A stretch of 57,468 bases of DNA from Planktothrix sp. PCC 11201. Its GTDB lineage: Bacteria > Cyanobacteriota > Cyanobacteriia > Cyanobacteriales > Microcoleaceae. Made by a program: the position numbers and the translations under genes. Below, piece by piece: positions 1-57,468 of this stretch (its first letter is position 1; every line of letters starts with the position of its first letter). The DNA is taken from positions 159,075-216,542 of the forward strand of contig NZ_LT797701.1 of assembly GCF_900009135.1 (NCBI RefSeq), read 5' to 3'. Under the pieces are notes generated by a model, which had not been told where the DNA came from, did not search any database, and worked only from the letters and a program-made list of their open reading frames with translations.

Positions 1-100
1 TTAAGAACATCTTGTCCCCCCCTTATTAAGTCACATCTTGTCCCCCCCTTTTAAGTCACATCTTGTCCCCCCCTTTTTAAGGGGGGCTAGGGGGGATCTT
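1..100. repeat. C-tract tandem repeat and palindromic C/G element
   Basis: Near-tandem copies of a unit reading CATCTTGTCCCCCCC followed by TTAAGTCA occur here, about 25 to 27 bases apart. The last copy ends in a C7 tract, a short AT stretch and a run of G that can fold back. The same C-run/G-run family lies inside hypF at 10963-11047 and 12191-12276. No gene is visible, and the window edge cuts the element. Confidence 0.75.
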
Positions 101-107
101 CTAGGTT

Positions 108-166
108 TGGGCGGGTTTATTGAGGTTATTTGTTAATATCAAATATTGTGACGGAACCCGCCCCTA
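108..166. repeat. Dispersed palindromic repeat, GGGCGGGTT family, copy 1
   Basis: The element begins TGGGCGGGTT and ends GGAACCCGCCCCTAC, so its ends pair as an inverted repeat around an AT-rich centre of about 35 bases. Related copies lie at 16926-16988, 22107-22165, 22192-22255 and 33190-33250. All are intergenic. A structured transcript end or a non-autonomous mobile element are both possible. Confidence 0.7.
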
Positions 167-186
167 CGGGTTAACAGCCAACTCTC

Positions 187-250
187 AGAAACCGGGTTTT
201 TGCGTTAACCTAATACTAAATATCAAAATCCCTAGAAAAACCCGGTTTCT
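187..250. repeat. 15-bp perfect inverted repeat
   Basis: The left arm AGAAACCGGGTTTTT (187-201) pairs perfectly with the right arm AAAAACCCGGTTTCT (236-250) across a 34-base AT-rich loop. It lies 17 bases before the small membrane protein gene at 268 and could shape the 5' end of its transcript. A dispersed cyanobacterial repeat is the most likely identity. Confidence 0.65.
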
Positions 251-267
251 CACCCCTTTAATTTATC

Positions 268-489
268 ATGGTTGAATTAATTATTTTATTAGCCTCTTTA
301 TTGGTAGCTTGGTTGGTTTTTACCTGGGCAGTTCAGGTGTTGAAAGCGAGTGTTAGTACAGCAATTGCGATCGCAGTTATTGTATTAGTTTTACAACTGG
401 TATTTGGAATTGGGCCCCAGGAATTATTAGACCATTTGATTCAGTTACCGCAAAGGTTATGGGATTTGGTTGTTAATCGTCGTTTATAA
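268..489 (+). CDS. Small hydrophobic membrane protein, unknown function
   Basis: The 73-residue product is hydrophobic over roughly residues 3-50, enough for one or two membrane segments, followed by a short amphipathic tail ending in basic residues (NRRL). There is no recognisable enzyme motif and no clear Shine-Dalgarno sequence. It stands alone between repeats and the convergent tyrA gene, whose stop lies 38 bases downstream. I do not recognise a named family; reading-frame integrity and the coherent hydrophobic profile support a real gene. Confidence 0.55.
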   Translation: MVELIILLASLLVAWLVFTWAVQVLKASVSTAIAIAVIVLVLQLVFGIGPQELLDHLIQLPQRLWDLVVNRRL

Positions 490-527
490 TAAATATAATA
501 AGAGAGTCCTGAAGGACTCACTACGGG

Positions 528-1424
528 TTAGAAGTGGAATTTTAGTCGATCGCAATGGTTTTGATTTAACTGTTTATCTAGGGTTTCCCAGTCCTCTTGT
601 TCAATATAATTGGTGATTTGATCTAGGGTTTGTTTGTAGGATTTGAGCGATCGCAATAGGGCTTCTCGATTATATTTTGCCATCATTAATCCTAATTCTG
701 GATTTCCCCCCCCAACCCGACTGGTATCCCTAAATCCCGAACTGGCAAAATAGTGAGCTAATAAATCAACATCGGGATTATCTTCTAATCTTAAAGCCGC
801 AATTAAACTCCCACTAATAATTACAGGTAAATGGGAAATCCAAGCCACCGCTCGATCATGTTCTTCCGGTTGACAATGGTAGATTTTAGCTTGCAATAAA
901 TTCACAATAGATTCTACAATTCTAATTGATTCTGGGGGTGTGTTGCTAGTCGGTGTAATCACATAGGGTTTATTAATAAATAAATCATGTTGTGCCGCGT
1001 CAATTCCGGTTTCCGTATTCCCCGCCATCGGATGTCCCCCGACAAAATTCGGCCATAATTCCGAACAACTGTCCACGATTGGTTTTTTCACAGAACCCAC
1101 ATCGGTTAAAATAGTATGGGGTTGTAAATAGGGAATTAGTTCTATAATAGTGGGAGCGATCGCAGCAATAGGCGTACAAATAAAAATAATATCAGCTTGA
1201 CCCATCAAAGATAAATCCACACTAGCCTCATCCACAACCCCCCGGGCGACGGCAACCTCGCAAGTTTCCGGTTTCCGACTGATCCCCAAAATGCGATAGG
1301 ATAGGGGTAGAGACACAGGAGAATCGGATAGGTAAATTTGGGTTTGGGTTTGTTGTCGATGGGTGAATAAATCTAAACCGAGTGATCCGCCAATTAAACC
1401 CAGTCCGATAATGCCAATATTCAT
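528..1424 (-). CDS. tyrA: Arogenate/prephenate dehydrogenase (TyrA)
   Basis: Oxidative decarboxylation of arogenate (or prephenate) in tyrosine biosynthesis. The N-terminus has a Rossmann NAD(P) loop, GIIGLGLIGGSLG. Next come the family blocks IFICTPIAAI, LTDVGSVKKPIVD, VGGHPMAGNTETGIDAA and the substrate-helix block HDRAVAWISHLP. Cyanobacterial members are generally NADP-dependent arogenate dehydrogenases; that specificity is inferred from the lineage. The frame is open back to a GTG at 1439, but the ATG at 1424 is preceded by GGAG nine bases upstream and directly starts the Rossmann strand, so I choose it (298 residues). It is monocistronic as far as visible. Confidence 0.92.
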   Translation of the reverse strand: MNIGIIGLGLIGGSLGLDLFTHRQQTQTQIYLSDSPVSLPLSYRILGISRKPETCEVAVARGVVDEASVDLSLMGQADIIFICTPIAAIAPTIIELIPYLQPHTILTDVGSVKKPIVDSCSELWPNFVGGHPMAGNTETGIDAAQHDLFINKPYVITPTSNTPPESIRIVESIVNLLQAKIYHCQPEEHDRAVAWISHLPVIISGSLIAALRLEDNPDVDLLAHYFASSGFRDTSRVGGGNPELGLMMAKYNREALLRSLKSYKQTLDQITNYIEQEDWETLDKQLNQNHCDRLKFHF

Positions 1425-1692
1425 CAATAAAGACTCCACTTAAATTATTAGGGAAAAGCGTTATTAAATCTATCACTTAAAGATCAATTTTACAATCATT
1501 TTATCAAGTTAATTTAAAGCTATTTAATGGGTTATTAAATAATTTAGCATTAAGTTGAATTGAAAAACGATTGTTTCAGGTTTAAACTAATATTATTAGA
1601 GCAATTTTACCCTTTTTATAGGTAGATAAATTTTACCATATTTTGCTATAATTTTCTATAATCAACCTCACTAATTTGGAGAGTTAGAAGGC

Positions 1693-3243
1693 ATGGATGC
1701 CGATGAACTTCTGCTCAAATATCAATCAGGGACAAGGGACTTTACAGGTATTTTGCTTTGTGAAGCCAATCTCAGTCGAGCCAATCTCAGCCAAGCCAAT
1801 CTCAGCCAAGCCATTTTGAGCATTACGAATCTCAGTGGTGCCAATCTTTCTGAAGTCAATTTCAGTCAAGCTAAACTCAATGTTGCCCGCTTGAGTGGTG
1901 CGAATTTAACTGGCGCTAGACTCGATGATGCGGTGCTCAATGTTGCCAATCTAATTCGCGCCGACCTCAGAGAAGCGTCTTTAATTAATGCTTCTTTAAT
2001 TCGGGCTGAACTCATGCGTTGCGATTTGAGTAATGCTTTATTAATAGGGGCCAATCTCAGCGAAGCCGATTTGCGAGAAGCGACCCTGCGCCAAGCTAAC
2101 CTAGAACAAGTCAATTTGAATGGGGCAAATTTAACCGATGCTATCTTAATTGGTTCTAATTTAGAACGAGCTAGTTTACATCGAGCTTGTGTTACCAAAG
2201 GAGATTTAAGAGGTGCTAATTTAAGCAATAGTGAATTGCGACAGGTAAATCTGTCTAAAGCTAATCTGAGTGGGGCTGATCTGCGCGGTGCAAATCTCCG
2301 TTGGGCCGATTTGAATGGCGCTAATTTAAGTGGGGCAAATTTAGAACAAGCTCGATTAAGTGGGGCGAGTTTGTGTGGAGCCAATTTGAGTGGGGCTAAC
2401 CTAATGAATGCGGTTTTAATTCATGCGGATTTAACCCAAGCTAATTTAATTAATTCCGATTGTACTGGGGCGGATTTAACTGGTTCATCTTTAACCGGAG
2501 CTAAATTATATGGAGTATCTCGTTTTGACTTAAAAGCAGAAGAAATTACCTGTGATTGGATTGATTTAAGTCCCCTAGGAGACAGTAATCAGATTCAAAC
2601 CTTTAGTCCTAAAGAAGCGAATAAATTTTTTAATGCTACCTTTCCGACGGTAGAAATTAGTGTTGATACCCGATTAGGATTTGAAGCCCATACAATTTTA
2701 GCTAAAATTTATCATTATCTGCAACAACAATCCTCCCTACTGAGTCAGCCGCCCACCTTGGAAGTTAATTCCCGACGCACAGTAATTTCATTCAAAATTG
2801 AATCCAATGAACAACTCTTTAATGTTGCTTATATTGCCATTTTACCCTTTAGGGATGCCGATGTTACCCAAAAAGCGATCGAAACCGCAATTAAACAGTT
2901 AACTCCTGACAATTGCGGTCATTTTCCAGTACAGTTATCTAATCGAATTGTACAATTAGGAGTGGAAATCGCTCAACAGATCCGTTTGTTGACCGATATT
3001 AAACTTCCCCAATCTTGGCAAGCAGAAATTGAAACCTCAACGCCTTTCTTTTTAAATCCCACAAGAACCATTCTCAGAAGTTCTAGCCATCAAAGTTTAA
3101 TCCTCCATAGCCATGCTTATTTTGGCAGAAGTTTAGGCTGTTATTCTGAATCATCAGAAAGTTCAGAATCCCTGAACAATCCCTATTTAAACCCCAAACC
3201 CCTTGACACAGAAACTATCCTAAATTTTATTAAAGGATTTTAG
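1693..3243 (+). CDS. Pentapeptide-repeat protein with conserved C-terminal domain (paralog A)
   Basis: The 516-residue protein has three parts. Residues 1-22 form a short leader (LLKYQSGTRDFTG). Residues about 24-275 are nearly continuous A(N/D)LS-type pentapeptide repeats, which in this family fold as a right-handed quadrilateral beta-helix. Residues about 276-516 form a non-repeat domain starting near CDWIDLSPLGD. The paralog at 3457 has the same design, and both C-terminal domains share an R-T-(I/L)-L-x-(R/N)-S-S-x-Q-S-L block followed by an aromatic-G segment. No signal peptide or membrane helix is visible, so a cytoplasmic location is likely. Biochemical role unknown. A reverse-strand frame over 1866-2384 is an artefact of the repeats. 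Confidence 0.9.
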   Translation: MDADELLLKYQSGTRDFTGILLCEANLSRANLSQANLSQAILSITNLSGANLSEVNFSQAKLNVARLSGANLTGARLDDAVLNVANLIRADLREASLINASLIRAELMRCDLSNALLIGANLSEADLREATLRQANLEQVNLNGANLTDAILIGSNLERASLHRACVTKGDLRGANLSNSELRQVNLSKANLSGADLRGANLRWADLNGANLSGANLEQARLSGASLCGANLSGANLMNAVLIHADLTQANLINSDCTGADLTGSSLTGAKLYGVSRFDLKAEEITCDWIDLSPLGDSNQIQTFSPKEANKFFNATFPTVEISVDTRLGFEAHTILAKIYHYLQQQSSLLSQPPTLEVNSRRTVISFKIESNEQLFNVAYIAILPFRDADVTQKAIETAIKQLTPDNCGHFPVQLSNRIVQLGVEIAQQIRLLTDIKLPQSWQAEIETSTPFFLNPTRTILRSSSHQSLILHSHAYFGRSLGCYSESSESSESLNNPYLNPKPLDTETILNFIKGF

Positions 3244-3271
3244 GGCTTTTTGATCAAGGCTTAAGCCATAA

Positions 3272-3411
3272 CTATAGCAATCCCAAATAGGTTGTAACAT
3301 TTCAATACTGATATGAAACAGTCAGAAGTATTACCCCTGTTCCCAGATCCGGCGTTCCCTGTTCCCTTTTGATCAGGAATTTTGAACACAACTCAAATAG
3401 GATTGCTATAG
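3272..3411. mobile_element. MITE-like element with CTATAGCAATCC terminal inverted repeats
   Basis: The 140-bp element begins CTATAGCAATCC and ends GGATTGCTATAG, a 12-bp perfect terminal inverted repeat. It has no coding capacity. Its internal segment, around CAGAAGTATTACCCCTG and CGTTCCCTGTTCCC, recurs in inverted orientation at 16010-16097 and as a fragment at 32612-32660. It separates the two tandem pentapeptide paralogs. No convincing target duplication is visible. Confidence 0.65.
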
Positions 3412-3456
3412 AGAATCAATAATTATTCATTTAATCAGGGTTAAAGGATCACCATT

Positions 3457-5016
3457 ATGATTGAAAGTGAATTAGTAAAAGTCTACCAAATTGTTAAAAG
3501 ATATCAGGAAGGGGAGCGGGATTTTAGTGGAATTAACTTGAATGAAAATAATTTAAGCCGGATTAAATTGAGTCAAGCCAATTTAAGTGGGGCTTCTTTC
3601 ATGGTCGCTAATTTAACCTCTGCTAATTTAAGTGGCTGTAACTTAACCGGAGCTAATTTTAATGTTGCTCGACTAAGTAATGCCAATTTGAGTAACGCCA
3701 TTTTAGATCGAGCCACCCTCAATGTTAGCAATTTAGTGCGAGCCGATTTAAGCGAAGCCTCTCTAATTGAAAGTCTACTGATTCGCGGGGAATTAATTCA
3801 AGCATTATTGAGTAAAGCGAAATTAATTCAAGCCAACTTAAATGGGGCGGATTTAAGGGAAGCCAAAGTTGAACAAACCGATTTTACCTATGCTAATTTA
3901 AGTGGGGCGAATTTACGCGCTATTTTTGGGGTAGGAGCTTGCTTTAGGAGAGCAGATTTAAGGGGAGCCAATTTAACTAAAGCGGATTTACCCAAAGCGG
4001 ATTTTAACTATGCAGAAATGCGACAAGTAAACCTGACCCATGCTAATTTAAGTGGGGCGGATTTAGGGGGAGCCAATTTACGCTGGGCGGATTTGCGGGG
4101 CGCGAATTTAGGCGGGGCAAATTTGAGCGAAGCTAACTTGAGCGGGGCAAATTTGAGTGGTGCTAATTTAAGTAATACTAATTTAGTGAAAGCCAGTTTT
4201 GTTCATGCGGATTTAACCCAAGCTAATTTAATTCAATCGGACTGGGTGGGGGCGGATTTATCGGGAGCCACCTTAACCGGAGCTAAACTTTATGATGTGC
4301 ATAGATTTAGTTTAAAAGCCGAAGATCTCAAATGTGAATGGATTGATTTAAGCCCCAATGGAGATCATAGTCATGTTGTACATTTTAATCCTGAAACCCT
4401 GAAAAAATTTTTTAATCAAAGTCTTCCCCTGGTGCAAATTTTTGTGGATGCTCCGTTGGATTTTGAATCTAATTTAATTTTAATGACCATCTATCATAAA
4501 TTAGCTCAAGTCTATCCGGTGATGAATCGTCCACCGAGTATTGAGGTGGATTATCGACGCACAACTTTAACCTTTATTGTCGAACGGGAAGAACATTTAT
4601 TTCCCCTAGCTTGTATGATTATTTTTCCCTTTGATGATTCTTCCCCTACACAAAAAAATATTATTAGTTTGATGAAAAAAATTAAAGAAGAAAATTTAGG
4701 AAAAAATCGAAAAATTCAAATTTTAACCGCCATGAATCAAGTCATTATTAAAGCCAATGACTTTAAACTATTAGTCAAAGAAAATCAAGGTGATTCTCGG
4801 TCTGTATTTTTTAAATCCGCCACTCAAACCCTATTAAAAAATAGCAGTCAACAAAGTTTAATGGTTCATAATAATGCTAATTTTGGCAAACGCTTTGCTG
4901 ATCTCTCTAGTCGTCAAACCGATGCCGATTTAACCCTCAATTCCCGTCAATCTAATCTACCGGATTTTAAAGAGATGATTGATTTTATCGAAAGTTTTGA
5001 TTATCTTAGTCATTAG
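3457..5016 (+). CDS. Pentapeptide-repeat protein with conserved C-terminal domain (paralog B)
   Basis: The 519-residue paralog of the gene at 1693 has the same order of parts: leader with YQEGERDFSGINL, about 50 pentapeptide repeats (residues roughly 25-275), then a non-repeat C-terminal domain beginning CEWIDLSPNGD and containing FFKSATQTLLKNSSQQSL near its end. Tandem duplication is the simplest origin; a MITE-like element now sits in the spacer. The repeats contain many N-L-S-G-A units and no catalytic motif. The C-terminal domain is lysine-rich and less hydrophobic than that of paralog A, suggesting divergence. Function unknown. An AAGG sits about 10 bases before the ATG. Confidence 0.9.
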   Translation: MIESELVKVYQIVKRYQEGERDFSGINLNENNLSRIKLSQANLSGASFMVANLTSANLSGCNLTGANFNVARLSNANLSNAILDRATLNVSNLVRADLSEASLIESLLIRGELIQALLSKAKLIQANLNGADLREAKVEQTDFTYANLSGANLRAIFGVGACFRRADLRGANLTKADLPKADFNYAEMRQVNLTHANLSGADLGGANLRWADLRGANLGGANLSEANLSGANLSGANLSNTNLVKASFVHADLTQANLIQSDWVGADLSGATLTGAKLYDVHRFSLKAEDLKCEWIDLSPNGDHSHVVHFNPETLKKFFNQSLPLVQIFVDAPLDFESNLILMTIYHKLAQVYPVMNRPPSIEVDYRRTTLTFIVEREEHLFPLACMIIFPFDDSSPTQKNIISLMKKIKEENLGKNRKIQILTAMNQVIIKANDFKLLVKENQGDSRSVFFKSATQTLLKNSSQQSLMVHNNANFGKRFADLSSRQTDADLTLNSRQSNLPDFKEMIDFIESFDYLSH

Positions 5017-5018
5017 GA

Positions 5019-5123
5019 ATAGGGAATAGGGAATAGGCAATAGGCAATAGTTTGCTCCCCCTACTTCCCCTGCTCCCCCTGCTCCCCCTGCTCCCCCTAC
5101 TTCCCCTGCTCCCTATTCCCCGC
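5019..5123. repeat. Short tandem repeats (GGGAATA and CCCCTGCTC types)
   Basis: The stretch opens with heptamer-like copies of AATAGGG and then carries nonamer-like copies of CCCCCTGCT and CCCCTACTT. The second motif is the reverse complement of the array at the window end (57380-57468). It lies directly before the TTG start of the helicase-like gene. No gene is visible. Confidence 0.75.
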
Positions 5124-5140
5124 TATGTTTTTGAACGAAT

Positions 5141-6646
5141 TTGATAGAAGTTGAAGTCCATAACTTACTGCGAAACCTGCTCAAGTCCCAAACCGAAGCC
5201 CTGTGGCCCCATCATCTGACCATGGCCCGCCTAGTGGCTCGGGCGTTACGTTTGGGACGGGATGCTTTAATTCAAACGGGGATTCCCCCCAGCCACTATC
5301 ATCATTCCTATCGGTTGAGTTATTGGATACCATTATTAGTCTGGCATCAACCAGTAATTGTGGTGGCGCCCGATGGGATTTTGGACGAACTCCAAAGACT
5401 GAATTTACAACCCTGGATTAATCCTGACCTAATTGTCAATAAACCCATTCTCCGAGGGGATTTCTGGCCCAATGATAGCTTTTCGGGGGTCTTATTAACA
5501 ACCCCTTCAGCCTGGTTATCCAGTCGCTTCCGGGAGGATCACCGCTTTCCTCAGCAAATTCTGACGGTGATTGATGGGGTTGATGATTTGGAAACCTGGA
5601 CACGCCAAACCCTAACGGTTAGTTTACATCCCCAGGACTGGAATGATTTGATGCAGCAGCAACCCCACCAGGGGGAAACCATTCGAGACACCCGCATACA
5701 CCTGACTCGGATTTTGTTCCAACATCCCCCCAATCCCTATCAATGTTATGTTTTAGACAGTCCAGAACAGAAAATAGTTGAGCAACTGTATGCACGGGTT
5801 GATCCTCAGTTATCTGAATGGCAGAGTTTTTGGCAACGTTGGCAACGGCCGGGACAGCTAAAATGGGCCGTAGTGGATCGGATATTGGGAACCTTTTCTC
5901 TGTTTTGTGGCCCGGTGGATGTGGCATCGGAGTTAAGTCACCTTTGGCCCCAACAGCCCGTGGTTTTGATTGGAGGAGCCTTAGATTTAGATAAACAGGC
6001 TCCGATTTATCGCCAAGCGGTGGGACTCGGAGAAATTACGGGGGTAAAATTTACCCCTGATCGACAAAGCCAACTGATCCAACTTTATATCCCATCGGGT
6101 TTTCCTTTACCCAATACTCCCCAGTATCAAATAGCTTTGACTAAAGAGCTTCACACTATTTTATATATGAGTTTGTCAGTCCAAGGATTCAGTGTTTTAT
6201 TAGTGGGAGATGTTCCGTTAAAAGCCCAAGTAAGTACGGCGATGGCGGCGGAATTTGGTTCTCGGGTGCGGGTAGAAACCACGGATTTACCGGAAAATGC
6301 AGTTTTAGTTACAGGTTGGGAGTTTTGGCGAGAACATCAGGGCCGTTTACCTTCACCTCATTTATTAGCGATCGCCACCTTACCTATTCCTTCTTTAGAA
6401 GATCCTTTAGTGGCTGGACAGGTCGCCTACTATAAACAACAACATCGAGATTGGTTCCGGTTTTATTTATTACCAAAAGCATTAAGTGAACTCCAACGGG
6501 CCGTTGCCACGGTGCGGGATAGTCAGGGGGTTGTCGCCCTATTTGATAGTCGGGTCTTACATCGCAGTTACGGAGAACAGGTCTTAACCGCCTTGAGTCC
6601 CTCCGCCCGCATTAATTATTTAGATACGTTGTGGTTAGTCCAGTAG
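5141..6646 (+). CDS. Divergent DinG-like helicase-family protein
   Basis: The 501-residue product resembles cyanobacterial proteins annotated as DinG/Rad3-type helicases: an N-terminal segment with WPHHLTMARLVARALRLGRD and an IQTG element, then VVAPDGILDELQ as in helicase motif Ia, and a C-terminal half with a helicase-C-like tail. The ATPase motifs are eroded. No GxGKT loop is visible, and the expected DEAx motif reads IDGVDDLE. It may be a non-catalytic DNA-binding relative. The TTG at 5141 is chosen because the nearest ATG (5124) is out of frame and stops after nine codons. The family assignment rests on memory of related sequences and is uncertain. Confidence 0.6.
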   Translation: MIEVEVHNLLRNLLKSQTEALWPHHLTMARLVARALRLGRDALIQTGIPPSHYHHSYRLSYWIPLLVWHQPVIVVAPDGILDELQRLNLQPWINPDLIVNKPILRGDFWPNDSFSGVLLTTPSAWLSSRFREDHRFPQQILTVIDGVDDLETWTRQTLTVSLHPQDWNDLMQQQPHQGETIRDTRIHLTRILFQHPPNPYQCYVLDSPEQKIVEQLYARVDPQLSEWQSFWQRWQRPGQLKWAVVDRILGTFSLFCGPVDVASELSHLWPQQPVVLIGGALDLDKQAPIYRQAVGLGEITGVKFTPDRQSQLIQLYIPSGFPLPNTPQYQIALTKELHTILYMSLSVQGFSVLLVGDVPLKAQVSTAMAAEFGSRVRVETTDLPENAVLVTGWEFWREHQGRLPSPHLLAIATLPIPSLEDPLVAGQVAYYKQQHRDWFRFYLLPKALSELQRAVATVRDSQGVVALFDSRVLHRSYGEQVLTALSPSARINYLDTLWLVQ

Positions 6647-6665
6647 CTACACCCCTTGTCCTGAT

Positions 6666-7328
6666 TCAAAGATTTGGATCAACTCCTAAGCTTTTCAACC
6701 GTTCTTCTAAGGCTTTTAATCGAGCTTCTGCTAGTTCCGCCCGTTGCCTTTCCTGTTGTAATTTTTGCCCTAATTCTACAAACGTTAAAAACCGTTCTCC
6801 CGTGGGGGTAAAAATTTGTAATTCTTCCGCCATCTCAAAACGAACTCCTAGACGGGGACTGACCCAACCTTGAATTTCTTCAATAATTGTTAATTGTCCA
6901 TCAATGATTTGCCATCCGGCAAAATCTACGTTTTCAGGATCATAGAGATAATATTCCTCCACGCCATACCGTTGATAAAATTGTAGTTTAGCCGCCATTT
7001 CTTTAATTGTATTTCCGGGGGAAAGAATCTCAAATACCACTTGGGGTGGGATATTATCTTCTTGCCATTGTTGATAGGAACCCCGATAACCCTTGGGACG
7101 ACCAAAAACCACCATCACATCCGGGGCGCGACGAATTGTATTATTTCCTTCCATGGGATACCAGAGCAAATCCCCCGCTACAAACACATTAGAATTGTCA
7201 GCAAATAACAGGTCTAAATTTTCTTTGATGGTAACAATCCATTGAAATTGCTGGGTATTATCAGCCATCGGTTGACCGTCACTATCCGAATAAATAATCG
7301 GGGTTTGGAATAGTTGTTGTTGGATCAT
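6666..7328 (-). CDS. Uma2-family (DUF820) PD-(D/E)XK nuclease-like protein
   Basis: The 220-residue protein has the hallmark core of the Uma2 family, very abundant in cyanobacteria: RAPDVMVVFGRPKGYRGSY, then PPQVVFEILSPGNT, then KLQFYQRYGVEEYYLYDPE. The Asp in PDV and the Glu in FEIL are the expected restriction-endonuclease-fold acidic residues. The C-terminal 45 residues form a charged coiled coil (LGQKLQQERQRAELAEARLK), common in this family. The ATG lies a few bases after AGGG. Biological role is not established; many copies per genome are normal. It converges on the helicase-like gene, with 19 bases between the stops. Confidence 0.88.
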   Translation of the reverse strand: MIQQQLFQTPIIYSDSDGQPMADNTQQFQWIVTIKENLDLLFADNSNVFVAGDLLWYPMEGNNTIRRAPDVMVVFGRPKGYRGSYQQWQEDNIPPQVVFEILSPGNTIKEMAAKLQFYQRYGVEEYYLYDPENVDFAGWQIIDGQLTIIEEIQGWVSPRLGVRFEMAEELQIFTPTGERFLTFVELGQKLQQERQRAELAEARLKALEERLKSLGVDPNL

Positions 7329-7410
7329 AATAGGATTTTTCCCTGGAATTAATCAGTTTTGGGAATCCGTTATTTGAAAAAATTCTCACCATTGAAAGTG
7401 CCTCCCAGAT

Positions 7411-7575
7411 CATCGGTGTCAACTTAAGTCTAAAAGCCTTGAAATCAATTTCAGGCTCAAAGCTAAAACCCGTTAAAACGGGTTGATGAAGAATGATTTT
7501 AGTCATCTTCAGATGACGATCGCTTTTAGCCCGAAATTTATTTCAGGGCTAACGTGGGTTAAGTTGACACCGATG
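7411..7575. mobile_element. 165-bp MITE with 17-bp terminal inverted repeats and 9-bp target duplication
   Basis: The left end CATCGGTGTCAACTTAA (7411-7427) is the exact reverse complement of the right end TTAAGTTGACACCGATG (7559-7575). The nine bases CTCCCAGAT occur immediately outside both ends (7402-7410 and 7576-7584), which is a perfect target-site duplication. The interior has smaller palindromes, including AGCCCGAAATTTATTTCAGGG, and no real gene; a 74-codon reverse frame across it is not convincing. A half copy with the same right end lies near 50778-50825. Confidence 0.85.
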
Positions 7576-7606
7576 CTCCCAGATGGGAGGACAACTTTAA
7601 AATTAA

Positions 7607-8209
7607 TTAACTCACAACTGGATTAGAAACCGAGGGACGACGGTTAATTACTTGGTCAATTAAACCGTAGTGCATGGATTCTTCCGCCGACATGAAGAAA
7701 TCCCGTTCGGTGTCATCCTCAATCCGTGATAGGGGTTGACCGGTGTGGTCAGCTAAATGTTGATTCAGGCGTTTTTTCAGATATAAAATTTCCCTGGCCT
7801 GAATCTCAATATCCGTCGCCTGTCCCTGAGCTCCCCCTAACGGTTGGTGAATCATAATCCGCGAATGGGGAAGACTCATCCGTTTACCCTTAGCCCCCGC
7901 ACTCAACAGAAACGCCCCCATACTGGCGGCTAAACCCAGACAAATGGTAGAAACATCGGGGCGGATGTGGTTCATGGTGTCAAAAATCCCTAAACCCGCC
8001 GACACCGAACCTCCTGGGGAGTTGATGTAAAGGTAGATATCTTTTTCTGGGTCTTCAGCATCAAGGAACAGCATCTGGGCCACAATTAAGTTGGCTAAAT
8101 CGGCGGTTACCTGTTGTCCGAGAAAGATAATGCGATCGCGTAATAGCCGAGAATAGATATCAAAGGCTCTTTCGCCACGACCCGATTGTTCAATAACGGT
8201 TGGGATCAT
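7607..8209 (-). CDS. clpP: ATP-dependent Clp protease proteolytic subunit (ClpP1-like)
   Basis: The serine peptidase subunit forms heptameric rings that dock with a Clp ATPase to degrade unfolded or tagged proteins. At 200 residues it has the normal length. The catalytic triad is Ser96 (in GLAASMGAF), His121 (in MIHQPLGG) and Asp170 (in ERDFF). The INSPGGSV oxyanion-hole block and the [16 protein letters not shown] handle region are intact. The sequence matches the stand-alone cyanobacterial ClpP1 type rather than the clpX- or clpR-linked copies, and no clpX or clpR is adjacent here. The MITE at 7411 lies 31 bases past the stop. Confidence 0.95.
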
Positions 8210-8259
8210 AACACTCTGCTGCTAATGGTCATTCTCTGTCATTGTAGCGATTTCGGGTT

Positions 8260-9375
8260 TCAAACTTTCACAAACCATTCCTGGCGATACATCACATAGG
8301 ATACCAGCCACCAAAATAACAGGGTGGTGATCGCAAAGGCTAGAGATCCATTCATCGCGCCGAACCCCGACTGGAATAGGGTTTCATACAACCAAGTTTT
8401 AGCGCTGGGGGCTTGTGGAGAATTGCCAATTTTAATTAAATTCAGAATTCTTGCCACAAAACCAGAAGCCACAAATATGGTTAGGGCGTTTAATCCCATA
8501 ACTTTAAAGGGAAATCCCCATTTTGTCCAGCCTCGGACTTCGATGGTTTCATAACAGAAAGCTAACAAAAGTAATGACCAACCAGCGGTAACAATTACAA
8601 AGGAACTTGTCCACAGGGACTTATTCAGGGGAAACAATTCCGCCCATAAATAACCAATCACAAAACAACTAATTCCAAATACGACTAAACTGGCACTGGT
8701 ATCGGTTCTAATCGGTTGTTTTCTAATCCAATTTCCGGTTAAATATCCACCTAAAACCGAAACAACGGCGGGGAAGGTACTAAAAAGTCCTTCGGGATCA
8801 TAAAATCCCCCTTTCCACAAATGGGATTGACCTAAAATTAGGCGATCCATATAGGCGGCAAAATTTCCTTCCGGGCTGAGGTTTCCGATTCCATAACCCG
8901 GAACAAAAACAAATTGCATTAGGAGATAATAGCCTAATAAAATACCGCCAGCTAGTAGCCATAATCCTTTTCTGGAGAGGTTAAAAATGGCGATCGCTGC
9001 TAAAAAATAAGCTATCCCAATCCTTTGTAAAACCCCCATAATTCTAATTTCGGCGAGGTTATAACTGGGGAAGCCATTCAGCAGTAATCCTAATAAAAAT
9101 AATATCCCAGACCGTTGAGCAATTTGTAGATAAATCGATTTAGGAAGAATGGTTTCCGGTGCTCGATATTCTTCGGTATATTTAGACAAAGAAAAAGCCA
9201 TGGCTACCCCGACAATAAATAGAAAAAACGGAAATACCAAATCCGTCGGAGTACAACCATTCCATTGAGCATGATCCAGCCAAGGATAGACATAATCCCA
9301 GCTACCCGGATTATTGACTAATATCATACTGGCGATCGCAATTCCCCGAAATACATCCAAAGCCTGTAGCCGCAT
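8260..9375 (-). CDS. HGSNAT-like membrane acyltransferase (DUF5009 type)
   Basis: The 371-residue polytopic membrane protein has about ten hydrophobic segments. The N-terminal signature LDVFRGIAIASMILVNNPGSW and the following CTPTDLVFPFFLFIVGVAMA are diagnostic of the bacterial relatives of heparan-alpha-glucosaminide N-acetyltransferase. Further blocks are RIMGVLQRIGIAYF and YDPEGLFSTFPAVVSVLGGY. Members are thought to move acetyl groups across the membrane to sugars, but the bacterial substrate is unknown. The start is well supported: GAGG lies eight bases before the ATG. It lies 50 bases upstream of clpP in the same orientation, but co-transcription is uncertain. Confidence 0.88.
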   Translation of the reverse strand: MRLQALDVFRGIAIASMILVNNPGSWDYVYPWLDHAQWNGCTPTDLVFPFFLFIVGVAMAFSLSKYTEEYRAPETILPKSIYLQIAQRSGILFLLGLLLNGFPSYNLAEIRIMGVLQRIGIAYFLAAIAIFNLSRKGLWLLAGGILLGYYLLMQFVFVPGYGIGNLSPEGNFAAYMDRLILGQSHLWKGGFYDPEGLFSTFPAVVSVLGGYLTGNWIRKQPIRTDTSASLVVFGISCFVIGYLWAELFPLNKSLWTSSFVIVTAGWSLLLLAFCYETIEVRGWTKWGFPFKVMGLNALTIFVASGFVARILNLIKIGNSPQAPSAKTWLYETLFQSGFGAMNGSLAFAITTLLFWWLVSYVMYRQEWFVKV

Positions 9376-10079
9376 AAGTGCATCCTCAACCTTGGAATTT
9401 ATTATTTCATGAAATCAATAAAAATTCGGGTCAATTATCCCTCTATCCTAAATATCAACTTTTACAAAGTATCAACTAGGGCGAAAAAAGGACTAACCCG
9501 ATAGGCTATGATTAAAAATAGTAGTAGTCTATTGAGGAAAATAAAAGATACACCTGATGGCAAAATTCCCTGACTGATCAACCCCCCTGATGGCTTTCGT
9601 GTGAACCCCTGATGGGTTAGTTGGACAAACATGGACACTACGGACAAGTCACGTCTGAGTTATTGATCAATCGAGATATGCGAGTCTATGTTAATTATGG
9701 CAGGCAGATTTTAAAGATTTCAAGAGGTCTTTTGCAATCACCCACTTTTCCTGAATATAACTGAATTGATAGCAAATTCAAGAACAGTTTCAAGTTTTAG
9801 GTTAAGCTGCCTTTAGATTGATCTTTGCTGCGTGTTAACTCAAATTCTCTCTCAAATAAACCGGGTATTGGCTGCAATAGATTCCCATTCGACTTGACAC
9901 CCTCACCCCATTGAGTTTGAATATCATCAAGTCCATACCGTTTGTCTACAACCCCATCCGTGAGTCTGAGGATGCTTGTAGCCCGTGATTCACGGAAAAT
10001 GGTGCTTACACATCAAAAATCATCTAGGACGATCTGAGTCGAGTTGAAATTTTATCTCTTGTAATGGGCTGGTAGACAA
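9376..10079. other. Intergenic region without a convincing gene
   Basis: About 700 bases divide the acyltransferase gene from the divergent gene at 10080. I see three short copies of CCCTGATGG around 9550-9615, a 5-bp hairpin at AACCCCTGATGGGTT, AT-rich stretches, and a 13-bp palindrome at 9983-9995. A 61-codon reverse frame at 9462-9647 has no ribosome binding site or recognisable domain. I found no tRNA. It may hold two divergent promoters. Confidence 0.6.
9983..9995. promoter_or_regulatory. Candidate operator, 13-bp palindrome CCGTGATTCACGG
   Basis: CCGTGATTCACGG is a perfect odd palindrome 84 bases before the start of the gene at 10080. A related half site, CCGTGAGTC, lies about 26 bases earlier. 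Position and symmetry suit a dimeric repressor or activator, but no regulator is known to use it. Confidence 0.3.
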
Positions 10080-10643
10080 ATGGAAACGGAAACCAAAAGG
10101 CAACGGGCAGCAACTAATACGATCGTTCGACGACAGGCAACACCGAAAGAACGAGAGTTAATTCATCTGTTAGCAAATTTAGGCTGTTCTCAAGCGAAAT
10201 ATGGGTTGAGACACGCCACAAGCAAACAGTTAATTAGTCCTGAAGAACGGTTACGATTAGCAGAATGGCATTACCTTCGTTTACAACAAATTCGTCGCGT
10301 TGAACGCAGTTTAGACCCGGTTGCTACCCTCAAACGAGTCTATTTTAAAAGTAAGTTAAGTCCCCGCAATTTAGAGTCTTTAAAACTATTGTGGGTTGAA
10401 GATGAAAAAACCCGGGTTAAACGAGTAGACCCGGAACTCGATGATCTGCTTTGTGAGGCTTTGGATAAAGGAGACACCCTCAAGCAAATTTTTCGGATTA
10501 TTGAGGTGAAGGAAAGACAATTTGCGCGTACTCCTGAACCGGGAAAAATTCCCCTCTGGGTGAAGGAATGGGAAGATTCCAGTTATGAAATCAACTACTT
10601 TCCCCCATCTTTCCCTGATTGGGCGCAAATCGTTGATGATTAA
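10080..10643 (+). CDS. Conserved-looking basic protein, unknown function
   Basis: The 187-residue soluble protein is rich in Arg, Lys and Glu. It opens with a basic stretch (KRQRAATNTIVRRQ), continues with predicted helices (RLRLAEWHYLRLQQIRRVERSL) and ends in an acidic/aromatic tail (INYFPPSFPDWAQIVDD). No signal peptide, membrane helix or catalytic motif is visible. The basic N-terminus could bind nucleic acid, but that is only a guess. Its last 53 bases overlap the 3' end of convergent hypF, so the two transcripts would be antisense there. I do not recognise the family. Confidence 0.7.
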   Translation: METETKRQRAATNTIVRRQATPKERELIHLLANLGCSQAKYGLRHATSKQLISPEERLRLAEWHYLRLQQIRRVERSLDPVATLKRVYFKSKLSPRNLESLKLLWVEDEKTRVKRVDPELDDLLCEALDKGDTLKQIFRIIEVKERQFARTPEPGKIPLWVKEWEDSSYEINYFPPSFPDWAQIVDD

Positions 10644-13176
10644 TTAAAAATGCAGTTTGTCCTAAAGCCAGTCCTCCATCATTAGGAGGATTTTTTTGTG
10701 ACCAATAAACCCTAAATTCTTCTTGACAAAGCCGGGATATTGTGCGTTCAATTAAATATTTATTCTGAAAACATCCCCCACTTAAAGTTATGGTTTTTTC
10801 GCCTAATTTCTTACTAATTTCTATTATTGCTTCCACTAAACTATTATGAAATTTAGCTGAAATTAAATTAATCGGTTTTTCGTTAATTTTATCCTCTAAT
10901 ATACCTTTAATAATCAGTTCCCAATTAAGGTAATACCTACAATTATAACTCCTATTATCCATATTCTCCCCCTTTTCTAAGGGGGGTTGGGGGGGATCAA
11001 AATTCCTTCTATTCTCCCCCTTTTCCAAAGGGGGTTGGGAAGAATCAAACCATTCAAACGGATAATATTCATCGGTTTCTAAATCATCAATGGCAAATTC
11101 TAAAGCCATAGCCGCTTCTCCTTCAAAACTAACCTTTTGACAGATTCCTAATAAACCCGCCACTCCATCAAATAACCGTCCCACACTAGACGTTAAAGGA
11201 GTATTTAAGTTACGGTTTAACATCGTTTGGATAATTTTTAATTCTTGAGGTTTAAAAGATGCCATCAATTCTAAATTTATCCCAGAATTAAATAGATCAT
11301 TTCCCCACAATTCATAGAGTAATCCTAAAGCAATTCGTCGAGGTTCAGATACCGCTTTATCTCCCCCTGGAAGGGGAAAAGGGCGAAAAGAAGCAATACG
11401 TTGAATTTGGGTTTCTGTGACTTGAAAAAACTCTCCACCCCAAATAGTGCCATCGAGTCCATATCCGGTTCCATCCCAAGCAATTCCTAGTAGGGGAGGG
11501 TGTAAATTATGTTCAGCAATAACCGCAAAAACATGGGCGACATGATGTTGAACTCGGACTATCGGATATTGATTCTGTTGGGATAGTTTTTCTGCAAATT
11601 GGGTGGAATAATAGTCGGGATGGGCGTCACAAACAATTATATTCGGTTGAAAATCATAGATATTACTCAGACTATTAATCACTTCCTGAAATGTGGCTAA
11701 AGCCAGGGGGTTTTCTAAGTCCCCAATATGTTGACTTAAGAAGGCTTTTTGATTAAATGCGATTGCAATTGTACTCTTTAAATGACCACCCAATGCTAAA
11801 ATTTTTATTGGCTTTTCTATTGACAAATCCGAAGATTGTGGTAAACTAAAGTTAGTTTGATAGAATGGGGATCTGTTTGCGCCTACAGGGTCAGGTAGAG
11901 AAATTGGTAACGGCGCGTAACCCCTAGCCCGACGCAACACCATTTCTTGATCTGCAATAATTCTCACAATTGAATCATCAATAGGTCTAAGAATGGGGCG
12001 GTTATGAACTAAGAAAAAATCCGCGATGGTATTCAGACGAGTCACCACTTCCGCTTCATCAATACAAATCGGTTCACTCGCAAAATTTCCACTGGTTGTG
12101 ACGATAGGAAAGTTCAAGTTTGCTAATAATAAATGATGGATAGGGGTATAGGGTAACATCACCCCTAAATAGGGATTTTCTGGGGAAATTACCCCCCCTA
12201 ACCCCCCCTTGGTAATGGGGGGAAATGTTTGAGGGTTTTCTTGTCCCCCCATTAGTAAGGGGGGATGGGGGGGGTCATACTTTCGTAATAAAACAATGGG
12301 AGCAGCAGGAGAAGATAATAACTTTTCTTCCAATTTTGAAACGTAACAATCCTGTTTGACCTGTTCTAAATTAGGATACATTACCGCCAAAGGTTTGGCG
12401 GGGCGGCGTTTGCGTTGACGTAAATTTTGTACGGCGGTTTCATTTCTAGCATCAACGATTAAATGAAATCCTCCTAACCCTTTTAACGCTAAAATTTTTC
12501 CAGAACGAATAATATTTGTCGCCTGTTTTAGAGCTTGATTTAAACTAGCAATAACATTACCGTTTTTATCCCATAATTCTAATTGTGGCCCACAAACAGG
12601 ACAAGCATTAGGTTGGGCGTGAAATCGACGATTTAAAGGATAATTATATTCATTTTGACAATCGGAACACATTGTAAATGTTGCCATGGTGGTCTGATTT
12701 CGATCATAGGGTAAATCCCGAATAATCGAATAACGCGGCCCACAGTTGGTACAGTTAGTAAAAGGGTATTGATAACGGCGATTTTTAGGATCAAAAATAT
12801 CCTGTAAACAGTCAGAACAGGTTGATAAATCGGGTAAAACAATAGCGGTTTTTTGAGGATGGGTTGTGGATTCAGAAACCTGTATTTCAAATTCAGAATA
12901 ACCCACCGGGGTTAACCAAACCGCATCTAAGGTTTCAATTTCAGATTGAGGAGGTTTTTCCTTTAAAATCCGGTATTGAAATTGTTCTAAATTCTGACGG
13001 AAACCTTCAACTTCAATTAAGACGCCCCGAACCGAATTATTCACCCATCCCGTCAAGTTTAACTCCGTTGCGAGGCGATAAATAAACGGACGAAATCCAA
13101 CGCCTTGGACTATTCCTTGAATGATTAGTTGGAGGCGATGTTGTTGGGAATTAAGATTAGACTCACATTGTGACAT
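10591..13176 (-). CDS. hypF: Carbamoyltransferase HypF, [NiFe]-hydrogenase maturation
   Basis: HypF makes the thiocarbamate from carbamoyl phosphate that HypE turns into the cyanide ligands of the [NiFe] site. Domains in order: acylphosphatase (about 12-100, GIVQGVGFRPFIYRLA), paired zinc fingers (CSDC, CTNC, CSDC, CPVC, about 117-200), YrdC-like (about 210-405, with RRPAKPLAVM and GVMLPYTPIHHLL), and Kae1/TobZ-like (about 455-850, with HHVAHVFAVIAEH and LSGGCFQN). At 861 residues it exceeds the usual 750-790, and the excess is two in-frame repeat-encoded loops near residues 300-330 and 708-738. No other hyp or hydrogenase gene is in the window. The 3' end overlaps the convergent gene by 53 bases. 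Confidence 0.95.
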   Translation of the reverse strand: MSQCESNLNSQQHRLQLIIQGIVQGVGFRPFIYRLATELNLTGWVNNSVRGVLIEVEGFRQNLEQFQYRILKEKPPQSEIETLDAVWLTPVGYSEFEIQVSESTTHPQKTAIVLPDLSTCSDCLQDIFDPKNRRYQYPFTNCTNCGPRYSIIRDLPYDRNQTTMATFTMCSDCQNEYNYPLNRRFHAQPNACPVCGPQLELWDKNGNVIASLNQALKQATNIIRSGKILALKGLGGFHLIVDARNETAVQNLRQRKRRPAKPLAVMYPNLEQVKQDCYVSKLEEKLLSSPAAPIVLLRKYDPPHPPLLMGGQENPQTFPPITKGGLGGVISPENPYLGVMLPYTPIHHLLLANLNFPIVTTSGNFASEPICIDEAEVVTRLNTIADFFLVHNRPILRPIDDSIVRIIADQEMVLRRARGYAPLPISLPDPVGANRSPFYQTNFSLPQSSDLSIEKPIKILALGGHLKSTIAIAFNQKAFLSQHIGDLENPLALATFQEVINSLSNIYDFQPNIIVCDAHPDYYSTQFAEKLSQQNQYPIVRVQHHVAHVFAVIAEHNLHPPLLGIAWDGTGYGLDGTIWGGEFFQVTETQIQRIASFRPFPLPGGDKAVSEPRRIALGLLYELWGNDLFNSGINLELMASFKPQELKIIQTMLNRNLNTPLTSSVGRLFDGVAGLLGICQKVSFEGEAAMALEFAIDDLETDEYYPFEWFDSSQPPLEKGENRRNFDPPQPPLEKGENMDNRSYNCRYYLNWELIIKGILEDKINEKPINLISAKFHNSLVEAIIEISKKLGEKTITLSGGCFQNKYLIERTISRLCQEEFRVYWSQKNPPNDGGLALGQTAFLINHQRFAPNQGKMGESS
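10963..11047. repeat. Dispersed C/G repeat inserted in hypF (distal copy)
   Basis: Two copies of CTCCCCCTTTTC(T/C)AA followed by a G-run lie back to back within hypF. On the coding strand they are read as the peptide PPQPPLEKGEN repeated twice, between a hydrophilic segment and the Kae1-like core. The frame stays open. It is the same family as the elements at 1-100 and 12191-12276. Confidence 0.8.
12191..12276. repeat. Dispersed C/G repeat inserted in hypF (proximal copy)
   Basis: The DNA has two arms, one reading ACCCCCCCTAACCCCCC and one reading TAAGGGGGGATGGGGGGGG, with C-runs and G-runs that can pair. It is translated as PPHPPLLMGG and PPITKGGLGGV within a loop of the YrdC-like domain, just before the conserved GVMLPYTP block. 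The reading frame is kept. Confidence 0.8.
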
Positions 13177-13375
13177 AGACTCAGAATCAGAACTATTCTA
13201 TTATAGCTATATTGGCAAGAGATTGCACAAACTATATTAATTTAGGATAAAATTATGAAAAAAATTATCTCGGTTTGGAGATTTAACCCCCTCCTCATCG
13301 GTAGAAAATTGTGGTATGAAAGGTACAACATAATTGTCATCTACTAGACCCACCAGGGTAGAATGATTAGAAAAA

Positions 13376-14650
13376 ATGCTAGAACCGAACCAAAAAGAAC
13401 ACTTTGATTCTCCCAACCCCTTGTCCAGTTTAGAATCACCGGATTTAGGTACAAAATCAGACCCTTTAACCCGATTACCGAGGAAAACGATTGCTAATAT
13501 CATTTTGCCAGTTGTAGCGATTTTGAGTACATTAATAGCGATTTGGATTTGGGTAGAAAATAGTCGCCTGAGTCAACGTTTACAAACAGAACAATCTCGT
13601 TTAAGCTCATCATCATCAAAAAATCAACCTCAAAATCCCCAAGAAACTCTGCTAAAAACAAAGAAATGCCCTGATTGTAATTTGAGTAGAGCTAATTTGA
13701 AAAAGGCTAATTTAAGAGAAGCCTATTTGTGGAAAGCTAACTTAGAAAATGCCGATTTGAATGATGCAAATTTAGAGTTAGCTGATTTACGCGGTGCGAC
13801 CTTAACCATGGCTGATTTACGCGATAGTCAACTGGCAAGTGCTAATTTAGGATATGCTAATTTAACCGGAGCGAACCTAAATAATGCTGATTTACAACGG
13901 GTTAATTTATGGCAAGCTAACTTAAAAAATGCTCAACTCAATAATACTGTATTTATACAGGCTGATTTACGTCAAGCCAATTTAGAATCGGCTAATTTAG
14001 AATCGGCTAATTTCTTGACTGCTAATTTAACCGGAGCGAATCTGAAACAAGCAAAATTAGGAAATGCTAATCTGAATGGGGCCAATTTAGAAAATGCTAA
14101 TTTAGCAGAAGCTAATTTACAAAATGCAATTTTAACCGAAGCTAATTTAACCGAAGCTAATTTGGGAAATGCTATTTTAAATGGGGCTAATTTAACAAAT
14201 GCTAACCTATCAGAAGCAGTGTTATGGTTAGCAAAACTAGAAAAAGCTAATTTAGAAAAAGCTAATTTAGGAAAAGCTAAGTTAGGCTATGCTAAACTGA
14301 ATCAAGCTAACTTGAATCAAGCTCAATTAATTGATGCCGTATTAGAAGGAGCCAGTTTAGAAGATACGGATTTGCAAAAGGCAAATTTAAAAGGTGCAAA
14401 ATTGGAACGGGCTAATTTATTAGGAGCTTATTTAGAACGGGCTAATTTACAGGAAGCCAACTTAGCCGGGGCAGATTTACGAGGAGCAAATTTAAGTAAA
14501 GCCAACCTAAAAAATGCCTATTTACAAGGGGCAAATTTACGCGGTGCTAATTTAAAAGGGGCAGATTTAGAGGGAACAAATCTACGCGATGCACAGTTTA
14601 AAGGGGCAACAATGCCCAATGGAAAGATGTATGTTGACGAGGAAAAATAA
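13376..14650 (+). CDS. Membrane-anchored pentapeptide-repeat protein
   Basis: The 424-residue protein has a cytoplasmic-like N-tail (1-37), one membrane helix (about 40-59, IANIILPVVAILSTLIAIWIW), a Ser/Gln-rich linker, then a CPDC motif (about 100-103) leading straight into roughly 60 pentapeptide repeats up to residue 410. It closes with a short basic/acidic tail (MPNGKMYVDEEK). The helix orientation suggests that the repeat helix could face the periplasm or lumen, but this is inferred. It lacks the C-terminal domain shared by the two paralogs at 1693 and 3457. It is divergent from hypF, and a 3' SMR gene converges on it. Confidence 0.9.
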   Translation: MLEPNQKEHFDSPNPLSSLESPDLGTKSDPLTRLPRKTIANIILPVVAILSTLIAIWIWVENSRLSQRLQTEQSRLSSSSSKNQPQNPQETLLKTKKCPDCNLSRANLKKANLREAYLWKANLENADLNDANLELADLRGATLTMADLRDSQLASANLGYANLTGANLNNADLQRVNLWQANLKNAQLNNTVFIQADLRQANLESANLESANFLTANLTGANLKQAKLGNANLNGANLENANLAEANLQNAILTEANLTEANLGNAILNGANLTNANLSEAVLWLAKLEKANLEKANLGKAKLGYAKLNQANLNQAQLIDAVLEGASLEDTDLQKANLKGAKLERANLLGAYLERANLQEANLAGADLRGANLSKANLKNAYLQGANLRGANLKGADLEGTNLRDAQFKGATMPNGKMYVDEEK

Positions 14651-14661
14651 TATGAATTAAA

Positions 14662-14979
14662 TTAGGAAGAAGTTGCTTTTAAACCAATTAAAGAAACTAC
14701 TAATAAACCCACAAAAAATAACCGTCCTAAACTAACGGGATCTTTAAAAAAAATAATTCCAACAATTATCGTTCCTAATGCTCCAATTCCTGTCCAAACA
14801 GCGTAAGCAGTGCCGATAGGAATGGTTTCCATAGCTTTGCTTAAGAACCAAAAACTTAACGCCCCAAAGCCAATAAACGCCAAAATTGCAGGGAGTTTTG
14901 TTAGTCCTTCTGAGAGTTTCAGAAAACTGGAAAATCCCAATTCAAATAATCCGGCTAAAATTAAATAAATCCAACCCAT
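14662..14979 (-). CDS. SMR-family small multidrug/guanidinium exporter-like protein
   Basis: The small-multidrug-resistance fold has four membrane helices. From the chosen ATG it is 105 residues, the family norm. The membrane-embedded glutamate essential for proton-coupled export is in AGLFELGFSS, and the GTAYAVWTGIGALGTIIVG block of helix three is intact. This block resembles SugE/Gdx and EmrE members; substrate cannot be told from sequence. The frame is open further upstream to 15057, with an ATG at 15018, but those 26 extra residues are not typical of the family. It converges with the pentapeptide gene (11 bases between stops). Confidence 0.88.
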   Translation of the reverse strand: MGWIYLILAGLFELGFSSFLKLSEGLTKLPAILAFIGFGALSFWFLSKAMETIPIGTAYAVWTGIGALGTIIVGIIFFKDPVSLGRLFFVGLLVVSLIGLKATSS

Positions 14980-15090
14980 TTTTTTAAAACTAAACGAAGT
15001 AGGGCTATCTATGTTCATCCCCTTAACATAGTTAAAATTATATCGTACATCAGGCAATCTTAGAATAGGTAATGCTAAAATCTGCGGAAT

Positions 15091-16008
15091 ATGGAGTTGA
15101 AAATTTCGCCCAACTTGTTCTATAATTATGAAAGCGTGGTTAGAGAGCGTCGAAAAACAGTTTCCCCAAATATTTTCCCCAAAATGCCTAATTTCAACGC
15201 CAAAATTGGTACCTTGACTGTGATATTTTTGTTGTCATCTTTATTAACAGTCTGTTCAGCAAAACAACCCGAACATTCCACTCAAATGCAAGTGCTAATC
15301 CCCTTATATTCCTATCCCACTTGGTATAATTCCCAGACTTATTTTTGGCCAGAAGTTGTCAAAGCAGCCGAAAAAGTACCCATTACAGCAGTAATTAATC
15401 CGAATAATGGCCCCGGTGGAAGTCCGCCCAATCAGGACTATACCAAAGGTCTAAAGGATCTGCGTCAAGATAATATTACGATCCTAGGATATGTTGCGAC
15501 TAACTATGGTAAGCGTGATATTCAGCAAGTCAAAAACGATATTGATGTCTATAGTAAATACTACGATCTTCAGGGTATTTTCTTCGATGAAGCTGCGAGT
15601 GGAGCGGATAAATTAGACTACTATCAAGAGATATATAACTATACTAAAGCTAAACCCAATTTAGATACCGTGGTACTGAATCAAGGAACTCATCCAGACG
15701 AAGGTTATCTAAGTAAACCCGCCGCAGATATTGCTATAATTTTTGAGAATTATTCTAAAGAATGGCCGAACTATCAACCTTCTCCCTATGTCAGTAATTA
15801 TGATCCTAAACGTTTTTCGGGCTTAATTCATACCGTACCCGATGCAGCCACGATGAAAAGCCATATTGACAAAGCAGTGGAAAGGAATATCCAATATATT
15901 TATATCACAGATGATAGCCCCGATAGTCCAGACAAAGACCCCTGGAATAGCCTACCCTCTTATTGGCAAGAAGAAGTCAATTATATTCAATCCTTAAATC
16001 AAAGGTAA
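15091..16008 (+). CDS. Spherulation-specific family 4 (spherulin-4-like) secreted protein
   Basis: The 305-residue product has a hydrophobic export segment (about 38-56) and then a spherulin-4-type TIM-barrel-like domain. The domain has VLIPLYSYPTWYN at its first strand, ITAVINPNNGPGGSPPNQDY, LGYVATNYGKRDIQQVKNDI, and an acidic FFDEAAS block. The Asp-Glu pair and its position suggest glycoside-hydrolase ancestry, though activity in this family is unproved. An internal ATG at 15184 gives a more usual signal peptide, so the true start may be there. The Cys after LLTV is not a good lipobox. Confidence 0.85.
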   Translation: MELKISPNLFYNYESVVRERRKTVSPNIFPKMPNFNAKIGTLTVIFLLSSLLTVCSAKQPEHSTQMQVLIPLYSYPTWYNSQTYFWPEVVKAAEKVPITAVINPNNGPGGSPPNQDYTKGLKDLRQDNITILGYVATNYGKRDIQQVKNDIDVYSKYYDLQGIFFDEAASGADKLDYYQEIYNYTKAKPNLDTVVLNQGTHPDEGYLSKPAADIAIIFENYSKEWPNYQPSPYVSNYDPKRFSGLIHTVPDAATMKSHIDKAVERNIQYIYITDDSPDSPDKDPWNSLPSYWQEEVNYIQSLNQR

Positions 16009-16009
16009 A

Positions 16010-16097
16010 AAGGGAACAGGGAACGCCTTATCTGGGGTAATACTTCTGGCTATTTCATGTCTGTATTAAAATGTTACAACCTATTTAGGATTGCTCT
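16010..16097. repeat. Truncated inverted copy of the CTATAGCAATCC MITE-like element
   Basis: Read on the reverse strand, this segment matches the first 90 or so bases of the element at 3272-3411: the TIR, GGTTGTAACATT, CAGAAGTATTACCCC and CGTTCCCTGTTCCC. The second terminal repeat is missing. Its outer end touches the TAG stop of the HAD gene. Confidence 0.65.
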
Positions 16098-16887
16098 ATT
16101 CAACAGTCAACCAGGCTGAAAATTCCTGGCTAAATTTAGACAAAGATAATAAATGAATAGTTGAAGATTCCGAAGCTAAATCCCGTTCTTTTTGGATATT
16201 ATAACCCCAATTTGCTAAAAATAATTGAACGTTGTTTAAATCCGGTTTTTGTGTCACCGATAATAAGGTTTGTAAGCGATCTTCAATAAACCAAATATGC
16301 GGAGTCGGTTCAATACTTGCTAATAATTCCCGTATAATTTCATATTTAGGGCGTTTATAGCCTTTGCCAAAAATTTGGTTTTCAGGAATAGTAATTCCTT
16401 GTTCTTGGAGAAGCGATCGCACAAATCTTTCCTCTTTTGTAGTAATAATATAAACAGGAAAACCATCTTTAATTAAAGGTTTAATCCGTTCAATCACACC
16501 CGGATAAAACCGATGTAATCCCAACCAACCAGATAAATCCGTATTAATCCATTCATCCCGAACCCTATCTAAATGGGGGCCAATTATTTCCGCTTTTAAT
16601 TGTTCTTCCTGAATAATATTGTGAGCAATTTGTGACCAATTCTGTAAAATTTCAGTTTCCGAAATTCCCAAAACCAAAGCCCGAATTAAAACAGGCATTT
16701 CCCAACCAATTTCAATCACCGGACGGGTTCGATAGAATAAAGGAGCTAATTCTTCCGGTGAAACCCCGGTCGGAATCGACCAAAGTTGACAATAGGTTCG
16801 CCAGGCGGTTTGAAAATATTCCAGCAGTCCGTCACAAAGAACCCCATCAAAATCTAGTGCCAGTAAAGTCGGTTGATCGTTTATCAT
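16096..16887 (-). CDS. HAD-superfamily hydrolase
   Basis: The 263-residue protein begins with the HAD motif I, LLALDFDGVLCDG, with Asp12 as nucleophile and Asp14 as acid/base. Motif II is VYIITTKEE (Thr), motif III the Lys in GKGYKRPKYE, and motif IV WFIEDR. The alpha-helical cap lies between motifs I and II. Such proteins are typically small-molecule phosphatases; the substrate is unknown, and the sequence does not match the gph or pgmB subtypes closely. The stop codon abuts the MITE-like repeat at 16010-16097, so the original C-terminus may have been altered slightly. Confidence 0.85.
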   Translation of the reverse strand: MINDQPTLLALDFDGVLCDGLLEYFQTAWRTYCQLWSIPTGVSPEELAPLFYRTRPVIEIGWEMPVLIRALVLGISETEILQNWSQIAHNIIQEEQLKAEIIGPHLDRVRDEWINTDLSGWLGLHRFYPGVIERIKPLIKDGFPVYIITTKEERFVRSLLQEQGITIPENQIFGKGYKRPKYEIIRELLASIEPTPHIWFIEDRLQTLLSVTQKPDLNNVQLFLANWGYNIQKERDLASESSTIHLLSLSKFSQEFSAWLTVE

Positions 16888-16925
16888 AAAACTTTAATTT
16901 AAAATTGACAATTTGGGAATTAACC

Positions 16926-16988
16926 TGTAAGGGCAGGTTCGGTGAGATTTTTGTTAATCACCTAAACCTTAATGAACCCGCCCCTACA
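16926..16988. repeat. Dispersed palindromic repeat, GGGCGGGTT family, copy 2
   Basis: The arms TGTAAGGGCAGGTTC and GAACCCGCCCCTACA flank an AT-rich centre containing TTAATCACCTAAACC. It lies between the HAD gene and the divergent gene at 17040. Confidence 0.7.
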
Positions 16989-17039
16989 AATAAATTAACA
17001 CCGTTTTTTTCCTCTAAAATTTGTAATTGAGGGTCTACC

Positions 17040-17303
17040 ATGGTACAAGCCTTACAACTCCAAACCGAATTTCTGGCTAACCCTCAAACCCTCTCCCCTC
17101 AGCTTAATGCCGACTTAATTAGGGTGGCTAAACAGATCTATCATGCCTATGTAGAAGTCCACGCCCAACGAATGCGGCGGCCATCGGGGGTAGCCATCAA
17201 TCCTAGCAATCATCGTAGTTGCTTATTATTTTCCGGTCAACCGATTTTGCTCCCCGGGGAATATTTTATCCCCTTTGAACAGATTGAAGCCGATTTGTTT
17301 TAA
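17040..17303 (+). CDS. Small conserved hypothetical protein
   Basis: The 87-residue soluble protein has a helical N-terminal half (LNADLIRVAKQIYHAYVEVHAQRMRR) and a C-terminal half with short strands (CLLFSGQPILLPGEYFIPFEQ). No catalytic motif is visible. It lies 28 bases upstream of pilD and is probably co-transcribed with it, which might suggest a link to pilus assembly, but that is inference from position alone. I do not recognise the family. Confidence 0.65.
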   Translation: MVQALQLQTEFLANPQTLSPQLNADLIRVAKQIYHAYVEVHAQRMRRPSGVAINPSNHRSCLLFSGQPILLPGEYFIPFEQIEADLF

Positions 17304-17331
17304 CCACCCAAGTCAGAAATCAAGATCAAGC

Positions 17332-18135
17332 ATGAATATCATACTGAGTTTACCTGCCTATTTAATTGTGTTTGCCCTGGGAGCATCGATAGGCAGTTTT
17401 CTCAACGTCGTGATTTATCGAATTCCGGCGGGTTTATCCATACTGCATCCCCCCTCTCGCTGTCCCCACTGTTTAACCCGGTTGAGCCCCTCAGAAAATA
17501 TTCCCGTTTTCGGTTGGCTATGGTTACGGGGACGTTGTAAACATTGCCATGCACCGATTTCGAGCCGCTATCCGATTGTAGAAGCGACTACGGGACTTTT
17601 ATTTTTAGTCATATTTTTGAGCTTTTCCACCCTTCCCCAGATCTTTGGGTATTGGGTATTATTCAGTTGGTTAATTGCCCTATCCCTGATTGACTTAGAT
17701 ACCTATACCCTGCCGAATGTTCTCACCCAGTCGGGGTTAGTCCTGGGTTTGGGATTTCAACTCAGCCAGTCCCCATCCCCCAGTTACGGGTTAATCACGG
17801 GGATCATTGGGGCGGTTCTGGGTTTATGGTTATTTGACATCATATCCTTTGTGGCAACCCTGGTCATAGGACAAACGGCCATGGGAGCCGGAGATAGTAA
17901 ACTAGCAGCGATGATGGGGGCTTGGCTAGGGTGGAAATATTTACTCGTAGCCGGATTTATAGCCTGCTTATTCGGGGCTGTGGTGGGAGGAGGAGCGATC
18001 GCATTCGGTTTGATCAGTCGCCGTCAACCCATCCCCTTCGGCCCCTTTCTCGCCCTGGGTGCGACTATTACGGCCCTCTGGGGGCCTCAAATCCTCTCCA
18101 CCTATCTGGGTCTATTTTTTCCCCTTGTCAATTGA
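17332..18135 (+). CDS. pilD: Type IV prepilin peptidase / N-methyltransferase (PilD)
   Basis: This inner-membrane aspartic protease cleaves and methylates type IV prepilins. From the ATG at 17332 it has 267 residues. The cytoplasmic zinc-binding loop is complete: Cys44 and Cys47 (CPHC), Cys69 and Cys72 (CKHC). The catalytic aspartates are in LIDLDTYTLPN (121/123) and GAGDSK (188). There are about eight membrane helices, and the family opening ASIGSFLNVVIYRIP is present. The frame continues upstream to 17275 but that extension overlaps the preceding gene and lacks support. Planktonic and gliding filamentous cyanobacteria use these pili in motility. The DUF2007 gene follows after six bases. Confidence 0.95.
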   Translation: MNIILSLPAYLIVFALGASIGSFLNVVIYRIPAGLSILHPPSRCPHCLTRLSPSENIPVFGWLWLRGRCKHCHAPISSRYPIVEATTGLLFLVIFLSFSTLPQIFGYWVLFSWLIALSLIDLDTYTLPNVLTQSGLVLGLGFQLSQSPSPSYGLITGIIGAVLGLWLFDIISFVATLVIGQTAMGAGDSKLAAMMGAWLGWKYLLVAGFIACLFGAVVGGGAIAFGLISRRQPIPFGPFLALGATITALWGPQILSTYLGLFFPLVN

Positions 18136-18141
18136 AATACC

Positions 18142-18363
18142 ATGTCTTGGATCACCATTCAAACAACGGCTCTGCGATGGGAAGCCGAATTAATGCAGCA
18201 AGTCCTAGAAGCCCAGGATATTCCCACCCGGGTGATTGGCTTAGGGGTATGTTCTTCCCTGGGGATGGGCAGCCCGGTAGGGCTACAAGTCCCCCTAGCC
18301 CATCGATGGGAGGCATTACTCCTATTAAGTCCCATCGATGAAGAATTAGAATCCGTAGATTAA
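18142..18363 (+). CDS. DUF2007-family small protein
   Basis: The 73-residue protein matches the pattern of the DUF2007 (putative signal-transducing) family: an opening strand WITIQTTALRWEAELMQQVLEAQDIPTR, then a middle loop, then VGLQVPLAHRWEALLLL. The fold is probably ferredoxin-like. Only six bases separate it from pilD, so the two are very likely co-transcribed. The molecular role is not known. Confidence 0.75.
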   Translation: MSWITIQTTALRWEAELMQQVLEAQDIPTRVIGLGVCSSLGMGSPVGLQVPLAHRWEALLLLSPIDEELESVD

Positions 18364-18498
18364 ACGTTAAGACTTGCTATCTATCGTTCTATCATGGTAT
18401 AGATTTTGAATTTAATCCTGGGGCGAACGGAAATCCCCCAATTTCCCAAGGCCTCGCAGTCTTAAAATTAGAAACAGCAAAAGTCAAAACAATTTTTA

Positions 18499-19461
18499 AT
18501 GTCCCTATTTGATTGGTTCGCAAATCGGCGCAAATTATTACCGAGCAATCCTGAACCCCAGGAACGGGAAATTGCTGATGGGCTATGGGTTAAGTGCGAA
18601 AAGTGCAATGCTTTAACTTATGCCAAAGACCTACAAGCCAATAATAAGGTTTGTTTAGAATGCGGTCATCATTTCATGGTCAATAGCGACGAGCGAATTG
18701 GGCAATTGATTGATCCGAATACCTGGATGGCCTTAGATGCCGAAATGTATGCGGTTGATCCCCTAAAATTCCGCGATCGCAAATCCTACAGTGACCGACT
18801 GCGAGAAACCCGGGAAAAAACCGGATTATCCGATGCGGTACAAACTGGAATTGGGTTACTCGAAGGTGAACCCGTAGCCCTGGGAGTCATGGACTTCCGG
18901 TTTATGGGCGGCAGTATGGGTTCAGTGGTTGGGGAAAAACTCACCCGACTGATTGAACATGGCACTAATGAAAACTACCCTGTGGTGATTATTTGTGCCT
19001 CTGGAGGCGCGAGGATGCAGGAGGGAATGTTAAGTCTGATGCAGATGGCGAAAATCTCCGCCGCCTTGCACCGCCACCGCAAATCCCGACTGCTGTATAT
19101 TCCCGTCCTCACCCATCCCACCACCGGCGGGGTGACCGCTAGTTTTGCCATGTTAGGGGATATGATTTTAGCCGAGCCGAAAGCAACTATTGGTTTTGCC
19201 GGAAGACGGGTCATTGAACAAACCCTAAGAGAGAAGTTACCCGATGACTTCCAAACCTCAGAATACCTATTGAATTATGGGTTTGTGGACGCTATTGTTC
19301 CCCGTACCCAACTCAAAAAAACCCTGGCCCAATTGATTCGTCTGCATCGTCTTCCCCAAACGTCTGGGCCTTTATCCCATACGGCTGAAGTTATCCCCCT
19401 AACTTCGGGTCATGCACCCGTAGATTTATCTCAGGGTGTCTCACCCTCTAAGTCTGTCTAG
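18499..19461 (+). CDS. accD: Acetyl-CoA carboxylase carboxyltransferase subunit beta
   Basis: AccD with AccA transfers the carboxyl group from carboxybiotin to acetyl-CoA, producing malonyl-CoA for fatty acid synthesis. The 320-residue protein has the N-terminal zinc finger (Cys33, Cys36, Cys52, Cys55), the crotonase-type core with [21 protein letters not shown] and [17 protein letters not shown], and the oxyanion-hole glycines. The tail after about residue 295 is variable and short. It lies 135 bases after the DUF2007 gene, possibly with its own promoter. The TnpB element has inserted about 75 bases after the stop. Confidence 0.97.
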
Positions 19462-19544
19462 CGGCAACTGTTGATCGGTGTTCCGTGGCGATCGCGATCA
19501 AATTGTTGGTTTTCATAAGATACCAAAGGTTCCTTTGACATCCA

Positions 19545-19566
19545 CCCCGCCGTAAAACAGGCGGGG
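19545..19566 (-). ncRNA. Right-end hairpin, probable part of the TnpB omega RNA
   Basis: The 7-bp GC-rich stem CCCCGCC/GGCGGGG encloses an 8-base loop. In characterised TnpB systems the omega RNA covers the 3' end of tnpB and the right end, with the guide taken from the DNA just outside the element. Here the guide would lie below about 19537. That role is inferred from the family. Confidence 0.45.
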
Positions 19567-19618
19567 ATTCCATCTATTTCAACAAATCAACCCTTCGACC
19601 GTTCGACTGGCTCACGGC

Positions 19619-20854
19619 TCAGGAGACAACTGCTGAAATTCTGGACGGGTTGACGCTTCGCCGAGATGTGCTTTCTTTGCAGAAAGTCTTACCTTCTCTC
19701 CACGTCCGTTTAGAGTCTCCGTGCATCCCTCCGGCGACTAAAATATTAATTGCAGCGTTAATATCTCGATCATGAAAAGTGCCGCAATTCAAACAAATCC
19801 ACTCTCTAACATTTAGCTCTTTTTTGCCACCTTTAAAACCACAACAAGAGCAAGTTTGAGAAGTAGGAATCCATCTATCAATCACTCGAAAATCCCGCCC
19901 GTACATGACTGATTTAGCTTCTAACATAGTTCTAAAACTACGCCAACCTAAATCGCTAATAGCACGGGATAGTTTTCGGTTCTTAATCATCCCTGACACA
20001 TTCAAATCTTCTAAGACTATTGTTTGATTTTCACGAATAATCTTAGTTGACAGTTTATGTAAAAAATCATTCCTGGTATCAGAAATTTTAGCATGAAGTT
20101 TAGCTAGTTTCTTTCTAGCAACTTCCCTCCTTTTACTGCTACTTCGACTCCGCTCAGTACAGGCCTTCTGTTTCCTTGACAAATTACGCTGTAATCTCCT
20201 TAAACGCTTTAACTGTTTTTTTAAAGGTTTAGGTGATTTAACTTTTTTACCGTTACTTAGTGTAGCAAAATCAGTGATTCCTAAATCAATTCCTACGGAA
20301 TTTTGATTTTCAGGTAATTGTTGAGGATTAAACTCAACTACAAAGCTAACAAAGTATCGATCAGCACTATCTTTAATTAGGGTAGAACTAGAAGGGGCTG
20401 CGGGTAATTCTCTACTCCAAATCACTTTGATATCACCTATTTTAGCTAGGTGAATGTAATCAGAATTAGGATAGAGTTTAAAACCGTTATCCATAAATCT
20501 AGCTGATTGCTTAGATTTACGTTTCTTGAATTTAGGAGGTTTAACTTTTTTACCTTTTCTTTGCCCTTTACAGGATTTAAAAAAATTTGAATAAGCCTGC
20601 TCTAAATCTCTTAAAGACTGCTGCAAGGGAATAGAGGAAACTTCTGTTAACCATTGCTTTTCCTCGGTTTTCTTGAGTTCTGTAAGTCTTTTAGAAAGTT
20701 CATTACTAGAAGGTTTTTTGTTTCCGTTTTGATACTCTTGTTGGCAATATGCTAAGGCATCGTTAAAAACCACCCGACAGCAACCGAACAATTGGGATAT
20801 CAGGCCCTTTTGTTGGTCAGTTGGGTAGATTCTGTACCGATACCTGACTTTCAT
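19619..20854 (-). CDS. tnpB: TnpB, RNA-guided nuclease of an IS200/IS605-type element
   Basis: The 411-residue protein has an N-terminal helix-turn-helix-like region (YRYRIYPTDQQKGLISQLFG), a wedge region, and a RuvC domain with Asp in VGIDLGITDFA, Glu in IVLEDLNVSGM and Asp in HDRDINAAINI. The CSCCG and CLNCG pairs form the zinc ribbon. All catalytic positions are present, so it may be active. An eight-residue segment, ACTERSRS, interrupts the basic stretch after SRKQK; it is encoded by the dispersed repeat TACTGAGCGGAGTCGAAG (about 20141-20160). The C-terminal tail after the zinc ribbon is normal. Confidence 0.92.
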   Translation of the reverse strand: MKVRYRYRIYPTDQQKGLISQLFGCCRVVFNDALAYCQQEYQNGNKKPSSNELSKRLTELKKTEEKQWLTEVSSIPLQQSLRDLEQAYSNFFKSCKGQRKGKKVKPPKFKKRKSKQSARFMDNGFKLYPNSDYIHLAKIGDIKVIWSRELPAAPSSSTLIKDSADRYFVSFVVEFNPQQLPENQNSVGIDLGITDFATLSNGKKVKSPKPLKKQLKRLRRLQRNLSRKQKACTERSRSSSKRREVARKKLAKLHAKISDTRNDFLHKLSTKIIRENQTIVLEDLNVSGMIKNRKLSRAISDLGWRSFRTMLEAKSVMYGRDFRVIDRWIPTSQTCSCCGFKGGKKELNVREWICLNCGTFHDRDINAAINILVAGGMHGDSKRTWREGKTFCKESTSRRSVNPSRISAVVS

Positions 20855-20908
20855 TGTTTTTGTTGCTCACGATCACTTCTTTAGTATACTCTAAAATAGA
20901 ATAAAAAG

Positions 20909-20937
20909 CCGTCGTAGAAAGACGGGGTTTTAAACCC
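20909..20937. other. Left-end hairpin of the TnpB element
   Basis: CCGTC (20909-20913) pairs with GACGG (20921-20925) over a 7-base loop, followed by the near-perfect palindrome GGGTTTTAAACCC. Its position upstream of tnpB on the element strand fits the left end of an IS605-type element. The target-adjacent motif would be immediately above this position, but the exact boundary is not resolvable by reading. Confidence 0.5.
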
Positions 20938-20983
20938 ATTTTTCTGATAATTTTTGATCAAGACCTATTGTTTAAACAGACCT

Positions 20984-21172
20984 ATGGGTTTTGCCGACCT
21001 GTCCATCACAGAAATAGCAGAGGACTACAATCTCCCCGTTGAGGCTGTACTCCAACTGTGTGACCAATTGGGAATTGACTATCAACATTCTCAAACCCGT
21101 TTAGCCCTGGAGGATGCCAAGGCTTTGATGTCTAAAATCACAGCCCAACGTCAGTCCCCAGAGTCCCAATAG
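20984..21172 (+). CDS. Small protein with IF2-N-like helical domain
   Basis: From the ATG at 20984 the protein has 62 residues: MGFADLSITEIAEDYNLPVE, then AVLQLCDQLGIDY and LALEDAKALMSK. The pattern of a short helix, a variable loop and a second helix resembles the N-terminal domain of translation initiation factor 2. Small stand-alone proteins of this kind occur near psbV in cyanobacteria as far as I recall. A TTG at 20954 would extend the frame by ten residues without support. The TnpB element inserted just upstream may have separated it from its natural promoter. Function unknown. Confidence 0.65.
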   Translation: MGFADLSITEIAEDYNLPVEAVLQLCDQLGIDYQHSQTRLALEDAKALMSKITAQRQSPESQ

Positions 21173-21380
21173 TTCAATCACCGGTTAACCCTCTGTGAAA
21201 TTATATTTCGGAAACGGTGAAAAGTGGTAAATAACAATAGACGATTGACAAATGCCGATCAGCTAATCACTGGGTTCAGGGACATTCAATACCTGAACCA
21301 AAACTAAACTAACTTCTGTTCGCGGATCAAGCCAAGACTGGATTTAGCTTTTAATCACTAACTTAGTCATAAGGAGAACT

Positions 21381-21872
21381 ATGCTAAAAAGATACTTTTG
21401 GCTGGCAATAGCCACTGTATTTTTCACCTTTCAACTGTTTGTCACTAATGCCAATGCGGTAGACTTGACCCAAGAACTTCGGACTTTGCCCCTAAATGAC
21501 CAGGGCCAAACCGTTGTTCTAAGTGAAAAACAACTGAAGAAGGGCAAAAACCTATTTAATAAGGCCTGCGCTTCCTGTCACGCTTTAGGGATGACCAAAA
21601 CCAATCCTGATATTAACCTCAGTCCTGCAACCTTAGCCGGGGCATCCCCTTCCCGCGATAATATTGTCGCCCTGATCGACTTTATCAAAAATCCCACGAC
21701 CTATGATGGGCTGGAAGAAATTTCTGAAACCCACCCCAGTACCAAGAGTTCAGATATTTTCGTTGTCATGCGAAATCTGACGGAAGATGATTTATATAAT
21801 CTGGCTGGATATCTATTATTAGAACCCAAAGTTCGTCCTGAACAATGGGGTGGTGGTAAATACCTGCGCTAA
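21381..21872 (+). CDS. psbV: Cytochrome c550 (PsbV), photosystem II extrinsic subunit
   Basis: PsbV stabilises the oxygen-evolving Mn cluster on the lumenal side. The 163-residue precursor has a signal peptide cleaved after NANA (26), giving a 137-residue mature protein. The haem is attached at Cys63 and Cys66 with His67 as axial ligand (CASCH). The second axial ligand is His118 in ETHPS. These are mature positions 41 and 92, as expected for low-potential bis-His cytochrome c550. The mature N-terminus VDLTQELRTLPLND and the C-terminal GGGKYLR are conserved. AAGGAG precedes the ATG closely. PsbU, its structural partner, lies at 38529. Confidence 0.97.
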   Translation: MLKRYFWLAIATVFFTFQLFVTNANAVDLTQELRTLPLNDQGQTVVLSEKQLKKGKNLFNKACASCHALGMTKTNPDINLSPATLAGASPSRDNIVALIDFIKNPTTYDGLEEISETHPSTKSSDIFVVMRNLTEDDLYNLAGYLLLEPKVRPEQWGGGKYLR

Positions 21873-22106
21873 CATCAGTTAATCGTTGACAGTTTTAGAC
21901 TTTAGGTTTTAGGTTAGGGATGATTTTAAGGTTTTAGCTATCTCTATAACAGGTGGCGCAACTCAAGCAAAATTATCTTAAATTTAAAATCTAAAGTCTA
22001 AAGTTTTAAGGGACTATAACTATAGAAATCCCGTGCACCGCCTGTAGGAAAAAAACTTGAAGTTTTTTGTTTTCCTCCCCATTCCGGTGCTATATATAAA
22101 AAAAAC

Positions 22107-22165
22107 TGTAGGGGCGGGTTCACCTAAATTTTAGCCAATAACAATTAACCGAAATAAACCCGCCC
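22107..22165. repeat. GGGCGGGTT-family repeat, copy 3
   Basis: The element opens TGTAGGGGCGGGTTCACC and closes AAATAAACCCGCCC. The next copy begins 27 bases later, so the pair may be one larger nested palindrome whose outer ends are TGTAGGGGCGGGTT and AACCCGCGCCCCTACA. Confidence 0.65.
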
Positions 22166-22191
22166 AACCCCACAGTTAAATTTTGGTAAAA

Positions 22192-22255
22192 TTGGGCGGG
22201 TTTATAGATGTTTTGGTTAGGTGCATTGAGATTTAGGCGAACCCGCGCCCCTACA
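22192..22255. repeat. GGGCGGGTT-family repeat, copy 4
   Basis: The element opens TTGGGCGGGTTTATAG and closes GAACCCGCGCCCCTACA. The centre has GGTTAGGTGCATTGAG. See copy 3 for the paired arrangement. Confidence 0.65.
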
Positions 22256-22357
22256 AAAATATAAAGACATTTGGGCAGTCTCTTGTTAGTTTGATTACTA
22301 ACAAAAAACCACCCAAAATTAATGATTAATTCAAGAATTAAAGTAACTGGACTCTAA

Positions 22358-22771
22358 TTATTTTTTCAGAACAATTTCACCGGTCATACCCGCGCCACGG
22401 TGGGGTTCACAGTAGTAGGAATAGACACCAGCAGGCATATCATCGGTGAAGGCAACTTCAAAGGACTCACCCGGTTTTTGAAGTAATGCTTTATGGGAAA
22501 GTTTCACCGCCACATCTGCATCGGGAGATTTGGATTTATCAAAAACTGCATTATGGGGAGGGAGTTTGTTATTGACAAATTTAACAACATCACCCGGTTT
22601 GACTTCTACTTTGCTCGGATCAAATTTTAACATCCCCGAATCAGCACCCATTTTAACAGTAAAGGTTTCTGCGGAGGCTTGACCCACACCAAAAACAAAG
22701 GTGCTAATCATTAAAAAGGCCACAGACAAAACTAGGGCGACCCGCTTGGACACTGAAACCATCTGATTCAT
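22358..22771 (-). CDS. petE: Plastocyanin
   Basis: This blue copper protein carries electrons from cytochrome b6f to photosystem I in the thylakoid lumen. The 137-residue precursor has a Sec-type signal peptide ending ASA (34), giving a mature protein of 103 residues that starts [14 protein letters not shown]. Copper ligands are His73 (PPHNAVFD), Cys121, His124 and Met129 ([10 protein letters not shown]). GAGG lies six bases before the ATG. It is convergent with psbV and divergent from the small Trp-rich gene at 22930. In many cyanobacteria petE is induced by copper; the palindrome at 22831 is a possible control site. Confidence 0.97.
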
Positions 22772-22830
22772 AACTTGCCTCTAAAAAATATAACTTTCTA
22801 AGCGTTAAGGAACATCCTACCATAAACTAT

Positions 22831-22841
22831 GACAACCTGTC
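22831..22841. promoter_or_regulatory. Palindrome GACAACCTGTC upstream of petE
   Basis: GACA-ACC-TGTC is an interrupted palindrome 60 bases before the petE ATG, in the 158-base divergent spacer with the gene at 22930. It resembles the general shape of copper-linked BlaI/CopY-type operators, but the arm sequence does not exactly match a site I know. Low confidence. Confidence 0.3.
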
Positions 22842-22929
22842 GTATTGAAAAACAACCTTGGCAAGTGGGCAAAAAATCTGTCACAATCTTTAACAATTAC
22901 TGTTATCGTCCCGTGCCCCAATCTCAACA

Positions 22930-23178
22930 ATGGCAAAAAAGCAAAAATTCCCCTATCTATTAGGGTCTAAATGGACAGCAAATCAAAAAACCTGGGGTTG
23001 GAGGCATTTCCAAGTCGCAAACCGCAAAAATCAAGGCAAATGGGTATTTGCCGAAATGGTGGCATCCTGTGACCCCAAGGTGAGATTTTGGTTAAATGCC
23101 CAACAACTTCAAGACCGGGCTTTATGGCAACCCGGATGGCAGTCTACCCAGGAATTAGAAGACCTTGAATCACTTTAA
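22930..23178 (+). CDS. Small Trp-rich protein (TIGR02450 type)
   Basis: The 82-residue protein matches the pattern of a small Trp-rich family widespread in cyanobacteria and proteobacteria: KFPYLLGSKWTANQKTWGWRHFQV, then WVFAEMVASCDP, then WQPGWQ. No catalytic role is known. Its 3' end overlaps the next frame by 14 bases, which suggests translational coupling. It is divergent from petE. Confidence 0.75.
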   Translation: MAKKQKFPYLLGSKWTANQKTWGWRHFQVANRKNQGKWVFAEMVASCDPKVRFWLNAQQLQDRALWQPGWQSTQELEDLESL

Positions 23179-23800
23179 ATCCACCCCTTCCCCCCAACTT
23201 CAGGCGACCCTTGAGCTTTTGCAACAAGCGACCCAAAACCTGCAAGACCTGTTACAAAACCCGGTTTCCCAAGACCATCACCATGAGGTGATTAACCAGA
23301 TTGAAAGTCAATTAAATCAGGCATTAATTAGCTTAAAAACAACGGACAATCCCCCGAATTTAGATCATATTCCTCCCGAGATTTTAAAACAAATAGAAAG
23401 TTTAGAAATTCCCTGGGAAAGTCTGGATATTCAGAGGGCTTTGTCTAACCATCATTTGAGTCAAATTATCGGAATTATCACCGAAATTAATAATAAATCG
23501 GAACAAATTAGAAACAGAAAAGACTATTTTCTAGCCCGTCTTCCCCAAATTCCCATCGAAAAATTAGGCCCTAGGGTTCCTGTTGTGACGGCGGCGGATT
23601 TTTTACCCGATTATCAACCTTTACCCCCAGATAAAAAAGAAGAATTAAAAGCTAAATATCATATTGATCACCTGATTCAAAAACGCCAACAATCTCGTTC
23701 TTCTTTATTTGAAAGAATTAAACAAGCTGAAAAAATGATTGCGCCTCAAGTACAACCTTTAGAAAACAATCCAGATTTTGAAGATGATTTGCCTTTTTAA
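23165..23800 (+). CDS. Coiled-coil-rich hypothetical protein
   Basis: The 211-residue soluble protein is rich in Gln, Leu and Glu in its first 70 residues (LQATLELLQQATQNLQDLLQ), consistent with a coiled coil. It then has a proline-containing middle (PIEKLGPRVPVVTAADFLPDY) and an acidic tail (NNPDFEDDLPF). The TTG at 23165 is the only plausible start, as no internal Met appears before about residue 190. It overlaps the preceding gene by 14 bases, and they are likely to be translated from one message. I do not recognise the family. Confidence 0.7.
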   Translation: MNHFKSTPSPQLQATLELLQQATQNLQDLLQNPVSQDHHHEVINQIESQLNQALISLKTTDNPPNLDHIPPEILKQIESLEIPWESLDIQRALSNHHLSQIIGIITEINNKSEQIRNRKDYFLARLPQIPIEKLGPRVPVVTAADFLPDYQPLPPDKKEELKAKYHIDHLIQKRQQSRSSLFERIKQAEKMIAPQVQPLENNPDFEDDLPF

Positions 23801-23848
23801 GAATTCAGGTTATAATAGAGCTATATCCTGATTTATAAAAGAGTGAAG

Positions 23849-24097
23849 ATGTCTAAGTCCGACCCTAAAAATCCCTCCAATTCCGCTCAGTCTGGAGATG
23901 GTTTAGAAATTGTTAGTATTAGTATCGATGAACTGCAAGCAAAAACTTCTAATTCCGAAAGTTTATCTCAGGATAAACTCGATCAAGTTGCGGAAAATAT
24001 TAATGCCAATTTGGAAAATAATCAAGATTCAAATTGGCAAGTTAAAAATAGTTGGGATGAAACGAGAATCCAGGTTAATTTAGATTTAAAAAACTAA
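23849..24097 (+). CDS. Small acidic hypothetical protein
   Basis: From the ATG at 23849 the protein has 82 residues. It is hydrophilic and rich in Ser, Asn, Asp and Gln (SKSDPKNPSNSAQSGDGLEIVSISIDELQ), ending in alternating strand-like residues (WDETRIQVNLDLKN). No domain, signal peptide or membrane segment is visible. The GTG at 23843 adds two residues and is less likely. It follows the previous gene by 48 bases and may belong to the same message. Confidence 0.55.
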   Translation: MSKSDPKNPSNSAQSGDGLEIVSISIDELQAKTSNSESLSQDKLDQVAENINANLENNQDSNWQVKNSWDETRIQVNLDLKN

Positions 24098-24117
24098 TAA
24101 ACTTCTCAAAAACCCTG

Positions 24118-24147
24118 TGATTGCTTCGTTTCACCCGCAATGACAGA
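24118..24147. repeat. Short dispersed repeat of the GATTGCTTCG...CGCAATGACA type
   Basis: GATTGCTTCGTTTCACC and CGCAATGACAG form a sequence resembling a short repeat often seen between bacterial genes. It lies between two convergent genes. No coding capacity. Confidence 0.45.
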
Positions 24148-24229
24148 CTTACAAATTTTACCGCCTAAATCTAAATTTGGTATTAAATTATGGTAGTTAC
24201 CATAACACTTAGAATTACTGAATTTAGAT

Positions 24230-24907
24230 TTAACTCAAATTCAAAATTTCAAAATCCGATTGTCCGTAGGTCATATTCCGGTCAATAGCTGAGAGAATCC
24301 TATGATTGGCTACCTCTGAACATAAACAATCACAGACCAATTGAGCCACATCAGCCCGATGAATTGTTCCCGCTATCCGGTAATTTTCCGTTAATACGCC
24401 GTTTCCGGTGGCGGGTTCAGACTTCAGCCCCCCCGGACGAATAATCGTGTAATTCAGCCCACTATTAATTAAATGCTGTTCTGCTTTTTCCTTTTCCACC
24501 AAAACCGATTTTAAGGTTTCTAGGGCTTGGGGAGGCAGGGCTACCACACTTTCTCCACTGCCAATCGAAGATACAAGAATAAACTTCCCGACGCCAGCTT
24601 TCACCGCCGCGTCAATTAAATGTAGATTCCCTAAATAGTCCGCCCGCTCCCCATCTTTGGGTAAACCGCCAATGGTACTAATCACCGCCGAAATTGGTTC
24701 TGGGCCGAATATAGCCTGTTCAACGGCAGTTATATCCAGGGCATCCCCCATCACCACCCGCACCCCCAGGGCCTCCAATTCTGGGCGAGTATCCGGTGTT
24801 CTCAATAGGGCTTTGACGTTTATCTGTTGGTGGCGGAGGAATTTGACCACTTCTCGCCCGACACCGCGACTTGCACCCGCAACAAAAATATAAGATTCTG
24901 TGTTCAT
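24230..24907 (-). CDS. NAD(P)-binding atypical SDR-like protein
   Basis: From the ATG at 24907 the protein has 225 residues. Its N-terminus holds a Rossmann loop, VAGASRGVGREVVKFL, and it continues with ALLRTPDTRPELEALG, VVMGDALD, ISTIGG, FILVSSIGS and YTIIRPGGL. This set is typical of atypical short-chain dehydrogenases with an isoflavone-reductase or Ycf39-like arrangement. The SDR Tyr-x-x-x-Lys motif is not obvious, so catalysis is uncertain; many relatives bind NADPH or act as assembly factors. A TTG at 24910 adds one residue only. No operon partner is apparent. Confidence 0.85.
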   Translation of the reverse strand: MNTESYIFVAGASRGVGREVVKFLRHQQINVKALLRTPDTRPELEALGVRVVMGDALDITAVEQAIFGPEPISAVISTIGGLPKDGERADYLGNLHLIDAAVKAGVGKFILVSSIGSGESVVALPPQALETLKSVLVEKEKAEQHLINSGLNYTIIRPGGLKSEPATGNGVLTENYRIAGTIHRADVAQLVCDCLCSEVANHRILSAIDRNMTYGQSDFEILNLS

Positions 24908-25087
24908 CAATGTTAAGGTTTTAATAATTGGTACTTTCTATGTATTATAAAACTTTGTTGCCGTTCTCACTTTTTGAAGATAGTGAATTTTAAGTCTTCC
25001 CGTTTATTTCTATAAATCCATAAAAGCTACAATCCCCTTATATTATTAACCTTTCTACGATTAAGTCCCCTATTAACTGTCTTAGCC

Positions 25088-27010
25088 GTGTCCTTAGAAA
25101 AATTATTTCAAATTAGCACCTCGGCGCCGCCGCCGATTCATTGCACTAACCCCGCCTGTCCCCAACCGCCTAACTCCTTGGGGCATCGAATTTGTGAAAC
25201 TTGCCAAACCCCCCTCACCTATCGATATTTGTGGGCGACAGGTTCGGGGGCGAGTCAAATTCAACCCGGTCAGTTAGTGGGAAATCGCTATTATGTTACT
25301 TTCCCCCAGGTTTGGTTAGATACTAAACCTGGTGCCCCACCGATTTTGCCCGATATTCTTTCAGAATCGATATTATCCTATTTATATTTATATCCCCATC
25401 ATTTGCATATTCCTGGGGTGTTTGGGGTTTATCCCTTGGGTATTCCCCCAGAAGCGACGGAAACCCTACTATTAGATAACATTCCCGTCGATAGTCGGGG
25501 TCAACTCCTTCCGACTTTGGTGGAAGTTTGGCCGAAATCCTCCGCCGTGCGTCAGGTCTATTGGTTATGGCAAATGCTGCAACTGTGGATACCCTTAACC
25601 GAACAGGGGGCGGCTTATAGTTTGTTTGTCAAGGAGAACCTGCGGGTGGACGGTTGGCGGGTGCGGTTGCGAGAATTACATCAGGGCAAGGTGCAACCGA
25701 CCCAACGAGATTTAGCAGAATCTTGGGTGGCATTGATAGAAACAGCCCATCCGACTATACAGTATCGTTTACAAACTATTCACCAATTAATGCGTCGCCA
25801 GGAGGACTGCTTAAAAGAGGTGGCGAGTCAACTGAATCAATTATTGATGGAACAGGCGGCTCAACTCCCCTTACATTTGGCGGTAACGGGACTAACGGAT
25901 GTGGGGGTCAGACGTTCAGAGAATGAGGATAGTTGTTATCCAACTATTTCTGATGTGCGGAATTTTCATCTTTATCCAAATGATAAATTAATTCCCCATT
26001 TAAGCATTGTTTGTGATGGGGTGGGCGGTCATGATGGTGGTGAGGTGGCGAGTCAATTAGCAGTACAGTCTTTAAAGCCTTTAATTCATAGTTTGATGGC
26101 AGAAATTTCCCAGCAAGAGGAGTTAGCCCCACCGGAATTAATTATTGAACAACTGCAAGAAATTACCCGAGTTGTTAATAACGTTATTGCTGCCCAAAAT
26201 AATGAGCAGAGGCGAGAATTTAGACAACGGATGGGAACAACCTTAGTCATGGCTTTACAGTTACCTCAGAAAGTAAAAACCCCCGAAGGTATTGAGTTAA
26301 CCAATTGCCATGAATTATATCTGGTGAATGTGGGGGATAGTCGCGCCTATTGGATTACTCAGAATTCCTGTCAACAATTAACTGTTGATGATGATGTGGC
26401 AAATCGGGAGGTTTGTCACGGTCGGAGCTTATATTGGGATGCTGCTCAACGGTCAGGTTCGGGAGCTTTAACCCAGGCTTTAGGAACCCGGGAAGCGGAG
26501 TTTTTACGACCAACGGTACAACGATTTATTATTGAGGAAGATGGATTATTATTATTATGTTCCGACGGATTAAGTGATAATCAACGGGTGGAACAATGTT
26601 GGCAAGATTTTTCGGCTTCAGTGTTAAATGGAGAACAATCTTTAGAATCGGCGGTACAGGGATGGATTGACATTGCCAATGATAAGAATGGTCATGATAA
26701 TATCTCGGTTGTACTCACCTATTGTGGGGTATCTCCGCAAAAATTAGTATTACTAGAAACGCCTCATCTACCGACAAAAATGGAATCTTTGGAGTCTGAA
26801 CCTACGGCAGCATCTAAGGTTTTATTATATGATGAATCTATTCCTGAGCCAGAGGTTCAGCCCCCCTCCAAGTCAATGTCTAAGTGGAAGGAGGTAGTTT
26901 TTATTTTGAGTTTATTTGTGATATTTATTGCCGGGGGTTTTGCGATTTGGTGGCAAATTCGTCAGTCTCAACTGCAATCCATTCCCAGTCAACCCACTCA
27001 GACACGCTGA
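25088..27010 (+). CDS. Zinc ribbon, kinase-like region and PP2C-type phosphatase, membrane-anchored
   Basis: The 640-residue protein begins at GTG and has four parts. A zinc ribbon uses Cys19, Cys24, Cys36 and Cys39. Residues about 60-245 look like a degenerate protein-kinase fold: LVGNRYYV resembles a glycine loop, and ENLRVDGWRVRLREL resembles a catalytic-loop-to-DFG segment with HRD and DFG lost. A PP2C phosphatase domain (about 266-545) has the metal aspartates in SENEDS (281), CDGVGGHDGG (310), CSDGLSD (493) and GHDNIS (537). A C-terminal membrane helix lies at 602-622, so the rest faces the cytoplasm. It would remove phosphate from Ser/Thr residues. Partner kinase not in the window. The CRISPR leader starts right after its stop. 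Confidence 0.88.
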   Translation: MSLEKLFQISTSAPPPIHCTNPACPQPPNSLGHRICETCQTPLTYRYLWATGSGASQIQPGQLVGNRYYVTFPQVWLDTKPGAPPILPDILSESILSYLYLYPHHLHIPGVFGVYPLGIPPEATETLLLDNIPVDSRGQLLPTLVEVWPKSSAVRQVYWLWQMLQLWIPLTEQGAAYSLFVKENLRVDGWRVRLRELHQGKVQPTQRDLAESWVALIETAHPTIQYRLQTIHQLMRRQEDCLKEVASQLNQLLMEQAAQLPLHLAVTGLTDVGVRRSENEDSCYPTISDVRNFHLYPNDKLIPHLSIVCDGVGGHDGGEVASQLAVQSLKPLIHSLMAEISQQEELAPPELIIEQLQEITRVVNNVIAAQNNEQRREFRQRMGTTLVMALQLPQKVKTPEGIELTNCHELYLVNVGDSRAYWITQNSCQQLTVDDDVANREVCHGRSLYWDAAQRSGSGALTQALGTREAEFLRPTVQRFIIEEDGLLLLCSDGLSDNQRVEQCWQDFSASVLNGEQSLESAVQGWIDIANDKNGHDNISVVLTYCGVSPQKLVLLETPHLPTKMESLESEPTAASKVLLYDESIPEPEVQPPSKSMSKWKEVVFILSLFVIFIAGGFAIWWQIRQSQLQSIPSQPTQTR

Positions 27011-27272
27011 TGGGGCCCAATTTCCGACAACCTATAGCTGTTCAAAATAGAAGGGGAAATTTTGGGTCTGAAAGGTTTATCTGTTATGGGTTTGAGATGT
27101 CTTAAGGCGGTAAGGAGGTTGTCAGAATTCCTGAATGCTTTATGGGAAGAGGGTTTCAGCCTTTTTTTGTTTTTGCCCGTTGACAAGTTGATGGCTGAAA
27201 TGATATATTCGATTCAGGTTGTCGGAATCGTACCTCGAAAACTAAATATATCAAGGGTTCCAGAAGCCCGCT
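27011..27272 (+). promoter_or_regulatory. CRISPR leader region
   Basis: The 262 bases between the phosphatase stop and the first repeat are AT-rich and non-coding. Transcription towards the array is inferred because repeats end in ATTGAAAC, the usual 5' handle of cyanobacterial crRNA. The motif AGGTTGTCNGAA occurs directly at 27116-27127 and 27216-27227, and its reverse complement, TTCCGACAACCT, is at 27022-27033. Such repeated sites could bind adaptation proteins or IHF-like factors. A promoter near the array cannot be fixed by reading. Confidence 0.65.
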
Positions 27273-30200
27273 GTTGAAATGCCTTATAATCCCTTTCAGG
27301 GATTGAAACCAAATACAGACGGGGGTAAATGATAAGCAGAAATTAAAGTTGAAATGCCTTATAATCCCTTTCAGGGATTGAAACAGCTGCGATCGCCTCC
27401 AACTCCTTCCAGAATCCGGTTGAAATGCCTTATAATCCCTTTCAGGGATTGAAACCAACATTATAGATGGCGGGAAATTTGGCAAAAAGTTGAAATGCCT
27501 TATAATCCCTTTCAGGGATTGAAACACCCCTTGGCTACCAGGTAAGGGAACTGCTATATCTGTTGAAATGCCTTATAATCCCTTTCAGGGATTGAAACTT
27601 AATCTCAAAGAAGATCCAAGCATTGCTGCATTGTTGAAATGCCTTATAATCCCTTTCAGGGATTGAAACGGAATGCAGACAACTAACATACAGGGAATAT
27701 AAAGTTGAAATGCCTTATAATCCCTTTCAGGGATTGAAACCAGCAAATTCAGTCAGATTACAAACCCTCTCCTTAGTTGAAATGCCTTATAATCCCTTTC
27801 AGGGATTGAAACGTGCCAACCGAAGTGAGTTTGGATTCCTTGATTGGCGTTGAAATGCCTTATAATCCCTTTCAGGGATTGAAACGGGGAAAGCGCAAGG
27901 CAAAATGGTCGGGTTCAGAGGTTGAAATGCCTTATAATCCCTTTCAGGGATTGAAACAGAGTCCCAACCTTCACAGCAGGGAAGGGATTTAGGTTGAAAT
28001 GCCTTATAATCCCTTTCAGGGATTGAAACAACCAATCCCCGCAATAACTGGTCAGAATTTCTGGTTGAAATGCCTTATAATCCCTTTCAGGGATTGAAAC
28101 AGCTCAAAACCCCACTTCCGGATTAAAGACCGGACGTTGAAATGCCTTATAATCCCTTTCAGGGATTGAAACATTCAGTTTGGTGACAAAGTTCCCGAAA
28201 AGAATCAGGGGTTGAAATGCCTTATAATCCCTTTCAGGGATTGAAACGCCATGAACGAACAGGGGAAGTATATTCTAATAACTCAGTTGAAATGCCTTAT
28301 AATCCCTTTCAGGGATTGAAACACTCCCCAATAATCATTTGGCGATCGCCTTTTTGGTTGAAATGCCTTATAATCCCTTTCAGGGATTGAAACGCTACCT
28401 TGGATTCAAATGCCAAGATCCCAAAAGTTGAAATGCCTTATAATCCCTTTCAGGGATTGAAACTACTTTATGCAACAAATGAATATATCAATTATGAGGT
28501 TGAAATGCCTTATAATCCCTTTCAGGGATTGAAACATCTGACAAAATATGTGATCGCTGTGATTGGAGTAGTTGAAATGCCTTATAATCCCTTTCAGGGA
28601 TTGAAACGTTACTAATTCAAATTCCTGTCTGGCTTGTTCCGTTGAAATGCCTTATAATCCCTTTCAGGGATTGAAACGGGTTTTATATCACCAGAGAACC
28701 TTGTAATCGTGAGTTGAAATGCCTTATAATCCCTTTCAGGGATTGAAACATTGCTGCATACCATAGCTGCAATGATAGGATATCTAGTTGAAATGCCTTA
28801 TAATCCCTTTCAGGGATTGAAACATTGCAGCCGAAACATTAGCGCTACCATCAAAACGTTGAAATGCCTTATAATCCCTTTCAGGGATTGAAACTAATCA
28901 GTACGATTTAGGGGAGAAAATAACTTATCTTGTTGAAATGCCTTATAATCCCTTTCAGGGATTGAAACCAAAAAAATCCGAGTTCAGCCGACAAAATTAA
29001 TTGGAGTTGAAATGCCTTATAATCCCTTTCAGGGATTGAAACCCCAGGGGGGTGGATCGCGTTCCTTTCCTTATACAGGTTGAAATGCCTTATAATCCCT
29101 TTCAGGGATTGAAACCAATACCCCAAACTGTCCAGCTTACTGATTTAGGTTGAAATGCCTTATAATCCCTTTCAGGGATTGAAACCGGCTTGCAATTTTT
29201 GAGCCTTTTTCTTCATTTCGGAGTTGAAATGCCTTATAATCCCTTTCAGGGATTGAAACCGGCCACTGCCCCGGTGAGGTAACAGGTAACTGTTGAAATG
29301 CCTTATAATCCCTTTCAGGGATTGAAACCCATTTGCAGCCCATCGCTTTGATTTGCTCTTTGTTGAAATGCCTTATAATCCCTTTCAGGGATTGAAACAG
29401 ATCCTTTTAGCTGTGAACAAGCTAATCAAATTGTTGAAATGCCTTATAATCCCTTTCAGGGATTGAAACGTGCTTTGGAGTTTTCGAGCCAAACCCGAAC
29501 AGGGTTGAAATGCCTTATAATCCCTTTCAGGGATTGAAACCTCTTTAACAGAAGCAAAACTCAAATCCTGAACTGTTGAAATGCCTTATAATCCCTTTCA
29601 GGGATTGAAACTTGCCATAATTGCGGAGCCAAATCACCCCGCCCGGTTTTCTGGTTGAAATGCCTTATAATCCCTTTCAGGGATTGAAACATTAACAATC
29701 TTATATCAATATCCACTCGCAAGGGTTGAAATGCCTTATAATCCCTTTCAGGGATTGAAACGGACTTTGGATTAGAACAGGAATTGTCGGGGCTTGTTGA
29801 AATGCCTTATAATCCCTTTCAGGGATTGAAACGTTTAAGTCCATAAACCATTCTCTTTTTACTGGTTTGTTGAAATGCCTTATAATCCCTTTCAGGGATT
29901 GAAACTTGTTTGTAGGGTTTGAGGGCGGCTTGGAGTTCTCGTTGAAATGCCTTATAATCCCTTTCAGGGATTGAAACTCATCGGCAAAAAATTCATCAAC
30001 CGCTTCTGCTGTCATTTGTTGAAATGCCTTATAATCCCTTTCAGGGATTGAAACATGGTCATAATAGAAAAAACCCTGAACAGCAACGGTTGAAATGCCT
30101 TATAATCCCTTTCAGGGATTGAAACGGCTCTCAGTTCACGAATCTTTAGCCAAGGAATATGTGTTGAAATGCCTTATAATCCCTTTCAGGGATTGAAACA

Positions 30201-32600
30201 CCTCCTGACGATCAGCTAAAGGAAGAACTCTGCGTTGAAATGCCTTATAATCCCTTTCAGGGATTGAAACACTTGATTAAATTTGTTTTAATGCTGTTTG
30301 TTTGGTTGAAATGCCTTATAATCCCTTTCAGGGATTGAAACCAACATTAAGCGAAGAGGCTTACTTCAATGAACTCACAGTTTCGTTGAAATGCCTTATA
30401 ATCCCTTTCAGGGATTGAAACGGGTGTAGGCAAAAGGATTCTTGATTGATATTGTCGTTGAAATGCCTTATAATCCCTTTCAGGGATTGAAACATTATTT
30501 TCTCCTTGATTACTTCCAAAAGCTATGAGTTGAAATGCCTTATAATCCCTTTCAGGGATTGAAACCATCTTCCTGACATCAAACTTTATAGTGCCTGTGT
30601 GTTGAAATGCCTTATAATCCCTTTCAGGGATTGAAACAGTTATCTTGAGGGGGATTTTCACCCCCTCGGATTTGTTGAAATGCCTTATAATCCCTTTCAG
30701 GGATTGAAACTTCCCACTGCGATCAATTCCTTCAAAAACTATTAGTTGAAATGCCTTATAATCCCTTTCAGGGATTGAAACTAGATGCAAGCCTGTCAGA
30801 CCTCAAGGTGATAAGATTGTTGAAATGCCTTATAATCCCTTTCAGGGATTGAAACATCCTAGAAGATTTTGAATCAGCCCCTTCAAATAGGTTGAAATGC
30901 CTTATAATCCCTTTCAGGGATTGAAACGAACTCTCAATAATTCCCGCTAAAATATCTTCGTTGAAATGCCTTATAATCCCTTTCAGGGATTGAAACATTA
31001 ACAACTTATTAATCAAGATGACACAAACAGGTTGAAATGCCTTATAATCCCTTTCAGGGATTGAAACGAAAAAATCCAGGATGGAAAAACGAACCGCTTA
31101 TCGTTGAAATGCCTTATAATCCCTTTCAGGGATTGAAACATTCTTTTCAACCAAGAAAGATGCCAACGGTAATCCCGTTGAAATGCCTTATAATCCCTTT
31201 CAGGGATTGAAACTATAAACCTACTCCCGATGGAAGTTTCCTATATTGTGTTGAAATGCCTTATAATCCCTTTCAGGGATTGAAACAAGAATATTATAGA
31301 TGTCTTGAAGAATATCAAGAGGTTGAAATGCCTTATAATCCCTTTCAGGGATTGAAACAACGCAAAACTAGATTCTCTAAGCAACAACATCCTGATGTTG
31401 AAATGCCTTATAATCCCTTTCAGGGATTGAAACTGGGCTTTTCAAGGGAGCGATCGCCACAAACGATGGTTGAAATGCCTTATAATCCCTTTCAGGGATT
31501 GAAACTCCATAGCCATAACTGCGTTTTTTCCCAATTCCTTGTTGAAATGCCTTATAATCCCTTTCAGGGATTGAAACGCAATAAATCTCCAGTATTGGGA
31601 TCTACGAGTTTCCCTTCGTTGAAATGCCTTATAATCCCTTTCAGGGATTGAAACATTCAATTTGATAAATCCCCTGTAGAGAAAAATATGTTGAAATGCC
31701 TTATAATCCCTTTCAGGGATTGAAACCATCTTAAGCGGTAAGACGATCTGAACTGTTCTAGTTGAAATGCCTTATAATCCCTTTCAGGGATTGAAACCCA
31801 TTTTTAGAGGGATCAAATTGTGGTCTAGGATGTTGAAATGCCTTATAATCCCTTTCAGGGATTGAAACAATGAAAAAGTGCGTCAAAATCCGTCAACAAC
31901 GAATGGTTGAAATGCCTTATAATCCCTTTCAGGGATTGAAACACATTTGATTTGTCTCCTAATTGTTGTTAATTGAGTTGAAATGCCTTATAATCCCTTT
32001 CAGGGATTGAAACGAATTGGGATAATAATTCGATTCCTGAAAAAATCGTTGAAATGCCTTATAATCCCTTTCAGGGATTGAAACGTAGGCGGAAATTGAT
32101 TTACAAACGTGGCTGAACTGGTGTTGAAATGCCTTATAATCCCTTTCAGGGATTGAAACCTCGATTTGACTGGCATCAATGCCGAAATACAGCAGGAGTT
32201 GAAATGCCTTATAATCCCTTTCAGGGATTGAAACAGGATGATTATGGCGATGATCGACCTTTTGGAGGTTGAAATGCCTTATAATCCCTTTCAGGGATTG
32301 AAACGGTAGATACCACCCTGCCCGCTAATCAGGAAGTGATTGTTGAAATGCCTTATAATCCCTTTCAGGGATTGAAACTCCATTTGTTGAATATTGAACA
32401 TACAATAAGACGTTGAAATGCCTTATAATCCCTTTCAGGGATTGAAACGAGCAGTATTCTTTTGTAGTAATATAGTCATTAATGGTTGAAATGCCTTATA
32501 ATCCCTTTCAGGGATTGAAACATAATCGCAATTAACTTCCCATTCCCAGCCGGGGGCGTGGGTGTTGAAATGCCTTATAATCCCTTTCAGGGATTGAAAC
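27273..32600 (+). CRISPR. CRISPR array, 74 repeats of 37 nt, 73 spacers
   Basis: I counted 74 repeat starts, from 27273 to 32564, at a mean interval of about 72.5 bases. The 37-base repeat begins GTTGAAATGCCTTATAA and ends TCCCTTTCAGGGATTGAAAC. It holds the stem AATCCC/GGGATT with loop TTTCA, and the 8-base 3' end ATTGAAAC would become the crRNA handle after Cas6-type cleavage. All repeats I read are identical, including both terminal copies. Spacers run from 32 to 43 bases (longest at 30342-30384). The repeat type suits cyanobacterial class 1 systems such as I-D or III-B, but no cas gene is in the window, so the subtype is not assigned. Short open frames across the array are artefacts. Confidence 0.98.
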
Positions 32601-32611
32601 ATTTCCAGGTT

Positions 32612-32660
32612 TAGGAAACAGCCAGAAGTATTACCCCTGTGCCCTGTTCCCTGTTCCCTC
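32612..32660. repeat. Fragment of the CTATAGCAATCC MITE-like element at the CRISPR trailer
   Basis: The bases AAACAGCCAGAAGTATTACC and the following CTGTTCCCTGTTCCC match the interior of the element at 3272-3411. Neither terminal repeat is present. It lies just after the last CRISPR repeat and ends at the stop of the convergent gene. Confidence 0.55.
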
Positions 32661-32661
32661 C

Positions 32662-33150
32662 TTAAGCAATATTAGGCGGAATTTTACGCGATTTTAACTG
32701 ACGCCGTTGTTGATAGTCCTGTAAATAAACCTGAATTAACTCTTGGATTTCACTACGTTTAATTTCCGTAGCCGACTGAAAATTATTCGGCGTTTCAAAA
32801 AAGCATAAACTATCCGGCATTTCTAAAACAACCATTTGAAATAAAATATGGGTCACAGGTAAAGGAATCGCTAAAACCCGAGAATCCGCATCAGGATTCG
32901 TATAACTCAAAGCATCTTCTAAGGTAGAAAAAGCATAAATCACTCGTTTTTTAATCTGCGGTTGATCTACATTAATAAACGGTTGCACCACCCAACTTTG
33001 GTCTAAAGTTTGTAAAATATAATATTCGGGATGTTCTAATTGTTCCGCTAATAATTTTAACGCTGGAGCGATCGCTTCCACAATTTGAGGAGTGGTTCCA
33101 TCTTGAGGCGCGTGATCAATTAAAGACTGAATTTGTGGGTCTAAATTCAT
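32662..33150 (-). CDS. Conserved-looking hypothetical protein
   Basis: From the ATG at 33150 the protein has 162 residues. It is helical at the start (DPQIQSLIDHAPQDGTTPQIVEAIAPALKLLAEQL), then has mixed strands (YYILQTLDQSWVV, VIYAFSTLEDALSYT, LPVTHILFQMVVLEM) and ends with a basic helix (DYQQRRQLKSRK). The pattern suggests a soluble sensor or scaffold domain rather than an enzyme. It converges on the CRISPR trailer and is divergent from hetZ. An upstream in-frame start at 33174 is less likely. Unrecognised family. Confidence 0.7.
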   Translation of the reverse strand: MNLDPQIQSLIDHAPQDGTTPQIVEAIAPALKLLAEQLEHPEYYILQTLDQSWVVQPFINVDQPQIKKRVIYAFSTLEDALSYTNPDADSRVLAIPLPVTHILFQMVVLEMPDSLCFFETPNNFQSATEIKRSEIQELIQVYLQDYQQRRQLKSRKIPPNIA

Positions 33151-33189
33151 AGGTTTAAAAAAAATAAATATCAAGAATATTAACAGGGG

Positions 33190-33250
33190 TACGGGCGGGT
33201 TCTTTTAGATCTTTGTGAATCACCTCAATCTCGATGAACCCGCCCCTACA
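33190..33250. repeat. Dispersed palindromic repeat, GGGCGGGTT family, copy 5
   Basis: The arms TACGGGCGGGTTC and GAACCCGCCCCTACA flank a centre containing GTGAATCACCTCAATC. It sits in the spacer that divides the unknown gene from hetZ, about 70 bases before the hetZ start. Confidence 0.7.
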
Positions 33251-33320
33251 AAAAATGATCCGGAAATCCAAGCTAACTCACAGAATCACTGTGTTAGGGT
33301 CATTGTAGTAACTAGACATC

Positions 33321-34481
33321 ATGGGGGAAATCTGCTGGGGCGAAACCATTTTCCAAAAGCTATTGAGAGAACTGAGTCTATCCACCCGTGCATCTGAACA
33401 AAATTGTCGGGATGTCGCCGAACGAATTACCGAAGAAGCCACCCGCATTTGTACAGAAAGCAAACGGATTCAAGATTCCGGGGATGTAGAAACCTGGGCA
33501 ATGACACTAGCCCAACATCGTTTACAGCAATGTATTCAATATTATCAGCTAGGGTCAAAACAAGGGTCTTTAGAATTACATAGTACCTTGAGCGCGATTG
33601 TTTATCGATATATTACTCCTCCTCAAGTCCAATCCAGTTATCAAGCTCGATTGGAATTAATCAGGGATTTTTTACAAGCCTTTTATTTAGAAACCCTCAA
33701 TGCCTTTCGCAAAGAAGCACAGTTACCTGCGACTTACCGTCCTCGAACCCTGTTAGAACTAGCGGAATATCTGGCATTTACGGAACGCTACGGTAAACGG
33801 CGAATTCCTTTAGCCCGAGGTCGGAGTCAACAATTGATTATTTTAAGAGCGCAAACCTTCTCTCAACAACAGCCTAAAGAAAGTTTTGTCGATTTAGAAT
33901 TAGCCGCCCAGGGCGGAGGGAGTGAATCAGACACGAGTAATCATGATTCCTCCCTCGGACAAGTTCGGGCTGCTATGGTCATCGAGTCCAACGAATCAGA
34001 GTCCGACTCTCTCAGGGAAACTGTAGTAGGAGAACTGATTGCTTATTTAGAAGAACACAAACAAAAAGATTGTGCTGACTATTTTGTCTTGCGGTTACAG
34101 GATTTACCAACCCGTGAAATTGAGGAAATTCTCGGATTAACGCCTCGTCAGCGCGATTATTTACAGCAACGATTTAAGTACCATCTACTGCGATTTGCTT
34201 TAAGCCACCGTTGGGAATTAGTTCACCAATGGTTAGAAGCAGATTTAGAACGGGATTTAGGGTTATTACCCCATCAATGGCAAGAATTCTTAAATCAAAT
34301 CGGTGCAAATCAGCAGCGTTTATTAAGTTTAAAACAGCAGGGATTACCCGAGGTCGAAATTGCTAAGATTTTAAATTGCAAAACTGCTCAGATTCAAAAA
34401 CGCTGGTTTAAGTTGTTAGAATTGGCTTGGGAAATCAGGAATCATTCGGTATCCGGAGCAGGGGCATCTAGTGATGAATAA
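33321..34481 (+). CDS. hetZ: HetZ-like transcriptional regulator
   Basis: The 386-residue protein fits HetZ, a DNA-binding regulator of heterocyst commitment in Anabaena that is also found in filamentous strains without heterocysts. The central block LLELAEYLAFTERYGKRRIP followed by SQQLIILRAQTFSQQQP is what I recognise. The C-terminal third has a sigma-factor-like helix-turn-helix (REIEEILGLTPRQRDYLQQRF and VEIAKILNCKTAQIQKRW). The next gene, patU, overlaps it by eight bases, as in the known hetZ-patU cluster. In this organism it probably acts in another filament process; that is inference. Family assignment rests on motif memory plus gene order. Confidence 0.72.
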   Translation: MGEICWGETIFQKLLRELSLSTRASEQNCRDVAERITEEATRICTESKRIQDSGDVETWAMTLAQHRLQQCIQYYQLGSKQGSLELHSTLSAIVYRYITPPQVQSSYQARLELIRDFLQAFYLETLNAFRKEAQLPATYRPRTLLELAEYLAFTERYGKRRIPLARGRSQQLIILRAQTFSQQQPKESFVDLELAAQGGGSESDTSNHDSSLGQVRAAMVIESNESESDSLRETVVGELIAYLEEHKQKDCADYFVLRLQDLPTREIEEILGLTPRQRDYLQQRFKYHLLRFALSHRWELVHQWLEADLERDLGLLPHQWQEFLNQIGANQQRLLSLKQQGLPEVEIAKILNCKTAQIQKRWFKLLELAWEIRNHSVSGAGASSDE

Positions 34482-35523
34482 CGAAACAAACCAAGACGAG
34501 CAAGGGTTTGAACGCCGATTTTTTGACAGGTTGTTACAACAACACTGGTATGGGCGGGACACCCCCGTCCATACCTCTGATTCGGCTGAGGAGGGATTAA
34601 ACCCCCATACACAGCCCGATCAGATTTCTGAGGTGGAAAACCTAGAATGGGATGAATTCGCTCCCCTCGCTCCCCAGGAGCAGGTTTTCCGCCCGGAAAT
34701 TCAATATTCACCCGTAGGAGAGATAGAAATTGTGAAAAACCGATTTGAGACCGTGTTAAGAGAAAAACTTAGAGCCAGGATTGAAATGAACCCACCCCTG
34801 TTTCCGTGGGAACCGATCGGCACTGACTTACTGAATGAGTACCCCGACGTATTTAGAGAAGAACAGGTTCCTGCTACTCATTTGTGGATGGCTCACCGAC
34901 AACAATTGAGATGGTCGATGCCCCTACCCGATCAGGTTTTTGCCCAGTTACTGGCTCCTGTATTTACCCTGCTAAAATCTGGCCTACAAGAAGGAGCTAA
35001 ATTAGTTCAGGCGGTGGAAACTTTATTTCCCAACGAGTCCCAACCCTTAAATGAATTAGCGGGTTTAGTAATTCGAGGATCTTTAAGGGGATCTTTAGAT
35101 TTAAGGGAGTCCCAACCCCGTTATGAAACGGCTACCCTCGAACAACAAATGGTGTTGTTATTGTTAGCCACTCAGGAACTTCTGCATACTTTAACCCTCA
35201 ATTGTCATTTGAATCAATCGACGGTTCATCAGGAATGGTTAACAACTTTAGGGCCATTTACCGTTGATGTAGACTATGTGGAAACTGAGTCTGGTACAAT
35301 CTTAAAAATCTGGGGCAGACTTCCCGATGGCGGACGGTTACAACTCTTAGGAAATGACAGATCAGTAACGAAAAAACGTAATTCCCCCGGATGTTTACCC
35401 CTGGAATTGATTAACCCTGAACCGAACCAGATTTATCAACTTCACGTTTTATTGGATAGTGAGGAGCAGAATCCCCTCTGTTTTGCTATTTGTCCCCAAC
35501 CGCGGGTTGGGTTGGAAGTTTAG
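34474..35523 (+). CDS. patU: PatU-like protein
   Basis: From ATG 34474, overlapping the hetZ stop by eight bases, the protein has 349 residues. The N-terminal part (FERRFFDRLLQQHWYGRDTP) is followed by an acidic linker, then LFPWEPIGTDLLNEYPDV, a helical core (QVFAQLLAPVFTLLKSGLQEGAKLVQAVETLFP), and a beta-rich end (DVDYVETESGTILKIWGRLP). In Anabaena PCC 7120, as I recall, patU is split into patU5 and patU3; here it is one reading frame. The overlap with hetZ suggests translational coupling. In Anabaena the cluster affects heterocyst pattern, and its role without heterocysts is not known. A GTG at 34471 would add one residue. Confidence 0.68.
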   Translation: MNNETNQDEQGFERRFFDRLLQQHWYGRDTPVHTSDSAEEGLNPHTQPDQISEVENLEWDEFAPLAPQEQVFRPEIQYSPVGEIEIVKNRFETVLREKLRARIEMNPPLFPWEPIGTDLLNEYPDVFREEQVPATHLWMAHRQQLRWSMPLPDQVFAQLLAPVFTLLKSGLQEGAKLVQAVETLFPNESQPLNELAGLVIRGSLRGSLDLRESQPRYETATLEQQMVLLLLATQELLHTLTLNCHLNQSTVHQEWLTTLGPFTVDVDYVETESGTILKIWGRLPDGGRLQLLGNDRSVTKKRNSPGCLPLELINPEPNQIYQLHVLLDSEEQNPLCFAICPQPRVGLEV

Positions 35524-35583
35524 GTTAGATTGAGTTAGAGTAGGGTGGAACTTTGAACCCCCCTAGCCGAGCAAGCCGAAACG

Positions 35584-37929
35584 ATGACAAATTCAATCCC
35601 TGTGATTAGTCAATTATGGCGACGGATTGAAGCCATGCCCAAGCCCATACCAGAAGATTCCCTTGGGTTGCGGGTATTGGTACAGTTATTAGTGATTGCC
35701 GGGATTATTGCCACGGACGTTGCTATTGAAGAACCCCTGAATTTATGGGCAATTCCGGTCAGCATGGTTGGCGCAACTTGGAGTTGGTTTCGTCGTTACC
35801 ATCGCAATGTGCCTGTTAAATTTTGTATTGCTATTGGGATGTTAGTTGCCCTCGCTGCATTTTTTGGGCGACTGTTTGGGGAAATGAATGATACACGGTT
35901 GGCGTTAGCGAGATTATTAATAGAATTACAGGTTTTACACAGTTTTGATTTACCCCGGCGGAAAGATTTAGGCTATTCGATGGTGATTGGATTAATTTTG
36001 ATGGGAGTAGCGGGAACTCTCAGTCAAACCCTGGCTTTTGGGCCTGTGGTTTTAGTATTTTTGGCTTTAGCTTTACCAACATTAATTTTAGATTATCGCT
36101 CTCGTTTGGGATTGGGGGAGATTCAATTTAACGCCAAAAAAACGCCCCAAGCTCCAGGAAGCGGGGTCAATTTTAAGTCTTTAGGAATTATTTTTTTAGT
36201 GGTTGTTGGGTTGGGATTAACTATTTTTATGGTTCTCCCTCGGTTTCCCAGCTATCAGTTAAGAACTTTTCCGGTCAGTTCTCCGATTGATATGCCCCCC
36301 GGACAATTTGATGGACAACGAATTTTAAATCCGGGTTATGTGTCTTCGGGAAATAATAATAATAATAATTCGGGTGCAGGTGGCACCGGATTAAATCAGG
36401 AAACGGGGGCAGGGACTCTCAATGATACCTTCTATTATGGATTTAATACCAAAATTAATCAGAATTTACGGGGAAATTTAAAACCCCAAGAAGTATTAAG
36501 GGTGCGATCGCAAGCCAGGGGATTTTGGCGGGTGGTAGCTTTTGACCAATATACCGGACAGGGATGGGAAATTTCTCGAAATAATAGAACCATGACTTTA
36601 AGACGTCCCCGTTGGTCGTATGAATTTAATCTTTTTCCGCCCATCACTAATGCAAAAACTCAGGAAGTGATTCAAAGTTATACCGTACTTCAACAACTTC
36701 CGAGTTTAATTCCGGCGATGAATAAACCGAAAGAAGTCTATTTCCCGACGGAGGAAATTGCTATTGATCCCGATGGGAATTTGCGATCGCCTTTAGAATT
36801 ACGAGAGGGGATGACCTATACGGTGGTTTCTCAAGTTCCCCTGCGCAATCGGGCGCAGTTACAAGCCGCTTCTAAAAACTATCCTGAAGGAATCAAAAAA
36901 TACTATTTACAAGTTCCCGATCAAATTCAAGAAAAAGTCAGAAAAAAAACCGAAGAAATTCTTGCCAGTGTGCATCAGGTCGCCCAGAACAAAAAACCCT
37001 TAGATTCCGATTATGAAAAAGCCTTATATTTAGCCCAGTATCTCAAACAAAACCCCAATTATAAACTACAAGAAGAACCGCCGTTTTTAAGAAAAAATGA
37101 AGACTTAGTAGAAGCCTTTCTCTTTGGGTATCAAGACAGTCCCGCCGGAAAAAAAATTACCGGAGGCTACCCCGATCATTTTTCTACGGTTTTAACTATG
37201 ATGTTACGTTCAATTGGGATTCCGGCCCGTCTGGTGGCCGGGTTTAACCCCGGGGAATTTAATCCCTTTACAGGATTATATGTGGTTAAAAATACCGATG
37301 CTTTTGCGATGACGGAGGTATATTTTCCCGAATATGGCTGGTTTGCCTTTAACCCCATTCCGGGGATGGATTTAATTCCTCCCTCAGTGGAAGAAGATCA
37401 AACCTTTAGTGCCTTAAAAGCCTTTTGGGATTGGGTGGCGGGTTGGCTCCCTTCTCCACTTGCCAATGGATTACAAGCGATTTTAGGCCGTTTAATTTTA
37501 GGGATATTCCAAGTAATTCGCTGGTTTTTTAGTCTCTTTACCCAAGGATGGTTAGGGATTTTTAGCGGATTAATTGTCACAACAATTATGGCATTTTTCG
37601 GCTGGTTAAGTTGGGATATTTGGCGAGGTTGGCGCTATCGTCGCTGGTTAGCCAAGTTACCCCCGGAAGAAAGTCTCTATCAACAACTTTTACAGGTTTT
37701 AGCGAGTAAAGGATACCCCAAATCTCCTACCCAAACCCCTTTAGAATATGTGTCTTGGTTACACCAATATCACTCGATTTCCGAAGTTGAAGTAATTGAT
37801 GAAATCTCCCAGGCTTATATCAGTTGGCGCTATGGCGGAAAGTCGGTGAATCTCAAACAAATGCGACAATTATTAATCAATTTAAAATCATCCCATTGGA
37901 AACGCTTGAAACAGCGAAAATGGACATAA
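35584..37929 (+). CDS. TgpA-like membrane protein with degenerate transglutaminase domain
   Basis: The 781-residue protein follows the TgpA/DUF3488 layout. About six N-terminal membrane helices (residues 30-225) are followed by a large extracytoplasmic region with a transglutaminase-like core (about 455-620), then a membrane helix pair (about 640-680) and a DUF4129-like C-terminal tail. The core reads GGYPDHFSTVLTMMLRSIGIPARLVAGF and NTDAFAMTEVYF. Active relatives have Cys at the Pro position of GYPDHF and His at the Phe position of DAFAM, so both residues are missing. It is therefore likely a non-catalytic scaffold. It follows patU by 60 bases and may be in the same message. Confidence 0.85.
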   Translation: MTNSIPVISQLWRRIEAMPKPIPEDSLGLRVLVQLLVIAGIIATDVAIEEPLNLWAIPVSMVGATWSWFRRYHRNVPVKFCIAIGMLVALAAFFGRLFGEMNDTRLALARLLIELQVLHSFDLPRRKDLGYSMVIGLILMGVAGTLSQTLAFGPVVLVFLALALPTLILDYRSRLGLGEIQFNAKKTPQAPGSGVNFKSLGIIFLVVVGLGLTIFMVLPRFPSYQLRTFPVSSPIDMPPGQFDGQRILNPGYVSSGNNNNNNSGAGGTGLNQETGAGTLNDTFYYGFNTKINQNLRGNLKPQEVLRVRSQARGFWRVVAFDQYTGQGWEISRNNRTMTLRRPRWSYEFNLFPPITNAKTQEVIQSYTVLQQLPSLIPAMNKPKEVYFPTEEIAIDPDGNLRSPLELREGMTYTVVSQVPLRNRAQLQAASKNYPEGIKKYYLQVPDQIQEKVRKKTEEILASVHQVAQNKKPLDSDYEKALYLAQYLKQNPNYKLQEEPPFLRKNEDLVEAFLFGYQDSPAGKKITGGYPDHFSTVLTMMLRSIGIPARLVAGFNPGEFNPFTGLYVVKNTDAFAMTEVYFPEYGWFAFNPIPGMDLIPPSVEEDQTFSALKAFWDWVAGWLPSPLANGLQAILGRLILGIFQVIRWFFSLFTQGWLGIFSGLIVTTIMAFFGWLSWDIWRGWRYRRWLAKLPPEESLYQQLLQVLASKGYPKSPTQTPLEYVSWLHQYHSISEVEVIDEISQAYISWRYGGKSVNLKQMRQLLINLKSSHWKRLKQRKWT

Positions 37930-38528
37930 TACACAAAACTGTATTTTTGTCAAGCTCGACTCTGGGGTTCTGGATCTAGCCTCTGAAAAATTTGTACAAC
38001 AGATTGGGTAAGATTCAGGGCTGTAGTATTAGGATTACACGAAAGATAGGGTTTTTTCACCCCTATTTTTTGAATAAGCCAAACTTCCCCAGACTATTTT
38101 TTTTGTATTATAGCACCAAACCCCGGAATTTCGTCAATAGTTGCGAATGGAAGTCAATAACCTCTTGACAAAATTAGCCGAAAAAAATGATTTTAATTTT
38201 AAAATTTAAAACTATAACCAATTAAGGATAATTTAAACTTATAATTAGCTATTTTGTAGAGATGGACGGCTGAATTTTAATTGCGCCCCCCAACTGTTAA
38301 CAAATTTTAAGAAAATTTACATTAAATCGGAAAAGGTTGACAACAGCATAAACTGAACTGTGATTGCAAATCTGGGGTTTTTGGCTAGGGGAGTAGCCCG
38401 TTTTTCCATTGAGCTAGGGGACTGAAGTAGAAGTTCTTAAGATGGTAAAATACAGTCTGCTAGTCGATTCGCCTGAAAATATCAAATTCTTGTAAATGCT
38501 GTTTATGTCAGTTGGGAGAAAAGCGTTG
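37930..38528. other. Intergenic region upstream of psbU
   Basis: The 600 bases hold a likely intrinsic terminator (38046-38071), then AT-rich sequence without a convincing gene. A 20-codon frame starting at ATGGAAGTCAATAACC is too short to support. The psbU promoter is expected in the last 150 bases. No tRNA-like fold or CRISPR repeat was seen. Confidence 0.6.
38046..38071 (+). terminator. Candidate intrinsic terminator
   Basis: ATAGGG (38046-38051) pairs with CCCTAT (38061-38066) over a 9-base loop, followed directly by six T. It lies 116 bases past the TgpA-like gene stop and could end the hetZ-patU-TgpA message. Confidence 0.5.
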
Positions 38529-38960
38529 ATGAAACGATTAAGTCGCCTGTTGGCTTTGTTGGTTTTGATAGTCGGTTGCTTCGCATGGACTGGAGATCAA
38601 AATGTTTTAGCTGCAAACGTCAATGTAATGCAGTATGGGTTGATTTCCCCGATCTTAGCAACGGAAGCCCCTCGGAAAAATCGGGTTGACGAGAAAATGG
38701 CCACCGTTCGCAATAAATTGGACTTAAATAATAGCGACCTGCGAGATTTTCGTCAATATAAAGGAATGTTTCCGAAATTAGGGTCAGTCATTATTAAGAA
38801 TGCTCCCTATAATTCCGTGGAAGATGTATTGAAAATTTCTGGTTTGACAGAAAAACAAAAGGAAATTCTGCAAAAGAATTTAGATAACTTTACCGTAACG
38901 CCTCCAGAATCCGTATTTATTGAAGGCGACCAACGGTTAAATGTTGGGGCTTACGACTAG
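38529..38960 (+). CDS. psbU: PsbU, photosystem II 12-kDa extrinsic protein
   Basis: PsbU is a lumenal protein that, with PsbV, protects the oxygen-evolving cluster. From the ATG at 38529 the precursor has 143 residues and a signal peptide ending at about VLAA (residue 29). The mature part contains RVDEKMATVRNKLDLNNSDL, then FRQYKGMFPKLGSVIIKNAPY and VEDVLKISGLTEKQKEILQKNL, which form the helix-hairpin-helix DNA-polymerase-beta-like fold seen in the PSII structures. The frame is open to 38496, but GGGAG lies ten bases before the 38529 ATG and none suits the earlier starts. Confidence 0.95.
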   Translation: MKRLSRLLALLVLIVGCFAWTGDQNVLAANVNVMQYGLISPILATEAPRKNRVDEKMATVRNKLDLNNSDLRDFRQYKGMFPKLGSVIIKNAPYNSVEDVLKISGLTEKQKEILQKNLDNFTVTPPESVFIEGDQRLNVGAYD

Positions 38961-38980
38961 ACCATTTGGTGGGATTTAGT

Positions 38981-39034
38981 GTAGAGACGTGCCAAGTGCG
39001 AAGCGATGCCCTTAGGCGATTGGCGCGTCCCTGC
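38981..39034. repeat. Short dispersed repeat GTAGAGACGTGCC type
   Basis: GAGACGTGCCA and TGGCGCGTCCC form imperfect arms around a centre with CGAAGCGATGCCC. It resembles common cyanobacterial intergenic repeats. It lies between psbU and nadB. Confidence 0.5.
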
Positions 39035-39191
39035 CCCATGAATGAATTTAGGGCTTGCATCCTTTGATTCTCAGGTCAGAATGCTAGGATTATGCCAATA
39101 GACTTAAAAATCTAACATAATCCTTAAAGTTAGTCTAATCTGTTGAAATCCGTCTGGACTTGAAACCAACCCTTGATTCTGGCACTGACCC

Positions 39192-40904
39192 ATGACCTCC
39201 ATTGATCTTTCCCTCCCGTCCGAGTTTCCCCTAACCTTTGATGTATTGGTAGTGGGAACCGGAGCCGCTGGATTATATACCGCCCTTTGTTTACCCGAAC
39301 ATTTGAGCATTGGCTTAGTCAGTAAAGATGTTTTGCCCCTGTCCGCGAGTGATTGGGCCCAGGGAGGCATTGCGGCAGCGATTTCAACCGATGACTCTCC
39401 CAGTCTGCATTTGGAAGATACCTTAAAAGCGGGAGCCGGATTATGTGAACGGTCGGCGGTAGAATTTTTGGTTAATCACGCCCCCGAGTGTATTCAGCGT
39501 TTAGTAGAATTAGGCGTGGCCTTTGACCGCCATCAAAGCCAGTTAGCCCTAACCTTAGAAGCCGCCCACTCCCGTCACCGCGTTCTACACGCCGCCGACA
39601 CAACCGGACGGGCAGTGATCACAACCCTGACAGAACGAGTTTTAGAAAGACCGAATATTAAAATTATTTCCCCCGCCTTTGCCCTGGATTTATGGATGGA
39701 TGCCTCGGGTCAACGGTGTCAGGGAGTCAGCCTAATTCATAACAGCCATATTTGTTGGGTGAAAGCCAAGGCCGTTGTCCTGGCAACGGGGGGAGGAGGT
39801 CAAGTCTTTGCTCACACGACCAACCCCGGTGTGAGTACGGGGGACGGGGTGGCGATGGCTTGGAGAGCGGGAGCATTACTCCGAGATTTAGAGTTTTTCC
39901 AATTTCACCCCACGGCCCTAACCCAACCCGGGGCTCCTCGATTTTTAATTAGTGAGGCGGTGCGAGGAGAAGGAGCCCACCTAATTGATTCCCAGGGACA
40001 CAGATTTGTATTTGATTATGACGAGCGGGGAGAATTAGCCCCCAGAGATATTGTAAGTCGGGCGATTTTTAGCCATTTACAAAAATTACGGCAAATTGCA
40101 GGAGCCAATAGTGAACGGGTTTGGTTAGATTTACGCTCAATTCCAGCCGAGAAAATCCAGTATCGGTTTCCGAATATTATTCAGGTTTGCCAACAATGGG
40201 GGGTTGATATTCTCCATGAGCCCATTCCTGTCACTCCCGCCGCCCATTATTGGATGGGAGGTATTGTTACCAATACCCAAAGTCAAACGTCTATCCCTGG
40301 ACTTTATGCCGTCGGTGAAACTGCAAGTACGGGAGTTCACGGGGCAAACCGTTTAGCGAGTAATTCTTTGCTAGAATGTTTAGTATTCGGCGCCCAAATG
40401 GCATCGATTGAAGATCTCGGTTTTACTGAAACTGAATCGGGTGGGGTGGGGTCTGCTCCCGTACCTAACTCAGTATCACCCGCCACCCAATGGGAAGAAC
40501 AATATGCTACCATTAAAACAATTCGATCACAGTTACCCGATGTTCTTTGGCGTAGTGCGGGTATCTGTCGCCAGTCCGATCATTTGCAGGAGGGATTAAT
40601 GCAAGTAAGAGCATGGTCTGAAGAATTTTTAGCCCTACCTATCAGCCAATTTTTATCGACTCTACATCCCAATTTTTCGGCTGAACTGGAAATACAAAAA
40701 ATCGCCCACAGCGACTTGAAACAGTGGGGAGAAACCCATAACTTACTGAGTATTGGGGAGTTGATTTTGAAGAGTGCAGCGTTTCGTCTCGAAAGTCGTG
40801 GGGGGCATTTTCGACAAGACTACCCACAGTCAGACCCAAACTGGCAAGTTCATACCTTAATTCAAGAAAACCGCATCTGGAAATCTCCGCCTGTTTTAGA
40901 TTAG
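39192..40904 (+). CDS. nadB: L-aspartate oxidase
   Basis: NadB oxidises aspartate to iminoaspartate, the first step of NAD biosynthesis. The 570-residue flavoprotein has the N-terminal FAD loop VVGTGAAGLYTAL, the substrate-region blocks LSASDWAQGGIAAA and HAADTTGRAV, and GGIVTNTQSQTSIPGLYAVGETA of the succinate dehydrogenase/aspartate oxidase family. The C-terminal ESRGGHFRQDYP block is also intact. A 20-residue Ser/Gly-rich stretch near 415-435 is a variable linker. No nadA or nadC is in the window. The last four bases overlap the reverse-strand remnant at 40901-41122. Confidence 0.95.
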   Translation: MTSIDLSLPSEFPLTFDVLVVGTGAAGLYTALCLPEHLSIGLVSKDVLPLSASDWAQGGIAAAISTDDSPSLHLEDTLKAGAGLCERSAVEFLVNHAPECIQRLVELGVAFDRHQSQLALTLEAAHSRHRVLHAADTTGRAVITTLTERVLERPNIKIISPAFALDLWMDASGQRCQGVSLIHNSHICWVKAKAVVLATGGGGQVFAHTTNPGVSTGDGVAMAWRAGALLRDLEFFQFHPTALTQPGAPRFLISEAVRGEGAHLIDSQGHRFVFDYDERGELAPRDIVSRAIFSHLQKLRQIAGANSERVWLDLRSIPAEKIQYRFPNIIQVCQQWGVDILHEPIPVTPAAHYWMGGIVTNTQSQTSIPGLYAVGETASTGVHGANRLASNSLLECLVFGAQMASIEDLGFTETESGGVGSAPVPNSVSPATQWEEQYATIKTIRSQLPDVLWRSAGICRQSDHLQEGLMQVRAWSEEFLALPISQFLSTLHPNFSAELEIQKIAHSDLKQWGETHNLLSIGELILKSAAFRLESRGGHFRQDYPQSDPNWQVHTLIQENRIWKSPPVLD

Positions 40905-41122
40905 GTTCGAGAACCTGAACCGTCTCCAGCCGGGGGTTTTCCCGTGTCGGGAGGAACATATTCACAGATTAAATGCGAGGTGTCAAGCTGTTTATACAGC
41001 TGAGTGAAACTGACCTGGACAGCTGCCTCGAACCTTACCCCCAAGGTGAAAATTAGGGCTATACTTAAGGGCAAACAGTTGACCCATGGGATTGTTTTTT
41101 TTAATGTTAGGCTAGAAACCAT
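40901..41122 (-). pseudogene. Possible truncated secreted protein (DUF928-like N-terminus)
   Basis: A 73-codon frame starts with ATG ten bases after a strong AGGGGG site. It encodes a hydrophobic export segment (NCLPLSIALIFTLGVRFEAA) and then CEYVPPDTGKPPAGDGSGSR, which resembles the opening of DUF928-type exported proteins (PPDRG...GGGTR). The frame ends at once at the nadB 3' end, where the rest of such a protein would lie. A remnant cut by rearrangement is my preferred reading; a short secreted peptide is possible. The family match is from memory only. Confidence 0.4.
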
Positions 41123-41721
41123 AATCGTTTTACCCCCTAATTAAACCTCGAATTCTTCAACCAGGGCAGCCAACGATAACAAAACTGCCTTTGTAGTTCA
41201 AGTATATCAACTATATTCCGTAATTACACTGAGTTCTCAGGAAAAATTATTGACAACTTCTCTGATCCTCTTGATGACTTGCAGTCTGGTCTATAATTAA
41301 TAATCGTTATGTTTTGGAAAAAATATTTTTATCAAAAGTGGGAGTCAGAAGACCCGCACCAGTAACAGATTTAATTTTACTGCTAATTGTTTTTAGGATT
41401 CTGGCTTTAACAACCCCTAGCTTGGGAAGTTTTACGCCGTTTTCTTTGATTGAGCAACTTTCGGGATAACAAATTGATTGTTTTTTGTGTTTGCTAAAGA
41501 AAGTTAGCCCGTCAACTTGGGGAAGTTTCATCCCGATATTGGAATCCTCGGCGTTCATGTTGTTAAATTCAGCCCTGATAATACATCGCAACCGTTAAGT
41601 TCTGCAACAGAATCTTGGATTGTATTGATAATTATGTAACTCTGAATACAGAAATAATTTTATTGATCAGGTTCAGACTCCTAGAACTTGAGCATCAACG
41701 GTTGACAAGGGACAAAAAATT
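41123..41721. other. Intergenic region with weak small-frame candidates
   Basis: Most of this 600-base stretch is AT-rich and without a convincing gene. From 41307 to 41591 a 94-codon reverse frame has no ribosome site. On the forward strand a TTG-initiated frame of about 51 codons (around 41315-41469) encodes a hydrophobic segment, DLILLLIVFRILALT. Two sub-repeats resembling CTTGGGAAGTTT occur at about 41421 and 41516. TATAAT occurs near 41292. I could not identify either frame. Confidence 0.5.
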
Positions 41722-41955
41722 ATGAAACTTAATCTCAAACAAGCGGATACAGGGATTCAACCCCAATGGCAACCTATTGTTGGGTATACCTCGGAATTTA
41801 ATCCCTCTACCTGGGTACAGATGCGGGAAAAACCCAATCCCTATAGCCATGATCAAGCGTTGCTCCTATGCCAAGTGACTGAGGATGAGTGGGTGGCTTG
41901 GGTTCCTGACCACGGTGAGATGGTATTATATTGCCATCAATTCTTTCGCTCTTAA
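41722..41955 (+). CDS. Small hypothetical protein
   Basis: The 77-residue soluble protein is rich in Trp, Gln and Pro, with YTSEFNPSTWVQMREKPNPY and a strand-rich end, LLCQVTEDEWVAWVPDHGEMVLY. The sequence suggests a compact SH3-like beta fold, which is only a guess. AAGGGA precedes the ATG. It is 52 bases before the Npun_F0494-like gene in the same orientation and may share its promoter. Function unknown. Confidence 0.65.
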   Translation: MKLNLKQADTGIQPQWQPIVGYTSEFNPSTWVQMREKPNPYSHDQALLLCQVTEDEWVAWVPDHGEMVLYCHQFFRS

Positions 41956-42007
41956 CCCTTGATCTGGGATACAGTACAAAAAAGAACGTTATCCCATTAA
42001 GAGCGTT

Positions 42008-42418
42008 ATGACCGTTTTGGAATCTCCCGGTAAGTCTTCAATTCAATATTCTGAACGCACTTTAAAACGGGCAGAACGGGCAATCCGGTGTTCTCCCTTT
42101 CAACTGCTACTGTTCCAAACGATCCGGTTTAACAGTGTCAGTCTGACTGTAATTGCAGGGGAGTCTGGGGTCAGTTGTGCCTATACCCGTGTGGCTCTAA
42201 CGGAACTAGCCGCAGAAAATACCCTGTTATGGCTGATTCAGGTGGGGGTACTGCGTCGAGAAGTTGATGGTCAGGGGATTACGGATAGTTTTCGCCTCAC
42301 TCCCCTGGGGCGACAATTAATCGACCAATGGGAAAGTCAAAATCAGGGCATACCCCAACCTTCTGTGTGCGATCGCTCTATCAATACCCTCAATCGTTGG
42401 TTGCGATTTGCCTTTTAA
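42008..42418 (+). CDS. Npun_F0494-family-like protein
   Basis: The 136-residue protein matches a small cyanobacterial family I recall as Npun_F0494. It has ERTLKRAERAIRCSPFQLLL, a winged-helix-like region (VSLTVIAGESGVSCAYTRVALTELAAENTLLWL), and VLRREVDGQGITDSFRLTPLG. The helix-turn-helix character suggests DNA or RNA binding. No partner is known. A strong hairpin follows (42455-42491). Confidence 0.65.
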   Translation: MTVLESPGKSSIQYSERTLKRAERAIRCSPFQLLLFQTIRFNSVSLTVIAGESGVSCAYTRVALTELAAENTLLWLIQVGVLRREVDGQGITDSFRLTPLGRQLIDQWESQNQGIPQPSVCDRSINTLNRWLRFAF

Positions 42419-42454
42419 AAAAACAAAAACCGGGGTATGCTTTAAAACAGCACT

Positions 42455-42491
42455 CCACAGTCAGATAGAAGTGAATCCTATCTGACTGTGG
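42455..42491. terminator. Hairpin between convergent genes, likely bidirectional terminator
   Basis: CCACAGTCAGATAG (42455-42468) pairs perfectly with CTATCTGACTGTGG (42478-42491) over a 9-base loop. It lies 36 bases after the Npun_F0494-like stop and 37 before the KGK-like stop, in the middle of the convergent spacer. No strong U-tract follows in either direction. Confidence 0.6.
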
Positions 42492-42528
42492 GGTGTCCAA
42501 AAATTAGAGCCTCTAAATTGATCAAAAT

Positions 42529-42981
42529 TTAAGATTGATGGAGCAAATGGCAGGAAGAAAGCCCGTGATTAGTAATTTGATCTTCCTTAAAATTGCTGGG
42601 ATAGTGAAAAATATCCATTAATCGAGGTTCATCCGTAGCAAACTGAATATCAACGGAAAAACTTTGTTCCAAAGTTTCAGGATCTAGTTTTAAATTGGCT
42701 TGAATTCTAACCTGACCCGGAATCCAATCCTTAGAACCCAGGGGAAGTAAATAACCGCTCATCCCCTCGAAGGGAAACATTAATTGAACACTACGCATAT
42801 CAAAGCAAAAATCATTATGTTTAGCAGGAGAAAAAGTCAAATTAAAAAAGTCTCCATAATTAATGATATGCTCCTCCAACTGTAGGGCAATTAATTCTTT
42901 TAATCGTGAAATGGTGAAGGCATCTTTACCTAACTTAACAATATAATCATTTTCGGTTAAGCTAAAAAACTCACGGTTCAT
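42529..42981 (-). CDS. KGK-domain-like hypothetical protein
   Basis: The 150-residue soluble protein has an N-terminal half with NDYIVKLGKDAFTISRLKELIA and a C-terminal half with LPLGSKDWIPGQVRIQANLKLDPE. The order resembles the cyanobacterial KGK domain, in which KGK-VRI precedes a strand pair; here the KGK residues read PGQ, so the match is weak. AAGGA lies nine bases before the ATG. Function unknown. The gene is convergent with the Npun_F0494-like gene and divergent from the amidase gene. Confidence 0.6.
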   Translation of the reverse strand: MNREFFSLTENDYIVKLGKDAFTISRLKELIALQLEEHIINYGDFFNLTFSPAKHNDFCFDMRSVQLMFPFEGMSGYLLPLGSKDWIPGQVRIQANLKLDPETLEQSFSVDIQFATDEPRLMDIFHYPSNFKEDQITNHGLSSCHLLHQS

Positions 42982-43142
42982 AGTATGGATTCCTTGTGGC
43001 TATTGGTACTGGCTGCACCCTAATACCCTAATTCAAAAACTCAGTGGCAATCAATTCCTATTGTCTAATGGCAATAAAAATTAATCGTAGCTAAAACCCG
43101 GAAAACATGGGGGGTAATACCCATACTCCCTAAATCGATACA

Positions 43143-44966
43143 ATGGGTTTAACACCAATTCAAATGACACTCATGAAACGAATTCTGGGACTAACAACGC
43201 TAATCAGTATGGTCTTGGTATCCTCAACATCGGCCGAACAACCTTTATATGTTGCCTATCCGCCGCCAGATCACAAAACCACCTCTGACCGTATTTTTTT
43301 GATTGGAACAGCAACACCCGATGGAGAAGTTTCGATTAATGGTCAAGTGGTTCCCCGAAGCCAAGCTGGTCACTTTGCACCCACATTTCCATTGCAACTT
43401 GGGGAAAACAATTTCATTTTACGCTACAAAGATCAAAAAATCAAACTTAATATTACTCGAATTTCCACTGAAGCGAGCCCTGGGAATAATGTCAGCTTTT
43501 TAAAGGATTCATTGACTCCCTCTGAGAATCTGGCTATCCTCCCCGGGGAGTTAATTTGTTTTAGTGCGATCGCCCCAGAAAAATCAACGGTTTCTGTTGA
43601 ATTAGCCGGACAAATCCTATCTTTATCCCCCCAGTCCCAGAGCTTAGAATTACCCGATAACAAAGCGGTTTTAACTGGAACCAATCAACCGATAAAATCT
43701 GATACAGTAAAATATCAAGGATGTGGGAAAATCGCCGAGAATTTGCCATTTTCCGATCCCCAAAAATCCTTAGATTTAGGTCAAGCAAAATATCAATTAA
43801 CCCTGAATAATCAAACCATTACCCAACGGGCAACGGGGAAAATTTCTATTCTCTCTCCGACTCAATTTGAAGTGGCTGAAGTCATCGTCGATGAAGGCGT
43901 AGCCCGCACTGGCCCGAGTAGCGATCATTCCCGTTTAACTCCTTTACCCAAGGGAACCCGTGCCACCATTATCGGACGACAAGGAGATTATTTACGTCTT
44001 GATTATGGGGGCTGGATTAAAGCCAATGAAACCCGGATAACCACCGAGTCAGTCCCGCCGAATTCCTTAATTAGAAGTGCTAGTTCTCGTCAAGTTGGGG
44101 ATTGGTTAGAGGTTTCTTTTCCTCTACAAGTGGCAGTTCCCATCACCGTTAAACAAGAAGATCAGAGTTTAACCTTAACCCTCCATAACACAACGGCAAA
44201 AACCGATACGATTCGGTTTAATGATAATCCTTTAATTTCGCGTATGGATTGGCAACCGATTTTATCTCCCCTGGGAGAATCACAAAATGCGGTGCAATAT
44301 ACATTTCATTTTAAAACCAAACAACAATGGGGTTATAAACTCCGTTATGATGGCACAACTTTAGTTTTATCTCTGAAAAATCCCCCACACCTCCAATCAA
44401 ATTTACCCTTATCGGGGTTAAAAATTTTAATTGATCCCGGTCATGGCAGCCCCAATGATTTAGGGTCAAAAGGGCCGACAGGATATCCTGAAAAAGATGT
44501 CAATTTAGTAGTTTCTAAACTATTAGAAACCGAACTAATTAAACGCGGTGCATCGGTATTTATGACCCGCAACGGCGATGAAGATTTGTACCCTCAAGAT
44601 CGGGTAAAAATGATTAATCAACAGGAACCGGATTTATCCCTTTCTATTCATTATAATGCCTTACCCGATAATGGAGATGCCATCAAAACCAAAGGAGTAA
44701 GTACCTTTTGGTATAACCCTCAAGCCCACGATTTAGCCGTCTTTTTACATGAATATTTAGTGAATAAACTTAACCGTCCTTCCTATGGCGTATTTTGGAA
44801 TAATTTGGCATTGACTCGTCCTACGGTTGCCCCATCTTTGTTATTAGAATTGGGATTTATGATTAATCCCGAAGAATTTGAATGGATTGTTAATCCCCAA
44901 GAACAACAAAAACTAGCAATAACCTTAGCCGATGGCATCGTAGAATGGGTTAGTAAAACTCAATAG
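43143..44966 (+). CDS. Secreted N-acetylmuramoyl-L-alanine amidase with SH3b domain
   Basis: The enzyme cuts the amide between MurNAc and the stem peptide in the cell wall. The 607-residue precursor has a signal peptide (to about residue 31; starts at 43143, 43164 or 43173 are all possible), two beta-rich regions, a bacterial SH3-type domain (about 247-300, GVARTGPSSDHSRLTPLPKG), and an Amidase_3 domain (about 425-605). Zinc ligands are His434 (DPGHG), Glu450 (PEKDVN) and His503 (SIHYN); the catalytic Glu is in LLELGFMI. It is likely a periplasmic cell-division or remodelling amidase. Tandem GGGGAAT repeats follow its stop. Confidence 0.93.
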   Translation: MGLTPIQMTLMKRILGLTTLISMVLVSSTSAEQPLYVAYPPPDHKTTSDRIFLIGTATPDGEVSINGQVVPRSQAGHFAPTFPLQLGENNFILRYKDQKIKLNITRISTEASPGNNVSFLKDSLTPSENLAILPGELICFSAIAPEKSTVSVELAGQILSLSPQSQSLELPDNKAVLTGTNQPIKSDTVKYQGCGKIAENLPFSDPQKSLDLGQAKYQLTLNNQTITQRATGKISILSPTQFEVAEVIVDEGVARTGPSSDHSRLTPLPKGTRATIIGRQGDYLRLDYGGWIKANETRITTESVPPNSLIRSASSRQVGDWLEVSFPLQVAVPITVKQEDQSLTLTLHNTTAKTDTIRFNDNPLISRMDWQPILSPLGESQNAVQYTFHFKTKQQWGYKLRYDGTTLVLSLKNPPHLQSNLPLSGLKILIDPGHGSPNDLGSKGPTGYPEKDVNLVVSKLLETELIKRGASVFMTRNGDEDLYPQDRVKMINQQEPDLSLSIHYNALPDNGDAIKTKGVSTFWYNPQAHDLAVFLHEYLVNKLNRPSYGVFWNNLALTRPTVAPSLLLELGFMINPEEFEWIVNPQEQQKLAITLADGIVEWVSKTQ

Positions 44967-45040
44967 AATAGGGAATGGGGAATGGGGAATGGGGAATGGG
45001 GAATGGGGAATGGGGAATGGGGAATGGGGAATGGGTAGTA
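44967..45040. repeat. Tandem heptamer array GGGGAAT
   Basis: About nine copies of GGGGAAT lie between the amidase stop and the photoreceptor kinase 3' end. The first is the variant AGGGAAT. Copy number is likely variable between strains. No coding capacity. Confidence 0.85.
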
Positions 45041-45090
45041 GGTGGGTGCAAAGAAACTTTACTCTATTGGGGTGAGATTTGGAACGTAAT

Positions 45091-47826
45091 TTATCCGATT
45101 TGATGAACCGGAATTTCCACAATAAATTCTGTCCCTTCTTCGGGTAAAGGCTGACATTCAATCATTCCCTTATGTTTTTCCACTACAATTTGATAACTGA
45201 TCGATAACCCTAATCCCGTGCCTTTACCCGCAGGTTTAGTGGTAAAAAATGGGTCAAAAACCCGATTTTTAACTGATTCAGGAATGCCATGACCATTATC
45301 TTGAATAATAATTCTAACCCTTTCTATCGGTTGTTCTTGGCTCGGTGGCACTAACTGGGTTTGAATTGAAATGGCTAAATATCTAGTGTCTAAAGACTCC
45401 TTAGACAAGGATTCCAATTCATCAATAGCATTACTAATAATATTCATAAACACTTGATTCAATTGGGCTGCATAGCACTCCACTTTAGGAAGTTTCCCAT
45501 ATTTCTTAATAATCTCAATCGTCGGACGATCGGGTTTAGATTTTAAGCGATGTTGTAGAATTAATAGGGTGCTATCAATCCCCTCATGAATATCAACCGC
45601 TTTCACCTCAGACTCATCTAAACGGGAGAAATTTCTTAAAGATAAAACTAACTGCCGAATCCGGTCAGCACCAACTTTCATCGAAGATAAAATCTTGGGG
45701 AGATCCTCTTGAATAAACTCAAATTCTATTTCTTCAATTTTATCTTCAATCTCCTCAGAAATATCAGGATACTGTTTTTGATATAATTGAACTAACTCTA
45801 ATAAATCTCTGGTGTAGTCCGTAGCATAACTCAGATTTCCATAAATAAAATTAACAGGGTTATTAATTTCATGCGCGACTCCAGCCACTAGCTGCCCTAA
45901 ACTCGACATCTTTTCACTTTGTACCAACTGACTTTGGGTTTGTTGTAAATCTTGAGCTAATTCCTCCGCTTTTTTTTGAATCCCTGCATAGAGTTCTGCT
46001 TGGAGTAAAGCGACTCCGAATTGAGTCCCAATTTGAGCTAGTAACTTAATTTCTTCCTCTTGCCAATGACGGGGATAGGAATTTTGATAAGCTGCGAGTA
46101 ATCCCCAAAGGGATTGTCCTTGTAAAATTGGAACAATGATATAGGATCTAGCCTGTAATTGTTCAAGTAATTGAATATGACAAGGATTATGTCCGGCGGT
46201 ATAAATATCATCAACGGCATAGGTTTTATTATCTCGATACCGTCCTCCTAAAGTTTCTTGTAAATAGGTATCTTGAATCATGGGAACCGTATCTAGTAAC
46301 GAGTTCCATCCTTCCGTCACAGACTCAGCCACAAAATAACCCGACCAATCGGAACTAAAGCGATAAACCACAACTCGCTCGGCATTTAAAAACGCTCTAA
46401 CTTCGGCGGCAGTAGTATTAAAAACAGTAGAAATATCTAAAGAATTTCTAATTTTTTCAATAACTTGATATAACAATTTTTGCTGTTCATTGGCTTTTTG
46501 TCTTTCAGTTAACTGCGCTACTGTTTTTGCCTGTTCTTGTACCTGTTCAATATAATCAATTTGTTGTAAAGCAACTTCTAAATTTTGAGCAATTTGACTG
46601 ACAAATTCTATTTCTTCGGGTTGCCAATGGCGAGGATAATCACATTGATGAATACACAGTAAACCCCAAAGATTTTGGGATTTAAGCAGAGGAACAACTA
46701 AGTTAGCTCGAATTTGAAACTGGGCTAAAATTTGATGATGACACTCTTGTAAATTAGCCTGATAAATGTCAGGAATCGCATTAATTTTACCCTGTTGATA
46801 CAGATTATAAAACTGATCCGAAAAACAATGATCTTCTACTTTTTGAGCTAAAGCCGAATTAAATCCCGCAACTACATCTTCGGAGATAAATTCTCCTTCC
46901 CCATATCCCGAATTGGGATTAAAGCGAAAAACACCTACTCGATCCGCATTTAAAAGCTGTCTAACCTCTGTTACAGTAGCTTGAAAAAGCTGATTAAGAT
47001 TTAATGTTTCTCGAATTCGACTAATCACCCTGGTTAATGTTTTTCGTTGTTCTAATTCTTGGGATATTGCTTGACCTAACTCCCGTTGCCCAATTGCGGT
47101 TCCTAGATGTTGAGCAATTTCTGTAACAAATTCAATTTCATCGGGTTGCCAATCTCGGCGTTGGTGACAATCATACACCCATAAACATCCCCATAATTGT
47201 TGATTTTTATATAAACAAACCCCTAATTTTGCTCTAACTTGATAATCCCTCATCCATTGGAACATTAAGGGATTAAATCCGCTATAATAAATATCTGAGA
47301 TTACTAGGGGTTGATGATTTTGTGCGGTGGGATTAAAACCCAATAATTCTTCTGTTTTGATCTCAAAATTCAACAAGGATCTAAACTCAGGTAATACTGT
47401 TTCAGCAATATATTTTCCTTTGATATTTTCAGTATCCCTATACCATTTTACAATTGCCACCCGATCAACTTTGAGATATTGCTGGAGTTGTTCCGTCGTA
47501 TTTTTTAACAGGGTTTCCAGGTCTAAACATTGATTGATTTGCCCAATTATTTTTGATATGGATTTGTAACGCTGAGATTGCAATTGAGCTTGAATTAAGA
47601 GAGAATTTGAAGTGTCTTGTAGTTGCCTTAAATGGGTAACATCTTCGACAAAAATATCCTCGCTATTGTCAGCAAGATCCTGTAAATCTTCCCAACTCGT
47701 CAAACTAGATAATTCTAGTTCATAAGGTAAGAGTTTCAGGTTTAAAATTCCCTGCAATTGGGCAAAGGTACTGTCATTTAGACAGCATTTTCGTAATTGC
47801 TCCCATTGATGCTGATTTACGATCAT
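45091..47826 (-). CDS. Hybrid histidine kinase with three GAF domains, two cyanobacteriochrome-type
   Basis: Read from ATG 47826 the protein has 911 residues. GAF1 (about 90-245) lacks a bilin Cys: Leu replaces it at FNPLMF. GAF2 (about 265-420) carries both a DXCF motif, DHCF (332-335), and the canonical Cys362-His (QECHHQ), so it should bind a bilin and switch between blue- and green-type states. GAF3 (about 450-610) has Cys549-His (NPCHIQLLEQ), Trp507 and DTYLQETLGGRYRDN, as in red/green cyanobacteriochromes. HisKA (His652 in GVAHEINNP) and HATPase (DNGHGIP, GKGTGLGLS) follow. No membrane helix. Response regulator not adjacent. The gene 3' of it is another photoreceptor kinase. Confidence 0.9.
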   Translation of the reverse strand: MIVNQHQWEQLRKCCLNDSTFAQLQGILNLKLLPYELELSSLTSWEDLQDLADNSEDIFVEDVTHLRQLQDTSNSLLIQAQLQSQRYKSISKIIGQINQCLDLETLLKNTTEQLQQYLKVDRVAIVKWYRDTENIKGKYIAETVLPEFRSLLNFEIKTEELLGFNPTAQNHQPLVISDIYYSGFNPLMFQWMRDYQVRAKLGVCLYKNQQLWGCLWVYDCHQRRDWQPDEIEFVTEIAQHLGTAIGQRELGQAISQELEQRKTLTRVISRIRETLNLNQLFQATVTEVRQLLNADRVGVFRFNPNSGYGEGEFISEDVVAGFNSALAQKVEDHCFSDQFYNLYQQGKINAIPDIYQANLQECHHQILAQFQIRANLVVPLLKSQNLWGLLCIHQCDYPRHWQPEEIEFVSQIAQNLEVALQQIDYIEQVQEQAKTVAQLTERQKANEQQKLLYQVIEKIRNSLDISTVFNTTAAEVRAFLNAERVVVYRFSSDWSGYFVAESVTEGWNSLLDTVPMIQDTYLQETLGGRYRDNKTYAVDDIYTAGHNPCHIQLLEQLQARSYIIVPILQGQSLWGLLAAYQNSYPRHWQEEEIKLLAQIGTQFGVALLQAELYAGIQKKAEELAQDLQQTQSQLVQSEKMSSLGQLVAGVAHEINNPVNFIYGNLSYATDYTRDLLELVQLYQKQYPDISEEIEDKIEEIEFEFIQEDLPKILSSMKVGADRIRQLVLSLRNFSRLDESEVKAVDIHEGIDSTLLILQHRLKSKPDRPTIEIIKKYGKLPKVECYAAQLNQVFMNIISNAIDELESLSKESLDTRYLAISIQTQLVPPSQEQPIERVRIIIQDNGHGIPESVKNRVFDPFFTTKPAGKGTGLGLSISYQIVVEKHKGMIECQPLPEEGTEFIVEIPVHQIG

Positions 47827-47909
47827 ATACAAGTGCCTAATACTATCAGTTTGCCAACCTATCTACAGTATAAAACATCACTTATAATCTTGGATATGAA
47901 TTTTACCGT

Positions 47910-50726
47910 TTACGAATCGAGAGCCACATCAGGTAAAGATTGTCTCAAAGGAATTTCTATTCTAAATTCCGTTCCTATTCCCCAGTGAGAGAGGCATTGG
48001 AGCGATCCCTGATGTTTTTCAACAATGATTTGATAACTAATTGATAACCCTAATCCCGTCCCCTGACCCACAGGTTTTGTGGTAAAAAACGGATCAAAGA
48101 TATGGGGAAGTAAGGCATTAGGAACACCCGTACCATTGTCAATGATCGAGATCACAATTTTAGGTGCTGCTGTAATTTCATCCCTCAAGGCTGTACGGAT
48201 TTCTAAAGAGGGTTGTGTCTGTTCTGGATAGGACGGCGACTGATTTGCTCCCTGCACTTGTAATCCTAACGCATCTAGGGCATTACTAAGAAGATTCATA
48301 AATACTTGATTGAGTAAGCTGGCGTAACATTCCACGGGGGGAAGGTCGCCATACTGTCGTTTCACTTGAATGGATGGAGAGGTCGTGTCTGAATCAATAT
48401 TCAGGCGATGTTGTAACAGCAATAATGTACTTTCAATTCCTTCATGAATATCAACAAATTTTAAATCCGCTTGATCTAGTCGGGCAAAATTGCGTAAAGA
48501 GAGAACTAATTGACGAATGCGATCGGCCCCACTTTGCATCGATTCCACAATTTTAGGTAAATCTTGGGTAATAAAATCCAACTCAATGGTGCTAATATAT
48601 TTAACAATTTCCGGTTGAGGACAGGGATAATGGTGTTGATAAAGTTGAATTAGAGTTAATAAATTTTGGCTATATTCACTGGCATAGATTAAGTTGCCAA
48701 AGATAAAATTAATCGGATTATTGATTTCATGGGCAACTCCCGCGACTAACCGCCCCAAACTTAACATTTTTTCCGTTTGAATTAGTTGACTTTGGGTTTT
48801 TTGTAACTCATTTAAAGTTTGGGTGAGTTGTTCCGCTTTCGCCTGTTCATTTTGGGCGGATTTTAGACTTTGTTGATACAATTCCGTTTGATAAATGGCG
48901 ATCGCTGCTTGATCTGCTAATTGTTGTAAAATATCTAATTCCTCAACTTCCCAATTGCGAGTCTGGGTACATTCATGGGCAATTAATAATCCCCACAATT
49001 TAGACTCTTGATTAATCGGCACAATTAAATTTGCCTTCACGCACAAACTTTCTAAAAATTCTTGATGACAAAGGGCTAAATTTTCCTTATAAACATCGGA
49101 AATAGCCCGCATTCTTCCTTCTCGATAAAGATCCGCCATCTCCTTGGGAAAACAATCATCGGGTGTTTTAATCCCCAAAATCGAGCCAATTGATTTCCGT
49201 CGATCTTCAAATACAACTTCTCCCGCCTGTCCACTAATCAGTTGATAAATCACCACCCGATCCGTATCTAATAAAACTCTAACTTCCCGCACTAAACAAG
49301 ATAAAGTGGCGTTTAAATCCAGCGTCCGACGAATTTGATCGGTAATTCGTTCTAGGGTTTTAGCAAAATCTAAGGAGCGTTGAAGTTGAGAGGTTCTTTC
49401 CGCAATTTGCTGCTCTAAATTAATATTTAAAATTTGAACTTCTTGATATAATCGATATTGTTGAATCGCCATCGCAAATTTACGACTTAATGCTGTGGCT
49501 AAAGTTAACTCCTCTTCTGTCCAAGGTTGAGCTTGTCCCTGTTTAGACTCTCGCCAAATTTCAAAAGACTGCCGGGGCATCATCTGTTTAATACTCGGAT
49601 CAAATTCTCCCGCCCACAAAGTTTCTGTATCAATTTCTTCCCGAAAAATGGTCAGTACCCCTAATAATTGCTGACGAGATTGAATCGGTAAAACTAATAA
49701 TCCTCGGATTAATGTGGACTGAAAGGCTGAGATTAAAACCCGCCATTGATATTCCTTATAAACATCGGTGATCACCCAAGGAGATAAGGATTGATTCGGT
49801 ATACCTGAATGATGGGAGGGCGTTTCATAACCTTGACTTAACCAATGTTGCCACAGGGGATGTTCCTCTAAAATACCTGAAGCACTACCCATAGGAGCAT
49901 GGGGCTGTTTACCCGCCGTGAACACCTCCACCGGACTCAGGGAATAGGCCGGAACATAGAGCCGTCCCCCCACTCCAGCCAGGGCTTTAACGGTGGCTTC
50001 TAATGCCTCTTGTAGTTCAATCGTCGGGCGTTCATGGAGTAGAGAAGCAATACTATTGATGGTGGCTTCCTGTTGGGCTTTTTGTTGAGTTTGGCTTAAT
50101 AAATTAGTCTGGGTGATCGCAATTGCCAATTGATCCACTAATAACTGGATCACTTGGATATCTGTTTCAGCAAGGGTTTGGGGTTCGGCGTGGTGAGAAA
50201 CTAATAATCCCCAGAGTAGCGGAGTTTCACCGACTAGGTTATTGGGGGAGTTGAGCAAAATCGGAATCGCCAGGGAAGACTCTACCCCCATCGCGGTTAA
50301 ATAGGCTTGGTGGCAAGGATCAAGGCTGCGATAGTCTATCCCTGATGGGGTTTGGGCTTCTCCCGAGTCGTTGCTAATCCCAAATTTTCCCTCACCGACA
50401 TTGATAATGGTGCGTTGACGCAGGGAACAAAACATTTCCCGAGCATGGGGGGGAATATCATCGACGGGAAAATGTAATCCCAACAAGGAGGGAAGGCGAT
50501 CGCGATCGCGATCGCGAGATTCGGCCACCACTTCCCCACTACCATCGGGACTAAATTGATAAATCATAATCCGATCCGTTCCCAAAAATGAACGAATTTC
50601 GGCAACGGTGGCGGTTAAAATTCCCGGTAATTCCAGGGATTGACGAATACGGTTCGTCATCCGATGTAGTAAGACCTGTTGATCCAATTTAGATTGAAGT
50701 TGTTGTGTATTATCCAACCGATTCAT
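47910..50726 (-). CDS. Phytochrome-like (Cph2-type) hybrid histidine kinase with DXCF GAF
   Basis: The 938-residue protein has a phytochrome-type GAF1 (about 20-205) with FPVDDIPPHAREMF and Cys138-His (DPCHQ). GAF2/PHY-like (about 215-425) bears the tongue motif PRQSF (384-388) and WAGEFDP, as in the knotless group II phytochrome module. GAF3 (about 455-615) has DDCF (523-526) and Cys553-His, a DXCF cyanobacteriochrome. A coiled coil leads to HisKA (His666 in GVAHEINNP) and HATPase. The pair of light domains suggests red/far-red plus blue/green sensing in one kinase. Three overlapping HIP1 octamers encode RDRDRDR (near residue 70). The start ATG at 50726 is clear. It is separated from the preceding kinase by 83 bases. 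Confidence 0.88.
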   Translation of the reverse strand: MNRLDNTQQLQSKLDQQVLLHRMTNRIRQSLELPGILTATVAEIRSFLGTDRIMIYQFSPDGSGEVVAESRDRDRDRLPSLLGLHFPVDDIPPHAREMFCSLRQRTIINVGEGKFGISNDSGEAQTPSGIDYRSLDPCHQAYLTAMGVESSLAIPILLNSPNNLVGETPLLWGLLVSHHAEPQTLAETDIQVIQLLVDQLAIAITQTNLLSQTQQKAQQEATINSIASLLHERPTIELQEALEATVKALAGVGGRLYVPAYSLSPVEVFTAGKQPHAPMGSASGILEEHPLWQHWLSQGYETPSHHSGIPNQSLSPWVITDVYKEYQWRVLISAFQSTLIRGLLVLPIQSRQQLLGVLTIFREEIDTETLWAGEFDPSIKQMMPRQSFEIWRESKQGQAQPWTEEELTLATALSRKFAMAIQQYRLYQEVQILNINLEQQIAERTSQLQRSLDFAKTLERITDQIRRTLDLNATLSCLVREVRVLLDTDRVVIYQLISGQAGEVVFEDRRKSIGSILGIKTPDDCFPKEMADLYREGRMRAISDVYKENLALCHQEFLESLCVKANLIVPINQESKLWGLLIAHECTQTRNWEVEELDILQQLADQAAIAIYQTELYQQSLKSAQNEQAKAEQLTQTLNELQKTQSQLIQTEKMLSLGRLVAGVAHEINNPINFIFGNLIYASEYSQNLLTLIQLYQHHYPCPQPEIVKYISTIELDFITQDLPKIVESMQSGADRIRQLVLSLRNFARLDQADLKFVDIHEGIESTLLLLQHRLNIDSDTTSPSIQVKRQYGDLPPVECYASLLNQVFMNLLSNALDALGLQVQGANQSPSYPEQTQPSLEIRTALRDEITAAPKIVISIIDNGTGVPNALLPHIFDPFFTTKPVGQGTGLGLSISYQIIVEKHQGSLQCLSHWGIGTEFRIEIPLRQSLPDVALDS
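50496..50517. repeat. Three overlapping HIP1 octamers in a coding region
   Basis: The run has GCGATCGC at 50496, 50502 and 50508. It encodes alternating Arg-Asp near residue 70 of the Cph2-type kinase, in a loop of the first GAF domain. HIP1 is a cyanobacterial sequence of unclear function. Confidence 0.85.
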
Positions 50727-50923
50727 AATAATATCCTAATCAGTTATTAGTTATCAGTTATCAGTTATTAGTTATCTTAGCCCGAAATTTATTTCCGAGC
50801 TTTTGGCGTTAAGTTGACACTGATGGAGGAGATCTCGTCCCTACTTATTTTCTTCTTTGATAAATGATAACCAATGACTAATAGCTGATAAATGATAACT
50901 GATAAATGATAACTGATAACTGA
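50727..50923. repeat. Short TTATCAGT/AACTGAT repeats and a half copy of the 165-bp MITE
   Basis: Repeats of AGTTATCAGTTATTAG lie at 50741-50775 and of GATAACTGATAAATGATAAC at 50868-50922. Between them, 50778-50825 has TAGCCCGAAATTTATTTCC and TTAAGTTGACACTGATG, one end of the MITE at 7411-7575 with a single change in the terminal repeat. No gene is visible. Confidence 0.75.
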
Positions 50924-52021
50924 TTAAAAGGGCATTAATTGTTTAATGGCTTTACTGGCAATATCTCCGTAGCGCAGTTGACCACAGAAAATTTTACTCA
51001 TAATCTTTGTGGCGGCGGGCATTTTTACTCCAGCCTTATAAGCAACTTTCGGAAAACGATAGAATGCACCGCCTAGACGTCCGGCCCAGACCATATCTGC
51101 GCCCCATTCATCTTTCATGACTTGGGTGTAGCCTTCTAAAGCATTACCGACACCGCCTAAGGCTTGATCAATCGCCTCTGCGGCTTTAACTCCACTCAGG
51201 ATTGAAGGACGAATGCCCTCGGCTGATAATGGATCAACTAAACTGGCTGCTTCTCCGGCAATTAGAGCATTTTGGGTATGTAAAGTTTTATCTCCATCCC
51301 AGAGACACAGAGGATGGTCATAAATAGTTGCACTGCCTAAACTCGCTTTACTGGCATAATCCAGTAAGTCCTGCTTCAGATTTTTAGGTTCTCCCCCGAT
51401 AAAAGTAGCAATACTCAAGGAGTAACCATCGGCCTTGGGGAATCCCCAAATACTACCATTTTTTACCATGCCAAATTCAAAACTGGGTAATAACGGTTGA
51501 TCCGTTACCACTTCCATAAATTGACTTTGACGCAGTTTAGACTGTTTCAGTCCTAACCATTTTGCCATTGAACCTTTAGCCCCATCAGCCCCAATTAAAT
51601 ATTTAGCGGTTAGGGGTTCAGTGGTGGTATTCACTTGCCAACGATCGCTTTTAAATTCAATCCCGGTAACTTCTGTATTGTCCTGGAGTTGCGCCCCCTG
51701 ACCCTTAGCCTGTTGGATGAGAAATTGATCAAATACATCCCGTCGCACCATCCACATCGGAACGGGAATATCGGATTCTACCGCATCATTTAATTGCCAG
51801 GTATAGCGAATTCGTTCCACCGTTGTCGAAATTGCCGGGCTAAAATCAAAATCAAACCATTGGGCGATCGCCGGAGAAACTCCCCCTCCACAGGGTTTTA
51901 AGCGGGGAAAAGTTTCTCTTTCCAGAATTAAAACCGAACGTCCGCGTTTGGCTAAATGATAGGCTGCTGCTCCTCCGGCTGGGCCAGCACCAACAATAAT
52001 ACAGTCAAATATTGTTGTCAT
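50924..52021 (-). CDS. FAD-dependent oxidoreductase, geranylgeranyl reductase family
   Basis: The 365-residue protein has an N-terminal FAD loop (DCIIVGAGPAGGAAAYHLAKRG), the ILERETFPRLKPCGGG segment, and LIGADGAKGSMAKWLG. The second FAD contact is NALIAGEAASLVDPLSAEGI. These are diagnostic of the geranylgeranyl reductase family, which includes ChlP and archaeal lipid reductases. This is a paralog, as true ChlP is usually about 400 residues and differs at the N-terminus; the substrate is unknown. The gene lies between repeat blocks and upstream of no clear partner. Confidence 0.85.
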   Translation of the reverse strand: MTTIFDCIIVGAGPAGGAAAYHLAKRGRSVLILERETFPRLKPCGGGVSPAIAQWFDFDFSPAISTTVERIRYTWQLNDAVESDIPVPMWMVRRDVFDQFLIQQAKGQGAQLQDNTEVTGIEFKSDRWQVNTTTEPLTAKYLIGADGAKGSMAKWLGLKQSKLRQSQFMEVVTDQPLLPSFEFGMVKNGSIWGFPKADGYSLSIATFIGGEPKNLKQDLLDYASKASLGSATIYDHPLCLWDGDKTLHTQNALIAGEAASLVDPLSAEGIRPSILSGVKAAEAIDQALGGVGNALEGYTQVMKDEWGADMVWAGRLGGAFYRFPKVAYKAGVKMPAATKIMSKIFCGQLRYGDIASKAIKQLMPF

Positions 52022-52032
52022 AAGAACTACTA

Positions 52033-52060
52033 ATTAGTTATCAGTTATCAGAGTTATCAG
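52033..52060. repeat. Short TTATCAG repeats
   Basis: TTAGTTATCAGTTATC and AGAGTTATCAGCC are copies of the same short unit as at 50741, 55206 and 56338. Intergenic, no gene. Confidence 0.6.
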
Positions 52061-52201
52061 CCAAGAGTGTATTGATTCACCTATGAACTCTTGTACTGAT
52101 AATTGTTGACTATTGCCTATTTTTGATGGTTTTTTCGCTTAAGGATGAAGCGGGGATTAACTGTTAATAACAAATCCCCAACTTCAACTCTCACCCTGGT
52201 G

Positions 52202-52750
52202 TTAAACAGTGGTGATGTCTTTTTCTTTGACCGCCAAGGCTTCATCGATTTTAGCGATGTACTTGTCTGTTAGTTTCTGAACGGAATCTTGTAAATCAGC
52301 AGATTCATCTTTTGAGAATTCACTACTTTTTTCCTGTTTCCGAATCGAATCAATTGCATCCCGACGAATATTTCTGACGGCGACTTTGCCATCTTCGGCC
52401 AATTTAGCCACTTGTTTGACTAATTCTTTTCGGCGATCGCTGGTTAAAGGGGGGATATTCAGACGGATCACAGAACCGTCATTATTCGGTGTTAACCCAA
52501 TATCCGACATCAAAATCGCTTTCTCAATAATATTCAGGGTGTTGCGATCAAACGGCTGAATGGCAATGGTGGTGGAGTCGGGGGTGCTAATGTTCGCCAA
52601 TGCTTTTAAGTGCATTTGACTCCCGTAATATTCCACGATGATTCGATCTAATAAACTGGTATTTGCTCGTCCAGTCCGAATAGTATTGAAGGAGCGCTGA
52701 GCCGCCTCCAATGCTTTAACCATGTGATCTTCAACTTCAGCTAACTTCAC
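52202..52750 (-). CDS. frr: Ribosome recycling factor
   Basis: RRF with EF-G splits the post-termination ribosome. From the GTG at 52750 the protein has 182 residues and begins [10 protein letters not shown], the usual cyanobacterial start. The core has [33 protein letters not shown] and [21 protein letters not shown], all conserved. GGAGG lies five bases before the GTG; a TTG at 52762 is not favoured. It overlaps the 3' end of pyrH by 14 bases, so translation is probably coupled. Confidence 0.96.
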
Positions 52751-53465
52751 ACAAACCTCCAACTAAGGTTCCAACAGGTTCACCACTCACCGCCCGGCTG
52801 ATATTTCCCCGCACAGTGAGATCAAATACAATAATCGGGATATTATTTTCTTTGCACAGCGCGATCGCTGTACTATCCATCACCCGTAAATCATGGGTGA
52901 GAACGTAGCTGTATGTCAATGTTTGGTAGCGTTTGGCGTCCGGGTTATGTTTCGGATCGCTATCATAGATGCCGTCTACCTTGGTCGCTTTGAAAATCAC
53001 TTCCGCATCAATCTCCGCCGCCCTTAACGCTGCGGTGGTGTCCGTGGTGAAAAAAGGATTTCCCGAACCCGCCCCAAAAATCACCACCCGATTGAGTTCT
53101 AGGTGGCGAATGGCTTTGCGTCTAATATAGGGTTCAGCGATTTCCTGCATGGCGATCGCCGTTTGTACCCGGGTTGGAACCCCAATTTGTTCTAAGGCAT
53201 CTTGTAAGGTAATGGAATTCATCACCGTAGCAATCATACCGACATAATCGGCTGTGGCTCGATCCATGCCCCCGGCGGCGGCCTTCACCCCCCGAAAAAT
53301 GTTACCGCCCCCGACCACAATGGCGACTTGTACTCCTTGATTTACCACTTCGGCGACTTCTTGAGCGATCTCTTGAACCACCGATGGATCAATGCCATAG
53401 CCCAAATCTCCCATCAGGGCTTCGCCACTTAATTTGAGTAAAATGCGTTTGTACGCTGTTCCCAT
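52737..53465 (-). CDS. pyrH: UMP kinase (uridylate kinase)
   Basis: PyrH phosphorylates UMP to UDP, the second stage of pyrimidine nucleotide supply. The 242-residue amino-acid-kinase-fold protein has [35 protein letters not shown], the [18 protein letters not shown] block and [15 protein letters not shown]. The active Lys and Gly loops are intact. GGGGG lies shortly before the ATG. pyrH-frr is a common gene pair, here overlapping by 14 bases. A short repeat of ATCAG type lies upstream of the promoter region. Confidence 0.96.
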
Positions 53466-53691
53466 CTATACCCCCATAGCCTTTGTATTCATCAAGATCG
53501 CCAATTTTCGTGAACGGATTAGGTTTATCGTTACCCGTCGCTTAGACCTCGGGGTTATCATATCAGGATATATTCAGTCATCAGTCATCAAGTATCCGCA
53601 TTATCAGTTATAAATTTACCTCTATTGTTTCAGTTTTTTGGATTTAGATCCAATTAAGACCTGAGATATTTGTCTATGGTTTTCCGAGCTA

Positions 53692-54231
53692 TCAATGTCT
53701 CCATTTAATCGAGCAACCGATCGCATCGGTGCATTCGGTCGTAATCGGTTCGTGGTTCAGGAGTTGGGCGATCGCATTTTTTAAATAGGGAACAGTGACA
53801 TTTTCAGCCAGTTGGGGACTATCATCAATTAAGCCCTGATAGCGCACAATTCCTGACCGATCTAATAAAAACGTTTCCGGGGTGTTAGTTGCCCCAAAAC
53901 AATGGGCTACATCCTGGGTAATATCTCGAATATAAGGAAAATTCAATCCCTGTTCTCTAGCAAAGATTTTCATATTCTCAAAACTATCATCGGGGTATTG
54001 AGTGGCATCATTGGCATTAATACCAACTAAAATTACACCCTGTTCCTGATAGTCTTGTTGTAACTGTTTCAGGCGATGTAAGTATGAATGAACATAGGGA
54101 CAATGGTTACACATAAAAATCACGACAACGGCTCTATATTCTTCTAAATAACGAGCCAAATGGTGAACTTCATCATCAATTCCTGGTAATTCAAAATCTG
54201 GAGCATATCGATTAATTAAAGTACCTTGCAT
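53692..54231 (-). CDS. Thioredoxin-fold protein of the TlpA/AhpC type
   Basis: The 179-residue cytoplasmic protein begins at ATG 54231. It has APDFELPGIDDEVHHLARYL, as in peroxiredoxin-like domains, followed by IFMCNHCPYVHSYLHRL with a CxxC pair. Next are GINANDATQYPDDSFENM and GATNTPETFLLDRSG, which supplies the cis-Pro region. The combination matches cyanobacterial thioredoxin family proteins of unknown redox partner. No signal peptide. A TTG start at 54255 would add eight residues and lacks a clear site. The SGNH gene lies upstream in the same orientation, 34 bases away. Confidence 0.88.
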   Translation of the reverse strand: MQGTLINRYAPDFELPGIDDEVHHLARYLEEYRAVVVIFMCNHCPYVHSYLHRLKQLQQDYQEQGVILVGINANDATQYPDDSFENMKIFAREQGLNFPYIRDITQDVAHCFGATNTPETFLLDRSGIVRYQGLIDDSPQLAENVTVPYLKNAIAQLLNHEPITTECTDAIGCSIKWRH

Positions 54232-54265
54232 AGTTAATATTTTCACCTGATTCAACCTGTCTATT

Positions 54266-55207
54266 TCATTTATTTTTATTTTTAACCCTCAATTCTTCTT
54301 CTAACCTTTGACTAATCTTTTCACTGACCAATTGATTCCCAGAGGGACTCAAATGAATATGATCTCGATACAGAGTTTCGGGTTGAGAAGTGGCTTTAAA
54401 GATCGGCAAAAAATCAATATAAATCCAATTTTGAGCCTGGGTGAATTCCGTCAATCGTTGACGGGCTTTAATTTCATAATCCCGGGATCCGGGTTCACCG
54501 ACTTCTCGCAATAAGGGGGTCATGGCTAATATAAAGTTAGCATTATTTTGCCGAGCGATCGCTTCAATCCCTTGGATCTTCTCCAAATTATATCCCACCG
54601 GGTCAGAAGGTTGGGGTTGTTGGGCGGTCGGAATCGGTTCAGAGGGTTTTAAACGGCGATTAAACACCTCCACTAACGCTAAACGAGGTGATGTATTAGG
54701 GTAGTTGCGATCGCGTCCTACAACGCCGGGATTCGGCGGCCCAGTGAATAAATCATCGGTATTGATCAATAACACAATCACCTCTGACCCAAACAGTCCA
54801 AACCGTTGTAAATAGGCCAGTTGGTTCGGTGGCCCCCAGGAATTAGCCGACACATTCAGGACTTCCCCCTGCCCCTGACGACCTAGCTGTTGGCCAATCA
54901 ACGCCGACAGAGTTTGAGATTGGTCTGTCCACCATCCCCCATTCACCAAAGAATCCCCTAACAACATCACCCGCCGCGTTCCAGAAATGGGAAGGGGAGT
55001 AATAGAGGCACTTCGCATTGAATATTGATTAATTTCAATCTGGTTGCCATAACGACGGGTTTTCTGGTTTGGGGCTAATAAATAACCGATGTCCGAGTCC
55101 CCCAAATACAAGACGGGAGAGCCCAGCCCAAAACGCAGACGCAACCCAATCTCCACCACCATCAAAACAACGAGCAATATTTCCAACAGGACTAGAACAA
55201 TTTTCAT
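54266..55207 (-). CDS. SGNH/GDSL-type hydrolase, membrane-anchored
   Basis: The 313-residue protein starts with a single hydrophobic segment (about 3-22), then has the catalytic block VMLLGDSLVNGGW with the nucleophile Ser, an LNVSANSWGPPNQLAYL block with the oxyanion Gly/Asn pair, and the terminal DHIHLSPSGNQLV with the Asp-His dyad. It is likely an esterase or lipase facing the periplasm, possibly acting on cell-envelope polysaccharide acyl groups. Substrate not known. An ANWIYIDFLPIF segment supports the fold. The next gene lies 34 bases downstream. Confidence 0.88.
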   Translation of the reverse strand: MKIVLVLLEILLVVLMVVEIGLRLRFGLGSPVLYLGDSDIGYLLAPNQKTRRYGNQIEINQYSMRSASITPLPISGTRRVMLLGDSLVNGGWWTDQSQTLSALIGQQLGRQGQGEVLNVSANSWGPPNQLAYLQRFGLFGSEVIVLLINTDDLFTGPPNPGVVGRDRNYPNTSPRLALVEVFNRRLKPSEPIPTAQQPQPSDPVGYNLEKIQGIEAIARQNNANFILAMTPLLREVGEPGSRDYEIKARQRLTEFTQAQNWIYIDFLPIFKATSQPETLYRDHIHLSPSGNQLVSEKISQRLEEELRVKNKNK

Positions 55208-55540
55208 CAGTAATCAGTGATCAGTTATCAGTGTAGAGATTTACCTGAGCGCGTCTGTACGAGTTAAAAGTTAATCGACTATTCAATTCTTTACTGATAA
55301 CTGATAACTGATTACTGGTAACTGGTAATATGATAGACTGCTGATTATAGTCTATCACCTAATCAGTAAACACCTAATCAGTACAACAGAAGACTGTTAA
55401 TTCTTGCACTGATAACTGATAACTGATAACTGATAACTGTATAATGTAATGTCTTTATTCATTTTCAGACTACCCATGCTCTGCCTTAGCCTTGGGCATA
55501 GAGGTGAGGCTGTAAAACTTTGGTGGTCGTAGGTAAATCT
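55208..55540. repeat. Short ATCAGTTATCAG repeats upstream of btpA
   Basis: The 330 bases contain many copies of AGTAATCAGTGATCAGTT- and ACTGATAACTGATAACTG-type units on both strands at 55206-55330 and 55408-55440. No gene is visible. The btpA promoter must lie in the last 100 bases. Confidence 0.75.
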
Positions 55541-56395
55541 GTGGACTTAGATCAAATCTTTAAAACTCCCAATCCTATTATCGGTGTTGTACATCTGTTG
55601 CCCCTACCGACTTCTCCCCGTTGGGGAGGAAATCTCAAAACGGTTATTGACCGCGCTGAACAAGAGGCAACAGCCCTGGCTTCGGGCGGGGTCAACGGCA
55701 TCATCGTCGAGAATTTTTTTGATGCTCCCTTTGCTAAGGATCAAGTTGATCCGGCCGTTGTCAGCGCCATGACCCTGATTGTGCAGCGGATTATGAACTT
55801 AGTGACACTGCCAATTGGGATTAATGTACTGCGTAACGACGCTCACAGTTCCTTAGCCATTGCCGCCTGTACGGGGGCTAAATTTATCCGCGTTAATGTC
55901 TTGAATGGCGTTATGGCCACAGATCAAGGGATTATCGAAGGTCACGCCCATGAGATCCTGCGCTATCGGCGAGAATTAGGCAGTGATGTCAAAATTCTAG
56001 CCGATGTTTTGGTCAAACATGGTCGTCCCTTGGGATCTCCTAACCTGACAACGGCTGTCCAAGAAACGATTGAGCGGGCCTTGGCCGATGGGGTAATTCT
56101 GTCCGGTTGGTCTACGGGCAGTCCCCCCAGTTTAGAAGATTTAGAACTAGCCCGGGCGGCGGCGATGGGAACTCCTGTCTTTATCGGCAGTGGTGCCAGT
56201 TGGGAAAATGTGGGAACCTTAATCCAAGCAGCCGATGGGGTGATTGTGTCCAGTTCCCTAAAACGCCATGGACAGATTCATCAACCGATTGATCCCAGTC
56301 GGGTCAGTCAGTTTGTAGAAACAACCCGCCGGAACTTGAATCAGTTATCAGTGATCAGTCATCAGTTATCGGTGATTAGTCAAAGCAAGAAATAA
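55541..56395 (+). CDS. btpA: BtpA, photosystem I biogenesis protein
   Basis: BtpA is a thylakoid-associated TIM-barrel protein needed for photosystem I reaction-centre accumulation. From the GTG at 55541 the protein has 284 residues and begins VDLDQIFKTPNPIIGVVHLLPLP, the family start. Later blocks are PRWGGNLKTVIDRAEQEA, GVNGIIVENFFDAPF, and GVILSGWSTGSPPSLEDL. The last 20 residues (NQLSVISHQLSVISQSKK) are encoded by ATCAG repeats and are not native. The TTG at 55520 adds seven residues and is less likely. The VKOR gene follows after 86 bases. Confidence 0.93.
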   Translation: MDLDQIFKTPNPIIGVVHLLPLPTSPRWGGNLKTVIDRAEQEATALASGGVNGIIVENFFDAPFAKDQVDPAVVSAMTLIVQRIMNLVTLPIGINVLRNDAHSSLAIAACTGAKFIRVNVLNGVMATDQGIIEGHAHEILRYRRELGSDVKILADVLVKHGRPLGSPNLTTAVQETIERALADGVILSGWSTGSPPSLEDLELARAAAMGTPVFIGSGASWENVGTLIQAADGVIVSSSLKRHGQIHQPIDPSRVSQFVETTRRNLNQLSVISHQLSVISQSKK

Positions 56396-56480
56396 TCAGT
56401 GAAATAGCGAGTTGATTGTCTTGACTCCTAACTGTTCACTCTTACACTGATAACTGATAACTGTTTACCGATAACTGATT
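56338..56480. repeat. Short ATCAGT repeats crossing the btpA 3' end
   Basis: CAGTTATCAGTGATCAGTC begins within the last 20 codons of btpA, and further ACTGATAACTG units lie up to the VKOR start. Read in frame, they make the VISHQLSVIS tail. Confidence 0.75.
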
Positions 56481-56481
56481 T

Positions 56482-57402
56482 ATGGGACGTTCTACCCCTT
56501 GGATTCATCACTGGTCACGGCCGATTATTGTGGCGATCGCTCTAATCGGTGTGATCGAAAATGTCTATTTAACCAGTATTAAACTCCTGGGTGGGACGGC
56601 GGTTTGTCCCACTTCTGGCTGTGAAGAAGTTCTCAATAGTCCTTATGCGACGGTCTTGGGTTTACCCTTAACTCTATTTGGGTTTTTGGCCTATACGACG
56701 GTTTTGCTGTTAGCTATTGCTCCTTTGGTTTTTAACCCTACGACCCAAAAAGCCCGTCGCCAAGCGGTGGAAACTCAGACGAGGTTTCTTCTATTTCTTG
56801 TAACTACTGCCATGGTCTGTTTCAGTAGTTACTTAATGTTTCTGCTATTTTTCAGAATTCAGGCAATATGCCCCTACTGTATTGCCTCGGCTTTTTTCTG
56901 TGTGAGTCTATTTGTTATAACTTTAATAGGCACCCATTGGGAAGATCGGGGTCAACTTTGGTTATCGGGTCTTGGGGTCGGGATGATTACCGCAATTGTA
57001 GCTCTGGGTTTATACAATAGCGTTGGCGACATCAATACTCCCAACTCTTTCAGTGATAGTAGTGGTGGTAACACGGGGTTAGCGATTACTACCACATCCG
57101 GGCCAGCAGAAATCGCTTTAGCTCGTCACTTGACCCAAATTGGAGCCAAGGAATATGGAGCCTATTGGTGTCCTCACTGTTACGATCAAAAACAACTCTT
57201 TGGGAAAGAGGCGTTTGCTATAATTAATTATATTGAGTGCACTACTGACGGCAAAAATTCTCAAACCCAACTTTGCAAAAAAGCTGGTATTCAGGGTTTC
57301 CCGACTTGGGAAATAGGGGGTAAATTATACCCGGGAATCCAACCTTTAGAAAAATTAGCTGAATTATCCGACTATCAGGGGCAACGGGAGCAGGGGAAGT
57401 AA
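56482..57402 (+). CDS. VKOR-thioredoxin fusion, disulfide-forming quinone oxidoreductase
   Basis: The protein makes disulfides in exported proteins and passes electrons to quinone. The 306-residue product has a VKOR domain with four or five membrane helices (about 15-178), with Cys42/Cys47 (CPTSGC) as the loop pair and Cys130-Pro-Tyr-Cys133 as the redox centre. A linker leads to a thioredoxin-like domain (about 205-300) with Cys230-Pro-His-Cys233, a second Cys253/Cys265 pair and cis-Pro274. This is the normal cyanobacterial arrangement. The last residues, GQREQGK, come from the G-rich tandem repeat that continues to the window end. Confidence 0.93.
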
Positions 57403-57468
57403 AGAGAGCAGGGGGAGCAGGGGAAGCAGGGGAGGCAGGGGAAGCAGGGGAAGCAGGGGGAGCAGGGG
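57380..57468. repeat. G-rich tandem repeat (GGGGAAGCA units)
   Basis: About nine near-copies of GGGGAGCA or GGGGAAGCA extend to the window edge, the reverse complement of the repeat at 5055-5123. It overlaps the last codons of the VKOR gene. It is cut by the window. Confidence 0.85.

Follow-up and report, generated by a model that had tools for sequence, protein, structure and literature searches.

Which CRISPR-Cas system runs a large array that has no cas gene beside it? The question is raised by a 57,468-nucleotide stretch of DNA (the window, G000:C19:159075-216542) that lies on C19, a 922-kb contig in the 6.0 Mb genome of Planktothrix sp. PCC 11201 (G000, completeness 99.7%). The features on which the argument turns are the following.

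27273..32600, + strand: CRISPR array (the window array) of 74 identical 37-nt repeats and 73 spacers, with its leader-proximal end at 27273
27025..27272, + strand: CRISPR leader (~248 bp), with homologues at a cas-adjacent type I-D array on contig C28 and at two other remote arrays
27180..27209, + strand: putative sigma-70-like promoter, TTGACA-18-TATATT, 11 of 12 consensus positions (a consensus match only)
25088..27010, + strand: PP2C-type protein phosphatase gene (Pfam PP2C_2), which marks the site of the window array in Planktothrix
32662..33174, - strand: gene with no assigned function and no Pfam match, past the leader-distal end of the array

The window repeat, GTTGAAATGCCTTATAATCCCTTTCAGGGATTGAAAC, was counted in 74 exact copies from 27273 to 32600, and a mismatch count across the window found no copy with 1-12 mismatches. 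The 73 spacers measure 32-43 nt and include no duplicates; this exact count agrees with the 74 repeats and 73 spacers of the preliminary description. All 74 repeats match the Rfam family CRISPR-DR5 (RF01318) at 48.3 bits (cut-off 40), far above chance. The exact form of the repeat occurs 74 times in G000, in the window array only, and is absent from all 97 other related genomes searched.

Adjacency to cas genes is usual for a type I-D array, without defining one, and the window array lacks it. Of the 47 ORFs of at least 100 aa listed in the window, 40 were compared with PADLOC models, the other seven overlapping other ORFs or sitting in the array or leader. No match to Cas1, Cas2 or Cas6 was found among the 40, and the matches obtained were these.

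19619-20854: TnpB transposase, matched by the Cas12f and Csx1 models (Pfam OrfB_IS605)
5141-6646: DinG-like helicase
6666-7328: weak PDC-S03 match
50924-52021: weak C3a186 match

A Cas12f or Csx1 effector was rejected since both matches fall on one TnpB, a gene that the earlier survey had overlooked. A tblastn search of C19:100001-256100, which includes the window, used 12 proteins (the eight I-D cas proteins and four small ORFs from other G000 cas loci) and gave no match at E up to 0.01; the positive control worked. Six-frame searches of the genome with one model each found four Cas1, one Cas10d and three Cas6 matches, all on C23, C28 or C29; the 922 kb of C19 had none. The statement that no cas gene lies near the array is thus upheld by PADLOC, tblastn and six-frame searches, and a complete cas operon just beyond the window edges was looked for and not found.

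The proposed search of the rest of the genome for cas loci was productive. C28:633610-645326 encodes cas2, cas1, cas4, cas6d, csc1, csc2, cas10d and cas3d, all near full length against the PADLOC models and free of internal stops, with a cas10d product of 1124 aa; G000 therefore holds a complete I-D set of effector and adaptation genes. The idea of an orphan array, with no cognate cas genes in the genome, was discarded on finding this matching locus. If C19 and C28 belong to one chromosome, the window array stands at least ~250 kb from it. Beside the cas genes lies an array of 57 repeats, split by a transposase pair (DDE_3 and helix-turn-helix), whose repeat differs from the window repeat at three of 37 positions (9, 10 and 12), all outside the hairpin. 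Two other remote arrays are present in G000, with 40 repeats at C28:530 kb and 18 at C1:38 kb, so that the I-D repeat family totals four arrays and 189 repeats for one Cas10d, the window array being the largest. The suggestion that a second array with the same repeat might exist was borne out in part: the identical repeat is confined to the window, while a related family of three more arrays was found.

Each of these four arrays has a private main repeat variant, and the 23 nt at the 3′ end of the repeat are constant save for one loop base. In the C1 array, two leader-distal repeats differ from the remaining 16 and the last one is the C28 cas-type repeat, a pattern which fits the copying of leader-proximal repeats into new units. 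All four repeats are predicted to form the same hairpin, with an 8-bp stem (UAAUCCCU/AGGGAUUG) and a 3-nt loop, at folding energies just 1.6-2.1 SD below shuffles. The arrays also have a common leader of ~250 bp (76-87% pairwise), as an alignment of seven leaders likewise shows. The window leader is 82-87% identical to the three other G000 leaders in pairwise comparison and 82% identical over 247 bp (blastn) to the C28 cas-adjacent one; among the four Cas1 loci fetched from G000, it matches C28 only. The TTGACA hexamer of the putative promoter is conserved in the three other leaders, and the stretch contains two sigma-70-like sites against 0.6 expected in shuffles. No 16-mer is common among the spacers of the seven arrays whose leaders were aligned.

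Taken with the phage matches and the genus comparison described below, these findings make it very probable that the window array is part of the type I-D system of G000 and is served in trans from C28, as had been proposed in general terms for an array of this size. Four lines of evidence support this reading: leader and repeat have homologues beside the complete set of I-D cas genes on C28; many phage matches of the spacers carry a GTN PAM; the repeat family co-occurs with this Cas10d in the genus; and relics of remote arrays persist in species without the I-D system. As a counterpoint, window and cas-adjacent repeats differ, and the comparable acquisition reported in a survey concerns arrays with identical repeats (PMC12814883).

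If service in trans operates as known I-D biology would predict, the window leader would supply both promoter and spacer-insertion signals, and Cas4-Cas1-Cas2 from C28 would insert new spacers beside it. Cas6d from C28 would then cut each repeat hairpin of the array transcript, leaving crRNAs with the 8-nt 5′ handle AUUGAAAC for loading into a Cas10d-Csc2-Csc1 Cascade. This complex would bind phage DNA at a GTN PAM and recruit Cas3.

A phage search with the window array matched the Planktothrix phage PaV-LD, which supplied two of the six records with a match. Spacers were accordingly compared with a set of 113 sequences, made up of two PaV-LD stretches and the 111 loci, a number of them sharing a contig, that PaV-LD proteins brought up when viral_contigs was scanned three times. 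Fourteen of the 73 window spacers match PaV-LD-like Planktothrix phages with at most five mismatches, and two match phage contigs perfectly; the sampled phages were chosen as PaV-LD relatives, so the matching share is no estimate of all targets. None of the 73 reversed spacers matches at this threshold (best, 9 mismatches), nor do any of the 184 reversed spacers of all four G000 arrays. The other arrays gave two matches among 55 spacers (C28 cas-adjacent), two among 39 (C28:530 kb) and none among 17 (C1). Exact matches in viral contigs were also sought with fragments of the leader-proximal spacers 1, 3, 4 and 5, and none of the four had one.

A GTN motif lies 5′ of the protospacer in eight of the 14 window matches (background 5%, binomial 8e-8), including all three with at most one mismatch. 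The other six flanks are ATT, CTT, TTT (twice), GAC and GCT, and are attributed to putative divergence of the sampled phages. GTN also flanks two of the four matches from the other three G000 arrays. Extending the comparison to five genomes (19 arrays, 486 spacers) gave 25 matches with at most five mismatches, 18 of them from G000: G occupies position -3 in 19, T position -2 in 21, and T or C position -1 in 24, with GTN in 15 of the 25 and G-T-Y as the commonest flank. Published type I-D PAMs are GTN and GTH (PMC10212523). The window array thus has the homologous repeat and leader expected of a type I-D array and, at eight of 14 matches, the GTN PAM. Spacers directed against cas genes were considered as well and rejected on comparing the 486 spacers with five cas loci, where the best match had 9 mismatches against 8 for the reversed control.

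The same association is seen across the genus, where a small set of 10 Planktothrix genomes was compared by counts that ignore kinship. This Cas10d type (at least 1374 bits) is encoded by G000, G008, G005, G003 and G002, which hold at least 189, 128, 50, 59 and 107 exact core repeats, respectively (variants exist). The near-complete genomes G001, G009, G007 and G006 have weaker Cas10d matches (95-311 bits; fragmented in three of the four genomes) and hold four, one, zero and zero core repeats. G004 has neither a Cas10d match nor a core repeat and is uninformative, being 73% complete with leaders at two contig ends, one of which runs into the first 22 bases of the repeat near the PP2C gene.

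The three remote sites were traced through the genus by flanking sequence, mostly from one flank. The site of the window array (site B) is marked by the PP2C gene, orthologues of which are present in all 10 genomes. Arrays occupy it in G000, G002, G003 and G005; in the last three, the array lies ~1.8 kb past PP2C with two genes between, and the far side has another flank or a contig end. G008, which has this Cas10d, shows neither array nor leader there, and no leader could be recognised beside its cas-adjacent array. In G001, G009, G007 and G006, relatives without the array and without this Cas10d, a homologue of the 32662..33174 gene adjoins PP2C; a leader fragment of 72-74 bp lies between the two genes in G001, G009 and G007 and is missing in G006. 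Same-family arrays at the PP2C gene beyond Planktothrix were looked for in 65 loci, of which L051 alone contains the core repeat; its contig is as long as G005:C200.

The C1 site (site C) holds arrays in G000, G008 and G002, the last with a variant repeat (36 matches to the repeat end); in G005 a leader stands there where a contig ends, and no array was found within 6.2 kb in G003. Leftover repeats remain there in G001 (two) and G009 (one), and nothing was found within ~6 kb in G007 and G006. The C28:530 kb site (site D) is occupied in all five genomes with this Cas10d, the G005 array being cut by a contig end, and has no array within ~6 kb in G001, G009, G007 or G006; in G001 and G009 its two flanks are ~21 bp apart. 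Altogether, the genomes with this Cas10d fill 13 of their 15 site-genome cells, one of the 13 by a contig-end leader only, against none of 12 in genomes without it, where five of the 12 have relics. The homologue of the G000 cas site retains two repeats in G001 and has none within ~12 kb in G009 and G007. The relics show that arrays formerly stood at those sites, and we infer that the cas genes were lost before the arrays. In a tree of 22 leaders, grouping by site is stronger than under shuffled labels: it needs six site changes, where 200 shuffles averaged 11.1 and none came as low. The identity of the sites rests on flanking sequence, since no site forms one clade in this tree and the G000 and G004 leaders group across sites.

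Three other explanations of the window array can be weighed against this record. It is unlikely that the array is a fossil, built by the I-D system and now neither transcribed nor extended. Such a reading would account for the four scanned leader-proximal spacer fragments without an exact viral match and for the differences between window and cas-adjacent repeats. However, decay would be expected to gather mutations among the repeats, all 74 of which are identical; the leader and promoter motif are conserved, two spacers match phage contigs perfectly, and the four relatives without this Cas10d have lost the window array rather than kept it.

There is little likelihood that another CRISPR system of G000, instead of I-D, makes use of the array. 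Type III systems are able to use type I crRNAs, and the genome does contain three more loci with Cas1 (on C23 and C29) as well as two further Cas6 genes. Against this, the C23/C29 loci have repeats unlike the window repeat and no leader match, and the PAM is the I-D one. The window repeat differs from the equal-length repeat of one of these loci at 19 of 37 positions and has 24-26 matched positions with the remaining two G000 repeats; membership of the array in the C23/C29 loci was rejected on these grounds. Shared use by another system beside I-D may occur. Finally, a functionless, cas-less element brought by a mobile element is highly improbable. The lack of a nearby cas gene and the TnpB gene ~6.4 kb from the array speak for it, but no transposase was found among the scanned genes flanking it, same-family arrays stand near PP2C in three other species with two genes between, and G004 has a leader and 22 repeat bases at PP2C before a contig end.

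In G002, G003, G005 and G008, the homologue of the G000 cas flank and cas10d are on different contigs, an observation weakened by contig breaks. Between G000 and G005, seven of the eight cas genes are 92-97% identical and cas6 84%, with background values of 84% (PP2C gene) and 83% (site D flank); these are two yardsticks only, and G005 is a binned genome. Cas10d, csc2 and cas3 of G000 are 66-77% identical to those of G002, G003 and G008 where aligned, and cas1, cas2, cas4 and csc1 are 88-95% identical where found (in G008, only csc1). This identity pattern suggests exchange and effector swapping. A tentative reading, which we consider possible and somewhat doubtful, is that the remote I-D arrays of Planktothrix are a resident memory at recurring chromosomal sites, and that it is the cas locus which relocates, passes between species and has its effector genes replaced; whichever related cas locus is present would run all the arrays, and once cas is lost they would decay together. 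It draws on the recurrence of remote sites beside the same flanks in several species, on the separation of cas-flank homologue and cas10d in four species, and on the uneven identities to G005 and to the other species.

Type I-D systems of Synechocystis and Microcystis, as reviewed in PMC10212523, resemble the present one in their long leader with an array promoter, ~35-nt spacers, GTN/GTH PAM, stem-loop repeat, and Cas4-Cas1-Cas2 and Cas10d-Csc1-Csc2-Cas3-Cas6d genes. They differ in that the window array and its cas genes are on separate contigs, and the window leader is ~248 bp by homology against a reported 202-220 bp (PMC10212523). In another report, I-D arrays are described as large, with a mean of 42 spacers, and a genome may have several arrays of one Cas type sharing a Cas locus, as here; those arrays have an identical repeat, unlike the remote arrays of G000 with their private variants (PMC12814883). 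In the same genus, Planktothrix agardhii is described as carrying a type I-D cluster of eight cas genes with 18 spacers (PMC9398003); subtype and spacers against PaV-LD are shared, and the repeats differ at 18 of 37 positions. This kind of arrangement is therefore not new, as large I-D arrays and remote arrays are both known. The literature searched yielded no paper that treats remote I-D arrays in Planktothrix, though this does not prove that none exists.

The points of interest are that cas locus and remote arrays are absent from the same genomes, and that there is a hint of mobile cas genes and stationary arrays. Leader, repeat and PAM can assign to its system a large array that appears ownerless within its window. 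Planktothrix amounts to a natural experiment: on one side stand a single I-D cas locus and three remote arrays, each at a recurring site and with a repeat variant of its own; on the other are sister species that are missing this cas type and the arrays together. This makes it possible to test whether a common leader suffices for the continued service of a distant array whose repeat is not identical.

Searches of phages and plasmids with the whole array also returned multi-piece matches to Nostoc, Pseudanabaena and similar sequences, which look repeat-driven, and other single matches to Latilactobacillus, Listeria, Leptolyngbya, Microcystis and Nostoc.

The type I-D cas loci of Planktothrix are mosaic in make-up when their sequences are compared. 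Between the complete locus on contig C28 of strain PCC 11201 (L015/L016) and those of other Planktothrix genomes (L252, L254, L255, L256), cas1, cas2, cas4 and csc1 are close across species where found, and cas10d, cas3 and csc2 diverge strongly. The I-D cas loci of PCC 11201 and of genome G005 are nearer each other than the background sequences compared.

The arrays adjoining these genes in PCC 11201 and in genome G008 include the following:
L015 16043-17100 (C28:630543-631600), transposase pair, DDE_3 and helix-turn-helix, within the array of PCC 11201
L252 15645-17495, array of G008, 26 repeats

The repeat adjoining the transposase pair is altered in its 5' part. Upstream of the G008 array there is no recognisable leader of the window-array family. 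At site C of genome G002 (L270), the counterpart of a remote array site on contig C1 of PCC 11201, 36 matches to the repeat end were found, the first repeat beginning GTTATAATAACCACAAATCCC. These repeats escaped the exact core pattern used for the genus-wide count, and the G002 figure of 107 is therefore a lower bound.

Three further Cas1 loci of PCC 11201 each carry arrays with unlike repeats:
L018 1235-4131, 37 repeat copies counted
L020 1661-15367, 23 and 10 repeat copies counted
L021 16048-18489, 31 repeat copies counted

Two window genes resemble defence models:
19619-20854, minus strand, TnpB with OrfB_IS605, HTH and TNB domains
6666-7328, minus strand, 220-aa protein, partial PADLOC match to candidate defence model PDC-S03 (E 1.2e-11)

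PADLOC models labelled the former Cas12f / Csx1, hits that trace to this one TnpB; it is not linked to the CRISPR array. In genome G001, an additional stretch of about 1.4 kb interrupts the match of the gene at window 33321-34481 (L040 15348-17869).
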